Part shown: positions 1-64,000 of the stretch, in pieces
Layout of the letters: each line of letters begins with the position of its first letter
Numbering within the stretch: the stretch's first letter is position 1
Notes under the pieces: model-generated
Databases searched by the model: none
The model's input: the letters and a program-made list of their open reading frames with translations, nothing else
What the model was told of the DNA's origin: nothing
Source: Sulfuricurvum sp.
GTDB lineage: Bacteria > Campylobacterota > Campylobacteria > Campylobacterales > Sulfurimonadaceae
Direction: 5' to 3'
DNA length: 64,000 nt
NCBI GenBank assembly: GCA_030692765.1
Contig: JAUYUB010000010.1
Coordinates: 108,010-172,009 of the forward strand
Program-made: the position numbers and the translations under genes

Positions 1-2
1 TG

Positions 3-404
3 ATCTTCCTCTTTGAAAAAGAGCAAAACTTTGGAATCTTATGCAAAATCGAGCATTTAACGTTTGATCCACCGTTGCCAGAAAATATCAGTCGTGAATT
101 TCGGGCTATGACCCTTTTTTTCTTGGCCGGATATACCTTTGAAAGTGCTCGATTGGAAAACAATATGCTCTATTTTGAAGCAGGATTTGGTCAGGAAAAT
201 ATTGGAAGTGTAGTGAGTGTTCCGTTATTGAGCATTGTTCAGGTGATCATTGATGACACACCCGCCTTTGTCAATCTTGCCATGCCTAGAGAAGAATCCG
301 TCAATGTAACCATTGAAAAAAATGAAGGGGTTCAAAATTCAATGAGTTCTTTTCTTTCCAATCCTGAAAATCAGAAATTTATCAAAGAGCCCTCAAAAAA
401 ATAA
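3..404 (+). CDS. conserved hypothetical protein, 5' end outside window
   Basis: Frame is open from the window start (IFLFEKEQNFGILCKIEHLTFDPPLPENISREF...) to a stop at 404; family not recognised. Confidence 0.6.
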   Translation: MFLFEKEQNFGILCKIEHLTFDPPLPENISREFRAMTLFFLAGYTFESARLENNMLYFEAGFGQENIGSVVSVPLLSIVQVIIDDTPAFVNLAMPREESVNVTIEKNEGVQNSMSSFLSNPENQKFIKEPSKK

Positions 405-413
405 AGGGCTTGC

Positions 414-1313
414 TTAGAGTTTAAGCCCATGTAAAAAAGTAACAACGTTATCGATAAATGCATCGTGCTTACGTTCTTTGCTGTAAGCGATGTAAAACTT
501 ACGCTTGATTTTATAGTTTTTAATACGTCCTTCATAAAGACGCCCTTCTGCAACTTCTTCATTGATAACATGCTGAGAAATAACCGAAACGACCGGACGT
601 TCTGCATTTTTAGGTGAATGCATAATCGTCTCTTTAATGGTTGTTGTGCTTGCAACGACGCCAATAACATTAAAACTCGAACACTCAACGCCGATCTCTT
701 CAAAGACCTCTGAAGTAAGTTTACGCGTATGAGAAGCTTCATCACGACAGATCCAGTCAAATTTATACAGATCTTCTTTGCGGAGTTGTTTTGGGATCGG
801 TTGATTAGAGAAGATAACCAATTCATCCTCTTCCCATTCTCTGTAGATAATGCCATCTTTAAATACCGGGGACTCGATTAATGCAATGTCAATCTTTTTA
901 TCGATCAATTGGTCAATAATTTCTTCCGAGAGAGCCACACGAACGTGTACTTCATTATTGATCTTATCTTTTAATTGAGCCAAATACTTAGGAAGTACAT
1001 AGTTTCCAATCGCATAAGAAGCCCCGACAACAAACGTAAACTCTTTATTGATAATTTTGAGAAGGTCTTTTTCACTTGAAAGAATCGCTTTTTCGAGCTT
1101 TACCGCAATTCGATAAAGGTCTTCGCCCTCTTTGGTTAGCTTAATCCCATTTTTTTTACGCTCAACAATACGCGTGTCGAGATATTCTTCAAGGAATTTA
1201 ATCTGCTGCGTTACAGCAGGCTGTGAAATTCCCAATTTCGCTGAGGCTTTTGAAAAACTTTTTTCTTTGATAACCGTCAAAAAAGTCAGTAGTTTTGCAA
1301 AATCTTTTAACAT
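414..1313 (-). CDS. LysR family transcriptional regulator
   Basis: N-terminal HTH (SFSKASAKLGISQPAVTQQIKFLE) plus substrate-binding domain; 299 aa. Confidence 0.93.
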   Translation of the reverse strand: MLKDFAKLLTFLTVIKEKSFSKASAKLGISQPAVTQQIKFLEEYLDTRIVERKKNGIKLTKEGEDLYRIAVKLEKAILSSEKDLLKIINKEFTFVVGASYAIGNYVLPKYLAQLKDKINNEVHVRVALSEEIIDQLIDKKIDIALIESPVFKDGIIYREWEEDELVIFSNQPIPKQLRKEDLYKFDWICRDEASHTRKLTSEVFEEIGVECSSFNVIGVVASTTTIKETIMHSPKNAERPVVSVISQHVINEEVAEGRLYEGRIKNYKIKRKFYIAYSKERKHDAFIDNVVTFLHGLKL

Positions 1314-1412
1314 AATGATTCCTATAAGTAAAATATATAAGCATATTATAACCCATTATTATGATGATTACAAGAGATGGACAATTTTAAATTGCTTTGT
1401 GAAAGATTGGGA

Positions 1413-1418
1413 TATAAT
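1413..1418 (+). promoter_or_regulatory. putative sigma70 -10 (TATAAT) upstream of UvrD-like helicase
   Basis: TATAAT in an AT-rich region 33 nt before the ATG at 1452. Confidence 0.4.
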
Positions 1419-1451
1419 AAAAGAATTCATGCATGAAGGCGCAGTAATATT

Positions 1452-3500
1452 ATGGATAAAATTTTCGATAGTCTCAATGATGCCCAGCGTCAAGCCGTTG
1501 AGCAAACAGAAGGTCCGCTTTTGATTCTTGCAGGTGCGGGAAGTGGTAAAACAAAAACCATTACCTCGCGATTAGCCTACTTGCTTGATACTGTTGGTAT
1601 TCCTTCCAGCCAAACATTAACACTTACGTTTACCAATAAAGCGGCTAAAGAGATGCGTGAGAGAGCCATGGGTCTCATAACTCAAAACTCTTTTCCGCCC
1701 TTGCTGTGTACCTTTCATAAATTTGGGCTACTCTTTTTAAAATTTCACATCCATTTACTGGGACGAAGCAATAATTTTGTGGTTATTGATACCGATGACA
1801 AAAAAAAGATTCTCAAAAAAATCAATGCCGAGCTGCCAACGGCCCTTATTGCCAGCGAGATTTCCCGCTATAAAAACTCTATGATAGACCCGCAAGAGGC
1901 CTACTCCCAAGCAGAACTGACAAACTACAAAAACATTGCAAAAATTTATGAAGAGTATGAAGTTTATCTGCTCAAAAACAACCTTGTCGATTTCGATGAT
2001 CTCCTCTGTCTTACTTATAAACTATTAGATGAACATCCTGAGCTCTGCATTCAAACCAGTCAAAAATATCGTTACATCATGATTGATGAGTATCAAGATA
2101 CCAACGAGTTACAGTTACGATTGCTCCAAAAACTTTGTACGTCTCATAACAACCTATGTGTCGTGGGTGATGATGATCAAAGTATTTATGGCTGGCGCGG
2201 TGCACATGTTCGTAATATTTTAGAATTTGATCAAGACTTTGCAGATGCCACTGTCATCAAACTCGAATATAACTATCGTTCTACTCAACCAATCTTAACA
2301 GTTGCCAATGCTCTCATCGAACATAATCGCTCAAGACTTGGCAAAACCCTCATCGCCACAAAGACGGGAGGAAATGATGTGGTAACACTCACATCCCATG
2401 ATGAGAGCGAAGAAGCAAAAAAAATTGCTAAAGCTATACGTGCATTACTTGACAAAGGCGTTCGTGCCAGCGACATCGCCGTTCTTTACCGTATCAATGC
2501 TCTGAGCCGTTCCTTGGAAGAGGGGCTTAATCGTGGTGGTATTGCCTACCGTCTTGTAGGCGGATTACGCTTTTACGACCGGGCAGAGATCAAAGATCTC
2601 ATCAGTTATTTGCGGGTTATTACCAATGTACATGACAACTTTTCGCTTAAACGTATTATAAATAAACCAAAACGCGGACTGGGAAAAGCGAGCATCGAAA
2701 AAATAGAGCTCACCGCTATGGAAGCTGAAAAATCAATGTTTGAGTTTATTGCAACATCCAGCGACAGTGAGCTCGAGGCCTTGGCGCGTAAAAAAAGCAC
2801 CCAAGAGTTACGTAAATTCATCCTAGAGATCAATGAACTTCGTACCATTGCGTCCGAAGCGATGTATCAATTTATAGATGCTCTTGAAGATCGTTTTAAA
2901 ATCAAAGAAACACTTCACGGTCTACCAGATGAAAGCGACAAGATTTCGAACGTCGATGAGTTTTACGGTCTATTTCGTGACTACGTTAAACAAAATCCGG
3001 ATGCTGGACTGGCAGAATTTCTCAACGACATTACCTTGCAAAGCGATCAGGATCAAATTGAGGGGGAGAGTATCTACATCATGAGTATCCATGCCTCCAA
3101 AGGACTGGAATTTGAGCACCTTTTTGTCATTGGTATGGAAGAAGGATTTTTACCTCTTGTGGGTGATGGCAGTGATTTGGAAGAAGAGCGCCGTTTGGGT
3201 TACGTAGCCTTTACGCGTGCCAAATCCAACCTCACCATCTCCAGTGTAAACAGCCGTTTTTACAAAGGCCGCCGTACCGACTTACATAAAAGCCGATTTA
3301 TTAATGAAGCGGGATTATGTGAGGGATCTTTGATCTTGGAAAAAAACACTTCCTTCAAAAAAGGGGATTTGGTTCGCCACAAAATATTTGGTGCGGGACG
3401 TGTCGAGGGTGTCAGCAAATCGGGGCGCGAATTTAAACTTCTCATTAACTTTGGTGGCAACAAGCGTGATATTCTTGCCTCATTTGTGGAAAAGCTCTAG
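1452..3500 (+). CDS. uvrD: ATP-dependent DNA helicase, UvrD/Rep/PcrA family
   Basis: GAGSGKTKT Walker A, DEYQDTN, GDDDQSIYGWRGA, VAFTRAK motifs; 682 aa. Confidence 0.95.
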   Translation: MDKIFDSLNDAQRQAVEQTEGPLLILAGAGSGKTKTITSRLAYLLDTVGIPSSQTLTLTFTNKAAKEMRERAMGLITQNSFPPLLCTFHKFGLLFLKFHIHLLGRSNNFVVIDTDDKKKILKKINAELPTALIASEISRYKNSMIDPQEAYSQAELTNYKNIAKIYEEYEVYLLKNNLVDFDDLLCLTYKLLDEHPELCIQTSQKYRYIMIDEYQDTNELQLRLLQKLCTSHNNLCVVGDDDQSIYGWRGAHVRNILEFDQDFADATVIKLEYNYRSTQPILTVANALIEHNRSRLGKTLIATKTGGNDVVTLTSHDESEEAKKIAKAIRALLDKGVRASDIAVLYRINALSRSLEEGLNRGGIAYRLVGGLRFYDRAEIKDLISYLRVITNVHDNFSLKRIINKPKRGLGKASIEKIELTAMEAEKSMFEFIATSSDSELEALARKKSTQELRKFILEINELRTIASEAMYQFIDALEDRFKIKETLHGLPDESDKISNVDEFYGLFRDYVKQNPDAGLAEFLNDITLQSDQDQIEGESIYIMSIHASKGLEFEHLFVIGMEEGFLPLVGDGSDLEEERRLGYVAFTRAKSNLTISSVNSRFYKGRRTDLHKSRFINEAGLCEGSLILEKNTSFKKGDLVRHKIFGAGRVEGVSKSGREFKLLINFGGNKRDILASFVEKL

Positions 3501-3503
3501 CCG

Positions 3504-4328
3504 ATGTCCTCTAAACTTTTTGTGGCGTATAAACCGACCGGCATCAGTTCCAATCAACTTCTTGGACGTATTAAACGCCGTTACGGAGAAAAAAAAGCGG
3601 GGTACTCAGGAACTCTTGACCCTTTTGCTAAAGGGGTTTTGATTGTTGCATTTGGCAATCATGGGCGCTTGTTCCGATTTTTAAACAAAGCACCCAAGCG
3701 CTACCGTGCAACACTTTGGCTGGGTGCCTATTCACCTACTTTGGATATCGAAAAAATCGAGGACATTGCGACCATTGCACCTATTCCCAAAGAGACTCTT
3801 ATCCAAACCATCGAATCATTAAAAGGGGAATTGACCTATCTTCCTCCCAAATACAGCGCTAAACGTCTTAACGGAAAACGTGCCTATGAGTTTGCACGTG
3901 CTGGTATTGAGATTGAACTTAAAAGTGTTACCTCCACTATTTACGATATCCATCTCCTTCATTATTGCCACCCTTTTGTCACCTTTGAAGCAACCGTTTC
4001 TGAGGGAAGCTACATACGTTCACTTGGCGAGTTAATCGCCAATAAACTTGGATGTGATGGAGCCCTGAGTGCATTGGAACGTCTCAACGAAGGTCAGTTT
4101 ATCTATGATAATGAACGACCCATCGATATAAAAACAGCTTTAGGAATCCCTAAAAATTGCTATAATGGCAATGGCGAATCAATCCTTCTGGGACAACCGC
4201 TTAGCAAAGAGCATTTTGAGATACAAGCCAATGGAACCTACTGGATTGACAATGGTGATACGATCTCTGTTCTTGAGTTCACTGATGAAAAAATACACTA
4301 TTTACTCAATAAGGTTGCTGCATGCTGA
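3504..4328 (+). CDS. truB: tRNA pseudouridine(55) synthase TruB
   Basis: YKPTGISSNQ...GYSGTLDPFAKGVL motif with catalytic Asp. Confidence 0.95.
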   Translation: MSSKLFVAYKPTGISSNQLLGRIKRRYGEKKAGYSGTLDPFAKGVLIVAFGNHGRLFRFLNKAPKRYRATLWLGAYSPTLDIEKIEDIATIAPIPKETLIQTIESLKGELTYLPPKYSAKRLNGKRAYEFARAGIEIELKSVTSTIYDIHLLHYCHPFVTFEATVSEGSYIRSLGELIANKLGCDGALSALERLNEGQFIYDNERPIDIKTALGIPKNCYNGNGESILLGQPLSKEHFEIQANGTYWIDNGDTISVLEFTDEKIHYLLNKVAAC

Positions 4329-4552
4329 TACTTTCACGTAAACTGGATGAATCCATCCTTATTGGAGATTCCATCACCTTGAAAGTCATTTCTATTGACA
4401 AAGGAAGCGTAAAACTCGGTATCGACGCACCTACTAATGTTCGTGTATTGCGCAGTGAACTTATAAATGCGGTAAAAGATTCCAATCAAGCTGCATCAAC
4501 ACAGCAAGACGATTCTCTCTTGCGCCAGCTAGCCCAAAAATTCAAATTATGA
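4322..4552 (+). CDS. csrA: carbon storage regulator CsrA
   Basis: MLILSRKLDESILIGDSITLKVISIDKGSVKLGIDAP; overlaps truB by 7 bp. Confidence 0.97.
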   Translation: MLILSRKLDESILIGDSITLKVISIDKGSVKLGIDAPTNVRVLRSELINAVKDSNQAASTQQDDSLLRQLAQKFKL

Positions 4553-5325
4553 TTCAATACCTCGCTTACGCAAAAGTCAATATTTTTCTCAAAATAACGG
4601 GAAAAAGAGGAGACTATCACACCATAACCTCTCGCTTTATGCGTGTGAACACGCTTTATGACACCCTTTGGTTTGAACCAAAATCTACCCCGGAATTTGA
4701 AATCAGGGGAAACTTCGATTGTGAAATAAGCTCAAATACAATCTATAAAGCCTATAAAAACCTCCTAGCCGCAACCAACTCTAATAAACTATCACACTGG
4801 ATGCAAAACAATGCTGTCTGTGTAAAAAAACAGATCCCATCTTTCGCCGGATTAGGCGGAGGAAGCTCGGATGCCGCTACCTATTTACATATGTGCAATG
4901 AACAACTGGAACTTGGGTTAAGTACTGAAGCGCTTGCTGTAATCGGGGCAAATGTTGGGGCAGACGTCCCTTTTTTCGTTTATGGATACGAGAGTGCTAA
5001 TGTAAGCGGTATCGGAGAAATTGTAGAGCACTATGATGAAAAACCGCTTGAATTTGAGATCATAACACCTCAGATAAAAATCAGCACTCCTGCAGTCTAT
5101 AATTACTACCGGGAGCATCTCTATACGCCTATAAACCCCGAAGAAGCAGCACGACTGCAGCTCATGCCTTCGATTGATATTTTAACGACAATAAAGCCTA
5201 AAGAAGCAAACGATCTTTTTCCTGCCGCACTGAAAAGCTATCCTGAACTTTGCGAAAAAGAGGGATGGTTTTTTTCCGGAAGTGGAAGTAGTTTTTTCAG
5301 ATTAAAGGAACCTACAGATGGGTGA
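4549..5325 (+). CDS. ispE: 4-diphosphocytidyl-2-C-methyl-D-erythritol kinase
   Basis: [15 protein letters not shown] and [19 protein letters not shown]-kinase motif. Confidence 0.95.
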
Positions 5326-5770
5326 AAATATAGCCACCAATAAAAAAGCATTTTTTGACTTTCACATTGAAGAAAAATTTGAGGCAGGTGTTGTCTTGCA
5401 TGGCAGTGAGGTCAAAGCCCTACGTGCAGGACGGGTCAATCTCAAAGACGGCTTTATCAAAATTGTACGCGGCGAAGCAATACTGTTTAATGTCCATATC
5501 GGAGTCCTGAATACAACGCACCACTATTACGGGCATGAAGAACGTGGAAGCCGTAAACTTCTACTGCATAAGAAACAAATAGACAAGATGTTTAAAGCCG
5601 TAGAGAAAGAAGGGTTTACACTCGTCCCGTTGAGTATCTATTTCAATGATCGTAACCTTGCTAAAATGCAAGTAGCCATTGCCAAAGGTAAAAAACTCTA
5701 CGATAAGCGTAGTGATCTCAAAGAAAAAGACATCAAGCGTGACATGGAACGAGCCATCAAAGGAGAATAA
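5318..5770 (+). CDS. smpB: SsrA-binding protein SmpB
   Basis: [37 protein letters not shown]; 150 aa. Confidence 0.97.
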
Positions 5771-5772
5771 TT

Positions 5773-6567
5773 ATGATTACGCTTCACGACCTTCACCTGG
5801 AGGATCTCCAAAACAAATTACACCCTTCCGTCTTTGAAGAACACCAAGATTATCAAATCTTAATTCTTCGATTACCTGAACAGATAAATAATAAGTTCAA
5901 TTTTAACTCTCATGGCTTCATCATCATTGAAAAAGATGTTTATCATTATGATCAAATTCAAGCCAATTTAGTTCCCTTTCCCAATGGACTAGACGACCTA
6001 TATCACTTCTTGGACAGTAAAATAGACATTTTAATGCATGACATTGAATCAATACAAGAAGAAATAGCTTTATTGGAAGATGCACTGTATCAAAAGTTTA
6101 CCTCTAGATTTATGGAGCATTGGCATGCATTTAAAAAAGAGTTATCACAATCAGAACGGGTTATTATTAAGTCGGTTGACACACTTGAACTCTTCATCAC
6201 AAAATCAAAAACTAACGCCAGCTTTCCACTTAGCGAATTTTATGATCTGCATGAACATTTAGAGCGAACGCTGCGATCAAACGCAAATGCCAACGATCAA
6301 CTCAACAATCTTTATAACTACTATACGTTGCGTTCAAATGATCGCATGAACCACAGTATCTACATCCTAACCATTATCTCCGTCATCTTTTTGCCGCTCA
6401 ACTTGGTGGTAGGTTTTTTTGGAATGAACACAGGGGGATTACCGTTTCAAAAAATAGAATCAGGAACAGCCTATGCGTCGATTACTATGATTTTATTTAC
6501 ATTAGGAATAATAGCATCTGTATTGTGGAAAATTAAAAAAGATAAGTTTTCTCCCGCACCAGAATGA
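5773..6567 (+). CDS. CorA-like Mg2+/Co2+ transporter
   Basis: C-terminal two TM segments with GMN signature (VVGFFGMNTGGLPF). Confidence 0.88.
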   Translation: MITLHDLHLEDLQNKLHPSVFEEHQDYQILILRLPEQINNKFNFNSHGFIIIEKDVYHYDQIQANLVPFPNGLDDLYHFLDSKIDILMHDIESIQEEIALLEDALYQKFTSRFMEHWHAFKKELSQSERVIIKSVDTLELFITKSKTNASFPLSEFYDLHEHLERTLRSNANANDQLNNLYNYYTLRSNDRMNHSIYILTIISVIFLPLNLVVGFFGMNTGGLPFQKIESGTAYASITMILFTLGIIASVLWKIKKDKFSPAPE

Positions 6568-6602
6568 TGCGAGGGACTTTGCGGAAGATATTCGTTTTAG
6601 TT

Positions 6603-6977
6603 TTAAACGTTACTAGCTTTTGGGCGACGAATTTCTTTGATACGTGCTTTTTTACCAGCAAGATCACGAAGGTAGAACAATTTAGCACGACGAACGCGAC
6701 CACGGCGAAGTACTTCAATTTTTTCTAAGCTATCGCTGTAGATTGGGAATACACGTTCGATACCGATAGCATTTGCTCCGATTTTACGAACTGTAATCGT
6801 ACGGCCTGTGCCTTCTCCACGAATAGAGATACAAACACCTTCATAAATCTGAGTACGTGATTTCTCACCCTCTGTAATGTTTACTGAAAGACGAACAGTA
6901 TCACCTGCGCGAAACAGGGGAACATTTTTGCCTTCCATTTGTGCTTGCTCAAAGCTAGCGATGTATTTATTTTTCAT
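6603..6977 (-). CDS. rplS: 50S ribosomal protein L19
   Basis: [33 protein letters not shown]; rimM-trmD-rplS synteny. Confidence 0.97.
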
Positions 6978-7665
6978 AAGACGTCCTTATTTTATGCTTC
7001 AGTAGCTGTTCGGGTCTGAAATGTTTTGTTTTACATTCAGACATAGCTAATTTTAGTGCTTGAATTTTACTGTGATTTCCCTTTAAGTATTCTGATGGAA
7101 CACCCAAATTGTTATATATTGGCGGCTTTCCAAAAGAAGGTGCTTCCAAAAGTGGCGTTTCAAAACTTTCAGTTTCCAACGATTCACTGTTTCCAAGAAC
7201 TCCCTCTATGTTTCGAACGATCGCATCAGTCATAACAAGCGATGGAAGTTCACCCCCTGTCAAAATATAATCCCCAATACTAAAGACTTCATCCGCGAAG
7301 GTTTCAATCACCCTCTCATCAATCCCCTCATACCGACCGCTTACAAAAACGATATGCGATTTATTCGCAAGGCGCTTTGCATCGTTTTGCGTAAACTGCT
7401 TTCCGACCGGTGCTGCGAAGATGATATATGCTTCATCATCTAATGTTGACAACGTATCAAATAAAGGCTGTGGCGTCATAACCATTCCTGCCCCACCACC
7501 TACACACGTATCATCCACTTTAGCGTGTTTTGATGCGCTGTAATCTCTGGGATTAAGAAAGGAAATTTGAAACTTATCAGCTTCAATCGCCCGCTTTAAA
7601 ATCGAGTCTTGAAAATATCCCTCTATCAGATTGGAGAAAAGAGTCACATACGTAAAATGCATCAC
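6967..7665 (-). CDS. trmD: tRNA (guanine(37)-N1)-methyltransferase
   Basis: [13 protein letters not shown]...[20 protein letters not shown] knot motif. Confidence 0.97.
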
Positions 7666-8216
7666 GATGCTTCTAATAAATCCAAACCGCCCTCAACCAT
7701 AATTTTTTTCATCTCTAAATCCGCTTTGAGAACAAAACGATCAATGTAAGGGATTAAAAAAGTTTCAGGAAGCCCTTTTGCCACTAATGCACTGTCGGTC
7801 TTAACCGACAAAAAATCCTGCGGACCGATACGCTCAATCTCATCCAATGTACCCAGTAAAAGGTCACCTTCATAAATCAATAATCCAATCAAGTCAAACC
7901 AAAAATATTCACCCTCTTTGAGTTTACATCGCGCGCGAGTTTCCTCATAGGTAGTAAATAGCTTGGCGTTTGTTAATGTCTTAGCAGCTTCTGGAGTATC
8001 GTAACCTACAATGTGAACAAGCTCACGCTCTGGGTTGTAACTGGCAAGGGTAATAGTGGAACCATTTTCCAGAGTAAACGTTGCATTTTTAGCAAATTGT
8101 TCTGGAAAATCAGTAAAGAGGTTCAGTTTCATGTCGCCCTTCAGGGCTACCGTGCGGCCAATCGTGGCAACATGAAGAAGAGTAGAATCAGGTGAATTAC
8201 GAAATCGGTTCGACAT
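7662..8216 (-). CDS. rimM: ribosome maturation factor RimM
   Basis: [27 protein letters not shown]; start chosen at internal Met (MSNRFRNSP). Confidence 0.9.
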
Positions 8217-8436
8217 TGATACGGTAACTCTTACCATCTTTGGCTTTGCAACCTGAAATAACGGTTTTAATCGCACCAATCATCTTACCCTCTTTGCCTA
8301 TGAGCTTGCCCACATCCGCTTGGTTAGCGTGCAGTACAATCTCAGTCACTTCATCACCCTCATGCGTATCTACCCTGATCTGTTCAGGATAAGACGCGAT
8401 CAATCGCGCGAATCCGGCGACAAAGTCGGCTACCAT
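8197..8436 (-). CDS. khpA: KH-domain RNA-binding protein (KhpA family)
   Basis: KH motif VGKLIGKEGKMIGAIKTVI; between rpsP and rimM. Confidence 0.9.
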   Translation of the reverse strand: MVADFVAGFARLIASYPEQIRVDTHEGDEVTEIVLHANQADVGKLIGKEGKMIGAIKTVISGCKAKDGKSYRINVEPIS

Positions 8437-8438
8437 GA

Positions 8439-8669
8439 TTACTTACCTGTAATTTTTTTAACGCGATCAGACAACTGAGCACCAACGCTCATCCAATACG
8501 CAAGACGATCTTCATCAACTTTAACCGTTGAAGGTTCTGTCATAGGGTTGTAGTAACCGATCAATTCAATCCAACCACCATCACGACGCTTACGGCTATC
8601 GGTTACCGCGATACGGTAGAAAGGTTGTTTTTTACGTCCCATACGGGTTAAGCGAATGACTGTTGCCAT
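8439..8669 (-). CDS. rpsP: 30S ribosomal protein S16
   Basis: [32 protein letters not shown]. Confidence 0.98.
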
Positions 8670-8759
8670 GTTATATCCTTGTTGTAATTATTTTTTAACG
8701 CACAGTACCTTAGAAGAGTGTTTTGCCCACAAAAGCAAAAAGAAACCTCTAAACTGCTG

Positions 8760-8803
8760 GAACGCTAAGTCAGAGATTTGATAAAATCCCCTGCTTAACG
8801 TTC
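8760..8803 (-). promoter_or_regulatory. long stem-loop between ffh stop and rpsP
   Basis: Minus-strand GAACGTTAAG CAG GGGATTT TATC AAATCTC TGA CTTAGCGTTC; arms pair with G.U wobbles on the transcribed strand. Confidence 0.6.
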
Positions 8804-8806
8804 TAC

Positions 8807-10153
8807 TTATCGCTGCGGACGACCCGCCTGCATCTGCCCCATCATATTTTGTAAATCTTGCATCCCTTTTTTACCAGAGAAACGCTTTGCCATTTTTGAG
8901 GCATTTTTAAATTGCTTCAAAATACGGTTAACATCCACGACCGTCAATCCGCATCCCTTAGAAATACGGGCTTTACGTGTATTGTTCAAAAGCTCTGGAT
9001 CTTCACGCTCTTTCATCGTCATTGAAGAGACAAGCGCTTTGATTTTTTTCAATTCACCTGAATTTTCCATATCAAAGTCTTTGAGCGCTGATGCCATACC
9101 GCTCATACCTGGGATCATCCCCATGATGGATTTCATGCTTCCCATTTTTTTGAGGCTTTCCATCTGCTCTAAAAAGTCGTTAAAGTTGAACTCGCCTTTT
9201 TTAATCTTACGGTTAAGCTCTTTTGCTTTTTTCTCATCGATGATAGAGGATGTACGTTCAGCAAGACCCTCAATATCTCCTAGACCCATCAAGCGGTTAA
9301 CGATACGATCCGGCAAAAAGATCTCAAGATCTTCCATCTTTTCACCCGCACCAATAAAGCGTAACGGTACTTGGATCTGAGAAGCAATCCCTAAAGCAAC
9401 GCCACCTTTGGAATCTCCATCGTATTTTGTAAGGATAACCCCATCAATACCGATTTTTTCATTAAAGCTCTCTGCTGTGCGAACCGCATCTTGTCCGCTC
9501 ATGGAATCCGCTACGTAGAAAATCTCGTGCGGCTTTGCAGCAGCTTTTACTTCTGCCAACTCACCCATCAACGCATCGTCAATCGCCAATCGCCCTGCTG
9601 TATCAATCAATACAACATCAACCAATGATTTTTTAGCGTGCTCTAATGCACCTTTGACAACGTCAACCGGATTTTTACTGACTTCGTCCGTATACAGTTC
9701 CACTTCAATCGAAGCACACACCTGTCGAAGCTGTTCTACCGCTGCAAGACGCTGAAGATCGGCTGCAACTACCAAAACGCGTTTTTTCTGACGTGTTTTT
9801 AAATAGTTCGCCAATTTTCCGGTTGTGGTTGTTTTTCCTGAACCTTGTAATCCGGTCATTAAGATAACGGTTGGAGAAACAGGTGCATAGACAAAACCTG
9901 CATTTCCTTTGACATTTAATAAGTCATACAACGAACTGCGAAGAGCGTCTAGAAACTGATCTTTACCAATCGCCGAAAGCTTGGTTTTGATCTCAACAGA
10001 ATCAATCAAATCTTTAACCACTTTGTGGTGTACATCTGCTTTTAATAGCGCTTTTTTAAGCTCTCCCAATGCTTTGATGAGTGCTTTTTCATCGTCATGA
10101 AAACGAATTTTACGTACTGCTGATGTAAATGATTCTGTTAGTGTTTCAAACAC
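8807..10153 (-). CDS. ffh: signal recognition particle protein Ffh
   Basis: GLQGSGKTTTTGKLA, DTAGRLAIDDALM, TKYDGDSKGG, M domain. Confidence 0.97.
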   Translation of the reverse strand: MFETLTESFTSAVRKIRFHDDEKALIKALGELKKALLKADVHHKVVKDLIDSVEIKTKLSAIGKDQFLDALRSSLYDLLNVKGNAGFVYAPVSPTVILMTGLQGSGKTTTTGKLANYLKTRQKKRVLVVAADLQRLAAVEQLRQVCASIEVELYTDEVSKNPVDVVKGALEHAKKSLVDVVLIDTAGRLAIDDALMGELAEVKAAAKPHEIFYVADSMSGQDAVRTAESFNEKIGIDGVILTKYDGDSKGGVALGIASQIQVPLRFIGAGEKMEDLEIFLPDRIVNRLMGLGDIEGLAERTSSIIDEKKAKELNRKIKKGEFNFNDFLEQMESLKKMGSMKSIMGMIPGMSGMASALKDFDMENSGELKKIKALVSSMTMKEREDPELLNNTRKARISKGCGLTVVDVNRILKQFKNASKMAKRFSGKKGMQDLQNMMGQMQAGRPQR

Positions 10154-10226
10154 ATATGCTCCTAAATCGCGCCTCTACAGGGTCTAAAAAGTTTCGCATT
10201 ATACCTAAGTGTTACTTTGTCGTCAA

Positions 10227-10961
10227 TTAATTACCGAAGTGATCAAATACCTTCGGTTCTTGCGCTTCAAATGTACGCCCCATAAGAATCACTTTACGCG
10301 CATGCAGCATCACACGTTTTGACGGACGTCCACCGTAACTCTCATCACCGACAATTGGAAATCCTGCGTATTTAAGATGGGCACGGATCTGATGCGTACG
10401 CCCATGATGGATGATAAGCTGTACTTTGGTCTTTTTGCCTGATACGATAAGCGGGGTTACTTCCGTAATCGCAGCCTTCCCTTTTTTGGCGACCTTGGTG
10501 TATGCCTTGTTCCCTACTTTTTCAGTGATAAGCGGCTGATCAATTATAAACGGTTCACTCACAATCCCATCGACCCATGCCACGTATTCTTTGTAGACTT
10601 CATCTTTTTTAAATTCAGAAATCGCTTTGAGGCGGAACTCTTCGTTTTTAACCAGCATCAGCACACCGCTGGTCTCGCGGTCAAGACGGTGCAATAATTG
10701 TGACCCCTTAAACTGTCGCTCAATCTCATCCGAGTTCACAAATGCCGGTTTATCGACAACGATCATGTCGTCATTTTCAAATATAGGACGTACCTTTTCG
10801 ACTTTTTGAACAATAAAAGAGGTTTTCGGGCTAATTTCACCACGAGCAATCATCACTTTTGAGTTACCAACATAGACCAATCCACGGTCAATCAGTGACT
10901 TTGCTTCGGTATTGGATATTCCTTCTTGTGCTGATAATAATTTATAAGCTTTTTCTTTCAT
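10227..10961 (-). CDS. RluA family 23S rRNA/tRNA pseudouridine synthase
   Basis: S4-like N-terminus plus LLHRLDRETSGVLMLVKN catalytic motif. Confidence 0.92.
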   Translation of the reverse strand: MKEKAYKLLSAQEGISNTEAKSLIDRGLVYVGNSKVMIARGEISPKTSFIVQKVEKVRPIFENDDMIVVDKPAFVNSDEIERQFKGSQLLHRLDRETSGVLMLVKNEEFRLKAISEFKKDEVYKEYVAWVDGIVSEPFIIDQPLITEKVGNKAYTKVAKKGKAAITEVTPLIVSGKKTKVQLIIHHGRTHQIRAHLKYAGFPIVGDESYGGRPSKRVMLHARKVILMGRTFEAQEPKVFDHFGN

Positions 10962-12124
10962 GATTTAATCTCCGTTTTTAAATAATTCACAATCCGATCC
11001 ATATCAATCGTTTCGTCAACTGTAGAGGGAGGTAATCCCTCAGCACTTATCAGTGCTTGTTTGACACATTCTTGTGCAATAAATTGTACATGGTGGACAT
11101 ATTTAAACAGTTCTCTCTGCAAAAATATATGCTCACCCGTAATAATTTTACATCCAAAATGAGCCGGTTCTAGGGGGTTATGCCCACCAATAGGTGCAAA
11201 CGCTCCCCCTAAAATCGCTACATCACTGATCGCATAAAGATTGTTTAGTTCTCCCATAACATTTACCAGTGTTATATCACTGGCCATTTCTTGCGACTCG
11301 CTCCAACGTGATAAACTCATAGACGGTGCTGTTTTTTGGATTAATCCGTATACTTTTTCAAATCGTTCCGGATGGCGCGGAACAACCAGAAGCTTTGCAT
11401 CTGCATTGTGTTCTTTATATGCTAAAAACCCTCTGACAATAGACTCTTCTTCACCCTCATGGGTACTGCCTGCCACGATCAGCGTGCAAGCAAGCTTTAG
11501 ATGGCTTTTTGTCATCTCAATCTTCTGTGCCAGTTTGATATTGCCCAACACTTCAACATTGTGAGCACCCAAAGCAATAAAACGAACCATATCATCTGTA
11601 CTTTGACAAAAAATACGATCGCACTGTGAGAGCAATCGTTTATAAAACCATCGCATCTTATAGTATTTCCCAAAACTGCGCTCACTGATACGTGCATTCA
11701 AAGCAATCACACGCGAGCCTCGCGCATGCGCAATACGAAATAGCAAGTACCAAAACTCTGCTTCCAGCACAACTACCACATTGGGTGCTCGCATCCAAAT
11801 CCACAGCCAAAGCTCATACGGAAGATACCGTACTTGCGCCGGATATTTCAATGCCGCTTCATAACCCGTATGGGTGATCGTTGTAATCGCTATTTTTGCA
11901 TCACTTAACAATTCAACCAAAGGAGCAATCGCTTTTGCTTCACCTAATGAGCAGACATGAAACCAAATATCATGCGGTTGAAAAGGGTGATTCTTCCATA
12001 AAAAAAATCGAGCGGGAACCGAATGACGATATTTTTTTTTAAAGGTGAGTAGAATTAAAAAGGGGAAAGCCGCAATGAAAAGAACTGCGGCTAAGAAGGT
12101 GTAGAAAAGGTCAAATACCTTCAC
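10958..12124 (-). CDS. waaA: 3-deoxy-D-manno-octulosonic acid transferase
   Basis: GT30 features: FHVCSLGEAKA, VAGSTHEGEEE, GGAFAPIGGHNPLEPA. Confidence 0.93.
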   Translation of the reverse strand: MKVFDLFYTFLAAVLFIAAFPFLILLTFKKKYRHSVPARFFLWKNHPFQPHDIWFHVCSLGEAKAIAPLVELLSDAKIAITTITHTGYEAALKYPAQVRYLPYELWLWIWMRAPNVVVVLEAEFWYLLFRIAHARGSRVIALNARISERSFGKYYKMRWFYKRLLSQCDRIFCQSTDDMVRFIALGAHNVEVLGNIKLAQKIEMTKSHLKLACTLIVAGSTHEGEEESIVRGFLAYKEHNADAKLLVVPRHPERFEKVYGLIQKTAPSMSLSRWSESQEMASDITLVNVMGELNNLYAISDVAILGGAFAPIGGHNPLEPAHFGCKIITGEHIFLQRELFKYVHHVQFIAQECVKQALISAEGLPPSTVDETIDMDRIVNYLKTEIKS

Positions 12125-12132
12125 GACAGGCT

Positions 12133-12858
12133 TTACGCCCCGATTTCTTCAGTATTAGGCTCAAGATACAACAAACGTCCGCAATGAGGACATGTCGTGA
12201 TCTCTTCACCCTTGATAACTTCTGCATAGACTTTATCGCTAAGAGCCATGTAACATCCCATACATGCTTGGTTACGAACAGGAACTGCCGTCGTGTTTTT
12301 AGCCCAGCGACGGATTTTTTGGTAAAAAGAGAGTCCTTTTTGGTTCATTGCAGCAACCAAGATCTCTTTTTTCGCAAAAATGACTTTACGGTCTGCATCA
12401 ATTTTTGCCAATTTGACATCAACGTCCGCTTTAACACCCGAAAGCTTTCCTTCGACTTCTGCTTCTTTACTAGACAGTTCATCAATTTTCGTTTGCTTAT
12501 GGGCAATCAATTTTTCCAAACGATCGATCTCTTCATTCGCAAAATTAACTTGCTCTTTAGCAATTTCTTCTTCAAGTTGAAGTGATTTCATTTCACGTTC
12601 TGTTTTTATTTCAGCACTTTTCTTGCTGTTTTCTTCCAATTTAGCAGACAATTCGGCAAGATGAAGCTCATTTTTTTGCTTCTTAACTTGCTCATCCTTG
12701 ATCTCGTCAGAGAGGATTGCAATTTCATTCACAAGTGAACTTTTTGTTGCCAAAAGTGCATCATACTGGAGGTTTGCCTCTTCGATTTGCGGTTCGAACG
12801 CATCGATCTCTTTGTCTATCAACGAAAGGTCGATAAGCTGTTCTAAATGTTTGTTCAT
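12133..12858 (-). CDS. coiled-coil C4 zinc-ribbon protein, FlgZ/HP0958-like
   Basis: Long coiled coil, then FYQKIRRWAKNT...QACMGCYMALSDKVYAEV...TTCPHCGRLLY; waaA and nif3 neighbours match remembered Helicobacter HP0957-HP0959 order. Confidence 0.85.
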   Translation of the reverse strand: MNKHLEQLIDLSLIDKEIDAFEPQIEEANLQYDALLATKSSLVNEIAILSDEIKDEQVKKQKNELHLAELSAKLEENSKKSAEIKTEREMKSLQLEEEIAKEQVNFANEEIDRLEKLIAHKQTKIDELSSKEAEVEGKLSGVKADVDVKLAKIDADRKVIFAKKEILVAAMNQKGLSFYQKIRRWAKNTTAVPVRNQACMGCYMALSDKVYAEVIKGEEITTCPHCGRLLYLEPNTEEIGA

Positions 12859-12885
12859 AAGTTTCCTTTTCGGAGGTCCCACTAC

Positions 12886-13608
12886 TCAATGATAGGTGAA
12901 GGGGTTTTTCGATGGTGAAATTATAACACTCAATCCTAATTTTTCCAAGTGTGTTGCCAAAACTTCCCCAAAATAGCGTTCACTTTCATAATGTCCGATA
13001 TCCATCATCGATAATCCAAGCGCTTTTGCTTCCATTGCATCGTGATACTTGATGTCTCCTGTCAAAAAACAGTCGGCTTCAATATTGCGCATCAATGACG
13101 CTCCCGAACCTGTTACCAATGCACAGGTTTTGATATGGTCGTGACATTGAACCGTATGTATGTGTTTGAGTCCTAGCGCCATTTTAGTTTTTTGTGCAAA
13201 TTTTTCAAAAGGTTCATCCACGCCTAAATACGCTACAAATCCCTCTTTTGCGATAATCTCATAGCCCAATACTTTGGTTGCAACGTATTCATTGAGGTGG
13301 GTCTGATCAAAATTGGTGTGCATAGCAATGTTTGTAATGTTTTTACGTATCATCGGAGCGATGAGTTTCGCAGGGTACTGATTGAATTTTAGCTGTTTAA
13401 GCCCTCCAAAAATAATCGGGTGGTGTGTAATCAGCAACGCATTGTCAGGTAAAGATTCTATCAAATCTTCATCCATATCAATGGACACAATAACGGTTGA
13501 GATCTCTTGGGTAAAATCCCCCACAAGCAATCCTGAATTGTCCCAACTCTCCTGAAGAGCAAAAGGGGAAAGAGCGTCTAAAAAGGTGTAGATTTTTTGA
13601 ACCGTCAT
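12886..13608 (-). CDS. Nif3-like dinuclear metal center protein
   Basis: SWDNSGLLVGD...LLITHHPIIFGGLKQL, MDIGHYESERY. Confidence 0.93.
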   Translation of the reverse strand: MTVQKIYTFLDALSPFALQESWDNSGLLVGDFTQEISTVIVSIDMDEDLIESLPDNALLITHHPIIFGGLKQLKFNQYPAKLIAPMIRKNITNIAMHTNFDQTHLNEYVATKVLGYEIIAKEGFVAYLGVDEPFEKFAQKTKMALGLKHIHTVQCHDHIKTCALVTGSGASLMRNIEADCFLTGDIKYHDAMEAKALGLSMMDIGHYESERYFGEVLATHLEKLGLSVIISPSKNPFTYH

Positions 13609-14342
13609 TTTTCATAACTCCTTTTTTTTCGTTTTAGTCGGACATGGATTGCTTGTGAACCCGAGAGGGGATCGGAATATTTGAATTCAAACTCTCCCAG
13701 ACCTTCGATTAGATCGACTAATTTTTTATACCCATAGCTGCGGGGATCAAATTCGGGGAGTTTATTGATCAAGTTTTGTCCAATAGCTCCCATATACGAC
13801 CATCCTGCCTCATTCGTCGTATCTTCAACGGCATTGCGTACCAACAGTAAAAGTGCTTTCTCGTCGTGTTTAATCTTTGCCATTGGCGTCACCGCAGTAT
13901 GGGTTCGGCGTAAGTTTTCAGTGTAAATGAATTTGTCGCACGCACCGATAAAAGATTTGGGCGTTTTTTGTTCCCCAAATCCATACACTTTTACCCCAGA
14001 TTCACGTATACGGCTGGCTAAACGGGTGAAATCACTGTCGCTTGAAACAATGCAAAAACCGTCAAAATTTTTCGTATAGAGTAAATCCATCGCATCAATG
14101 ATCATGGCGCTGTCAGTCGCGTTCTTCCCTGTTGTGTAGGCGAACTGCTGCATCGGGTGCAAGCCGTGTGTCAGCAGTTCATGCTTCCATCCTTTGAGTT
14201 TGGTATCGGTCCAGTCACCGTAAATGCGTTTGACGCTTGCGATACCGTGAGATGCGATTTCATCCAGTAAGCCTGCGATAATAGAGGGCTGCGAGTTATC
14301 GGCATCGATTAAGACCGCCAGTCGAGCTTGATTTTGGGTCAT
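13605..14342 (-). CDS. NYN (PIN-like RNase) domain plus OST-HTH/LOTUS domain protein
   Basis: LAVLIDADNSQPS...NATDSAMIIDAMDLLY...FCIVSSDSDFTRLASRIRESG; C-terminal SYGYKKLVDLIEGLGEFEF. Confidence 0.88.
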   Translation of the reverse strand: MTQNQARLAVLIDADNSQPSIIAGLLDEIASHGIASVKRIYGDWTDTKLKGWKHELLTHGLHPMQQFAYTTGKNATDSAMIIDAMDLLYTKNFDGFCIVSSDSDFTRLASRIRESGVKVYGFGEQKTPKSFIGACDKFIYTENLRRTHTAVTPMAKIKHDEKALLLLVRNAVEDTTNEAGWSYMGAIGQNLINKLPEFDPRSYGYKKLVDLIEGLGEFEFKYSDPLSGSQAIHVRLKRKKRSYEK

Positions 14343-14917
14343 TTCGCTTTCCTTAGATTTTCTAACGCTTCTCGAGCTTCGTTCATCTCAGCATCTAGCT
14401 CTATGGCACGTAAATACATCGCTTCGGCTTGCTCTTTCTCGCCTAAATCGACTAAAAGATTCGCGTAGTTATAATAGGTGACAGCATACGCGTCATCAAT
14501 TTTTAAAGCTTTTTCATAATGCTCTTTTGCCAATATCAAAGAACCATTGGTACGATACAATGAGCCTAGTGCATTGTGCACCAAATCATCGTTTTCATCC
14601 ATAGTCAATGAACGATTATACAGATCGATAGCCAATTGGATGTCACCTCGTTTTGCATGCACAAATGCCAACTTGTTTAAAATCTCAATATTCTGAGGCT
14701 GTACAAGATAAGCAGCCCCTAGTTTTTCTTGTGCCATTTTTAAGTCTTCGTTTTGATACGCTTCATCAGCTTCTTCCACAAGTTGATTAACGTCTAATAT
14801 CCCCTCTGATCTTTCATCATTATCAAGAGGACTATCTTCCAAAGATTGGACATGCATGAATATTTGATACGCGAAATACAGTGTTGCTGCAAACATTATA
14901 ATGGCAAAAACGCTCAT
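14339..14917 (-). CDS. TPR repeat protein with N-terminal TM anchor
   Basis: MSVFAIIMFAATLYFAY TM; tandem TPRs (AIDLYNRSLTMDENDDLVHNALGSLYRTNG...). Confidence 0.85.
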   Translation of the reverse strand: MSVFAIIMFAATLYFAYQIFMHVQSLEDSPLDNDERSEGILDVNQLVEEADEAYQNEDLKMAQEKLGAAYLVQPQNIEILNKLAFVHAKRGDIQLAIDLYNRSLTMDENDDLVHNALGSLYRTNGSLILAKEHYEKALKIDDAYAVTYYNYANLLVDLGEKEQAEAMYLRAIELDAEMNEAREALENLRKAK

Positions 14918-14982
14918 AAAACTCCCTTTTATAATCAAAGTATAATATAATCACGTAAACATAACAATAATGGTGCCAAAAA

Positions 14983-17082
14983 ATGCTTAATAACCTTAAA
15001 GATCCAGCTCTCTATATCAATCGTGAACTCTCATGGCTCCAGTTTAATTCCCGTGTCCTCAAACAAGCGCAAGAAGAATCTCTCCCACTGTTTGAACGCT
15101 TGAAGTTTCTCGCAATTTACGGAACCAACCTCGATGAATTTTACATGATCCGTATAGCCGGTTTGAAAAAACTCTTTAGCGCCGGTGTCAACGTATCAGG
15201 AGCCGACCGCTATACCCCCTTACATCAGCTTCGTGAAATACGCCAATATTTACATAACGAGCAGCAAGCTGTTGAGCATTGTCTTCAAGGAATCATGACA
15301 AAGCTTGAAAAAGAGGGCATTTTCTTTAAATCTTACAAAGAGGTTACACAAGCACAGCGCCAAATTCTCAACCGCTATTTTTATGAAAATATCTATCCCG
15401 TTATTGTCCCGATCGCCGTGGATGCAACCCATCCGTTTCCCCATCTAAACAATCTCAGTTTTGGGTTGATCGTCAAACTCCGAGACAAAGATGACGCGAA
15501 TATGGAGCGTTATGGAATTGTCCGAATACCGCGTGTATTACCGCGCTTTGTTGACATCGACAACCGTATTTATGTCCCCATTGGTAGCATCGTATCTGAA
15601 CACATCCATGATCTCTTTCCCGGCTATGAGCTCATTAAATTTTCTGCTTTTCGCGTTACCCGCAATGCTGATATCGCGATCGAAGAAGAAGAAGCGGATG
15701 ATTTTATGGAAATTCTCGAAGAGGGTCTGAAGCTTCGTAAAAAAGGAGAATTGGTTCGCTTGGAGCTAAGCAACCATGCAGACGATGACCTGCTCAATTT
15801 CTTTAACCGACATGCCAATGTTTTCAAAGACGATATTTATCGTTTCCAAACCTATCTCAACCTTGGAGCTCTATGGGAAGTTGTAGGGAATAAAGATTTT
15901 GCTCATTTAACAAGTCCCAGTTTCAAACCACAAAATCTTCCACCGCTGAATTCAGAAGATAGTCTGTACACTATCCTCGACAAGCAGGACCTTGTGCTGT
16001 ATCATCCATTTGAAAGTTTTGAACCCGTGGTTCGTCTCATCCAGACAGCGGCAAAAGATCCCGATGTTGTTTCAATTCGAATGACCCTTTATCGTGCCGG
16101 TTCAAAATCACTCATTGTCCAATCGCTTATCGCTGCTGCTGAATCGGGTAAACAAGTCACTGTCATGGTAGAGCTCAAAGCCCGTTTTGATGAAGAGAAC
16201 AATCTCATCTGGGCAAAAGCACTGGAAAGCGCGGGAGCTCATGTCATCTATGGCATTACCGGATTCAAAGTCCATGCAAAAGCGGCGCTCATTACCCGTC
16301 GTGTCGATGGAAAACTCAAACAATATGCCCATTTAGGTACAGGAAATTACAATCCCTCAACGGCAACCGTTTATACCGATATCAGCTACATGACCTCCAA
16401 CGATGCCATCACTCACGATATGACCCGCTTTTTTCACTTTCTCACCGGCTTTAGTAAAAAAGGAAAACTCAATGAGCTTTACATGGCTCCGACACAAATA
16501 AAACCAAAAGTGCTTTCCCTCATCCAGAATGAAACACGCATGGGGGCAGAGGGGGTTATTATTGCCAAGATGAATTCTCTTGTTGATGAAGATATCATCA
16601 AAGCACTCTATAAAGCTTCTATGGCAGGGGTAAAAATTCAGCTCATTATCCGTGGAATTTGCTGTCTTCGTCCAGGAATCCCCGGAATCAGTGAAAATAT
16701 TCGTGTTATCTCGATCATCGGTAAATACCTTGAACATGCACGTATCTTTTATTTTAAACACTCGAAGCCGCAGACCTATATCAGCAGTGCCGACTGGATG
16801 CCGCGTAATCTTTTACGCCGTATCGAGTTGTTGACACCCGTTGATGGGGAAGAAACGTCTGCCAAACTTCTTCAAATTTTACAACTTCAAGTCTCCGATA
16901 ATGTTCTGGCACATGAACTTCAAAACGATGGTACGTATGTTCAACTCAAACATGAAAGCAGCAGCGTGATCAACAGCCACCAAATTGTTGAAACGCACAC
17001 CACTAAAGTGTATAATTCGACCAAAAAACAAGCTCCGAACTATGCCCAACAACTCACAGCCCGTCTCTTCAAAGAGAGCTAA
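14983..17082 (+). CDS. ppk1: polyphosphate kinase 1
   Basis: INRELSWLQFNSRVL; HAKAALITRR; HLGTGNYNP; 699 aa. Confidence 0.97.
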   Translation: MLNNLKDPALYINRELSWLQFNSRVLKQAQEESLPLFERLKFLAIYGTNLDEFYMIRIAGLKKLFSAGVNVSGADRYTPLHQLREIRQYLHNEQQAVEHCLQGIMTKLEKEGIFFKSYKEVTQAQRQILNRYFYENIYPVIVPIAVDATHPFPHLNNLSFGLIVKLRDKDDANMERYGIVRIPRVLPRFVDIDNRIYVPIGSIVSEHIHDLFPGYELIKFSAFRVTRNADIAIEEEEADDFMEILEEGLKLRKKGELVRLELSNHADDDLLNFFNRHANVFKDDIYRFQTYLNLGALWEVVGNKDFAHLTSPSFKPQNLPPLNSEDSLYTILDKQDLVLYHPFESFEPVVRLIQTAAKDPDVVSIRMTLYRAGSKSLIVQSLIAAAESGKQVTVMVELKARFDEENNLIWAKALESAGAHVIYGITGFKVHAKAALITRRVDGKLKQYAHLGTGNYNPSTATVYTDISYMTSNDAITHDMTRFFHFLTGFSKKGKLNELYMAPTQIKPKVLSLIQNETRMGAEGVIIAKMNSLVDEDIIKALYKASMAGVKIQLIIRGICCLRPGIPGISENIRVISIIGKYLEHARIFYFKHSKPQTYISSADWMPRNLLRRIELLTPVDGEETSAKLLQILQLQVSDNVLAHELQNDGTYVQLKHESSSVINSHQIVETHTTKVYNSTKKQAPNYAQQLTARLFKES

Positions 17083-17094
17083 AAAGGATATTTT

Positions 17095-17631
17095 ATGATC
17101 AGTAACTATTTACACTATATTCCGCAGATGCAAGACCGCGTTTGGATTGCTCCCTCAGCGGATGTTATCGGACGTGTCACTATGGGAGAAGACGTCAGCA
17201 TCTGGTTTGGCTGCGTCGTTCGCGGGGATGTCCATTACATCACCATCGGGGATCGTACCAACATCCAAGATCTCAGTATGATACACATTACCCATCACAA
17301 GCTTGAAGATATGAGTGATGGATTCCCAACCGTCATTGGCAATGACGTCACGGTAGGACATCGTGTTATGCTGCATGGCTGTACCATTGAAGATGCCTGT
17401 TTGATCGGTATGAGTGCCACGATTCTCGATGGTGCAGTCATCGGTACAGAGTCCATTGTCGGTGCAGGTGCATTGGTCACCAAAAACAAAGTCTTCCCTC
17501 CCCGCTCTATGATCATGGGAAGCCCTGCAAAAGTCGTCCGTGAGCTTACAGATCAAGAAGTCGCAGAACTGTATGCCTCTGCAAAACGGTACGTAGCCTT
17601 CAAAGAAAATTACCGCGCACCCAATGTCTGA
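17095..17631 (+). CDS. gamma carbonic anhydrase family protein
   Basis: Left-handed beta-helix hexapeptides, VVRGDVHYITIGDRTNIQDLSMIH, VGHRVMLHGC. Confidence 0.93.
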   Translation: MISNYLHYIPQMQDRVWIAPSADVIGRVTMGEDVSIWFGCVVRGDVHYITIGDRTNIQDLSMIHITHHKLEDMSDGFPTVIGNDVTVGHRVMLHGCTIEDACLIGMSATILDGAVIGTESIVGAGALVTKNKVFPPRSMIMGSPAKVVRELTDQEVAELYASAKRYVAFKENYRAPNV

Positions 17632-18250
17632 TATTAATCTCGTCGTTGTTGCTGACATTCTAGGTATTATCGCTTTTGCATTAAGCGGATTTCTCATCGG
17701 GGTTCGTAACAAGCTCGATCTGTTGGGGATTATTATCGCGGCGTCCATCACTGCGTTGGGCGGTGGTGTCGTTCGGGACGCCATACTCAACCGTACCCCC
17801 TTTGCCTTCACCGAGTACTATCCAGCCATCACGGTACTCTCCACCATTACCGTAGCCTTTGTTTTTCGCCTCTATCGCAGTGAACAACTTGAGAGAAAGA
17901 GACTCTTTGTCATCAGCGATACGATCGGATTGGTAGCGTTTAGCATCACGGGAGCACTGCTGGCCATGGATGCCGGTTTTAATTTTTTCGGAGTCACCAT
18001 TTTGAGCTTCCTAACAGCCGTCGGTGGAGGGGTCATACGTGACACAATGATCAATCAAGTGCCATCCGTACTCATAACCGATTTTTACGGCTCCATTGCT
18101 CTTATCGTCGCTATACTCCTACTCATAACCAATAAGCTATGGGGTGTGCATACCATCGAGGTTACTTCTATCGCAATATTTGCTATCGCTTTACGCCTTT
18201 TGGCCTATTATAAACAATGGCACTTACCAAAACTCTCATCGGATTTTTAA
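17624..18250 (+). CDS. trimeric intracellular cation channel (TRIC/UPF0126) family membrane protein
   Basis: Two repeats: ALSGFLIGVRNKLDLLGIIIAASITALGGGVVRD and SITGALLAMDAGFNFFGVTILSFLTAVGGGVIRD. Confidence 0.92.
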   Translation: MSDINLVVVADILGIIAFALSGFLIGVRNKLDLLGIIIAASITALGGGVVRDAILNRTPFAFTEYYPAITVLSTITVAFVFRLYRSEQLERKRLFVISDTIGLVAFSITGALLAMDAGFNFFGVTILSFLTAVGGGVIRDTMINQVPSVLITDFYGSIALIVAILLLITNKLWGVHTIEVTSIAIFAIALRLLAYYKQWHLPKLSSDF

Positions 18251-19122
18251 TGAAACTGTTTTCAAAAATTTTTGTACTCCTCTTCATCTTAGGAACAATC
18301 GATATCGCCCGCTATTTTGTCTATCCTGATATTTCTGCACTTCAAGAAACCCGTCCTGTCCCTACGGCTTTTATGCAGTACCGCGAGGAGCAATGGGCAC
18401 AGGAAAACCGTGATATGCACATTACCCATAAATGGGTAAGCATGAAGAAAATTTCACCCAATATCATAAAAGCCGTATTGATTGGCGAAGATGACGGTTT
18501 TTGGAAACATGACGGTTTTGATGTCAAAGGGATGGAAAATGCCATTGAGCGCAGTATCAAGAAGGGAACTTTGGCAGGCGGAAGCACCATCAGTCAGCAG
18601 CTCTCAAAAAATCTTTATCTATCTCCTAGTAAAAATCCGGTTCGCAAGATCAAAGAGGCCATCATCACTTGGCGTATCGAAAAAACTCTCTCAAAGCGAC
18701 GTATTTTGGAAATCTATCTCAATGTTGCCGAATGGGGAGATGGGATCTTCGGTATCGAAGCTGCAGCGCGCCACTACTATCATAAAAGTGCCAAAAATTT
18801 GACTGCACGTGAGGCTTCGCGTCTTGCCGCCGTATTGCCCAATCCGATCAAATACAATCCGACAGGTAATCAAAAATACGTCAAAAACCGTTCACGTATT
18901 ATCCTCAAAATCATGAAACGCAGAGGGGTGATTCAAGGAATTTACAAAGAAGTAATGACGGTGAGCAAAGAAGAAGAAAAACCTCACTCATCCGAAGAAA
19001 ATACTTCAGTAGAGGATCTCTTCAATACCCCTAGCCAAGATACTCCTAGTGAAAATACCCCTTCAGCAGAAGATATACCCGTACCTAACGAACCAACGGT
19101 TGAAGAGAATAACGTTTTATAA
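18250..19122 (+). CDS. mtgA: monofunctional biosynthetic peptidoglycan transglycosylase
   Basis: GT51 motifs: GEDDGFWKHDGFD, AGGSTISQQLSKNLYLSPS, KRRILEIYLNVAEWGDGIFG. Confidence 0.94.
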   Translation: MKLFSKIFVLLFILGTIDIARYFVYPDISALQETRPVPTAFMQYREEQWAQENRDMHITHKWVSMKKISPNIIKAVLIGEDDGFWKHDGFDVKGMENAIERSIKKGTLAGGSTISQQLSKNLYLSPSKNPVRKIKEAIITWRIEKTLSKRRILEIYLNVAEWGDGIFGIEAAARHYYHKSAKNLTAREASRLAAVLPNPIKYNPTGNQKYVKNRSRIILKIMKRRGVIQGIYKEVMTVSKEEEKPHSSEENTSVEDLFNTPSQDTPSENTPSAEDIPVPNEPTVEENNVL

Positions 19123-19123
19123 A

Positions 19124-20386
19124 TTAACTCGTTTTGATACGGGCAAGAACACCCCACGCAATCAGCGAGAAAATCCCGATCAAATACGCGGGAGAATAGG
19201 CATCGTGACTAAATTCTACGAGTGATGTCATCAGCGCAGGCGTAATACCGCCAACAATCCCCGCAGCACTGCCTAAAATAAGCGCAGTGAAAGATGCGCG
19301 AAAGCCGTGATGGTCAATACCATGCACAGTCGCCGCGAAAATAGGTGCCTGAAAGGCACACAAAAGCACTACCATAGCCGACGTTGCAATCAGTGCTCCT
19401 GTAAATCCTGTATGTATCATCGCATACAACAGTGGGAAGATACTCACTGCGCTCAGAAGTGCAGCCAATTTCATCACACGAATGGAACCTATCTTATCCG
19501 CTAACATCGCCATTAATGGGATGAAAATAACCCCTATAACTATTGAAAACGTATTGATCTGACCTGCTTGGATTTTAGTAAAACCGGCACTGCCTTGAAG
19601 CCAAATAGGCAAATAGATAAATAGCGTATAATAAAACATCCAGACTATGGAAGCGACAATGAGGAACTGCCCAAATGCTTTGCGATGATGTCGGAAGATA
19701 GCAACCAGAGGAATCGTTTTGTCTTCTTTGGGTTCATAGTCATCCACCAAGTCACGGCGCAAATAGATACCTGCTAATGCAATAAATATGCTTAGGATAA
19801 ACGGTATACGCCAACCCCACTCTCCCATGGCATCTTCACCTAAATACCACACAAGAACTCCACACAAACCTGAACCCAATGCCATACCGATTTTTGCCCC
19901 GACAGAGACAAAAGAGCCATAGAGATTTTGTCGTCCAGGGCTGGATTGTTCTACAAGATACACAATAGAGCTGGCATACTCACCACCTACAGAAAGCCCC
20001 TGTATCATACGTAACAATACCAATAAAATAGGAGCCATAATCCCGATCTGAGCATACGTCGGCAGGAATCCGATTAAAAAAGTAGGCAGAGCCATTAAAA
20101 CAAGCGAAGTAATCAAAGCAAATCGTCGTCCGACACGGTCACCAATATGACCAAAAATTGCCGCACCAATAGGACGCATAATCATACCTGCCGCGAATGC
20201 GCCAAAAGAACCCATAAGGGAAAGAAAAGGATTACTGGAGGGGAAAAAGAGGTGCCCCATCATGACGGCTAAAAAACCGATGAGGGCAAAATCGTAATAT
20301 TCGATAATATTGCCAATAATCCCTGCGGCAATAATCTTTTGTTTTGGATTAAACAATCCAGCCGCCGCCAAGCAGTTTTTCGCCAT
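19124..20386 (-). CDS. MFS transporter, metabolite:H+ symporter (ProP-like) type
   Basis: IIEYYDFALIGFLA, MRPIGAAIFGHIGDRVGRR, RMIQGLSVGGEYASS; start ambiguous (20386/20389/20437), overlaps mnmA 3' end. Confidence 0.88.
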   Translation of the reverse strand: MAKNCLAAAGLFNPKQKIIAAGIIGNIIEYYDFALIGFLAVMMGHLFFPSSNPFLSLMGSFGAFAAGMIMRPIGAAIFGHIGDRVGRRFALITSLVLMALPTFLIGFLPTYAQIGIMAPILLVLLRMIQGLSVGGEYASSIVYLVEQSSPGRQNLYGSFVSVGAKIGMALGSGLCGVLVWYLGEDAMGEWGWRIPFILSIFIALAGIYLRRDLVDDYEPKEDKTIPLVAIFRHHRKAFGQFLIVASIVWMFYYTLFIYLPIWLQGSAGFTKIQAGQINTFSIVIGVIFIPLMAMLADKIGSIRVMKLAALLSAVSIFPLLYAMIHTGFTGALIATSAMVVLLCAFQAPIFAATVHGIDHHGFRASFTALILGSAAGIVGGITPALMTSLVEFSHDAYSPAYLIGIFSLIAWGVLARIKTS

Positions 20387-21368
20387 CATAAAATACTCCT
20401 GCTTGTCCTGAGGCAACACCAAGAACAGGTGTTTCAAGCTTTACGGTCGCATGATCTCCATCTATCACTACATGACATTTCACAGCTTCCGTACGATATC
20501 GTAACTTTACCGTACACTCTAACTCTTTACGCTCATCAAACATGTTGATATTTTCCAATTCAACTTCATGACATTCAAGTGCTTCTTTTGGTCCAACTAC
20601 GATCTGATTAGTGTTAGGTCGAATCTCAACCACAAAATGAGGATCATGCGCACCGTTGACGGTAAAACCTTTACGTTTTCCGATCGTATAGTGCATGTAG
20701 CCTTTGTGTTTTCCCACTACCTTACCCTCAAGATCAAGTACTTCACCCTCTTGATCCACATTGACATACGGTTTTAACACATCGGCATACGTCGTCTCAA
20801 CAAAACATATCTCGCTTGACTCCCCTTGGGATGCAAATGATTCAAGCCCTTGGATGCCTGCGGCATACGCCTTGATATCGACTTTGTGTTTTTCACCCAA
20901 TGGAAATAATAAACGAGGGACCAAAGCAGGATTGATGTAAAAAAGAAAATAGCTTTGATCTTTGGTATCGTCATGTGCTTGCAGCAAATACTGCCCGTCA
21001 TGGCGTATGTAATGTCCTGTGGCAATGTATTGAGCACCGATGCTGTCTGCGAACTCTACCATAGACCCAAATTTTATATTACGATTACACAGCGCACATG
21101 GGTTAGGGGTTTTACCCTCTTGGTAGGTTTGAATAAAGGGGGTAAAAACTTTTTCATTGAACTTTTCTTGCAAATCTAAGATATGCAGTTTTACCCCTGC
21201 AAATTCTGCTGCCTTTTGAGCTCGCGCCTGATGGATCTCATGGTAGCCTGGCTTTGAGTGAAGCTTCATATAGACGCCTTCTACTTCATACCCTTGTTCT
21301 TTTAACAGAAGCGTTGATACGGTTGAGTCAACACCGCCGCTCATACCTATTAATACTTTTTGTGCCAT
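20349..21368 (-). CDS. mnmA: tRNA 2-thiouridine(34) synthase MnmA
   Basis: GMSGGVDSTVS PP-loop, TPNPCALCNRNIKFG, SSEICFV. Confidence 0.96.
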   Translation of the reverse strand: MAQKVLIGMSGGVDSTVSTLLLKEQGYEVEGVYMKLHSKPGYHEIHQARAQKAAEFAGVKLHILDLQEKFNEKVFTPFIQTYQEGKTPNPCALCNRNIKFGSMVEFADSIGAQYIATGHYIRHDGQYLLQAHDDTKDQSYFLFYINPALVPRLLFPLGEKHKVDIKAYAAGIQGLESFASQGESSEICFVETTYADVLKPYVNVDQEGEVLDLEGKVVGKHKGYMHYTIGKRKGFTVNGAHDPHFVVEIRPNTNQIVVGPKEALECHEVELENINMFDERKELECTVKLRYRTEAVKCHVVIDGDHATVKLETPVLGVASGQAGVFYDGEKLLGGGWIV

Positions 21369-22153
21369 TAGTTCTCATCCCTATTGCATATTGGTCTGTT
21401 ATCAAAGTAAGAGGAAAGAGTCTTATAATACTTCGTATCGTCCAGACCTTCTTTCTTGAGTGTCGCCATCTGAGCTACCAATGATTTTTCAATTTCATTG
21501 ACCACATAATCAAGGTCATCGGTCAACGTTATTAGTTTGAGATCTTTTTCATCGATCATCCCCTCCGCCAACATCTTATCTTTTATAAACTGCATAAGCG
21601 GAGCGTAAAACTCAATCCCGATAACAAACAGATGAACACCCCATACTTTTCGGGTTTGAATCAGTGTCAATGCTTCAAACATTTCATCCAGTGTCCCAAA
21701 TCCCCCCGGAAAAATCACATACGCCATCGAATATTTGACCAGCATCACCTTACGTGAGAAAAAATAATCAAAACTTCGCCCCTTGGTAATGAAACGATTG
21801 GGTTCCTGTTCCTGAGGAAGTTCGATATTTAGCCCAATGGATTCAACATTTTCATGCTCATAGGCTCCCCGGTTTGCCGCTTCCATAACGCCTGGTCCGC
21901 CTCCGGTTATAATATTATAACCACGTTCACCCAACATACTTGCCAAATGGGTTGCCTGAGTATAATAGGGATGATTTTCATCCACACGAGCGCTGCCAAA
22001 AATCGTCACAGATGGGCCAAGATCTCCGAGCTCATCAAAACCTTGTACAAAATCAGCGATTATCTTAAAAACACTCCAGACATCTCCAGATTTGATGTCT
22101 TTGACGTAACGGTTACTTTGATACTCTCTTTTTTTCGCTCTTCCATGTGGCAT
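21368..22153 (-). CDS. TIGR00730/LOG family Rossmann-fold protein
   Basis: ITGGGPGVMEAANRGAYE and FPGGFGTLDEMFEALTLIQT. Confidence 0.93.
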   Translation of the reverse strand: MPHGRAKKREYQSNRYVKDIKSGDVWSVFKIIADFVQGFDELGDLGPSVTIFGSARVDENHPYYTQATHLASMLGERGYNIITGGGPGVMEAANRGAYEHENVESIGLNIELPQEQEPNRFITKGRSFDYFFSRKVMLVKYSMAYVIFPGGFGTLDEMFEALTLIQTRKVWGVHLFVIGIEFYAPLMQFIKDKMLAEGMIDEKDLKLITLTDDLDYVVNEIEKSLVAQMATLKKEGLDDTKYYKTLSSYFDNRPICNRDEN

Positions 22154-22155
22154 GT

Positions 22156-23028
22156 TTACCCCTTGAGTTTCGTCAGACGATCTCGCTTGCTGCCTATAGA
22201 CGTTATCTGAACCCCAAAGTTTCCATCAACAATTACCACTTCTCCTTGTGCGATGACATTATCATCTACCAAAATATCCAAAGGATCGTTGGCCAACTGA
22301 TTGAGTTCAATAACCGAACCGATGTCCATGCTCAGAACATCTTTTAAAAGCATTTTTTTCTTCCCGATCCGAACGCGTACAGGAAGCTTGACATCCAAGA
22401 TAAGACCGATATTTTTCATTTCCATATCATCAAGTTTTCGTTCGTAACTTTGTGTGTCTGTGCTTGATGAAGGTGCTGCGACAGATGAAGATACAGGGTT
22501 AGTCGTTACAGCGCTTGGACCTTCCAATGCATGCGCAATAGTAGCATCAATCGCAAACATAATGAGTGTATTAATCGTTCCCAACGAAAAGCTGTAGACT
22601 AACATTTTACTGTATCCGTCCAAATTAACTTCGCCATTATCAGGTATAAAAAACGCTTCGTCAGTTTTAATGACAAATTTAGGCAGCTCTTTTTGAGAAG
22701 CCAAAGTTGTACTCATGGCCCCTGCTATATTGGAAATAATCTCCTTGAGCGCATCAAGGTCTTCATCATTCATCTCCTCTTTACTCTCGCCATCACCGCC
22801 TAGCATCATATCACCAAGCGCTGTTGCAAGAGATGGCTGAACTAATATGATCCCTTTACCTGCTGTCGGACCGGAAAAATTCAAGCCAACTGTCGCTATT
22901 GGAGGGATAACATTCGAAACAATCGAAATTGTTTCCGATTCTTTAAACACAATCGAAGGTGCTTGACCTGTTAATCCTTCGATCGTTGCCGTTGCTTCCT
23001 GGGCGAATAACCCCGTAAAATCACTCAT
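22156..23028 (-). CDS. fliY: flagellar motor switch protein FliY
   Basis: CheC-like central domain and C-terminal FliN/SpoA domain (DVKLPVRVRIGKKKMLLKDVLSMDIGSVIEL). Confidence 0.92.
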   Translation of the reverse strand: MSDFTGLFAQEATATIEGLTGQAPSIVFKESETISIVSNVIPPIATVGLNFSGPTAGKGIILVQPSLATALGDMMLGGDGESKEEMNDEDLDALKEIISNIAGAMSTTLASQKELPKFVIKTDEAFFIPDNGEVNLDGYSKMLVYSFSLGTINTLIMFAIDATIAHALEGPSAVTTNPVSSSVAAPSSSTDTQSYERKLDDMEMKNIGLILDVKLPVRVRIGKKKMLLKDVLSMDIGSVIELNQLANDPLDILVDDNVIAQGEVVIVDGNFGVQITSIGSKRDRLTKLKG

Positions 23029-24125
23029 TATTCATCCTCTTCAAACTCATCTATGGTTTTAACCATCTCTTTGGCCACTGCGGCACGCACTTTTCGTTTC
23101 AATTCGAACTCTTTGAGTGCTCGCTTGACCGCATCTTTTTCGGTGTCTATTTTTTGAGTTATCTGTACTGATTTTCTAAAACGCCGCAGTCCCATTTCTG
23201 CTATAAAACGCTCTTTTCCATCAACACTGACACTGACAATATCATTGGCAGCCACATTAAGCCGTAAAATATCTCCGACTTCTATATCCAACAATTCTTT
23301 CAGTGTTAATTCTGCCGCTCCAAGATTGACTTCAAAATTAACATGAGCACCCCCCAAGAGCACTTGAAGTTCCTGATTGCGGCTTTTTTTGGAGCTGGTT
23401 TCATTCAGCATCAAATCACGGCTTGCCAATTTTGGCAAAATAGGCTCCAGTGCAATAACCGGATAACAGATATTCATCATTCCCGAACTGTGCCCTATTA
23501 TGATTTCCATGACAACCATGACAACAATTTCATTTTGTGCCACTATCTGAACCACATTGGGACTCGACTCTTTTGACTCAATCTGGGGATAAAGATCCGT
23601 AACGGGGCCCCATGCTTCACGCAATGTATTCATCATAACACGTAAAATGGTTTCAAATAAGGAAAGTTCAATATCGGAAAACTCGCGACTTGCTTCAAAA
23701 GGCTCTCCGCGTCCTCCTAAAATACGGTCCAACATAGGAAAAGCAATAGATGGATTGATCTCTAAAACCCCATTACCTTCCAAGGGTTTCATCGAAAAGA
23801 CATTAAAACTCGTAGGATTTGGCAAGGACATTAAAAATTCGCCATACGTCATCTGATCAACCGAATGCAGCTGTATCTCTACAATAGAGCGCATTATCGA
23901 GGAAATTTGGGATGAGATCGAACGAGCCATTTTGTCATGGATTCCGCGAAAGGCACGAAGCTGCTCTTTGGATACACGGTTGGGTCGCTTAAAATCATAC
24001 AGGGTAATTTGGCGATGAGAGGAAAAACTACTCTCTTCTTCTGCTTCTAACCCGCCAACATCACCATCATCATCCACAACGTCCAATAGGGCATCAATCT
24101 CTTCTTGGGATAAAATATCTGCCAT
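23028..24125 (-). CDS. fliM: flagellar motor switch protein FliM
   Basis: N-terminal LSQEEIDALL CheY-binding motif; SpoA C-terminus. Confidence 0.96.
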   Translation of the reverse strand: MADILSQEEIDALLDVVDDDGDVGGLEAEEESSFSSHRQITLYDFKRPNRVSKEQLRAFRGIHDKMARSISSQISSIMRSIVEIQLHSVDQMTYGEFLMSLPNPTSFNVFSMKPLEGNGVLEINPSIAFPMLDRILGGRGEPFEASREFSDIELSLFETILRVMMNTLREAWGPVTDLYPQIESKESSPNVVQIVAQNEIVVMVVMEIIIGHSSGMMNICYPVIALEPILPKLASRDLMLNETSSKKSRNQELQVLLGGAHVNFEVNLGAAELTLKELLDIEVGDILRLNVAANDIVSVSVDGKERFIAEMGLRRFRKSVQITQKIDTEKDAVKRALKEFELKRKVRAAVAKEMVKTIDEFEEDE

Positions 24126-24128
24126 GCT

Positions 24129-24815
24129 TTACCCCTCCACCACTTCTTTAATACGTCGAATAACGGATTTATGAATCTGAGAAATTCGAGATTCTGTAAT
24201 ATTTACTATTTCACTGATCTCTTTGAGCGTCAGTTCTTCAAAATAATAAAGCTGTATTATCATCTGATCACGCTCTTCAAAGCCCATCAAGACATCTTTA
24301 ATAGCATCTATAAGTTCTTCATGTTCCATTCGATCCAGTGTTCCGTCCGATTCATTTGTAAACTGATCATCCAACGGGAGCACGGTATAGATATCCGATG
24401 CGATACGCGCATCATGAATTTTTTCTACATCCATCATCAAAATAAGGGCCAATTCCTGGTTGGAAGGCTCAGTATCATGTTCGACCAAATATTTTTCAAT
24501 GGCTTTATCAATCTCTTTGATAAGCCGACGGCTGGAACGGCTTACTAAATCCAGCGAACGCAAATAGTCCAACATAGCACCATAAACTCGCGTCTTTGCG
24601 TATCCCCAGAACGAATCATTTTGGGCCTCATCGTAACGACGCGCCAGCTTAACAAGCTCTTCTGTACCAATAGCGCATAAATCCATATAATCAATCGAAC
24701 TAGGCAGTCGTTCTTTTAGACGAAATGACATTGCTTTAACCGCAGGAAGGTATTGCAAAGCGAGCTGATCTTCAATGTGCTTTAGCTCTTGACAGTATAT
24801 ACCGGCACCGCTCAT
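24129..24815 (-). CDS. fliA: flagellar sigma factor FliA (sigma28)
   Basis: Sigma region 2 and 4 motifs (SSIDYMDLCAIGTEEL; LTLKEISEIVNITESRISQIHKSVIRRIKE). Confidence 0.94.
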   Translation of the reverse strand: MSGAGIYCQELKHIEDQLALQYLPAVKAMSFRLKERLPSSIDYMDLCAIGTEELVKLARRYDEAQNDSFWGYAKTRVYGAMLDYLRSLDLVSRSSRRLIKEIDKAIEKYLVEHDTEPSNQELALILMMDVEKIHDARIASDIYTVLPLDDQFTNESDGTLDRMEHEELIDAIKDVLMGFEERDQMIIQLYYFEELTLKEISEIVNITESRISQIHKSVIRRIKEVVEG

Positions 24816-25135
24816 GCTTTCCTCCGTTCATCTCCGCTTAGCAATTCATCTTTATTCGCATAATATGCATCGATAAATTGCTCACGCCTATTAATTTCAC
24901 GTACATAACCATCCAAGCTTCGTTCATGTGAATGCTTAGGAAATGCATATGCTTTAACTCCCAATGTCTGAAAATAAAAGCCTACGCACAGATGAGCAAA
25001 AAGATAAAAAAAAGTAGAAATCAGAAGAGTATAAATTAAAAAATCTTCAGCACTGTCCGATTGCAATACCCCAAAAACGATACCCGCGATAAATCCCTGT
25101 ACCGTAAAAAAAGCAACAAAATTTGAACCCCGCAT
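24812..25135 (-). CDS. small membrane protein of flagellar operon (HP1033-like position)
   Basis: 107 aa with two TM segments between flhG and fliA; no recognised domain. Confidence 0.7.
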   Translation of the reverse strand: MRGSNFVAFFTVQGFIAGIVFGVLQSDSAEDFLIYTLLISTFFYLFAHLCVGFYFQTLGVKAYAFPKHSHERSLDGYVREINRREQFIDAYYANKDELLSGDERRKA

Positions 25136-25151
25136 GAACAGCCTTAATAAA

Positions 25152-26024
25152 TTAGAAGTGTTCCATTAAACGTTTGAATAATCCGCCTAATCCACTCTCT
25201 TGGGGATTTACCAGCACATTTCGTTCCAATTTCTTCGCAATACGCTTCACAATCATCTCCAACTCCGCTGTAGGTTTTGAAGCAGGAAATTCTCGTGCAA
25301 AAAGAGCCCTTTTTTTCACACTTACAGCAACTTTTGGATCACTGGATATCTGCCCTAAATAATTCAAGCGCAGCTTATCTCCTATATTGGCAAGGGCAAC
25401 TTTTTGAATTTTTTCAAATAATGCAGCCGCTTCCCTATCACTTCGAACCTGGTTCATTATAACATTGATTTCATCACGAAGACGCGATGTTATTTTTATC
25501 GTGGCATACGCATCCGTTATGGCAGCAGGGTCAGGAACCGTTACGACAATTACATCATCACATGCCCGTAAAAAAAGCTGTGTATGCTCTCCTATACCTG
25601 CCCCAGTATCGATAATCAGCACATCCAAATCATCCAATACATGAGCTTCACCCATAAAGCGTTCAAATATGCTGGAAGAGGCATATTTAAAAATCTCTTC
25701 ACCGCTTTCACCGGGTATCAGCACCAAATTTTTTTCAATAGGGACTAGTATCTCTTCAACCGTAGCTTCCCCTTTGAGGACATGTAAAATATTCTTTTTG
25801 ATTTTGACATTAAACATCACATCCAGATTTGCCAAACCGATATCCGCATCAAAGATACCCACTTTCAACCCATGCTTCGCCATCATATGGGCCATATTCG
25901 AGCTGATCGTACTTTTACCGACTCCCCCTTTTCCACTGGTTATCGCGATGAAGCGGGTTTTTTTGGGCGAAACAGTTCTATTTTGGTTCACCAATGCTTC
26001 GAGCTTGGCGGCTTGATGTATCAT
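25152..26024 (-). CDS. flhG: MinD-like ATPase FlhG/YlxH
   Basis: TSGKGGVGKSTISSN deviant Walker A; adjacent to flhF. Confidence 0.94.
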   Translation of the reverse strand: MIHQAAKLEALVNQNRTVSPKKTRFIAITSGKGGVGKSTISSNMAHMMAKHGLKVGIFDADIGLANLDVMFNVKIKKNILHVLKGEATVEEILVPIEKNLVLIPGESGEEIFKYASSSIFERFMGEAHVLDDLDVLIIDTGAGIGEHTQLFLRACDDVIVVTVPDPAAITDAYATIKITSRLRDEINVIMNQVRSDREAAALFEKIQKVALANIGDKLRLNYLGQISSDPKVAVSVKKRALFAREFPASKPTAELEMIVKRIAKKLERNVLVNPQESGLGGLFKRLMEHF

Positions 26025-27283
26025 GAGCTTTCACCCTTACGAAATCCATTCAGCAAACAATCAACCAAAAAGTCACTGTTGGATACCACTAAATCTTCCG
26101 GCACTTCTTGTCCGATTGAAAAGTAGCTAATCGGTATTTTAGTCTCATACACCAATGAGAAAATATTGCCGAATCCTCTGGTTTCATCCAACTTTGTAAA
26201 CATCATCGTATCAATACCCAATGGAGCAAAATTGTCATAGGTTGCTTTAAGATCCTCATATTTTATAGAACTTGGCAATACCAGTACCACATCAACGCTG
26301 TAATCAGTATCATTGGAACGTAAACATTCATATATTTTTTCGATTTTACCTTTGTCATACGGTGAACTTCCCATCGTATCAATCAAAATATAATCGCTGT
26401 AACGCAAAGAGTTCAAAGCAGTCGAAAACTCAGGAGGATCTACTACCGTCTCAATGCCTAACTTCATCATACGAGCATACTGCATAAGCTGCTCAACCGC
26501 ACCGATACGGTAGGTATCCAAGACAACAAGCCCTACTTTGTATTTTTTTTCCATCAAATAAGAATAACGTGCCGCCAGCTTGGCAATCGAAGTTGTTTTT
26601 CCGACTCCCGTAGGACCTACGAGCATCACTACTTTTTTACCGCCTGCTTTTGGTGATGTTTCCAAACGAACCGGAATCATTTTACGTAACAATACTTGAA
26701 AATAGCGTTTTACCGTTTCCGAATTTTCCCTCATCTTGGAGGGCATGTGTTCCAAAGTAAGCTGCATCATCTCATCCAAATGCTCTTGATTCATCCCACT
26801 TTCACGAGCAAGACGATAAATCTCTGCAAACTCTGGAGGAATTGTGATGGATGTTTTTGGAGATTTCTCATCCCAAAACATATTCTGTATTATTTTAACT
26901 TTATCTCCGAGTTTTTCGATCTCATCTTTGATCCGTTTGAGGTCTTCACTGGGTGCTGCAGAGGTGTGTTTTGGAGTGCGCTCTTCTTCGGTAACTTCTG
27001 CAATTTTAGAGATTTGCTTCGCTGCTTCGGAAATATTAAAGAGGACATCACTGCTTTTTTGCGCAAGAGGGCGTTGCTGCGTTAACGGTTCTTTATTTCT
27101 TGGAGTTGACTTGGATATGGATTCTTCTTCGACACCAACGACGATCTCATACAGCGCACTTTTTCCCAGCGACTTTTTTTGGATCTCTCGGGTTTCGATA
27201 AGCATCGCATCTTCGCCTACTTCCAGCTGCGCTTTTTTAAGCGCTTCGGCAGGAGTGGAACCGCTAAAGGTCAAGATTTTCAT
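26021..27283 (-). CDS. flhF: flagellar biosynthesis GTPase FlhF
   Basis: MKILTFSGSTPAEALKKAQ; SRP GTPase motifs GPTGVGKTTSIAKLAARY, TKLDETRGFGN; start set at internal Met. Confidence 0.94.
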   Translation of the reverse strand: MKILTFSGSTPAEALKKAQLEVGEDAMLIETREIQKKSLGKSALYEIVVGVEEESISKSTPRNKEPLTQQRPLAQKSSDVLFNISEAAKQISKIAEVTEEERTPKHTSAAPSEDLKRIKDEIEKLGDKVKIIQNMFWDEKSPKTSITIPPEFAEIYRLARESGMNQEHLDEMMQLTLEHMPSKMRENSETVKRYFQVLLRKMIPVRLETSPKAGGKKVVMLVGPTGVGKTTSIAKLAARYSYLMEKKYKVGLVVLDTYRIGAVEQLMQYARMMKLGIETVVDPPEFSTALNSLRYSDYILIDTMGSSPYDKGKIEKIYECLRSNDTDYSVDVVLVLPSSIKYEDLKATYDNFAPLGIDTMMFTKLDETRGFGNIFSLVYETKIPISYFSIGQEVPEDLVVSNSDFLVDCLLNGFRKGESS

Positions 27284-27794
27284 ATCGTCTCCGTCTTTTC
27301 TGTGCGTTTGTACCCAAACTCCGCATTGGTATGAGGACACTGAGTCGCTCTTTGTATCCAGCATGAGGAAGTGTCAACTCTGCCGTCTTCATGATTCTAT
27401 TGTCAAAGAATATCATATCCAAATCTAGCGTTCTAGGCGCATTAGCAAAACTGCGTTTACGCCCAAAATGTTTTTCTATTCTAAAGATCCGCTGCAACAA
27501 TCTTCGTGGATTCAAAGAGGTTACGATTTGGATAACCGTATTGTAAAAATCAGCTTGTTGCGTATAGCCAAAAGGGGGATTGCGAACAATCACCCCGTTT
27601 TGAACCGGATAGATCTGCGGACTACGGCGTAAATAAACCCATAAATGCTCCAATCGACGCTGCGTATCCCCCACATTTCCACCAACACCCAACACAACAC
27701 GGTGGCGATACACAGAGGGTTTTGCACGATAATGCGGAAAACAACGATTGATGATCACACAATATCGTTCATCCAATGGGCGCTGCAGTGGCAT
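27264..27794 (-). CDS. folK: 2-amino-4-hydroxy-6-hydroxymethyldihydropteridine diphosphokinase
   Basis: LGVGGNVGDTQRRLEHLW, RTLDLDMIFFDN, LPHAGYKERLSVLIPM. Confidence 0.9.
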   Translation of the reverse strand: MPLQRPLDERYCVIINRCFPHYRAKPSVYRHRVVLGVGGNVGDTQRRLEHLWVYLRRSPQIYPVQNGVIVRNPPFGYTQQADFYNTVIQIVTSLNPRRLLQRIFRIEKHFGRKRSFANAPRTLDLDMIFFDNRIMKTAELTLPHAGYKERLSVLIPMRSLGTNAQKRRRRYENLDL

Positions 27795-27799
27795 GACCG

Positions 27800-28276
27800 T
27801 TACTCTTGTACTGCACCTTGCTGTGCCGCGCGTATTGCCGTGATCTCACTCAATACCTGCATCATTCCTACCATTGCCAAATGGTATCCAAACGGTCCAA
27901 ATCCAATAATAGATGACGTACATGCAGGAGCTGTCATACTTTTTTGACGAAACTCTTCGCGGCGATAAATATTGCTGATGTGCACTTCGATCGTCGGAAG
28001 ATTCACTGCAGCAATCGCATCACGAATCGCGATGGATGTATGCGTATAAGCCGCAGGATTGATAATAATCCCGTCCGTATCTCCATAGCACTCTTGGATA
28101 CGATCAACAATTTCACCCTCGAGATTACTCTGATAAAATTCGATTTCAATACCATTTTGCTCTGCAAACTCTTTCATTTGCGCATGAATTTGCTCTAGAC
28201 GCATCGGGCCGTAAACTTGCTGTTCACGAACACCCAACATATTGAGATTAGGACCTTGGATTACCGCTATTTTCAT
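27800..28276 (-). CDS. aroQ: type II 3-dehydroquinate dehydratase
   Basis: [18 protein letters not shown]...[17 protein letters not shown]...[14 protein letters not shown]. Confidence 0.97.
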
Positions 28277-28397
28277 TCATAAACCTTGACTTCTTCATTT
28301 TAAGGGTAGATTATAAACGGTAATAGATTATAAGGAACTAAAAGGGCGATTTTCACCCATTTTACGAGTATAATTTCGTCACAAAAGGAATACACTT

Positions 28398-29618
28398 ATG
28401 CACATATTACTTGCCGATGCCATTTTAGCCAATGATACGATTCTGCGCGATCACGGAATCGTTTTTCACAAAACGATCCTTGAGATTGCTTCCAATGAAG
28501 ATTTACGTTTACGCTATAGGGATCAATGTATTGAACTGGGAAATAACTCCATCCTTCTCCCAGGACTGATCAATCCCCATGTCCATCTGGAATTCAGCGC
28601 CAACCGTTCTACTCTCACCTATGGTGGTTTTATGCCGTGGTTATCGAGTGTCATGGCCAACCGTGATGATTTGATCAATGACTGTAACGACGATTGCATT
28701 GCTCATACGATAGACACCATGCTCTCCAATGGAATTACGGCATTTGGCGCGGTCAGTTCGTATGGTTATGATCTGGATGCATGTGCAAAAGCGCCACAAA
28801 AGGTGGTCTATTTCAATGAATTGATCGGTTCCGATCCTAAAATGGCGGATGCCCTTTATGGCAATTTTCAAGAGCGACTTTTTGCTTCACAAGGAAGCGC
28901 AAGAGAAGGGTTTTATCCCTCTGTTGCAATTCATTCGCCCTATTCTGTCCACCGTGTCATCATTAAAAAAGCACTCGCCTACGCAAAAGAGCATCACCTT
29001 AGAGTCAGTGCTCACTTTATGGAAAGTCCTGCTGAGAGACAATGGCTGGATGAAAATGGAGGCGATTTCAAACCCTTTTTTGAAAATTTTCTCAAACAGC
29101 ATCAAGCAGCGAATACTGCGCAGGAATTTTTGAGCTATTTTGATGAAACCCCTACTTTATTTACTCATGTCGTTCATCCTAAAGAAGAAGAATTGGCACT
29201 AATCCAAAAAGGGAAGCACACCATCATCCACTGCCCTATATCCAATCGCCTCCTAGGTAACGGTGCCCTTGATTTAGAAAAGATACAAGCACATAACATA
29301 CGCTGGACATGCGGAACCGACGGTCTAAGTTCCAATTATGCACTTGATTTATTTGAAGAGATGAAAATTGCCCTGTTCATGCATCATGGACATGATTTAC
29401 TGCCGCTCGCCTATGAACTATGGCGCAGTGTGACTGCTAACGCGGCCGAAGCATTGAATTTAAATTGTGGTAAAATCGCAGCAGATTATGATGCAGACCT
29501 ATTGGTTGCACGTGTTGATTATCCGATCAATGAACAGCTACCTATCCATCTACTGCTGCAACCGTGCAAAATCGAATCGGTGTACATCCAAGGTAAAAAA
29601 GTAAAAGGAAACAACTAA
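28398..29618 (+). CDS. aminofutalosine deaminase family amidohydrolase (futalosine menaquinone pathway)
   Basis: LLPGLINPHVHLEFS, VSAHFMESPAERQW, THVVHPKEEELALI; resembles Campylobacterota aminofutalosine deaminases. Confidence 0.82.
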   Translation: MHILLADAILANDTILRDHGIVFHKTILEIASNEDLRLRYRDQCIELGNNSILLPGLINPHVHLEFSANRSTLTYGGFMPWLSSVMANRDDLINDCNDDCIAHTIDTMLSNGITAFGAVSSYGYDLDACAKAPQKVVYFNELIGSDPKMADALYGNFQERLFASQGSAREGFYPSVAIHSPYSVHRVIIKKALAYAKEHHLRVSAHFMESPAERQWLDENGGDFKPFFENFLKQHQAANTAQEFLSYFDETPTLFTHVVHPKEEELALIQKGKHTIIHCPISNRLLGNGALDLEKIQAHNIRWTCGTDGLSSNYALDLFEEMKIALFMHHGHDLLPLAYELWRSVTANAAEALNLNCGKIAADYDADLLVARVDYPINEQLPIHLLLQPCKIESVYIQGKKVKGNN

Positions 29619-30487
29619 TGGAAACTCTCCAGAAAATAGGCTCAACTCTCGCGTCAGGATTGCGGCTCATACAAGCCAATTTCAAAGCAACACTATTAGT
29701 CCTTTTTGTCATTTGGTTGATTCTTCCCTCTGGTGATGAATCGATGAGATTTCATAATCTTCAAAAAATCACCCTAACAGGGCCTATTCTCGATGCTACT
29801 AGCATTCTTGAACAAATCGATGAAGCACGCGAAGACAAAGAGATTAAAGGTGTCCTTTTTTCCATTGATTCTCCCGGCGGTGCCGTTGCCCCCTCTGTCG
29901 AAATTGCTTATGCGATCAAGCGCCTAGCGCAAATCAAACCGACCATCGTCTATGCAGCAGGTATTATGGCAAGCGGAGGTTATTACTCTGCCATATGGGG
30001 AAGTGAAATCATCGCTAATCCTGGAAGTATGATAGGTTCCATAGGGGTAATCATGCAAGGTGCCGACGTATCCGAGTTAATGCAAAAAGTAGGGGTGAAA
30101 ACACAAGTAGTTCATGCCGGTACCTACAAACAAGTAGGTACCTTTGACCGCCCTTGGAATCCTCAAGAACGTGCTGAACTGGATAAAGTGATCAATGGAA
30201 CTTACGATCTTTTCGTTCACGATGTAGCACAAGCCCGTAAGTTGGATGTAAATAAAAGCCGTGACTATGCCGATGCCCATATCTTTACGGCATCTCAGGC
30301 GAAACAAGTCGGATTAGTGGATCGTATCGGCGTCGAATATGATGCCAAAAAACGGGTTGAAACACTTGCTAAGATCAAAGATCCGGTTTGGAATAAGGAA
30401 GACCCTATGGAGCGATTTTTCAAGCGCTTTGCCGCAGAGGGTGCGACATTAGCTCACACCTATTTTCCGCCGATTACGTTGAAATAA
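29618..30487 (+). CDS. sppA: signal peptide peptidase SppA
   Basis: SIDSPGGAVAPSVEI, AAGIMASGGYYSA, NPGSMIGSIGVIMQ. Confidence 0.95.
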   Translation: METLQKIGSTLASGLRLIQANFKATLLVLFVIWLILPSGDESMRFHNLQKITLTGPILDATSILEQIDEAREDKEIKGVLFSIDSPGGAVAPSVEIAYAIKRLAQIKPTIVYAAGIMASGGYYSAIWGSEIIANPGSMIGSIGVIMQGADVSELMQKVGVKTQVVHAGTYKQVGTFDRPWNPQERAELDKVINGTYDLFVHDVAQARKLDVNKSRDYADAHIFTASQAKQVGLVDRIGVEYDAKKRVETLAKIKDPVWNKEDPMERFFKRFAAEGATLAHTYFPPITLK

Positions 30488-31727
30488 TTTCGATTACCTG
30501 TGAGCGAACACTACGGTGATCGTTCATCGCTTCATACTCGTCTCCAATGGATAATTCATCGAGATCGATGACTTTCCCCATTTTCGAAATTTGTGCAAAA
30601 CCCCGTTTGTTTTTATGTTTTGGATGCTGTGATTCAAAAGCTTCCATCAGTTGAGAAACTAAAGCTTTACGCTGACGCAACACATTTTGGGCATATTCAC
30701 CAAGACGCTCTTTGAGAGGGACGAGATCACGGGTAGATCGTTGAACATTCATCATGATTTGCGTATTCAATCGTTCTTTTAATTCGTTTATCTGCTGACG
30801 CTGAGCTGACAAACGATGTTCAACCCCGTGGCGTTTGAAAGACTCCTGCATATTCACAAGCTGTTCACGCTTACGTTCCAGCCTCTGTATAATCATTCCA
30901 TAGGCACTGTAGCGCATCTCATCAATGCTTTGGATCAATTCATTGCGATCGGGTAGTAACATCTGCATAGCGGCACTGGGAGTCGGTGCACGCAAATCTG
31001 CGACATAGTCACTGATAACCCAGTCAATTTCATGCCCAACTGCCGATACTACTGGAGTTTTTAATGCGTACAGCGCATCCGCAACCACTTCTTCGTTAAA
31101 TGCCCACAAATCCTCGATACTTCCGCCGCCGCGACCTACGATAATGGCATCCGCCTTTAACGTATCCGCATAATGCAACCCATCTGCTATCAGTCCTGCT
31201 GCCATAGTGCCTTGAACCAATACATCAATGACGATGAGTTTGACAAGCGGCCATCGCTGTGACGCCACGCGCTGCATATCCTGCAAGGCAGCGCCTGTCG
31301 CAGACGTAACTAAAACAATGCTTTGAGGATATTTTGGAAAGACTTTTTTTCGTGCTGAATCAAAATAGCCTTTTGCTTCCAGCTTTTTTTTCAACTGTTC
31401 AAAGGCAACCGCTAATGCCCCCTGTCCATAGGGTTCAGCGCTGACGCAGTTGATCTGATATTCGCCACGCGGTTTGTACAGTGACAGTGCCCCATGGATA
31501 ACCACATGCGCCCCTTCGCTCAGGGCAAATTTTAATCGTGCGGCATTGCCGCGAAACATAACGCATTTGATTGAAGAATCGGCATCTTTGAGGGTGAAAT
31601 AAATATGACCGCTGTTGTGATTGGTAATGCGCGAGAGTTCCCCCTCAACACTGACAAATTCAAAGGTTGTCTCAAGCAGCGTCTTGATCTGTTCATTAAG
31701 CCCAGAGACGCTTAGCGTCGTATTCAT
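30474..31727 (-). CDS. xseA: exodeoxyribonuclease VII large subunit
   Basis: OB-fold N-terminus, VTSATGAALQDM, IVGRGGGSIEDLWAFNEE. Confidence 0.95.
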   Translation of the reverse strand: MNTTLSVSGLNEQIKTLLETTFEFVSVEGELSRITNHNSGHIYFTLKDADSSIKCVMFRGNAARLKFALSEGAHVVIHGALSLYKPRGEYQINCVSAEPYGQGALAVAFEQLKKKLEAKGYFDSARKKVFPKYPQSIVLVTSATGAALQDMQRVASQRWPLVKLIVIDVLVQGTMAAGLIADGLHYADTLKADAIIVGRGGGSIEDLWAFNEEVVADALYALKTPVVSAVGHEIDWVISDYVADLRAPTPSAAMQMLLPDRNELIQSIDEMRYSAYGMIIQRLERKREQLVNMQESFKRHGVEHRLSAQRQQINELKERLNTQIMMNVQRSTRDLVPLKERLGEYAQNVLRQRKALVSQLMEAFESQHPKHKNKRGFAQISKMGKVIDLDELSIGDEYEAMNDHRSVRSQVIEIIST

Positions 31728-32455
31728 TTTTTACGAGCAATCATTAGTGATGAGATGTCCATCGAAAAGCTTTTCGTATACAACATCTCAAAGCCTGATT
31801 CAACAAGCTCCTGTTGCATTCTTGCTACCGTTAAGAACCCATCGATCGAATCAGGTAAATATTTATATGCCTCATAATTTTTTGAAATAAATCCGCCCAA
31901 TCGTGGCAATACGTTGCCCATGTACCAATCACGGATTTTACCAAGGGCAGAGGGGTTTTCATTTTTCATAAATTCTAAGATGACCACCAAACCGCCAGGC
32001 TTTAACACACGATTAAATTCCAAAAGCGCCTCTTTACGCTCCATCACATTACGAATGCCGTATGAGATACTGATAATATCTGCACTCTCATCAGCTCGTG
32101 GCAATTGGGTCGCAGGGGCAATAAAAAAGCTCGAATCTGGAAATTTATCACGTCCAACGCCCACCATTCCCTCGCTTGGATCAACGCCCACGATCTCGTC
32201 AATGGACACACCAGTATCACGTGCTACACTTTGCCAATATCCCATCATATCGCCCGTACCACACGCCACATCCACAATTTTCAATGGTTTGTTAGAGCAA
32301 TAGCTAAACGCTTGACTACATCCTTTTTTACGCCAGACGATATCCACTCCCATCGAGAGAATTCGGTTGGCTTTATCGTATGTTGGAGCGATTTCATCGA
32401 ACATAGAGACTATTTTTTCTTGCTTAGTCACATTTACCCTTTTCTCTTCATCCAT
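31724..32455 (-). CDS. ubiE: demethylmenaquinone methyltransferase UbiE/MenG
   Basis: MFDEIAPTYDKANRILSMGVDIVWRK; VDVACGTGDMM. Confidence 0.95.
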   Translation of the reverse strand: MDEEKRVNVTKQEKIVSMFDEIAPTYDKANRILSMGVDIVWRKKGCSQAFSYCSNKPLKIVDVACGTGDMMGYWQSVARDTGVSIDEIVGVDPSEGMVGVGRDKFPDSSFFIAPATQLPRADESADIISISYGIRNVMERKEALLEFNRVLKPGGLVVILEFMKNENPSALGKIRDWYMGNVLPRLGGFISKNYEAYKYLPDSIDGFLTVARMQQELVESGFEMLYTKSFSMDISSLMIARKK

Positions 32456-33453
32456 AGGATGATATCTTCTTGAATTCTAGCGCTCATTACCTCAAAATCC
32501 TCTTGATGATGGCCGATAGTTGCCTTTCCACCGCCAATTTTAGGGGCAATGTAACCCAAATACCAATCGCATACATCACGCGAAGCTTGCATCATAGAAG
32601 CACCACCTTCTATCATCACCAACTTATAAGATTGAATCTTATCCAATGTTGAATCGACAAATACTTCTCTTTTATCTACCCTAAATAGCGGAATCGATTG
32701 ATCAAAATCCGCTGTATGCGAGTATATAAGCACATCAGGCGCTTTTCCACCCACCAATCGCGCATCCAATGTCGGACGGTCTGTGCGTACCGTGTTTCCG
32801 CCAATAACAATCAAATCACATTTATCTCTCAACGCATGGACATGCTCACGTGATTGCATAGAACTTATAATCCCGCCATCTACGCTTCCATCAAGTCGTT
32901 GTGCCCATTTAAAAAAAACAAACGGCTTTACTTGCCATTTTAAAAACGGTTCTAAAAGCTGCTGCCCTTTTTTTTCAATCACACTAAAATGACACTCAAT
33001 TCCTGCTTGCTCTAACTGGGCTCTACCATTCGAGGCGATTGGATTGGTATCCGCACACGCAATGAAAAGTTTTTGCATCCCAAGTGTTGCTATGAGATTG
33101 GCACACGAAGGAGTTTTTCCACTGTGCGCACATGGTTCCAACGTCACTGCCATCGAGATAGTGTTAAAAAGTCCGTTATGATTTTTTGAAAGATAGTCAT
33201 GTATTGTGCATGAATCCTCAACTGATGCAATAGTGGTGTCGTTAGAGAGAAGCGTATATGCATCCCGCAAAGCGTACACTTCAGCATGAGGACCACCCGC
33301 TATTTTATGGGCACCAATTGAGAGTATTTCACCTGACGCACCGATACAAACAGCGCCTACAGCAGGATTAGGAAAGGTTAAGAGTTGATAGTCCCACGCC
33401 GCTTTGAGCGCGAGATTCATAGCAGAGAGTTCAGCGGCGGTATTCATCACCAC
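32434..33453 (-). CDS. ribD: riboflavin biosynthesis deaminase/reductase RibD
   Basis: PNPAVGAVCI, GGPHAEVYAL, TLEPCAHSGKTPSCANLI; C-terminal reductase domain. Confidence 0.93.
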   Translation of the reverse strand: MVMNTAAELSAMNLALKAAWDYQLLTFPNPAVGAVCIGASGEILSIGAHKIAGGPHAEVYALRDAYTLLSNDTTIASVEDSCTIHDYLSKNHNGLFNTISMAVTLEPCAHSGKTPSCANLIATLGMQKLFIACADTNPIASNGRAQLEQAGIECHFSVIEKKGQQLLEPFLKWQVKPFVFFKWAQRLDGSVDGGIISSMQSREHVHALRDKCDLIVIGGNTVRTDRPTLDARLVGGKAPDVLIYSHTADFDQSIPLFRVDKREVFVDSTLDKIQSYKLVMIEGGASMMQASRDVCDWYLGYIAPKIGGGKATIGHHQEDFEVMSARIQEDIILWMKRKG

Positions 33454-33878
33454 TCAAAATAGGTCTTAGCCTTGTTAATAGAGCGAAAAGGGATAGATTT
33501 CTCACCCTCTTCTTTTATTTTGATGGTCACATTTTCACTGTTTGCAGCAATCAGTTCACCCTCAATTTTTTCTTTTTCAATCGTTGTAACCGATACTTTT
33601 TCACCAATTGATTGGACAAAATGCTCAATTGATTTAAGGCGACGCTCAATACCCGGAGAGCTCACTTCAAGACGATAGTCACCGCTTACAGGAACAGTTA
33701 TGTCCAAAAGAGGAGAGATCAAATGTGATAGATTCGCACATTGATCCAAACTCACCCCGCCCGGTGCCGTTACGCTGACACGGTAAATCGTGTTTTCATT
33801 TTCATTAACGATGCCAATATCATAGAGCCCAAGCCCTACTGATTCAACCATTTTTTTGATATCACTTTCAAGACTCAT
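33447..33878 (-). CDS. rimP: ribosome maturation factor RimP
   Basis: VSAPGGVSLDQCANLSHLISPLLD...EVSSPGIERRLKS; internal start [10 protein letters not shown] preferred. Confidence 0.92.
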   Translation of the reverse strand: MSLESDIKKMVESVGLGLYDIGIVNENENTIYRVSVTAPGGVSLDQCANLSHLISPLLDITVPVSGDYRLEVSSPGIERRLKSIEHFVQSIGEKVSVTTIEKEKIEGELIAANSENVTIKIKEEGEKSIPFRSINKAKTYFEW

Positions 33879-34233
33879 CTTTCTTCTCCTTAGCGATTTT
33901 AGCAAAAAGTGCCTCAATATTTTGGCTTCGCTTTAGAGTATCATCAAAGACAAACGTCAATGTAGGGGAGCGAAACCACCCTTGATCACGTAAACAGTAC
34001 TCTTCAATAATCGGACGAGCTTTTTCAAGCATACGAATAAACGTAGCCTTCTCTTGTGGGGTATAGAAATGTGGATCGAGATAAATCTTTGCGTCGCTTC
34101 GGCCTTTTGAACATTTAACATCGATAACATCGACTTCTCGAAGACGTGCGTCAGAGAGTTGCGAGAGGGCTTCAGGAATCAACTCTTTAAGAATTGATTC
34201 TGTCCGTTTTACTTTAATCTGTCCAGGAGTCAC
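33868..34233 (-). CDS. rbfA: ribosome-binding factor A
   Basis: [22 protein letters not shown]; between infB and rimP. Confidence 0.9.
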
Positions 34234-36782
34234 AGGGTTACTTTTTTCTCAATTTTCTTGAAGGTCTCAATAACGTCACCGACTTTAACATCCGTGTATC
34301 CGTTCAGAACAACACCACAATCAAAGCCTTTGGTGACTTCTTTAACATCGTCTTTGAAACGTCGTAATGATGTTAGATCACCCTCATGGATAACAACACC
34401 CTCACGAATAACACGTACCATTCCACCACGTACAAGCTTACCGTCAACAACCACACATCCTGCGATTGTTCCCGCACCTTTTGGCATTGGGAAGGTATCA
34501 CGCACTTCTGCTTGACCTGTGTTTTCTTCACGGAACTGTGGAGCCATCATACCTGTCAACATAAGCTTGATATCATCTATCAACTCATAAATGATCGAGT
34601 ATGTCTTGATGTCAACACCCATTTGCTTTGCAGAGGCTTTTACATTACCTGTAGGACGGACATTAAATCCAAGCAAGGCACAGTTTTCACTGTTATTGAC
34701 CAAAGCAACGTCATTTTCCGTAATTCCACCGACACCGCTGGAAATAACTTCAACTTTAACTTCTTCATTACGAAGATCCGCAAGGGCTGCTTTAATCGCT
34801 TCAAGAGAACCGTGTACGTCTGTTTTAAGAACGACTTTCAATGCTTTGATACGGCCTTCAACTACCAATGACGTCAACTCATCGAATGTTGTTTTAGTAC
34901 TCAGTGATAGTTCACGGTGACGATCGTACTCGTAACGTTTTTGCGCGTATTCACGTGCTTCTCTGTCACTTTCCATAGCCATCATTACTTCGCCAGATGG
35001 CGGTACTTCATTAAGACCTACAACCACTGCCGTTTGGCTTGGTCCAATCTGTTGCAGCTGTGCTTTACGATCGTTGATAAGAGCACGTACACGCCCGTAT
35101 GAACCACCACAAACGATGTTATCTCCAACTTTAAGAGTACCGTTTTGTACGATTACTGTTGCAACCGGTCCACGCCCTTTTTCAAGTGTACTTTCAACTA
35201 CAACTGCTTTTGCCATAGCCGTAGGATCTGCTTGAAGTTCCATGATCTCAGATTGCAATAAAATTGCTTCGAGCAATTCATCAATACCTGTCATAGCTTT
35301 TGCAGATACACCAACGAATTCAATGTCTCCACCCCACTCGATCGGGTTAAGTCCAAGCTCTGACATTTGCCCTTTAACCAAGTCAGGATTAGCTCCTGGT
35401 TTGTCCATTTTATTGATAGCGACGATAACCGGAACTTTTGCATCTTTTGCATGCTGTACGGCTTCACGTGTTTGAGGCTTCACACCGTCATCCGCAGCAA
35501 CAACGATGATGATAATATCGGTCAACTGTGCACCGCGAGCACGCATTGCACTAAATGCTTCGTGTCCAGGAGTATCCAAGAAAGTAATCAACTTACCCTT
35601 TTGCTCAACAGAATACGCACCGATGTGTTGCGTGATTCCACCTGCTTCACCGTGTGCTACTTTTGCATTACGGATTGCATCAAGTAACGATGTCTTACCA
35701 TGGTCAACGTGTCCCATGATCGTAATGACCGGTGGACGCTCTTCCAAATGCTCAGAATCAACCAATGACTCATCATACGCTTCTTCAAGATTGAAAGCGT
35801 CTTTTGGATCAATTGTCGTTACTTCAACATCGAATTCGCTGGCTAAGATTTCGATTTCATCTTTGCCCAAAAAGTCGTTTTTAGTTACCATCATACCAAG
35901 GTCAAAAAGGACTTTGATGACATTAGAAATACTTTGGCCCACTTTTTCCGCAAACTCATAAACGCGCACGTCTTCTGGAATCTCTACATGGGTGATAACT
36001 TCGTCTTCTTTTGCATCTTTAGAATATTTTTTACGCGCTTCTCTTGAAACTTTACGAGGCTTGCCTTTATTGGCACCTTGTTTTTTACCCGCGTTACGTC
36101 CAGGTGGTTTTTTCTCTCTTGGCTTCTGCTCTTCTTCTGGTGGAAGATTTTGCCCTAAATCATTAAGATCCATCAATACTACTTGATTTTCTTCATAATC
36201 CATAGATACGTTAGAGATGTCTCCACCGAAAATATCAAGTCTTACACCCTGATCTTTTCGTTGCGTAGGCGCATTAGTATGAGATTTTTTTGCTTTTTTA
36301 GCTTCAAGCTCACGCTGTACTTCTACGCTGACTTTTCCGTACTGAGATACGTTTGCCATTTCATGTTTAACGGTAGGGACAACTGCTTCTTCAACAGGAC
36401 GTACTTTTTTGACAATCTTTAAACCAGAACGTTTTGGCGCATCGGCCTCAGAAGGCTCTACAGTAGATTGCTCGTTAGTCACGCTTACAGCTTGAGGTGT
36501 GGATACAGGTTCAACTTCTACTGTAGTAACCGATGCTTTCGTTTCGGCCTTGACTTCTGCCTTAGGGACTACAACTTCTTCTTGAGCAGCTACTTTTGGT
36601 TCGTGACTTTCGACACCTGCTCCGCTCATGATGTAGTTCATGATTTTTTCAGCCTCTTCCATTGATACGGTACTTGAAGCTGTTTTTAAGTTCAACCCCA
36701 TTGCTGTTGCTTTATCAACAACCTCTTTAGAATTGATACCAAGTTCTTTGGCAATTTCATGAACTCTTACTTTATCCATCAT
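34230..36782 (-). CDS. infB: translation initiation factor IF-2
   Basis: [43 protein letters not shown]; 850 aa. Confidence 0.98.
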
Positions 36783-37035
36783 TAACGACTATCTCCTTTA
36801 ACCGATTCATAAGCATATCAAGTGCGTTGCTTTTACACTGTCGGGCGAGAAGCCCTGGAGTTTTTTTATGCTCAACACAGGCTGAACATAGATAAAAACT
36901 TCGCCCCATCCCGCTATGGGATTCCAAAACTCCCTGACGACATTGAAGCCGAATAAGGGACGATTGGTTAGAGCGTTCGCGACATACCACACACATACGC
37001 GTTGGTTGATTTACAATTTGCGCCATTATATCCAA
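36772..37035 (-). CDS. YlxR/RnpM family (DUF448) protein
   Basis: [19 protein letters not shown]; upstream of infB. Confidence 0.88.
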
Positions 37036-37046
37036 TACTTCCTTAG

Positions 37047-37928
37047 TTACCGTTCGATAACCAGTCCATCATTGTCAAAGCCAAGAATTTTTACTTCAAA
37101 ATCTGGAAATGCATCTCTAAATTTATCTGCCATTCCCAATGCATCTTCATCATACACCATATTAAAGAAAGTGGATCCGCTTCCAGAAAGCGTGCTCATC
37201 AGCGCTCCGTTATCATACGCCATTTTTTGTACTTCAAAAAGTTCTGGAAGCATTTTCATTCGTACTCGTTGATGAAATCGGTCTTGGGTTGAGAGACGTA
37301 ACATTTCCCAATCTTCATTAAAAAATGCTCCTACCGTTACTGCCGTATGGGAGAGATTGAACACTGCACTCTCTTTGCTGTACGATCGCGGAAGTGTCGT
37401 ACGGGATTTAGCTGTCGAAATTGGTTTATTCGGGATAACAACTACCGCTCTCAAATAGTCAGGCATGTGCTTTCGCTGGGAAAAAACTTTTTGCTTTTCA
37501 ACCATTGCGCAGTTAAAGCCCCCCATTACTGCCGGAGTGATGTTATCAGGATGCGACTCATAAATCAGGGCATGATTCAAAACACGGCGCTTTGAAACTT
37601 TAACTCCGGCAGCCTCATGTGCACAGCTGATCGCACTGACGATAACCGCAGATGAACTTCCAAGCCCGCGTGACATAGGGATCTGATTGTAAAACGTAAA
37701 TTTAAAATTTTGGCGTTTTTGCGTAAGACGGCGATAATGCTCGTTGAAAATACTCACGAACAGATTATTCCCTTTAAGTCTCGGATTATTTTCCCCCTCC
37801 CCTTTAATAGCTACTGTAAAAAAACGAGACGGGACTAATTCCACGCGATTGCGTAAATCGACGGCCAATCCCAATGAATCAAATCCTGGTCCTAAATTTG
37901 CACTGGTTGCGGGTACACTTATAAACAC
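37047..37928 (-). CDS. thrB: homoserine kinase
   Basis: [36 protein letters not shown]. Confidence 0.95.
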
Positions 37929-37937
37929 TCTATTTCC

Positions 37938-38393
37938 TTACCCAACCGCTTCAATTCCATAATATGGGGCACTGTCAGTATTAAAATTCTTTACTTCTAT
38001 TGTCTGCGGAAGCTCAAATCCTTTGAGAACCGGATTGTCTAACGGCTCCACGCCAATCGTATTGCTATTTTTAACAAAATAGAGCTTTCCTACTGCTTTT
38101 ATAGGATGATTTTTGTTAAAAAAGAACCCATCTACTGCTAATAGAGGAATATTTCGTACAATGCTCAACGTTTTTAAAAAAAGATACGCCACCTTGATCC
38201 CCATAAAACTGCCGGGACCATTTGCATAGATCAGATGTTTGAGACGATAGCGATTCAGCACATCTTCAAAGATCAAAGGAAGGACATCCGAACCCAATCC
38301 GTCATCTTTAATGGATTCGATCAGTTGCCCCTGTTCATCGTATATCCCAACATAGACAGGACTTCCAAGCGCAATGATAAGCGCATTATGCAT
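37938..38393 (-). CDS. TsaB-like (t6A biosynthesis) protein, short form
   Basis: IIALGSPVYVGIYDEQGQLIES; LIYANGPGSFMGIKVAYLFLKTL resembles the TsaB GPGSFTGIR motif; 151 aa. Confidence 0.7.
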   Translation of the reverse strand: MHNALIIALGSPVYVGIYDEQGQLIESIKDDGLGSDVLPLIFEDVLNRYRLKHLIYANGPGSFMGIKVAYLFLKTLSIVRNIPLLAVDGFFFNKNHPIKAVGKLYFVKNSNTIGVEPLDNPVLKGFELPQTIEVKNFNTDSAPYYGIEAVG

Positions 38394-39273
38394 ACGCTTT
38401 GACCAGTTCTTCCGATTCTGCCGTAACGAGTTCTACAATCTCATAGTTAGCAGGATCTTTTAAAAGCTCAAGGGTTAGCTTATGATTTAAATCATGGCTC
38501 CCAGCAAAGGCTTCATAATTTCCGATAAAGTTCATCCCGATCAGTGACATATCACCAATGGCATCGAGAATTTTGTGGCGTACAAACTCATCACTAAATC
38601 GCAATCCTTCCGGATTAAGTACTTTTTTATCATCCAAGACGACTGCATTTTCCAAGCTTCCGCCCAAAGCAAGCCCCTTGGAACGAAGGTACTGAACCTC
38701 ATGCACAAATCCGAAAGTACGTGCTCTGGCAATCTCTTTTTTGTAGTTTTCTTTGGTGAATTTCAATACATAACTTTGTTTATCGATTGCCGGATGCGAA
38801 AATTTGATCGTAAAGTCGTAACTGAGGTCCTCCGAGGGAGAAAGCTTGACATACTTGTCCCCCTCTTGAACCGTAACCTCTTGTTTAATACGCATAATTT
38901 TTTTAGGACTTTCCAGTTCCCTAATTCCAGCTTCATCCAAAAGCATGCAAAAGCTCATGGACGAACCGTCCATTACCGGTACTTCATCCGCATTGACCAC
39001 CACACGAATATTGTCAATACCATACGCATAAATAGCAGAAAGCATATGCTCGATAGTGGAAATGACGACACCGTCTTTCCCAATCACGGTTGCCATCTTT
39101 GTATCCACGACGTTTGAAGGTGTCAAAGGGATAGAGACCCCTGCATCACTACGAAAAAAAACGATACCGCTGTTGCTTTCAAGGGGTTCCAGTCGTAAAT
39201 GTACAGGCACACCTTTGTGCAGTCCGATACCGACCATTTCCACACTTTTGGCGATGGTTGTCTGTCTTTTCAT
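38386..39273 (-). CDS. lpxC: UDP-3-O-acyl-N-acetylglucosamine deacetylase
   Basis: SVEMVGIGLHKGVPVHLRL, EHMLSAIYAYGIDN, RHKILDAIGDMSLIG. Confidence 0.97.
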   Translation of the reverse strand: MKRQTTIAKSVEMVGIGLHKGVPVHLRLEPLESNSGIVFFRSDAGVSIPLTPSNVVDTKMATVIGKDGVVISTIEHMLSAIYAYGIDNIRVVVNADEVPVMDGSSMSFCMLLDEAGIRELESPKKIMRIKQEVTVQEGDKYVKLSPSEDLSYDFTIKFSHPAIDKQSYVLKFTKENYKKEIARARTFGFVHEVQYLRSKGLALGGSLENAVVLDDKKVLNPEGLRFSDEFVRHKILDAIGDMSLIGMNFIGNYEAFAGSHDLNHKLTLELLKDPANYEIVELVTAESEELVKAYA

Positions 39274-39318
39274 ACTCTTTCCTTAAACCGGGACATGCAT
39301 TGTATTATAGCCACTTTC

Positions 39319-40689
39319 TTACTGCTGGTCGATAAACATCTTGGCTGAATCAATAACATTGGTTATATTATCAGAAATCCATTTGCTGTCCATCCACTCT
39401 TCCGGACGTACTTCAATCCCCTGAACCAAAATCCCAAAATGGAGATGATCTCCCATTGCGTAACCGCTCATACCGGTCTTAGCAATCTCTTGTTGAGACA
39501 TTACATGATCTTTTTCTTGAACATGCAGCTGCGAACAGTGTCCATAAAGTGTATAAAGCCCAAATCCATGGTCAACGATCGGAAGATTTCCGTAAATACC
39601 GTTGGACTTAGCGAAAATAACATTTCCGCCATTTGAACTTTTTATAGAACCCATCTGCACGCTCGCCAAATCCAATCCCATATGATAAGCTTGACTCACA
39701 TTCTCTTGGCCCTTGTAGCTGTAAATACGATGATCTCCGAAATCTGCTACTTTTTGCCCATTTACCAATGGATAAAAAGGTACAGGTCTAAAATCACTCA
39801 CCATTGCATTGGAAACTTTGGAAGTGATCTGATGAATGATTTTTTCATTATCAGAACGTACTTTTTCGTTGATAATACGAAACTGCTCAAGTCGGTCATC
39901 CACTCCGATGGTCTGCTGATACACATTGGCAAGTTCTGCAATTTTACCATCCAAAAAGGCATCACTGAGTTCGATGTTAGATACTTTATACGCATGATCT
40001 TTTAATCGAACAGGAACAGAGCTTTTCGTTTCATTGCCCGCCTTATCACGAGCAACAACCGTTGCGCTGAAACTTGGAGCCTGCACCGGCCATGCTAACA
40101 ACGAAGCGTAATAACCCGGTTTGTAAAAAGGCTGCGCTGTAAACGTTTTTCCGAAATTGGTTTGAATTTTCAGGCTTTCCATATGAGGATCACTTGCCTT
40201 AAAAATAACAATAGCCGATCCCCCTTTTTGAATCTTATACGAGCTTGAAATCACTGAGAGGATAGGACGGCGCTGATCGATCACTAGGGTTACCTGTTGA
40301 GTGAACGTGTTACCCATAAAAAGGCCCCAAAGACTGTTGTCTGTTGCTTCAATCTTCAATACAACTGATTGAGACTCAACACTTCTCTGACCTTTTGGTG
40401 GAAGTACTTCAAATACTCTTTTTTTCTCTTTGCTTGTTTCTGAATCATCCACAACAACCCAGTCGTCATGATCCGTAGAGATCGTGGCTTTAAACGATTT
40501 CAATCCACTTTCATCTTCAACACTGACATGAATAGGTTCTTGAAAATTCCAATACCCATCATGAGAAATAGTCACCATTGGATCATTGCGTTCAAACATC
40601 GGCGAGAATGCCATAAATCCAATCGCCCCAACTACTGCTAATCCAAACGCCCAACCTATAATTCCTGAACCACTATTTCGTCTTCTCAT
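39319..40689 (-). CDS. M23 family metallopeptidase with N-terminal TM
   Basis: QAYHMGLDLASVQM...ADHGFGLYTLYGHCSQ-type region with GDHLHFGILVQG; single N-terminal TM. Confidence 0.9.
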   Translation of the reverse strand: MRRRNSGSGIIGWAFGLAVVGAIGFMAFSPMFERNDPMVTISHDGYWNFQEPIHVSVEDESGLKSFKATISTDHDDWVVVDDSETSKEKKRVFEVLPPKGQRSVESQSVVLKIEATDNSLWGLFMGNTFTQQVTLVIDQRRPILSVISSSYKIQKGGSAIVIFKASDPHMESLKIQTNFGKTFTAQPFYKPGYYASLLAWPVQAPSFSATVVARDKAGNETKSSVPVRLKDHAYKVSNIELSDAFLDGKIAELANVYQQTIGVDDRLEQFRIINEKVRSDNEKIIHQITSKVSNAMVSDFRPVPFYPLVNGQKVADFGDHRIYSYKGQENVSQAYHMGLDLASVQMGSIKSSNGGNVIFAKSNGIYGNLPIVDHGFGLYTLYGHCSQLHVQEKDHVMSQQEIAKTGMSGYAMGDHLHFGILVQGIEVRPEEWMDSKWISDNITNVIDSAKMFIDQQ

Positions 40690-41618
40690 CCTATCTCCTG
40701 TCGTATATAACTGATAATTTCTTCTCTTATTTGTTCCAACGGTTTATCCATCACTTTGGCACCCGCGCGATCATGATGACCTCCGCCGCCATATCGCTGC
40801 ATCATCTCAGAAGCGTTCACAACTCCATCACTGCGTAAGGAGACACCAATTCCCCCTTTTTTGCGCACTGCTAACAGCAAGGCCGTATTAACGATTTTCA
40901 AAGTGACCGCTTCATCCAAGACTGCTTTGCAATCTCCCAGTGAAGCTCCCGTGAAAACCAAAAGTTCCTGATCCACTTCAAACAGCGCCAATTGACCATC
41001 CAAAACAAGCTGCATCCGCTTTAACATCTCGGCTTGAAGCCTCAAAGAAGCCAATGTTTTGCTGTTATAAAGCCCATTAACACATTCTTCATGATTAGCG
41101 CCCAGTTCAAGCAGTCGATGCGCCATACTAAAAATTTTGAGTGTGCATCTGGGATCACGGAAACATTTCGTGTCGTCCATCAATCCGGCATAAAGCGCAT
41201 TTGCCATTTTACCATTGATTTTTATATCCTGACCGATAAACCATTCATACACTACTTGTGTTGTACTCATGGCAGACGTATCTATGTAGTTGAGTGTGCC
41301 ATATTGGTCATTACTGATATGATGATCAAAGTTTATAAGTTCACCCATATAATCCACTCCCAATCTCCCAAAACTCCCGCAATCAAAACTGATTGCCAAA
41401 TCTGCATCCAGCGGAAAACGGTTGCTAATTTTGTCCGTCCATGGTATAAAGGAGAGGTGAGGCGCGATAGTGGGCGAAGAACAATAAAAAGTGATTTTCT
41501 TTTGCGTGCGCAAGAGATAAGAATAAAAAGCGGATGCGGACCCTAACGAATCAGCATCAGGATTTTCGTGTGCGATTAGGACAATGTGATTTGATTTCTC
41601 AATCAAGGAGGATGGCAT
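40686..41618 (-). CDS. DHH family phosphoesterase (NrnA-like)
   Basis: IVLIAHENPDADSLGSASA, NFDHHISND, GGGGHHDRAGAKV. Confidence 0.93.
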   Translation of the reverse strand: MPSSLIEKSNHIVLIAHENPDADSLGSASAFYSYLLRTQKKITFYCSSPTIAPHLSFIPWTDKISNRFPLDADLAISFDCGSFGRLGVDYMGELINFDHHISNDQYGTLNYIDTSAMSTTQVVYEWFIGQDIKINGKMANALYAGLMDDTKCFRDPRCTLKIFSMAHRLLELGANHEECVNGLYNSKTLASLRLQAEMLKRMQLVLDGQLALFEVDQELLVFTGASLGDCKAVLDEAVTLKIVNTALLLAVRKKGGIGVSLRSDGVVNASEMMQRYGGGGHHDRAGAKVMDKPLEQIREEIISYIRQEIG

Positions 41619-41667
41619 CGCGTACTCTTATTTTTTAGGATAATTCAAGAACGCGATTTTACCATAC

Positions 41668-42585
41668 TTATTCGACAACCGATTTTAGAACTTCTTCAAA
41701 ATCCTTTTGTGCTTGCAATAATACTGCTTTTCCATCGGGATCTGTAATGTGTGCACTGCTGATCCAATTGTAGACACTAGGAAATCCCATAACGATTTCA
41801 TTGGAACCTTTTACTTTATAGATCATCAGCGAACATGGGGCAAATGTTCCAGCTTCTGGACGTGTATTGGCAACTGTGTTGATTACTTTGAGTTTACAAA
41901 TGGAATACGTATCGTAAAAATCAAATGGACTAGGTCCGATATCCTCATTGACATACAAGTTATAATCGGTGAAGTTTGAGAGTATGAATCCTGATGGCTT
42001 CAATCCCTCTTCGATCATCATTTCCGTACTTCCCTTATCACTTTCCCAACTTGCTGCATCCGTAGGTTTGACATAACGGGTAAGCAAAGGTCCTTGGGCA
42101 GGTAAAGCAGGTTCACTCATTGTCATTTTTGCCCCAGGAAGTGCTTTTTCAAGCGCTACGAGAACTTCTTTTTCGATCAATGCAAACTCAGGTGCATCAA
42201 ATCCGGCAATCTTTTTCATAGCCTCTGCCGTCAATACGGATACATAAAAATTATTATCATTATTACGCTGGTAAATACCAAAACCCATCGGGATAAAGAT
42301 ACCCGCATCCGTATGGGCTCTCACCAATGAATCAGTTAGACTTTTATGAAAAACCGTCAATAGATTAAATTGCGTAAAATCACTTTTACCAAATTGTTTT
42401 AAAAACGGACCATTCATGTCCGTATTTGACGAAATGACAAAACCGTTTGCTTCAAGTTCTTTTTCAATAACTTTTGCATTAAGTTTACCGTCTCCATTTA
42501 CAGCACTGAATATACGTAAATCACCTGCCCCATACAATGATAGCATCCCTAAAATCAACCATGCCAATAGCACTACTTTTTTCAT
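41668..42585 (-). CDS. secreted protein with two DUF302-like repeats
   Basis: Signal peptide; halves align (GFVISSNTDMNGPF/GFILSNFTDYNLYV; AHTDAGIFIPMGFGIYQ/TRPEAGTFAPCSLMIYK). Confidence 0.75.
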   Translation of the reverse strand: MKKVVLLAWLILGMLSLYGAGDLRIFSAVNGDGKLNAKVIEKELEANGFVISSNTDMNGPFLKQFGKSDFTQFNLLTVFHKSLTDSLVRAHTDAGIFIPMGFGIYQRNNDNNFYVSVLTAEAMKKIAGFDAPEFALIEKEVLVALEKALPGAKMTMSEPALPAQGPLLTRYVKPTDAASWESDKGSTEMMIEEGLKPSGFILSNFTDYNLYVNEDIGPSPFDFYDTYSICKLKVINTVANTRPEAGTFAPCSLMIYKVKGSNEIVMGFPSVYNWISSAHITDPDGKAVLLQAQKDFEEVLKSVVE

Positions 42586-42609
42586 TTTATTCCTTTTTAT
42601 GCTTAATAT

Positions 42610-43071
42610 TTAGCGTGCAGGTATGTACGCATAGCCTTCGTTTTGCTTTTCAATTAATCCAATCGTAGATGTAGGGACAAGCGTCACAAAATCATAAACG
42701 TTTTCTTTGACAATTTTATTCCTTTTCATTCCTGATTCACACATAAAATACGAAACTTTGTAGGTATTGACAGAACCTGTCAATCGTTTCAAAAATGTTT
42801 CTTGCAACTTCGAAAGCGTTGTGTCCTTTTTATACGGTGTATTTGTTAAGTTTTTCACAAAAAATCTATAAGCTTCGCCATGTATGACCACGGCTACTTC
42901 CAACTCTTCCATCTTATTTTCAAAATGGGTTTTTTGTACTGGAATACCGCTTAAGATTATTTTTTCAAATGTTTTTGAATCACCCGTAGTTAAATCAAAA
43001 ACAACTTTATGGACGATTTCTTCTGCATGTAACGATACAGCCAAGATTAAAATAAAGAACCATTTTTTCAT
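42610..43071 (-). CDS. secreted DsrE-like protein
   Basis: Signal peptide; HKVVFDLTTGDSKTFEKII...ELEVAVVIHGEAYRFFVK...VSYFMCESGMKRNKI. Confidence 0.7.
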   Translation of the reverse strand: MKKWFFILILAVSLHAEEIVHKVVFDLTTGDSKTFEKIILSGIPVQKTHFENKMEELEVAVVIHGEAYRFFVKNLTNTPYKKDTTLSKLQETFLKRLTGSVNTYKVSYFMCESGMKRNKIVKENVYDFVTLVPTSTIGLIEKQNEGYAYIPAR

Positions 43072-43081
43072 ACTCTTCTCC

Positions 43082-43522
43082 TTAAGGTCTAATATACGTT
43101 GAGCCGGACCTAATACGTTCGATCAACTCAACAACTCCTGCCGTAACGATCTCACTTCCCTCAATGAGCTGCGAGGGCTCTATTTTTTTCGTCTGCATCG
43201 TATTACCGCATGCCACAAATCTAACATCGTATTGCATAAGTGCTTTCACACGTACAGAAATCTCTTTTTCGCTTTTTAAAAGTGCTCTAATACCCTTAGA
43301 ATAGGCAACAATTTCCATTTCTACATTCTCTGGACCGTAAAATCTGAGCACATTATTAGCCGTACTCAGAACATGATTGATCGCTTCATCATCACCCGCA
43401 ACTATCGAAAAAATAATCTGACGCGGATTATCGATAGAGGGAATTGGCTGCGCGAACTGCGTCTCGCCATAGGAGGTGAAACACATAAACGCAAGCATTA
43501 AAAAAAATTTGATCATTCCCAC
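43082..43522 (-). CDS. secreted DsrE family protein
   Basis: Signal peptide; RQIIFSIVAGDDEAINHVLSTANNVLRFYG...VRFVACGNTMQTKKI with the DsrE-type Cys. Confidence 0.8.
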   Translation of the reverse strand: MGMIKFFLMLAFMCFTSYGETQFAQPIPSIDNPRQIIFSIVAGDDEAINHVLSTANNVLRFYGPENVEMEIVAYSKGIRALLKSEKEISVRVKALMQYDVRFVACGNTMQTKKIEPSQLIEGSEIVTAGVVELIERIRSGSTYIRP

Positions 43523-44415
43523 TCCAACATACGATATGCAGCATCCACATTACCCCGATGCAATGTATCGTACATTTTCTGGGATTGATAGGCTGGCATC
43601 TTTACCTTTTTAATCGTCTCGTCCAGACCGATGCCCGATCCAATAGCCTCACGGACTTCTGTACGCATCTGCATGAGATACTCATACGTCATCTTTGCGG
43701 CATCTTTATCGGTACGGAATCCATGCCCGCCTACAATCGCCGTTGCATTCAATGTGTCTAAATACTCCAAGGCATCAATCCAGCCATTAATATCTCCGTC
43801 TCTCAGCGAAAGAACGCGATCATTAAAAACTAAATCTCCTGCAAAAAGGGTTTTAATATTGGGCAGATATACCACCATATCTTTGTCACTGTGTGCTTTT
43901 TTCTTCATCAAATGCAGTTCAATAATCTGATTACCGATGATAAGCGTCTTATCCTCACTGATAATTTCAGTAGGACGTGTCGGCACGGTAAATTCGTATG
44001 CTTCTGGAGAGACATGGGTTTGGATTCGGGAAGGAGAATCAATGATAGAGTTATAAACAAAATCAACCGAACCCAAAACCATAACTCCCTTTTGAACAAA
44101 ATAACCGTTACCCAGCCAATGATCGTCGTGAACATGGGTATTTATTACTAACTCAACAGGTTGTGGTTTAATTTTTTGCATCGCTTTGTACGCCGCATCG
44201 GCGTACAAATACGAAGAGCCGCTGTCAATCACGACATAGCTCTTTTTGGTATCGACATAACAGGTGTTGACCATGTTGCCATTGTTGCTCTTATTCATAG
44301 CCTCTGGTTCCCCGAAAAAACAGGTGACCTCAGGGGTAATACGCTGAGGCTTGAGATCAAACTCAAACCCGTTCAACGCGCTTAAAGAAATAAGTAATGG
44401 CAACATCCAACGCAT
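43513..44415 (-). CDS. secreted MBL-fold metallohydrolase (SoxH-like)
   Basis: VINTHVHDDHWLGNGYF (HxHxDH), FAGDLVFNDRVLSLRDGDINGWIDAL, VGGHGF. Confidence 0.88.
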   Translation of the reverse strand: MRWMLPLLISLSALNGFEFDLKPQRITPEVTCFFGEPEAMNKSNNGNMVNTCYVDTKKSYVVIDSGSSYLYADAAYKAMQKIKPQPVELVINTHVHDDHWLGNGYFVQKGVMVLGSVDFVYNSIIDSPSRIQTHVSPEAYEFTVPTRPTEIISEDKTLIIGNQIIELHLMKKKAHSDKDMVVYLPNIKTLFAGDLVFNDRVLSLRDGDINGWIDALEYLDTLNATAIVGGHGFRTDKDAAKMTYEYLMQMRTEVREAIGSGIGLDETIKKVKMPAYQSQKMYDTLHRGNVDAAYRMLEWE

Positions 44416-44425
44416 GGTTTATCCT

Positions 44426-45928
44426 TTAGAAGAGGTAGTTCATTTCGAAACGATATTCGTTGTATGAAACATGGTCTGCATGAATAGTATTTTGCGTATT
44501 TTCTGCATCAATAATTCCTACACGAAGTTTAAATTCTGTGTTAGGAAGCTCTTTGAATGTTTTAGTAACATCAAGTGTATACACATCTCGATCAGACCAT
44601 GTTGTACCGCCTAAAAGAGCTTTCGTATCGTCCATATTAATATTTTCGTATCCAATTACGGTATCCAATCCTTCAATAATACCGGCTTTTCCAAAGTCAT
44701 ACCCTGCTCTTGCCATATAACTTTCTGTGTTTGCAATCCAATCAAGCTGTGCCATCAAACGGGTATATCCCCATGTTGGAAAGTTGCGCCATTGAGAAAC
44801 AATGTCCGCATCATCCGAAACTTTTGACCAGCCAATCGCTGCATTAAATGGACCATTATCGGCAACCAAACGTGCCATCAAAATACTTCCATCAAGATTG
44901 TCTCCATCTGTATAACCTTTAGAAGCTGCGTTAGCAGCCGTTACAGTACCACCTATCGCTGCTCCTCCGATTGCTCCTGCACCATCATCAATCTGCTTAT
45001 AATAGCGCACCCCCGGAGTAACGCTCCAAGCACCCAATCCAATTTTATAGTTCGCTTCCAAAACTACATCTTTGAGATAATCTTGGATTTGATAATATCC
45101 GGCATTTAATTTAAGATCTTTTATAGATGTATTCTCTGCCATAACGTAAGCCATAGCAGGTGTCAAATCTTTTCCTGCAGCAGTAACAGTTGACACTTTG
45201 ATACCTTTATGACGTCCATAGTCATCGTTATAGCTTAATCCTTGTGTATCATTATTACCTGCAACCATTAAACTATGAAATGTATCATGGTCACGCAATT
45301 TTTGACTTGTTAAGTAGCCCAATTCAATTTTTGTTTGTGGTAAATCTTTGTTTTTAACTACAATACCTTCAAACGTCTGTGGAATCATTTTCGTATCGTT
45401 GGTAGATACAATCTGATTTTCAACTTTTTGACGTCCAGCAATTACTTCTGTATTTCCGATTTTATATTCTAAAGTAAGTTCAGCTAAAACATCATTGTTC
45501 TTTTGAGATCCATCCTCTGCGGTTACGAATGTATCTTTACCCGCTTTTACCCCTGTCTTTGGCACAGCTGATGTTAATATTTCTTCATTAGTAAGCGGAA
45601 AGGTTGCATAAAAGCCAACTGTAGAAGAAAAACCTTTGTAATTTGCTGTTTTATACACCAAGCTTCCGCCAAGCCCCCATGCCGTATTATCTACAGCCTG
45701 ATCAGACTGCTCATTTTCCCAATCCCAATAAAACATGTTAGAACGAAGACGTCCGTATACTTCTCCTTTAGTAAACATTTCATTAAATGATTCTACACTG
45801 CCTGGTACTTTTGTGTATTCAACCTGATAATTCCCTTTGAGAACACGATCTTCAGTTTTAAGCGCATGCGCCGACGTAGCGAACAAACACGCAGCTGCTG
45901 CTGCGATACTAAGATTTACTAATTTCAT
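44426..45928 (-). CDS. outer membrane porin, Campylobacterota major OMP/OprD-like
   Basis: Signal peptide (AAAAACLFATSAHA), beta-barrel-like composition, terminal aromatic residue (YRFEMNYLF). Confidence 0.82.
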   Translation of the reverse strand: MKLVNLSIAAAAACLFATSAHALKTEDRVLKGNYQVEYTKVPGSVESFNEMFTKGEVYGRLRSNMFYWDWENEQSDQAVDNTAWGLGGSLVYKTANYKGFSSTVGFYATFPLTNEEILTSAVPKTGVKAGKDTFVTAEDGSQKNNDVLAELTLEYKIGNTEVIAGRQKVENQIVSTNDTKMIPQTFEGIVVKNKDLPQTKIELGYLTSQKLRDHDTFHSLMVAGNNDTQGLSYNDDYGRHKGIKVSTVTAAGKDLTPAMAYVMAENTSIKDLKLNAGYYQIQDYLKDVVLEANYKIGLGAWSVTPGVRYYKQIDDGAGAIGGAAIGGTVTAANAASKGYTDGDNLDGSILMARLVADNGPFNAAIGWSKVSDDADIVSQWRNFPTWGYTRLMAQLDWIANTESYMARAGYDFGKAGIIEGLDTVIGYENINMDDTKALLGGTTWSDRDVYTLDVTKTFKELPNTEFKLRVGIIDAENTQNTIHADHVSYNEYRFEMNYLF

Positions 45929-45959
45929 TTAATCTCCTCAGATAAAATTTAAAACTGCC

Positions 45960-47726
45960 TTAGCAGCTTTTTGAGCCCTTACCAGGACAACCGCAATCGT
46001 AATCAAGAATGTTAACATTGCTGTTACCACTAATATCGACCTTTTTTTGCTTTCTTATATAACTAGAAGTTATATCGTAGACAGGGCGGGTCAATTTGTC
46101 ATTTAAGTTCGTCCCTGCGTTTTGCAGGTTTCCGCCCCATGACGACACTTTGTAGACTTTACGGTCATCCAAAGGTTTACCTTTTACCATGATGTTGGTG
46201 ATCCGTTTTCCACTTGGAGCACCAATCTTGATATCATATGTCACACCGCCAAGACGACTCATATCGCCCCCTTGTTGGTATAACGGATTCGCATTGAAAA
46301 CATTGTCCGCGATATCTTCCAGAACATTTCGTATCTGCAATCCGCCCATCTCAAACGTATAAACATTTGGATAAGTGATCGCCGTCATACCGTAGACATC
46401 GTCCATTGTGATCTGTTCACCGCCAAGAACCGTCGTTCCCCAGCGATATCCAGGCGTAAACGATATGTCTGAATCCATCGCATCCATGATAGAGTCATTG
46501 ATCAACTCATCAAACGGCGAATGAAATGTATCGCGTTTGTACAAGATGTTTTTTGTCACACCCAGTATCTCACCAAACTCTTTTTCATGCGGAGCATAGA
46601 GAGAGTTGACCAAATCAACCCCCTCCGGATCTGCAGGGATAAGATTGGCAGCAATCGGGATAAGCTTATACTCGTATCCTTTGACTTTATGGTTTTGGAT
46701 ATCGATATCCAGACGTCCAACGTATTTACCGTGACTTCCTGCGATAATGATAACCGTACCGTTAATCACCGTAGGACGTGGTGATGGATCATGCGTATGG
46801 CCGCTGAGGATGAAATCGATCCCCTTAACCTGACGTGCTACCTCCTGGTCAACACTGAAACCATCATGTGATAGTAAAACTACACAGTCAACCTTTTCTT
46901 CTTTACGCAATTTATCAACATACTTTTGCAACGTATCCAAACGCAATCCAAAACTCCACCCTTGGGTAAACTCTTTTGGATTTGCGGTTGAGGTAAACGG
47001 AAACGATTGTCCGATAATACCGATTTTGGCACCGCCACGTTCTTCGATCGTATACGGTTTAAAAATCAGTTCTTCGTAATCATCGGCAAATGAATCATCC
47101 CCGACAATATTTTGAGAAATAAATTTTCCATTGAGCATTTCAATGAGTTCTTTTACCCGTTGTTTCCCATAGGTAAACTCCCAGTGGCCTACCATCACGT
47201 CTACGCCCAAATAGTTTTGTGCTTTGACGATCGCTTCACCCTGAGTTTTTAGTGCAACACCTGTCCCCTGCCATGTATCACCGGAATCCAACAACATAAC
47301 ATTATCTGCGCCGCGCTCTTTTTTGATATGGTTGATGAGGGTTTTCATATGTGCGATCCCCCCCATTTTCCCAAACTTCTGCGCCAACGTGTCAAAGTTC
47401 ATAAACGTGTCGAAATAGGCATCAAGGGTCTTGCCCTTCATTCCATAGTGCTTTAAAAACGACTCACCGCACAAAAACCCTGGAGTTCCTGTGAGATTTG
47501 GGGCCGAGATCAGCGTTGAAGGCTCACGCCAGTAAAGAGGTTTGATGTGCGCATGCATGTCACAAATATGCAACAGCGTTACTTTGCCTTTTGCATTAAA
47601 GCCGTAAATATCTTTTAATCCTACTTGATCGAGACGCGTAGGTGTTGATGCTGCAGCCCCAAGGGTCGGCAATCCGATCCCTAGTGCCACGGCAATGTGA
47701 AAAAAGTCTCTTCGTGATACATCCAT
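45960..47726 (-). CDS. soxB: thiosulfohydrolase SoxB
   Basis: TAT signal (SRRDFF), HICDMHAHIKPLYWREPS, LLDSGDTWQGTGV, LSGHTHDPSPRP. Confidence 0.96.
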   Translation of the reverse strand: MDVSRRDFFHIAVALGIGLPTLGAAASTPTRLDQVGLKDIYGFNAKGKVTLLHICDMHAHIKPLYWREPSTLISAPNLTGTPGFLCGESFLKHYGMKGKTLDAYFDTFMNFDTLAQKFGKMGGIAHMKTLINHIKKERGADNVMLLDSGDTWQGTGVALKTQGEAIVKAQNYLGVDVMVGHWEFTYGKQRVKELIEMLNGKFISQNIVGDDSFADDYEELIFKPYTIEERGGAKIGIIGQSFPFTSTANPKEFTQGWSFGLRLDTLQKYVDKLRKEEKVDCVVLLSHDGFSVDQEVARQVKGIDFILSGHTHDPSPRPTVINGTVIIIAGSHGKYVGRLDIDIQNHKVKGYEYKLIPIAANLIPADPEGVDLVNSLYAPHEKEFGEILGVTKNILYKRDTFHSPFDELINDSIMDAMDSDISFTPGYRWGTTVLGGEQITMDDVYGMTAITYPNVYTFEMGGLQIRNVLEDIADNVFNANPLYQQGGDMSRLGGVTYDIKIGAPSGKRITNIMVKGKPLDDRKVYKVSSWGGNLQNAGTNLNDKLTRPVYDITSSYIRKQKKVDISGNSNVNILDYDCGCPGKGSKSC

Positions 47727-47736
47727 CGTGTGTCCC

Positions 47737-48510
47737 TTAACGCTTCAGACCAGGGATCTGGATCGTGTTGCCTTTACCTTTATTGGTAACGTATACTTCA
47801 AGGGCAACCATCTCTTTTGAACCCAATGGCAACTCAGCCAAAAGCGCATTTTTCATACACTGCTGCATACGCTTGTCAAATGACACCATCGCGCTTTGTG
47901 TCATACGGTAAGCATGCCATGTTGATGCAGATGCAGTTGTTGGTGCACCTAAATCCGGAAGTTCCTGCATACGTAAACGTGATCCGATGATATCAGGGCT
48001 GTGGCAACTGTTACATGAAAGACCGCGTCCGCCGCGACGTTCTTCAAAAATGTGCTTACCAAGCACCACCATCTCTTCCATCTGCTTATTTACTTTGACA
48101 TCAATGTTTGTCTTAAGATCATTAGCCAGTGATTTTACATACCCTGACATCTTAACCATCTCTTTGCTTTCAAGTTTTGGAACAGCTTTTCCTTGCTGTG
48201 CCGCTGCCATTTGGAGTGATTGAGACAATGTCACAACTTTACCTGCTGCCTTTACCAAACGAGGAAAACCTGCTATTGTTTTTGGTAGATCCTTTACACT
48301 AACCCCAAGCATCTTGGCATAGGCTTCTTGACCGATTTGAGCGTTAAACAACTCTTCACCCTCTGCTATATCCATTGCAGCAGGGTTGTTTTCCAACATT
48401 TCGGCATACATTGCTTTATCCGCAGCATTCATACTCATTGATTCTTCGGCATTTAAGATACCGCATAAAGCAAGTGAGAACAAAGCCGTGCAAATAGAAA
48501 GTTTATGCAT
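47737..48510 (-). CDS. soxA: sulfur oxidation c-type cytochrome SoxA
   Basis: Signal peptide; one CNSCH heme site and a downstream candidate ligand Cys (MQQCMKN); position between soxZ and soxB. Confidence 0.93.
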   Translation of the reverse strand: MHKLSICTALFSLALCGILNAEESMSMNAADKAMYAEMLENNPAAMDIAEGEELFNAQIGQEAYAKMLGVSVKDLPKTIAGFPRLVKAAGKVVTLSQSLQMAAAQQGKAVPKLESKEMVKMSGYVKSLANDLKTNIDVKVNKQMEEMVVLGKHIFEERRGGRGLSCNSCHSPDIIGSRLRMQELPDLGAPTTASASTWHAYRMTQSAMVSFDKRMQQCMKNALLAELPLGSKEMVALEVYVTNKGKGNTIQIPGLKR

Positions 48511-48513
48511 TAT

Positions 48514-48840
48514 TTATCCTTTTGGAGTAATGGCTACGCTACTCTCTACGTTATCGCCTTTATTGTCTTTTGCAAGGACCTTTAGTGTTCCTGTAGCTGA
48601 CACTTTCATACTGATGGACAATACAGGATTAACAGAAAGGGATTCCCACGTGACCATTTTTGTCAACATCTTATCGTTGAAGAAAAAATTCACTTCATTG
48701 ATGAAATGAGCCGGTACGATTTGTCCCGTATCTTTATCTTTACGCATTCCCGATTCCATAGGATGCATTGCCATGAAATCGATTTTTACGATCTCTCCGA
48801 CTTTATAGTCTTTTGGTTTAACTTTGATCAGTGTCTTCAT
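48514..48840 (-). CDS. soxZ: thiosulfate oxidation carrier complex protein SoxZ
   Basis: 108 aa, KEDYKVGEIVKIDFMAMHPMESGMRKDKDTGQIVPAHFINEV-type SoxZ sequence (KPKDYKVGEIVK...). Confidence 0.96.
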   Translation of the reverse strand: MKTLIKVKPKDYKVGEIVKIDFMAMHPMESGMRKDKDTGQIVPAHFINEVNFFFNDKMLTKMVTWESLSVNPVLSISMKVSATGTLKVLAKDNKGDNVESSVAITPKG

Positions 48841-48884
48841 CTTTAAATCCTTATTTATTTTTCTTGTTTTTGTTCAGTACGAAA

Positions 48885-49358
48885 TCAACCGCATCCGCCG
48901 ATGGTTACTTTTACATTTTGCTTTGCACTTAAGAAAGTACCGTTACTCATCTCGGCAACTGCCAATACATCTTGCGTTGATCCAAGTTTGATACGCGTTG
49001 CAAAAGTTGCTTCTCCATTAGCAGGTGTCAAATAGACATTTGCGCATCGAGAATTATTGTTTTTGGTTGCCAATACATGGATTGCTTTAACATAGTCATT
49101 CGCACTCATTGGGCTTTCCACACTTACTTTAACCGGTACAACGGCTCCGTTTTCTGCAATCTCAGGCGCAGAAAGAGATACTTTTGAAGATGGTGTTACC
49201 GCCTTGCCGCCTGTAATAGCGTTCAGCGCTGATTCAACGCTCATCTCATTAGGGCCTTTAACTTTTTTAGCCTCATCTGCCGCACTTGCAATAGTAGGAA
49301 CCAATGCAACACATGCACTTACTGCTCCAAATCCTTTTAAAAATGATCTACGTTCCAT
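48885..49358 (-). CDS. soxY: thiosulfate oxidation carrier protein SoxY
   Basis: TAT signal (ERRSFLK), C-terminal swinging-arm GGCG. Confidence 0.96.
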   Translation of the reverse strand: MERRSFLKGFGAVSACVALVPTIASAADEAKKVKGPNEMSVESALNAITGGKAVTPSSKVSLSAPEIAENGAVVPVKVSVESPMSANDYVKAIHVLATKNNNSRCANVYLTPANGEATFATRIKLGSTQDVLAVAEMSNGTFLSAKQNVKVTIGGCG

Positions 49359-49381
49359 TTTTTATTCCTTATACTTAAAAT

Positions 49382-49900
49382 TTATTTTTTAGAAACAATA
49401 TACGACATCAGATCGCATACTTCACGCTCAGAAAAGAGCCCATTTGCCAAATTAACCGTCATATGTGTGTTTGGGTTGTCTAAACGCGGATCAGCGATTT
49501 GCTGATACAAAAACTGCCCAGTTCTAGCGCCACTGTCCATATAAAGAGCTTTGTAGTTTGTCAAATCTGGTCCGATATTACCGTGCCCTTGTGAGCCTTC
49601 GATTTGATGACAAGCGACACAGTTACCCATTTGCTTCTCTTTTCCATTTGGAAGCAATCGTGTTAATCCCTCTGGAGGATTTTCTTTTGCATCTTTTCCG
49701 TTTAGGTTATGGAAAATGTAATTCCCGCGCGCAATCGCTGCACTGTCATCGACAATACACCCTGCCGGCATTGTGTACAGTTTTGGTGCAGGAAGTGCAT
49801 CTTTTAGCAAAATTTCCGTTGCATCAGGAATTTCAATTGCTGTTGAAAGATCGGCTGCACCTAAAAAGGTGGCGATCCCAAGCATTATCATTTTTCGCAT
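49382..49900 (-). CDS. soxX: sulfur oxidation c-type cytochrome SoxX
   Basis: Signal peptide; GNCVACHQIEGSQGHGNIGPDLTNY; C-terminal REVCDLMSYIVSKK. Confidence 0.94.
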   Translation of the reverse strand: MRKMIMLGIATFLGAADLSTAIEIPDATEILLKDALPAPKLYTMPAGCIVDDSAAIARGNYIFHNLNGKDAKENPPEGLTRLLPNGKEKQMGNCVACHQIEGSQGHGNIGPDLTNYKALYMDSGARTGQFLYQQIADPRLDNPNTHMTVNLANGLFSEREVCDLMSYIVSKK

Positions 49901-49933
49901 TCGCTCTCCTTGATTTATTGATCGAGAAGATTG

Positions 49934-49959
49934 TACAGAAGCTTTGTAAATTTTCTGTA
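49934..49959. repeat. inverted repeat TACAGAA-N12-TTCTGTA upstream of soxX
   Basis: Perfect 7-bp arms on + strand; minus strand also reads as TTTACA direct repeats 11 bp apart. Confidence 0.6.
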
Positions 49960-49965
49960 AAATAA

Positions 49966-51138
49966 TTAAATATTATCTACTTTAAATGATGGAGGGTGAA
50001 AACAATAGGTAAAAGTGCTTCCTTTTTTCTCTTCAGACTCTATACGCAAATCAATATTAGCATGATCAATAATCGACTTGACGATATTAAGTCCGATGCC
50101 AAAGCCGCCTTTTTCTTTGTTTTCCCGATAGTACCGTTCAAAGATTTGTTTGCTGTCTTTTATCCCGACTCCATTGTCTTTGAAAATCATTAGACATTCA
50201 TCATTATTTGTTGCAAGCGTAATGTCGATATTGCCTTCTTCATACGAATATTTAATCGCATTGGAAATATTGTTGTCAACAATGCGCTGCAATTGTGTAG
50301 GATTAAAGAAAAGCATGATCCCATCCGTGATTTGAGAATTGATCGTAATGTTTCTAAGTACAGCGACTTCCTCGAAATAATCAATACGTTCTCGTAAATA
50401 TTGACTCAGATTGATCATTTCATATTCAAAAACAACCCGTTCATTTTTAATCAGGTAATCCATATCATTGTAGATGGTTGCCAATGTTTTGGTTGCAGCT
50501 TTGATTCTTTGAAGATATTTATTCGTCGAATTATTCCGATTGTAAAGATCAATGTTAACATTTATTATAGAAAGAGGCGTGTTGATCTCATGCATCGAAT
50601 CTTTTATAAACCGATCGAGGCGTTGATTTACCCGCTGGAAGCGCAATGCAAACCGGTTGAGAAAAAAGAGGGATAAAATGAAAATCAAGATGGAGATAAC
50701 CAATAAAACAATCACAACATCCTGATAGATACTCACATAGGATATTTCCCCTCCGACAATAAGATATGCAGCATCAAAATATCGTCGTTCCGGTAAAGAA
50801 ACAACGATATAAGCATAATTGTCTTGAACATGATATCCTGTTTTATGTACCATTAAAGGTACCTTAATTAAGGTAAAAAGAGGAGAAAAGTGTTCGTCAT
50901 ACAATCCCGACTGAAGAGATTGAAAGCGGGGATAGTCAAATGGCTGGTTTTGTGTTTGATCAAAATCTTCCATTGCTCTAATGATCAGGTGCGACTGCCC
51001 TTTGAGCGTAAACTGATACTCAATTTCTTTTACATGCTTCATATAGGTAACATACACATACGTCGGTACCAGTAAAAGAACGGCAACGAGCATCGTATAG
51101 AGAAAAGCATTCTTTAATGCATAGCCGTTATCGTTCAA
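49966..51138 (-). CDS. sensor histidine kinase adjacent to sox cluster
   Basis: Two TMs flanking periplasmic region, H-box DSMHEINTPLSIINV, NAIKYS N-box, DNGVGI, GGFGIGLNIVK. Confidence 0.92.
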   Translation of the reverse strand: MNDNGYALKNAFLYTMLVAVLLLVPTYVYVTYMKHVKEIEYQFTLKGQSHLIIRAMEDFDQTQNQPFDYPRFQSLQSGLYDEHFSPLFTLIKVPLMVHKTGYHVQDNYAYIVVSLPERRYFDAAYLIVGGEISYVSIYQDVVIVLLVISILIFILSLFFLNRFALRFQRVNQRLDRFIKDSMHEINTPLSIINVNIDLYNRNNSTNKYLQRIKAATKTLATIYNDMDYLIKNERVVFEYEMINLSQYLRERIDYFEEVAVLRNITINSQITDGIMLFFNPTQLQRIVDNNISNAIKYSYEEGNIDITLATNNDECLMIFKDNGVGIKDSKQIFERYYRENKEKGGFGIGLNIVKSIIDHANIDLRIESEEKKGSTFTYCFHPPSFKVDNI

Positions 51139-51781
51139 TAATGTACCCCAGTCCCCGCCGGTTTTGAATAATTTCTATCGGAAGTTTTTTACGAAGGTTA
51201 TTGATTTGTACACGAATATTTGCCGGATCAACGTACTCACCCCAAATTTCATCCTGAAACATTGCGACCGATACGATCTGATTTTGATGCTTTAGCAAGA
51301 CAGAGAGTATCTCTTTTTCTGTTTTGCTAAGCGTTATGCTTTCATTATTGAAACTAAGAATAAACTTTTCAGTATCATAGATAAGCCCCTGCCCAAAATC
51401 AAGCAAATGTTCACCGTGATGATAATAATCTTTTAACGCATGCATAATCCGAAGTTGCAGTTCCGTCAGATCAAAAGGTTTACGAATATAGTCACAGCAC
51501 CCTGACTTATATCCCTCTTGCAGATTATCAACATTGACCATAGAGGTTAGAAAAATAGCCGGTACTTTATTCCCCTCTTTTCGCAACGTCCGTAATAGAT
51601 CAAAACCATTCATCCCAGGAACATTGACGTCCAGCAAATAAAGATCAAACGATGTTTCATAAATCGCATCAAATGCCTGATCACCATTTGAAAAACCTAT
51701 GACTTCAAATCCGATATCTTCCAAAAATTCAGTAATACTGACCCGTAGCATGTATTCATCTTCCAAAAGCAATACCTTCAT
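51128..51781 (-). CDS. OmpR-family response regulator
   Basis: LLLEDE, YLLDVNVPGMNGFDLL, YIRKPFD; C-terminal winged helix (NIRVQINNLRKKLP...RGLGYII). Confidence 0.94.
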   Translation of the reverse strand: MKVLLLEDEYMLRVSITEFLEDIGFEVIGFSNGDQAFDAIYETSFDLYLLDVNVPGMNGFDLLRTLRKEGNKVPAIFLTSMVNVDNLQEGYKSGCCDYIRKPFDLTELQLRIMHALKDYYHHGEHLLDFGQGLIYDTEKFILSFNNESITLSKTEKEILSVLLKHQNQIVSVAMFQDEIWGEYVDPANIRVQINNLRKKLPIEIIQNRRGLGYIIER

Positions 51782-52914
51782 CGAATCTCTCCTTCTATTT
51801 TTTTTGATACTTTATAATTGAGCATGATACCGATCAATTCTTCTTTAGAATATGCATTTAATCTTTCACGTGCTTCCTCTAAATAAAACTCTCGGTCTTC
51901 AGGAGCTGCAACATCTTTCATGTAAAGCAGTTCTTTATCCTGTATTGTCTGAAAAACAGTATTTTTCAATGATTCTTTGGCCATCGTATCATAAAGCTGG
52001 TCACGGCTTAAGGGAATCAAAAAAGAGATGTCTTCTTGCTGTGAATGCTCATAATTGCTCATTTGTTTTTGGGTCAATGAAAAAACAAACGCGCCGATGA
52101 TCTCTCCTCCTCCGTTTTTCATCGGCTGATAAAAGAAATATTTTCCTTTATGTAACAACACATGAGCATCTTTGAGCGCTTGGTAATTAATTCCATTTAA
52201 GAGCTTGATGTCATTTTGTGTGTATTTTGAATTTGCCAAAATGTATTTTTTACCAATCATAGGATTTTCCTGCATAAATACAGCTACTTCATAAAATTGC
52301 TTGTCCATTAATATGTACAGATCAATTCCCAAATGGTCAAAATATTCTTTCGTCGGCTCAAAAAACGAAAGGACCTCTACAAAGCCAAGCATTTTGTCTT
52401 GATTATAAATCGGAACTGTCGCTTTAATTCCCAGCTTGCGCCCTACTTCAATCGCAGAACGGGGATTTTTATGCGTTTGGAAATAAAGCAGATCAGGACG
52501 GTGAAAATCCAATGGCATCCCGGCATACGAATTATCCCAACTGCGTGCAAAAATAACATAATCAGAGGTAATGATTTGTGAGCGTATCAACGCGTTTGTA
52601 TGGGTTTGAATGGATTTCATCCCCTCAGAGAGGATGTCAAATCCTTTATCCTCATCCTCTTGCTCCAACGCATTACTCAGTGCATCATTTTGTGATAGCA
52701 TCAATGCATATCGTAATGCTGTCTCACGTTCTTCTTGGAGTTGATTATTTAAAGAAATGGTTAGCTGATCACTCAAACGCGCGAGAGTCTGTGAGGTCAC
52801 TTCTTTTTTTAAAGACCAAAAAACAATGCTTAGAATGACGAGAATCAATAAAAAGACGGCCACAATTGTTTTTTTATTGCCAAAAAAATCTATTATACGA
52901 TGCATCATAGTCAA
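51778..52914 (-). CDS. Cache-like extracytoplasmic sensor protein without recognised output domain
   Basis: Single N-terminal TM, periplasmic region with YFQTHKNPRSAIEVGRKLGIKATVPIYNQDKMLGFVEVLSFFEP and GEIIGAFVFSL Cache-type segments; no kinase/MCP/GGDEF motif. Confidence 0.75.
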   Translation of the reverse strand: MTMMHRIIDFFGNKKTIVAVFLLILVILSIVFWSLKKEVTSQTLARLSDQLTISLNNQLQEERETALRYALMLSQNDALSNALEQEDEDKGFDILSEGMKSIQTHTNALIRSQIITSDYVIFARSWDNSYAGMPLDFHRPDLLYFQTHKNPRSAIEVGRKLGIKATVPIYNQDKMLGFVEVLSFFEPTKEYFDHLGIDLYILMDKQFYEVAVFMQENPMIGKKYILANSKYTQNDIKLLNGINYQALKDAHVLLHKGKYFFYQPMKNGGGEIIGAFVFSLTQKQMSNYEHSQQEDISFLIPLSRDQLYDTMAKESLKNTVFQTIQDKELLYMKDVAAPEDREFYLEEARERLNAYSKEELIGIMLNYKVSKKIEGEIR

Positions 52915-53972
52915 CCTTTGCGTTTTTTGCCCATTTTATAGACATATGCCAAGACTTCTGCAACCGCAGTAAACAACATATCCGGAATCGGATGGTCGAT
53001 CTCGACTTCTTTATACAGCGATCGTGCCAACGGAGGATTTTGAACCACATGCACTCCATTTTCCCGCGCGATCTTTTTGATCTGAATGGCTATATTATCC
53101 ACCCCTTTGGCAACAACAACAGGCGCATTATGTTTGGTCTCATCGTATTTGATCGCAACAGCATAGTGCGTTGGATTGGTAATGATCACATCGGCTGTCG
53201 GAACCGATGACATCATCCGCTTGCGTGCAGCTTGCATCTGAATCTGACGGATTTTAGCCTTGATGTGCGGATCCCCTTCCATATTCTTGAACTCATCTTT
53301 GACCTCTTGCATCGACATTTTGAGCTTGTCAAAATAGTGCTTACGCGTCATCACGAGATCAATCACCGCAAAGACAAATAAAATAACCAACATCACAGCC
53401 GCTATAATAATCGCTTTCTCAGCAAACCACGACATCTGTTCCCATAAGCCAAAAAGTGCCACAGTTGGCAGTTCTTTGATAAATGACCAAAAAAATAAAA
53501 ATCCGACTCCCAATGCCGTAAAAGATTTAAACGTGATCTTCAGCGACTCCATCACTTTTTGCATACTAAGCATATTTTTTAATCCGGCAATTGGATCGAG
53601 TTTGGAAAAATTGGGCGCAAGTGGTTTGGTCGTAAAGTTGAATCCGATTTGTGCCACCGTACCCGCAATCCCTGCAACGGCAATGATAATCGTAATAGGA
53701 AGAGCCATGATGAGAAATTCTTTAAACGTCACAAAAGCGATATCGATCAAATTGGCTTGTTCTAAGGGATGATTCATCAAAGAAAAATAGTAACGAACCA
53801 GATTCAAAAGACGCTCGGCAATAAACGAGAACATCATCCACAGTGCCAAGATGGCGACGATCAGGATTAAAACGCCGGCAATATCCTGACTTTTAGGGAC
53901 ATTACCTTCCGCCCTTGCGTCTTCGAGTTTCTTGGCGGTGGGTTCTTCTGTTTTTTCTTGATCGTCTGCCAC
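52911..53972 (-). CDS. flhB: flagellar export protein FlhB
   Basis: EKTEEPTAKKLEDARAEGNVPKSQD; NPTH autocleavage motif. Confidence 0.97.
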   Translation of the reverse strand: MADDQEKTEEPTAKKLEDARAEGNVPKSQDIAGVLILIVAILALWMMFSFIAERLLNLVRYYFSLMNHPLEQANLIDIAFVTFKEFLIMALPITIIIAVAGIAGTVAQIGFNFTTKPLAPNFSKLDPIAGLKNMLSMQKVMESLKITFKSFTALGVGFLFFWSFIKELPTVALFGLWEQMSWFAEKAIIIAAVMLVILFVFAVIDLVMTRKHYFDKLKMSMQEVKDEFKNMEGDPHIKAKIRQIQMQAARKRMMSSVPTADVIITNPTHYAVAIKYDETKHNAPVVVAKGVDNIAIQIKKIARENGVHVVQNPPLARSLYKEVEIDHPIPDMLFTAVAEVLAYVYKMGKKRKG

Positions 53973-53975
53973 AGA

Positions 53976-54791
53976 TTAATCCATTTTCATGGACAGATCA
54001 ATCCATTTGGCTTGATGAATCATAGCCCCCGAACTGATAGCATCGACACCTGTTTTGGCATACTCTTCAATCGTATCCAACGTTATATTACCGCTGGCTT
54101 CAAGCAATACACTGCTGTGATGTTTCCATTTGTACTCGACTACTGCACGCAGCTGTTGTACAGACATATTGTCACACATCACAATATCCGCTCCCATTTC
54201 CATCGCTTTTTTAGCCATCTCTATCGTTTCGGCTTCGATTTCGATTTTTGCCGTAAACGGGATCTTGGCCCGTGCGTCTTCCATAAAGCTTTCTAAGTTT
54301 TCAATAGTCTTGAGGTGCGTGTCTTTGAGCATCAGCGCATCATCCAGCCCCATACGATGATTGGTCGCTCCGCCGACACGGGTCGCGTATTTTTCAAAAT
54401 TACGCAACAGCGGGCGGGTCTTTCGCGTATCCAGAAGCCTGGTTCCATACGGTGCGATCAAATCCACATATTGACGCGTCAAGCTCGCAATCGAACTGGC
54501 ATGCAGCAGCATATTGAGTAATGTCCGTTCAATACGCAAAAGGGTATGTGAATCGCCTGAGAGTTCCATCAGCACCTCTCCCTTTGCAAACCGTTCTCCA
54601 TCATGTTTGTGCCAAAGAATCTCAAAATTTTGGATACTCGCTAGCACGCGCAAATATTCTTCTCCCGCAAGGACACCATCGCTTTTGGCAATGATTTTAG
54701 CTGAAGCTGCAACGTGTGCTGAAACACGGGCATATAAATCACCGCGTCCGATGTCTTCGGCCAGTACATCACGGATAAATTGTTCTATCAT
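53976..54791 (-). CDS. nadC: nicotinate-nucleotide pyrophosphorylase NadC
   Basis: DTRKTRPLLRNFEKYATRVGGATNHRMGLDDALMLKDTHL; LEASGNI. Confidence 0.97.
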   Translation of the reverse strand: MIEQFIRDVLAEDIGRGDLYARVSAHVAASAKIIAKSDGVLAGEEYLRVLASIQNFEILWHKHDGERFAKGEVLMELSGDSHTLLRIERTLLNMLLHASSIASLTRQYVDLIAPYGTRLLDTRKTRPLLRNFEKYATRVGGATNHRMGLDDALMLKDTHLKTIENLESFMEDARAKIPFTAKIEIEAETIEMAKKAMEMGADIVMCDNMSVQQLRAVVEYKWKHHSSVLLEASGNITLDTIEEYAKTGVDAISSGAMIHQAKWIDLSMKMD

Positions 54792-55792
54792 AATGCCAAC
54801 ATCCGATCCAGTGCAATTTTGGCCCAGTAAGCCGTCTCTTCATCCACTTCGATCTCATTGATCGGATTTCCGTCTTCGATCGATTTGAGGGTCAAATACA
54901 AATCTTCCAGCGTTGTTTCGTTCATCGTCGGACATTCGGGCTTTGTGCTTGAGAGGACATAAGTGTTTTTAGCACGCAGGCGGTTCACCATGTTGAACTC
55001 TGTCCCTACCGCGACTTTTTGATCCTCGGGCAACTCGGTAATGTACTTGATAAGCTGTGACGTCGATCCTACAAAATCGGCTTTGGCACAGATGGCAGGA
55101 TCACACTCAGGGTGTACTGCGATCAAAATGCCCGGATATTTGTTGCGGTAAAATTCGATGTCATCCACGGTAAAGAGCTGATGAACGGCGCAAAAACCGT
55201 TGTAACAGATAATATCTGCCTCATTGGGATCAGTGTCATCCCCGATAACACATGATTTCAGACCCATCATGTTGGCAATGTTTTGTCCCAGACAGCGATC
55301 AGGTACAAAGAGGATCTTTTTCCCCTCGCTCAGTGCTTTTTCGATAATCATTTTAGCATTGGAGCTGGTACAGACCATCCCGCCCATTTTTCCCACTTTG
55401 GCTTTTACATCGGCATTGGAATTGATGTAAGTAATGGGCAAAATGTTTTCAGCTTTAATTCCGTGCTTTTCCAAATAGGCAATCGACTCATCAAAATAGA
55501 GGCTGTCAATCATCCGGGCCATCGCACAGCACGCGACTTTTGGCATCAATACCCGTTTTTCAGGACTGAGAATTTTTACACTTTGTCCCATGAAACCGAC
55601 GCCGCAAAAGACTACAAATTTTTTGTCATCCGCCATGGTACGCCGGGCTAGTTCAAGCGAGTCACCCGTAATATCCCCCATTTCAAACACTTCATCACGC
55701 TGATAAAAGTGTGCGACAACGGTGACGCTAAGGCGCTTTTTCAAATCAATAATTTTTTGTTTTAATTCTTCAGTAGTATAGGTCAAAATCAT
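54788..55792 (-). CDS. nadA: quinolinate synthase NadA
   Basis: VAHFYQRDEV, GVGFMGQSVKIL, MGGMVCTSSNAKMI, VHPECDPAI. Confidence 0.97.
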   Translation of the reverse strand: MILTYTTEELKQKIIDLKKRLSVTVVAHFYQRDEVFEMGDITGDSLELARRTMADDKKFVVFCGVGFMGQSVKILSPEKRVLMPKVACCAMARMIDSLYFDESIAYLEKHGIKAENILPITYINSNADVKAKVGKMGGMVCTSSNAKMIIEKALSEGKKILFVPDRCLGQNIANMMGLKSCVIGDDTDPNEADIICYNGFCAVHQLFTVDDIEFYRNKYPGILIAVHPECDPAICAKADFVGSTSQLIKYITELPEDQKVAVGTEFNMVNRLRAKNTYVLSSTKPECPTMNETTLEDLYLTLKSIEDGNPINEIEVDEETAYWAKIALDRMLAL

Positions 55793-55808
55793 TCCTTGAG
55801 TCTCATTA

Positions 55809-55844
55809 GGATGTTATTATATCTTTTGAAATATAATAGCATCC
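55809..55844. promoter_or_regulatory. palindromic divergent promoter region nadA/plsY
   Basis: GGATGTTATTATAT-cttttgaa-ATATAATAGCATCC, 13 of 14 positions symmetric; TATAAT in each arm reading outward. Confidence 0.6.
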
Positions 55845-55872
55845 AAAATTTATTTACAAAGAGTACTTTATC

Positions 55873-56487
55873 ATGGAATTTTTATTTAATCAAAACGTAC
55901 AGTTTTACCTTCTTGCCTATGCTCTTGGCGGTATCCCTTTTGGAATGATCCTCGCAAAATTCTTTGCAGGGGTCAATGTTAAAGAATCGGGTTCAGGAAG
56001 TATAGGAGCTACAAATGTACTGCGTGTGGTCAAAGAGACCAATCCCTCGTTAGCCAAAAAGCTGGGTGCCGCAACACTCGCGCTGGATGCCCTCAAAGGG
56101 ATCGCGGTTGTGTTGGCCGCTAAATATTTTGAAATGAGTGAATCCGTTGTATGGCTTGTGGCTGTTCTTGCCGTTGTCGGTCATTGCTTCAGCCCTTATC
56201 TGTGGTTTGAAGGAGGCAAGGGGGTTGCTACTGGCATGGGCGTTATGGCAGTTATGCTTCCCGTAGAGACCGCGATCGCTCTTGCAGTATGGGCAATTGC
56301 TGCAAAAACCATCCGTATCTCTTCTCTTTCCTCAATGATGGGGCTGTTGGCGCTTATTATTGCTTCATTCATCCTCCATCCTGACATGTTTCATGCACCC
56401 GTACTCTTTATCGCCTTTATCCTCTTTTACAAACACATCCCTAACTTTGTCCGTCTTTTCAAAGGAGAAGAGAAACGCGTCGCATGA
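55873..56487 (+). CDS. plsY: glycerol-3-phosphate acyltransferase PlsY
   Basis: GSGSIGATNVLRV, GHCFSPYLWFEGGKGVATGMG. Confidence 0.96.
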   Translation: MEFLFNQNVQFYLLAYALGGIPFGMILAKFFAGVNVKESGSGSIGATNVLRVVKETNPSLAKKLGAATLALDALKGIAVVLAAKYFEMSESVVWLVAVLAVVGHCFSPYLWFEGGKGVATGMGVMAVMLPVETAIALAVWAIAAKTIRISSLSSMMGLLALIIASFILHPDMFHAPVLFIAFILFYKHIPNFVRLFKGEEKRVA

Positions 56488-56810
56488 CCATTCTCATCGA
56501 AAACCTCACCCTTGATTCCATTATTGGGATCTTAGAGTCTGAGCGCGTCACCCCTCAAAAAGTGATCATTGACTGTATCATCAACTACCATTACACAGAA
56601 AATACTTTTATAAATTACGCACAAATCTCCGAGCATATACAAAACAGCATCCAAAAAAATGAGTTTTTTCTAATTGAAGAAGCCCTACAATCACTGGGAA
56701 TTTCCCTTAAGAAAGAGTTTTCTTCTATTACTACTCTCTCACTCACTTTACGAAAACCCGATATTCTGAGCAACTGCACCGTCGGTGTCCAAGAGAATTT
56801 CATTTTTTAA
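56484..56810 (+). CDS. dihydroneopterin aldolase-like protein (FolB family)
   Basis: IENLTLDSIIGILESERVTPQKVIIDCII; 108 aa. Confidence 0.8.
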   Translation: MTILIENLTLDSIIGILESERVTPQKVIIDCIINYHYTENTFINYAQISEHIQNSIQKNEFFLIEEALQSLGISLKKEFSSITTLSLTLRKPDILSNCTVGVQENFIF

Positions 56811-56827
56811 AGAAAATTGAATAAAAC

Positions 56828-56856
56828 TTTAAGATTTTCTAAAACTGTGTTATAAT
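56828..56856 (+). promoter_or_regulatory. putative promoter of HsrA/CosR-like regulator
   Basis: TTTAAG at 56828-56833, 17-nt spacer, TATAAT at 56851-56856, 32 nt before the ATG. Confidence 0.45.
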
Positions 56857-56888
56857 TTTGCCAAAATATCCGCTTTTGAGGAACGTAA

Positions 56889-57563
56889 ATGCGCATTCTA
56901 ATCATTGAAGACGAAGTAACACTTAACAAAACTCTTTCAGAAGGCCTCAAAGAGTTTGGCTACCAAAGCGATGTCGTTGAGACACTAAAAGACGGCGAGT
57001 ACTATCTCGACATCCGAAACTATGACCTGATTTTGATGGACTGGATGCTTCCTGATGGCAACAGTGTTGACATCATTCCTGATATCAAATCTAATACTCC
57101 GAAAACCGTTGTTGTTGTTCTCTCAGCTCGTGATGACAATCAAAGTGAAATTGATGCCCTACGTGCAGGTGCAGATGACTATATCCGTAAGCCGTTTGAC
57201 TTTGATGTACTCATCGCTCGTATCGAGGCGCGTTTGCGTTTTGGCGGAAGCAACATCATCGAGATCGATGATCTTATCATCAATCCGGAAGAAGAAAAAA
57301 TTATCTACAAAGAAAAAGAGATCGAACTCAAAGGAAAACCTTTTGAAGTTCTCACTCACCTTGCTCGCCACCGTGATCAAATCGTCTCTAAAGAGCAATT
57401 GCTCGACGCAATTTGGGAAGAGCCTGAGCTAGTAACGCCAAACGTTATCGAAGTTGCTATCAACCAGATTCGTCAAAAAATGGACAAGCCATTAGGTATT
57501 ACAACGATTGAAACGGTTCGCCGTCGCGGATACCGTTTTTGTTTCCCTAAAGAAGTTAACTAG
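56889..57563 (+). CDS. OmpR-family response regulator, HsrA/CosR-like
   Basis: Receiver LIIEDE...LILMDWMLPDG...YIRKPFD; C-terminal IYKEKEIELKGKPFEVLTHLARHRDQIVSKEQLLDAIWEEPELVTPNVIEVAINQIRQKMDKPLGITTIETVRRRGYRFC closely matches remembered Helicobacter HP1043 sequence. Confidence 0.92.
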   Translation: MRILIIEDEVTLNKTLSEGLKEFGYQSDVVETLKDGEYYLDIRNYDLILMDWMLPDGNSVDIIPDIKSNTPKTVVVVLSARDDNQSEIDALRAGADDYIRKPFDFDVLIARIEARLRFGGSNIIEIDDLIINPEEEKIIYKEKEIELKGKPFEVLTHLARHRDQIVSKEQLLDAIWEEPELVTPNVIEVAINQIRQKMDKPLGITTIETVRRRGYRFCFPKEVN

Positions 57564-57574
57564 GTCATGCTAAA

Positions 57575-57657
57575 CGCTAAAACGAATACATCCGTTTTAT
57601 AGCGGCAAGGACTAAAGTCCTTTGCAATCCCCTAAAGCTTTTCGCAAAGATGCGAAA
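57575..57657 (+). repeat. three consecutive stem-loops between response regulator and kinase
   Basis: 57575-57604 CGCTAAAACG/CGTTTTATAGCG; 57605-57625 GCAAGGACT/AGTCCTTTGC; 57640-57657 TTTCGCA-aaga-TGCGAAA. Confidence 0.6.
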
Positions 57658-57689
57658 GTTTTAAGCAACAATCTAAAGAGAGACACATT

Positions 57690-58982
57690 ATGTTTTCTAA
57701 ACGGAGTATACGACGTCGCTTTCTCATTCAGCTTATTATCGCTTCAGCGGCTCTGGTCGTTCTTTTTTCCTCCTTTCTTTATCTCTTTATCAAACAATCC
57801 ATTTACGATGAAAAACAATCCGAACTTATCACTAAAGCTCAAAATATTTCTGCATCTAAATCCATCTCAGCTCTACAGCAAACAACATCAGACCAATCCT
57901 CAGAATTAACCATTGATTTAATAACTCTAGAAAAAAACGAAGCATCTCTGGAATTTTTTGAAACAACGCATCAAGAGGCAACGACCTTAACATTGATTTA
58001 TCCGTTTGATTTTGAACACTCAACCTATCTCAAAGTGAGTCGTGACATTACTGCGACCAAAAATCTTTTACAAAAAATACTCAAATCCATTTTCATCATC
58101 AATGCCTTTGGCTTTATCGTTATCTTACTCTATGCAATTGCTTTTTCAAAGATGCTGATTGCTCCAGTAAGTGCTTTAACCAAACGTCTGGCTAACATGA
58201 ACGAACATCTCCTTCGCCCCATTAGAGTAGATCAATTACCCGAAGAATTCGAACCTCTTGGAGAGACACTAAATCGTCTGATGGGACGTATACAAAACTT
58301 TGTTAAATATCAAAAAGAGCTTTTTATTGGGACTGCACATGAGCTCAAAACACCGCTTGCAGTTATCAAGCTCAAAAATCAAGTCACCCTCATCAAAAAG
58401 CGAAGTGCCGAAGAGTATATTGAAGCCCTGAGAGTCACCAATCAAAGTGTCGACGATATGAACAAAATCGTCAGTGACATCCTTAACATAGGACGCCAAG
58501 AGGGGGCTCAGCTAGAGATGCCAGCCGAAGCCGATATCATTCAAATTCTGAAAAAATGGGAAGGAGATTTTGCACTGCTTTCACACAGTGAAAATAAAAA
58601 TCTCAAAACACATTTTGAACCCGAATCCTTCACCGCCGTTTTACAAGTCACTTTACTGAATCAAATTTTGCAAAACTTCTTACAAAATGCAATGAAATTC
58701 ACCCCCCCAGGAAAAACAATCCTCTTTCAAAGCCACCTTGAGGGTACCGATATTATTGTTGAAGTGATTGATGAGGGATGCGGTGTCGATGAAACGGTAG
58801 ATCTCTTCGCCCCTTTCAAGCGTCAAGGAAACAAATCAGGCGTTGGATTAGGACTGTTTTTGGCAAAAAGTGCCGCGGAAGGTATCGGTGCAAATATTAC
58901 GATTACTAACCGTACAGACGGTATTGATGGTACGATTGCACGACTCGTTTTACCGGCCAAGCTTTACTGTTTATTGCCCTAA
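57690..58982 (+). CDS. sensor histidine kinase paired with HsrA/CosR-like regulator
   Basis: Two TMs, HAMP-like region, H-box GTAHELKTPLAVIKL, NAMKFTPPG, DEGCGVDE, GVGLGLFLAKSAAEG. Confidence 0.94.
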   Translation: MFSKRSIRRRFLIQLIIASAALVVLFSSFLYLFIKQSIYDEKQSELITKAQNISASKSISALQQTTSDQSSELTIDLITLEKNEASLEFFETTHQEATTLTLIYPFDFEHSTYLKVSRDITATKNLLQKILKSIFIINAFGFIVILLYAIAFSKMLIAPVSALTKRLANMNEHLLRPIRVDQLPEEFEPLGETLNRLMGRIQNFVKYQKELFIGTAHELKTPLAVIKLKNQVTLIKKRSAEEYIEALRVTNQSVDDMNKIVSDILNIGRQEGAQLEMPAEADIIQILKKWEGDFALLSHSENKNLKTHFEPESFTAVLQVTLLNQILQNFLQNAMKFTPPGKTILFQSHLEGTDIIVEVIDEGCGVDETVDLFAPFKRQGNKSGVGLGLFLAKSAAEGIGANITITNRTDGIDGTIARLVLPAKLYCLLP

Positions 58983-59057
58983 CGTAAATAAAACCTTCTA
59001 TTAAGGTAGATTTTGATATAAATCGCCCATTATCATATTACCAAACAAGGTTTAACT

Positions 59058-59312
59058 ATGCCACTTATCATTACGGATGAATGTATTGCATGCGATGCAT
59101 GCCGAGAAGAGTGTCCAATGGACGCTATAGAAGAAGGCGATCCAATTTATTTTATCGAACCGGATCGTTGTACAGAGTGTGTTGGATTGTACGATGAACC
59201 AGCATGTATTCCAGTCTGCCCTGTCGATTGTATCATTCCAGACAAAGAAAATGTTGAAACAACCCAAGAGCTTCTTTATAAGTTTAAGCAACTGACAGAA
59301 GAAGAAGAATAA
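59058..59312 (+). CDS. 4Fe-4S dicluster ferredoxin (YfhL-like)
   Basis: CIACDACREECPMDAI and CTECVGLYDEPACIPVCPVDCI. Confidence 0.95.
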   Translation: MPLIITDECIACDACREECPMDAIEEGDPIYFIEPDRCTECVGLYDEPACIPVCPVDCIIPDKENVETTQELLYKFKQLTEEEE

Positions 59313-60776
59313 ATGGCGCAATGCACCGCCATCATAGACATTGGGTCTAACTCAATGCGCATGGCGGTTGTACAAAAAACAAGCCGTTTTGCTTTTCATA
59401 TTATTCACGAAGTTAAAAGCTCTGTGCGCTTAAGTGAGGCTGCCTATACTAATAGCGGTCATCTACAAAAATCAGCGATGGATCGTACTGCAAGTGCATT
59501 AGGCGAATTTTTGCTTATTGCACGCTCCTTTAAAGCCCGTAAGATCCTTTGTGTTGCTACTTCCGCCTTACGTGATGCTCCCAATGCTCATGAATTTATT
59601 GCACGTATACGTCAAGAACACGCTCTAAGCATCAAAGTCATTGATGGTGTGCGAGAAGCCTATCTAGGCGGTATGGCATGCGCCAACCTGCTCCCTGTGA
59701 TGGATGCTATAAGCGTGGACGTTGGCGGTGGCTCAAGCGAGTTTGCGCAAATGAACAATGGTAAAGTTGAAAAGATGTTTTCTCTCAACATCGGTACCGT
59801 TCGACTCAAAGAACTTTTTATAGATCATGGAGACATGGAGGGTGCTGTCCGCTACATTGATGATGCGCTTAATACACTTCCTTTTGAATCAACACAAACG
59901 CTCATAGGCGTCGGAGGTACTTTTCGGGCTCTGACCCATTCGCTGATGAAAAAAGAGGACTACCCTCTCAAAAAACTGCATGGCTACTCAACCACAAAAG
60001 AAGCCTTTGAGACATTTACCAATGCCATCATGGAAGCTTCTCCAAAAAAACTCAAATCGTTAAATATCAAACCCGACCGCTTTGATACCATCAAGCCTGG
60101 AACTCTAATACTACAGCGTATTGCGAATCATTTGAACGTACAAAAGCTTATTTGTAGTGGGGTTGGTGTACGTGAGGGGGTCTATCTAAGCGACTTGCTT
60201 CGCAATGCAAAAGATCAGTTTCCTCAGAACTACAACCCATCACTGCGCTATCTTTTAGACAGCTATGCTACGTTTAGCAACCACAGCATTGAGTGTTCTG
60301 CTTTGGCCAAACGTCTGTTTACTCTTATGCATACCCATTTGGATCTTCCCCAGTCTTATCGCACCGAACTCGTTATGGCGGCAAAACTTCTTCCTATCGG
60401 TTTGGGAGTACGGTATTACGCTTATCAAAAGCACAGCCACTACCTAGCACTCAATGCTCTGGATTATGGGTTAACCCATTCCCAGATTGCGCTAGTATCT
60501 CATTTGCTCTTGTTTAAAAAAGGCAATACTTCTTCGGATCTAATCCCTAAGAACAGCTATGGATCACTTCTGCCAGCTGACAAAGTGCTGAATGCACTCT
60601 ATACGATTCTTTGGCTCTCGCATATCTTACTTGCACAACGCAGCAGTGCACAATCTCTTACGCTTTCTTTTTGTGATGGGCAACTAACGGTAAGCGGAAA
60701 AGATCTTTATCTCGCACGCGAGCAGCTTAAAAATCTTCCGTTGCTCCCGCAACTCTCCATTGAGTTACGTGACTAA
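59313..60776 (+). CDS. Ppx/GppA family phosphatase
   Basis: IIDIGSNSMRMAV; VDVGGGSSEFA; LIGVGGTFRAL. Confidence 0.94.
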   Translation: MAQCTAIIDIGSNSMRMAVVQKTSRFAFHIIHEVKSSVRLSEAAYTNSGHLQKSAMDRTASALGEFLLIARSFKARKILCVATSALRDAPNAHEFIARIRQEHALSIKVIDGVREAYLGGMACANLLPVMDAISVDVGGGSSEFAQMNNGKVEKMFSLNIGTVRLKELFIDHGDMEGAVRYIDDALNTLPFESTQTLIGVGGTFRALTHSLMKKEDYPLKKLHGYSTTKEAFETFTNAIMEASPKKLKSLNIKPDRFDTIKPGTLILQRIANHLNVQKLICSGVGVREGVYLSDLLRNAKDQFPQNYNPSLRYLLDSYATFSNHSIECSALAKRLFTLMHTHLDLPQSYRTELVMAAKLLPIGLGVRYYAYQKHSHYLALNALDYGLTHSQIALVSHLLLFKKGNTSSDLIPKNSYGSLLPADKVLNALYTILWLSHILLAQRSSAQSLTLSFCDGQLTVSGKDLYLAREQLKNLPLLPQLSIELRD

Positions 60777-60790
60777 CGCTTAGAAGCGTT
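60775..60790. terminator. hairpin spanning the convergent stops of Ppx/GppA gene and bamA
   Basis: AACGCTT-AG-AAGCGTT perfect arms covering or flanking both stop codons; no T-run, so terminator role is tentative. Confidence 0.35.
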
Positions 60791-63056
60791 GTCCGATTGT
60801 AAATTCAAAGTGAACAACATCATCACCCGGCTTAGCTGCGATAGGGTTTGAGAATACCAACTGCAAAGGTCCAACAGGACTGAACCACTCTAGCGACACC
60901 CCATAACCACCCCGCTTAACTTCCGTTATAGAATTATTTCCAATCATCCCATAATCGACAAATGCTGTAGCACGCATACGGGCTTCAGGGACAAGAGGAA
61001 AGCTAAGCTCAAAACTGTTTGAGAAAGTTTGTTCTCCACCATTTTTAAGAGCTTCTCCAGTTGTTGTTTCTTTTACAATATTTCCGTTGGCATCATAAGT
61101 ATGTGGAGAGATAGAGTAACTTTGATATCCACGAACAGAACCAATTCCACCCATAAAAAAACGTTCATTAATTGGGAGATAGCCCATATTTGCAATGTAG
61201 TTATAACGTGCTTTATAGCGAAGAATCAAATCAAAATCGGTCAGTTTTTGCAGTCCTCGATAAATAGCGAAAGTTGAACGGCTTTTGAGGAAATCAGCAT
61301 CCCCTCCTACTCCCGCTTTTTCAAAACTTTGAGAGAACGTCATCCCCTCTCTTGCCACATAATAATCGTCCGTACTGTCATACGATGCCGATGCCATCAC
61401 AGAACTTTTTGCATAACTTTCATAATAGCGCAGCTGTTCTTGTGTGAGGTTAGCATCAGCTAGATCGCTATATGAGTTTTGTGAGTAATTATACCCGGTA
61501 TAACCACTCCAATAACGGCTGAATCGATGCCCTACTCCAACACTAAGCCCTTTTGATGTCGTCGTATAGGTATCATATTGGGTTGAACTGTTGTTAATAG
61601 CAAAATTACCACTAAAATCGCTATCATTAAGGCGAGGATTTGAAATATTAAACGCATAATTGTTATTACGTTGTGATTTCTCAATATTTAGCCCTACAGT
61701 GATCCCTGAGCCGAAAATATTACGATCACTGATCGCAGCGCTGAGCATAAAGCCACCAAAACTCCCGTATCCACCCCCTAACTGGATGTTACCCGTCGGT
61801 GCTTCTTTGGCTTGGACGATGATGTTCATCGTTTCATCATCGATACGTTTTTCTTCAATAGTATTGCTCTCAAAATAACCCGTACGCCCCAATGCATTAC
61901 GGGAATCTTTTAAGTTGGTAAGGCTGTATAAATCACCCGGCGCTAAAAAGAGTTCACGACGCACTACTCGGTCAAGCGTTCGATTATTACCGGCAATGAT
62001 CACATCCCCAATATGGACTTTTTTACCTGGAACAATACGGTAGATCACTTCTACGGTTTTTGTCTCTTTGTCTTGGCGCAGATCAGGCTGAACTTGTACA
62101 AATGCGTATCCGAGATCCGCAATTTTTGTCTTGATTCGATCGGCATCATCACGAAATGTTTTGATGTTAAACGGTTTATTTTTTTCCAGTGCAATAACAT
62201 CTAAGAGGGCTTGATCCTCGATAACCGCAGTGTCTTGAAAAATAAGTACATCACTTACACGGAATATGTCTCCTTCAAAAACGTTATACGCTATTTTGGC
62301 CTCATAGCGATTGAAATCGACCGTTACGAATGGAGCATCGATTTTTGCATTTAAGTATCCAAACTGCATGTAGTAATCATGAATACGCAATGGATCGTAT
62401 TGCAACTCGGCAATTTTCATTTTACCGTCATTACGTCCCCACATCCATCCCATAAAATCACGTTCTTTATTCGCAATTATCGTATCAAACTCATCAGGAT
62501 CCAATCCTAAAACACCATTATATTTGAGTTCTTTAATAATGATCTCTTCGCCTTCGTTTGCGATAAACTTCACGCTTAAGCTGCCATTGTCAAGCTTTGT
62601 GGTCTCTACTTCTACCACCGAATCAATTTTGCCTTCTTGGTTCAAAGCATCAACAATCCGTTTTTTGGCACCTTCGATCCGTTTTTCATCGTACAGCGCC
62701 CCTTTGTCTATTTGTAAAAGACTTTTTTGAGCTTCTTCATCATTTTCCTTGTATCCCTTGAGTTCGATTTTAGAGATACTTGGTTTCTCTTTGAAATAAA
62801 ACGTCACCACCCCCGCTTCTTCTTGCGCCCAAACATCTTCAAAATAGCCCTGCTCAAAAAAAGTTTTGATTGTTTTATCCAAACGGGCAGGATCAAGAGA
62901 TTCGCCGATTTTTATTTCATTGAGCTGTTGTGCAACGGCTTGGGAAATATGGACCATACCCTCGTATTTTATACTGGTTACATTTTCGGTAGCTGCGCAC
63001 AGCAAAGCGGAAGAAAGAAAGAGAGAAAGAGTGATTTGTTTCAAGTGAAAATCCAT
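60780..63056 (-). CDS. bamA: outer membrane protein assembly factor BamA
   Basis: POTRA repeats, FMGGIGSVRGYQ, C-terminal FEFTIGQRF; 758 aa. Confidence 0.96.
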   Translation of the reverse strand: MDFHLKQITLSLFLSSALLCAATENVTSIKYEGMVHISQAVAQQLNEIKIGESLDPARLDKTIKTFFEQGYFEDVWAQEEAGVVTFYFKEKPSISKIELKGYKENDEEAQKSLLQIDKGALYDEKRIEGAKKRIVDALNQEGKIDSVVEVETTKLDNGSLSVKFIANEGEEIIIKELKYNGVLGLDPDEFDTIIANKERDFMGWMWGRNDGKMKIAELQYDPLRIHDYYMQFGYLNAKIDAPFVTVDFNRYEAKIAYNVFEGDIFRVSDVLIFQDTAVIEDQALLDVIALEKNKPFNIKTFRDDADRIKTKIADLGYAFVQVQPDLRQDKETKTVEVIYRIVPGKKVHIGDVIIAGNNRTLDRVVRRELFLAPGDLYSLTNLKDSRNALGRTGYFESNTIEEKRIDDETMNIIVQAKEAPTGNIQLGGGYGSFGGFMLSAAISDRNIFGSGITVGLNIEKSQRNNNYAFNISNPRLNDSDFSGNFAINNSSTQYDTYTTTSKGLSVGVGHRFSRYWSGYTGYNYSQNSYSDLADANLTQEQLRYYESYAKSSVMASASYDSTDDYYVAREGMTFSQSFEKAGVGGDADFLKSRSTFAIYRGLQKLTDFDLILRYKARYNYIANMGYLPINERFFMGGIGSVRGYQSYSISPHTYDANGNIVKETTTGEALKNGGEQTFSNSFELSFPLVPEARMRATAFVDYGMIGNNSITEVKRGGYGVSLEWFSPVGPLQLVFSNPIAAKPGDDVVHFEFTIGQRF

Positions 63057-63164
63057 GGCGTTAAATTGGCACTCATTTTATCACTGAGATAATTAATGTA
63101 CCGTAAATATAACCCAAAATCTGCTAAAATACTATTTTAAAGCATTATTAAGTAAAGGTTCATA

Positions 63165-64000
63165 ATGAACATAGGCATTGTAGGGCTAGGATTAATGGGA
63201 GGCTCTTTGGCTCTCTCTCTCCAAAAGCTTCCATTTGTTACTTCTGTCGTGGGAAGTGACCATAATACAGAACATCAAAAAATAGCATTGGAGAGAGGAC
63301 TTGTTCACGCCATTGTCCCTTTTGACATCCTCAAAGAACGTTGCGATGTTATCTTCTTTGCTGTCCCCGTTGATGGGGTAATACGTCTCTTGAACGAATG
63401 TATTGATTTGGCAGGAAGCGACAAAACACTCATTGATTTGGGCAGTACTAAAGCTGTGATTGTTAAAGCAGTGCCTGAAGCTATACGCAAAAATTTTGTC
63501 GCGGCGCATCCGATGACGGGAACAGAGCAATTTGGCCCTAATGCTGCTATAGAGGGGCTTTATACAAACAAAGTACTCGTGATATGTGATTTGGAACACA
63601 GCGGGGAAATACAGCGCAATACAGCATTAAAACTTTTTCGTTCGATTAATATGCAAGTGCACACGATGGGGGCGGATCAGCATGATCGCCATGCGGCATT
63701 TATCAGCCATATGCCTCACGTCATCTCGTATGCTATTGCCAACACTGTATTAGCACAAGAAGAAAAAGAGAACATTCTCACGCTTGCCGCAGGTGGATTT
63801 CGCTCTATGAGCCGATTGGCACAAAGTTCTCCCTACATGTGGGAAGACATCTTTCGCCAAAATCGCCAGAATGTCCTAGAAGCCGTTGAGCTTTTCGAGC
63901 GAGAACTTGCCACCATCAAAGAGGCGTTACTCGCAGAAAACTACACCTCACTGCACAATGAAATGAAAAATGCCAATAAACTGCAGGAAATTTTTTCGTA
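63165..64000 (+). CDS. tyrA: prephenate dehydrogenase, 3' end outside window
   Basis: MNIGIVGLGLMGGSLALSLQK...FFAVPVDGVIRLL...DLGSTKAVI...AAHPMTGTEQFGP; open to window end, absent from supplied ORF track because no stop is reached. Confidence 0.93.
   Translation, partial: MNIGIVGLGLMGGSLALSLQKLPFVTSVVGSDHNTEHQKIALERGLVHAIVPFDILKERCDVIFFAVPVDGVIRLLNECIDLAGSDKTLIDLGSTKAVIVKAVPEAIRKNFVAAHPMTGTEQFGPNAAIEGLYTNKVLVICDLEHSGEIQRNTALKLFRSINMQVHTMGADQHDRHAAFISHMPHVISYAIANTVLAQEEKENILTLAAGGFRSMSRLAQSSPYMWEDIFRQNRQNVLEAVELFERELATIKEALLAENYTSLHNEMKNANKLQEIFS

Follow-up and report, generated by a model that had tools for sequence, protein, structure and literature searches.

In PhoB-type class II activation, direct repeats spaced by 11 bp lie about 10 bp before the -10 hexamer, in place of the -35 element. 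Several described two-component systems resemble the locus analyzed here in its presumed signal, its genetic location, its operator or its accessory protein. ThsS-ThsR of Shewanella halifaxensis shares with it the two-component architecture and the link to sulfur, its response to thiosulfate having been demonstrated, but it consists of two genes only, controls thiosulfate reduction and not oxidation, and uses an 18-bp element as the operator (PMC5408782). In Acidithiobacillus caldus the TspS-TspR system is encoded at the sox-I cluster and is sigma54-dependent, while the OmpR-like RsrS-RsrR is encoded at the tetH cluster, its mutants change sox expression and the site bound by RsrR is an inverted repeat; a Cache partner has not been reported for either pair (PMC5093147). 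The PCE-sensing TCS2 of Sulfurospirillum provides an example of an OmpR-family regulator of a respiratory operon within Campylobacterota; its operator, with binding shown by EMSA, is built of CTATA repeats in 11-bp steps overlapping the -35 and resembles the sox repeat described below, although the repeat sequence is different, the target is organohalide respiration and the operon contains no Cache gene (PMC7755780). A periplasm-exposed accessory protein encoded beside a kinase and a regulator is known from the QseG-QseE-QseF system of Enterobacteriaceae, in which QseG activates its kinase through the QseG C-terminal region; unlike the proteins studied here, QseG is an outer-membrane lipoprotein and not a dCache protein, and QseF is not OmpR-type, acts on sigma54 promoters and has unrelated targets (PMC6075780, PMC12691602).

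In the open-licence PMC literature we have found neither a published sox regulator in Campylobacterota nor a description of the cassette reported here. Sulfurimonas, Sulfurovum and Sulfuricurvum, all members of Campylobacterota, are the dominant sulfur oxidizers of many vents, seeps and aquifers. The present analysis supplies for the sox genes of this phylum a named regulator, an exact predicted operator (49945-49961), a short candidate regulon and a candidate sensor. The locus, whose nearest named relatives are from Sulfuricurvum, lies in a 64-kb window (the whole stretch of DNA analyzed). The gene order on the minus strand is nadA-nadC-flhB, the Cache protein gene (51778..52908), the gene of an OmpR/PhoB-type response regulator (51128..51781), the histidine kinase gene (49966..51138), soxX (49382..49900), soxY (48885..49358), soxZ (48514..48840), soxA (47737..48510), soxB (45960..47726), a gene for an OprD-family porin (44426..45928), a gene for a SoxH-like hydrolase of the metallo-beta-lactamase fold (43513..44415) and two DsrE-family genes (42610-43071 and 43082-43522). 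SoxX, SoxY, SoxZ, SoxA and SoxB all score above the NCBIfam equivalog cut-offs (TIGR04485, TIGR04488, TIGR04490, TIGR04484 and TIGR04486, respectively); the porin, a conserved member of the sox cluster, was assigned by Pfam and the hydrolase by Pfam and NCBIfam, both together with neighbourhood comparison. The flhB-nadC-nadA genes directly adjoin the cassette on the same strand; the cassette as a part of an flhB-nadCA operon was rejected as a general arrangement, because this neighbourhood is confined to the genus. The overlaps reported in an earlier note on this DNA, 4 bp between the Cache and regulator genes and 11 bp between the regulator and kinase genes, agree to the base with the ORF calls, as does its 65-bp gap between the kinase gene and soxX (49901-49965). 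We consider it quite probable that the three genes form a dedicated regulatory system of soxXYZAB, in which the signal would pass from the Cache protein through the kinase and the OmpR-type regulator to the operator.

The Cache ORF itself is present as the earlier note claimed, but its listed start, TTG at 52914 (378 aa, overlapping the flhB stop codon), is less likely than ATG at 52908 (376 aa), because the alignments with the closest homologues start at query residues 2-4. The product belongs to the dCache_3 family (PF14827, 40.8 bits versus a cut-off of 25.7); the dCache domain occupies residues 45-283 and is followed by a conserved stretch of about 95 residues that matches no Pfam family. 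The only hydrophobic segment lies around residues 15-33, and no further one follows (19-residue maximum 0.9), in accordance with the claimed lack of an output domain. A single N-terminal helix would anchor the protein in the inner membrane, with the dCache domain and the conserved C-terminal tail exposed to the periplasm. Among 49 homologues the tail is conserved and ends with KEELI...G.I, and L358, G373 and I375 belong to the few invariant residues. The AlphaFold2 model (pLDDT 84.5) has an N-terminal helix and a confidently predicted dCache fold, which a flexible linker (292-316) connects to C-terminal helices. Its best matches among the solved structures (PDB) are the sensor domains of DctB (E 1.4e-8), the sensor domain of Tlp3 being also among the closest folds; by sequence no relatives were found in PDB at E up to 1. 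As a separate extracytoplasmic protein with a sensor domain and no output domain, encoded beside a kinase/regulator pair, the Cache protein would be an accessory sensor of the 'three-component' kind. The earlier note regarded such an output-less sensor as the unusual part of the locus; it is not unique, since the same three genes are found at multiheme-cytochrome operons.

The kinase has two TM segments flanking a conserved periplasmic domain of about 100 aa, and the Pfam domains HisKA and HATPase_c; the regulator is composed of Response_reg and Trans_reg_C only. H183 of the kinase and D51 of the regulator (the phospho-acceptor column) are invariant in the homologue alignments, and all the elements of a two-component system are present: the phospho-accepting histidine, HATPase_c, the receiver aspartate and the winged-helix output. 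The sigma54-interacting AAA+ domain of the TspS-TspR type is lacking from the regulator, and the cassette belongs to neither QseG-QseE-QseF nor PCE TCS2. The 'putative membrane protein' SMUL_1540 encoded beside the PCE TCS2 was considered as a Cache homologue and rejected, being a 111-aa DUF4405 protein (PMC7755780). A further OmpR-type regulator gene of the window (56889-57563), 29% identical to the cassette regulator, is unrelated to the cassette.

The periplasmic domain of the kinase, predicted to be a small beta domain, is conserved in its SGLYD, GYH and LP..RYF motifs, and this conservation speaks for an arrangement in which the kinase may sense for itself and the kinase-regulator pair alone controls sox through that domain, the Cache protein being perhaps dispensable, a modulator or engaged in another job. 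We regard it as rather unlikely, given that the Cache, regulator and kinase genes are co-located wherever the contigs allow, in the sox and cytochrome clades alike, that the dCache domain and the kinase periplasmic domain have correlated rates, and that the C-terminal tail is among the most conserved parts of the Cache protein. The correlation of the Cache and kinase rates equals 0.51 once soxB/soxA are removed, whereas that of Cache and soxX is 0.13, which mildly supports signalling of the Cache protein through the kinase. The earlier note had the Cache protein working through the kinase; the co-location of the three genes and the correlated rates are indirect support, from which we infer the signalling itself. 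In the favoured three-gene system the Cache protein would dock on the small periplasmic domain of the kinase, and the kinase would phosphorylate the OmpR-type regulator.

The association of the cassette with sox was surveyed in 299 genomes of the order, in which 57 loci encode SoxB at least 59% identical to that of the query locus. The kinase gene lies within 5.2 kb in 47 of the 57 loci of this soxB type, representing eight families (in one of the 47, from G023, on the opposite strand), and the order Cache-regulator-kinase-soxXYZAB is kept across families. In eight of the ten other loci the kinase is encoded on another contig, mostly at contig ends; one genome (G153) has the Cache, regulator and truncated kinase genes on a different contig from the soxB locus, and a single genome, G290, has soxB of this type and is clearly without the cassette. 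No kinase of at least 39% identity was detected in the 40 genomes with divergent SoxB (39-44% SoxB identity). The co-occurrence with soxXYZAB that the earlier note proposed to look for has thus been found, and the cassettes orthologous to this one stand overwhelmingly at sox and not mostly elsewhere, the latter being the distribution named beforehand as contradicting the proposal. The arrangement with the cassette preceding sox is widespread in vent and groundwater Campylobacterota. A second sox arrangement of Sulfuricurvum (L145, L146) comprises a 96%-identical SoxB, an additional divergent SoxB-like gene and, in the opposite orientation, another regulator-kinase pair, with no soxX match.

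The gap between the kinase gene and soxX contains, on the minus strand, the 11-bp direct repeat TTTACA-GAAAA-TTTACA (49945..49961), predicted as the operator on the basis of sequence conservation, then exactly 9 bp past the second repeat the -10-like hexamer TACAAT (49930..49935), and the soxX ribosome-binding site AAGGAG (49906..49911). This is a PhoB/OmpR-type layout, TTTACA-N5-TTTACA followed by TAnnnT; the -10 pattern is found in nearly all soxX promoters and the 9-bp spacing is fixed. Among 47 regions upstream of soxX the repeat is exact in 41, has one mismatch in five and three mismatches in one. It stays at soxX in the loci with 1-3 kb between the kinase gene and soxX (L034, L044, L045, L050, L058, L068, L075 and L094); an assignment to the kinase 3' end was rejected, because the repeat accompanies soxX beyond these inserts. 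The sole outlier is the soxXYZAB locus of G290 without the cassette (L138, contig C4), with the decayed repeat TTTAGG-N5-TTTATA and the consensus TATAAT as the -10; it is a natural loss experiment, a single case and not proof. Another set, which overlaps the first in part, comprises 78 named loci; nearly all of its cassette loci have the repeat with at most one mismatch, and one Sulfurovum locus with the cassette (L186) shows two mismatches. Five Aquificota sox loci (SoxB 58-59%) have neither the cassette nor the repeat, and 15 divergent Campylobacterota sox loci without the cassette have no repeat at sox. Only two exact copies of the repeat exist in the 2.15-Mb genome that contains the locus, and 17 in 11 genomes of the genus; because it is so rare genome-wide, the approximately 40 exact matches within a few hundred bases before soxX cannot be accidental. 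An exact repeat at G000:C12:81188, without a spaced -10, was treated as a chance match.

A direct repeat with a spacing of about 11 bp, just upstream of the -10 and tracking the regulator gene, places the site in the OmpR/PhoB class; it is like the PhoB-type class II sites in layout and unlike them in the repeat sequence and signal. The order-wide linkage and the conserved promoter repeat that tracks the cassette strongly support the control of the sox operon by the cassette, as suggested in the earlier note. The regulator would bind TTTACA-N5-TTTACA in the 65-bp gap, upstream of the weak -10, and, when bound, would recruit RNA polymerase in replacement of the -35 contact; the site position is the sole indication that sox would be activated rather than repressed. 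No exact operator was seen upstream of the Cache gene in the sox-linked loci, so autoregulation is not supported.

Sister Cache-regulator-kinase sets (L060, L062-L064, L066, L069-L071, L102-L105 and L134) adjoin genes for doubled-CXXCH multiheme cytochromes, an NHL propeller and a PPIase, and look like regulators of an electron-transfer conduit. Their Cache proteins are 22-28% and their kinases 43-47% identical to those of the sox type, and in the kinase tree they group as a single block. They have the same TTTACA repeat (21 sites versus none in the control), and the recognition region of the regulator, VDPANIRVQINNLRKKL, is common to the sox and cytochrome clades in nearly identical form. A more distant Cache-regulator-kinase clade with a different recognition region is without the repeat (1 site in 219 kb). 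Since the repeat follows the recognition region across the clades, it belongs with the regulator and not with sox promoters in general. A reading in which the cassette is a mere neighbour, with the repeat serving the core promoter or a different regulator, is very improbable: similar sites at some non-sox genes, e.g. ThiD2, would fit such a role, but cassette-free sox loci do not carry the repeat or, in G290, carry a decayed form, it recurs at a different operon type beside the sister cassette, whose regulator has almost the same recognition region, and its 11-bp direct-repeat form is that of OmpR-family sites.

The operator shared with the sister cassettes at the cytochrome, NHL propeller and PPIase genes would also suit a system sensing the general redox or respiratory state and not a sulfur compound. 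We find this doubtful, as small molecules are the usual ligands of dCache domains, the sensor domains of DctB and Tlp3 are among the closest folds, and the low identity of the Cache proteins of the two clades implies that their ligands may differ. The Cache protein of the sox cassette would instead sense an external small molecule, for which thiosulfate or some other sulfur compound is the likeliest candidate, as the earlier note proposed for a sulfur compound in general. In Sulfurovum indicum thiosulfate gives higher soxABXY1Z1 transcript levels than S0 does (PMC10045233), which is consistent with a sulfur-source signal. Our findings suggest that one sensing cassette has been reused for different respiratory pathways.

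The regulon was defined by the extended pattern and by conservation only, because the short repeat with one mismatch has 0.73 chance matches expected in the 64-kb window. The extended pattern with at most one mismatch gave 98 matches versus 28 for the reversed control in 31 genomes of the family (summed from the per-genome table). Three extended sites are present in the own genome. Besides soxX, they precede a gene for a PF04143 (YeeE/YedE-type) sulfur transporter (L266, G000:C7:181644-182729, 1.7e-54), with the operator immediately upstream and an identical site in G307, and a gene for a chemoreceptor with dCache_3, HAMP, MCP and CZB domains, also found with the operator upstream in two other genomes (L267, L268 and L269 in G000:C16, G170:C18 and G137:C65, respectively). 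The chemoreceptor site is present, with at most two mismatches, in seven of the 11 readable members of the genus (G137 included) and missing in four, indicating that the extended regulon is patchy. This protein is possibly a receptor for sulfur-compound taxis co-regulated with sox. DsrE and DUF302 genes carry the operator in other genomes. Judging from the sites, the regulator very probably has a small sulfur regulon, which in this genome would extend to the sulfur transporter and the dCache chemoreceptor. A more tentative possibility is that a lone dCache protein, a kinase and an OmpR-type regulator make up a portable module with one operator, coupled to thiosulfate oxidation by Sox or, in the sister clade, to multiheme-cytochrome transfer, with the Cache protein as a free-standing thiosulfate receptor and the chemoreceptor under the same operator steering swimming. 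The cassette is also a possible source of parts for sulfur-compound biosensors. In two genomes of the family to which the present genome belongs, ThiD2-like genes are closely preceded by near-identical operator-like sites (TTTACAGCACTTTTACAACTTTTTGGTAT; L277, L283).
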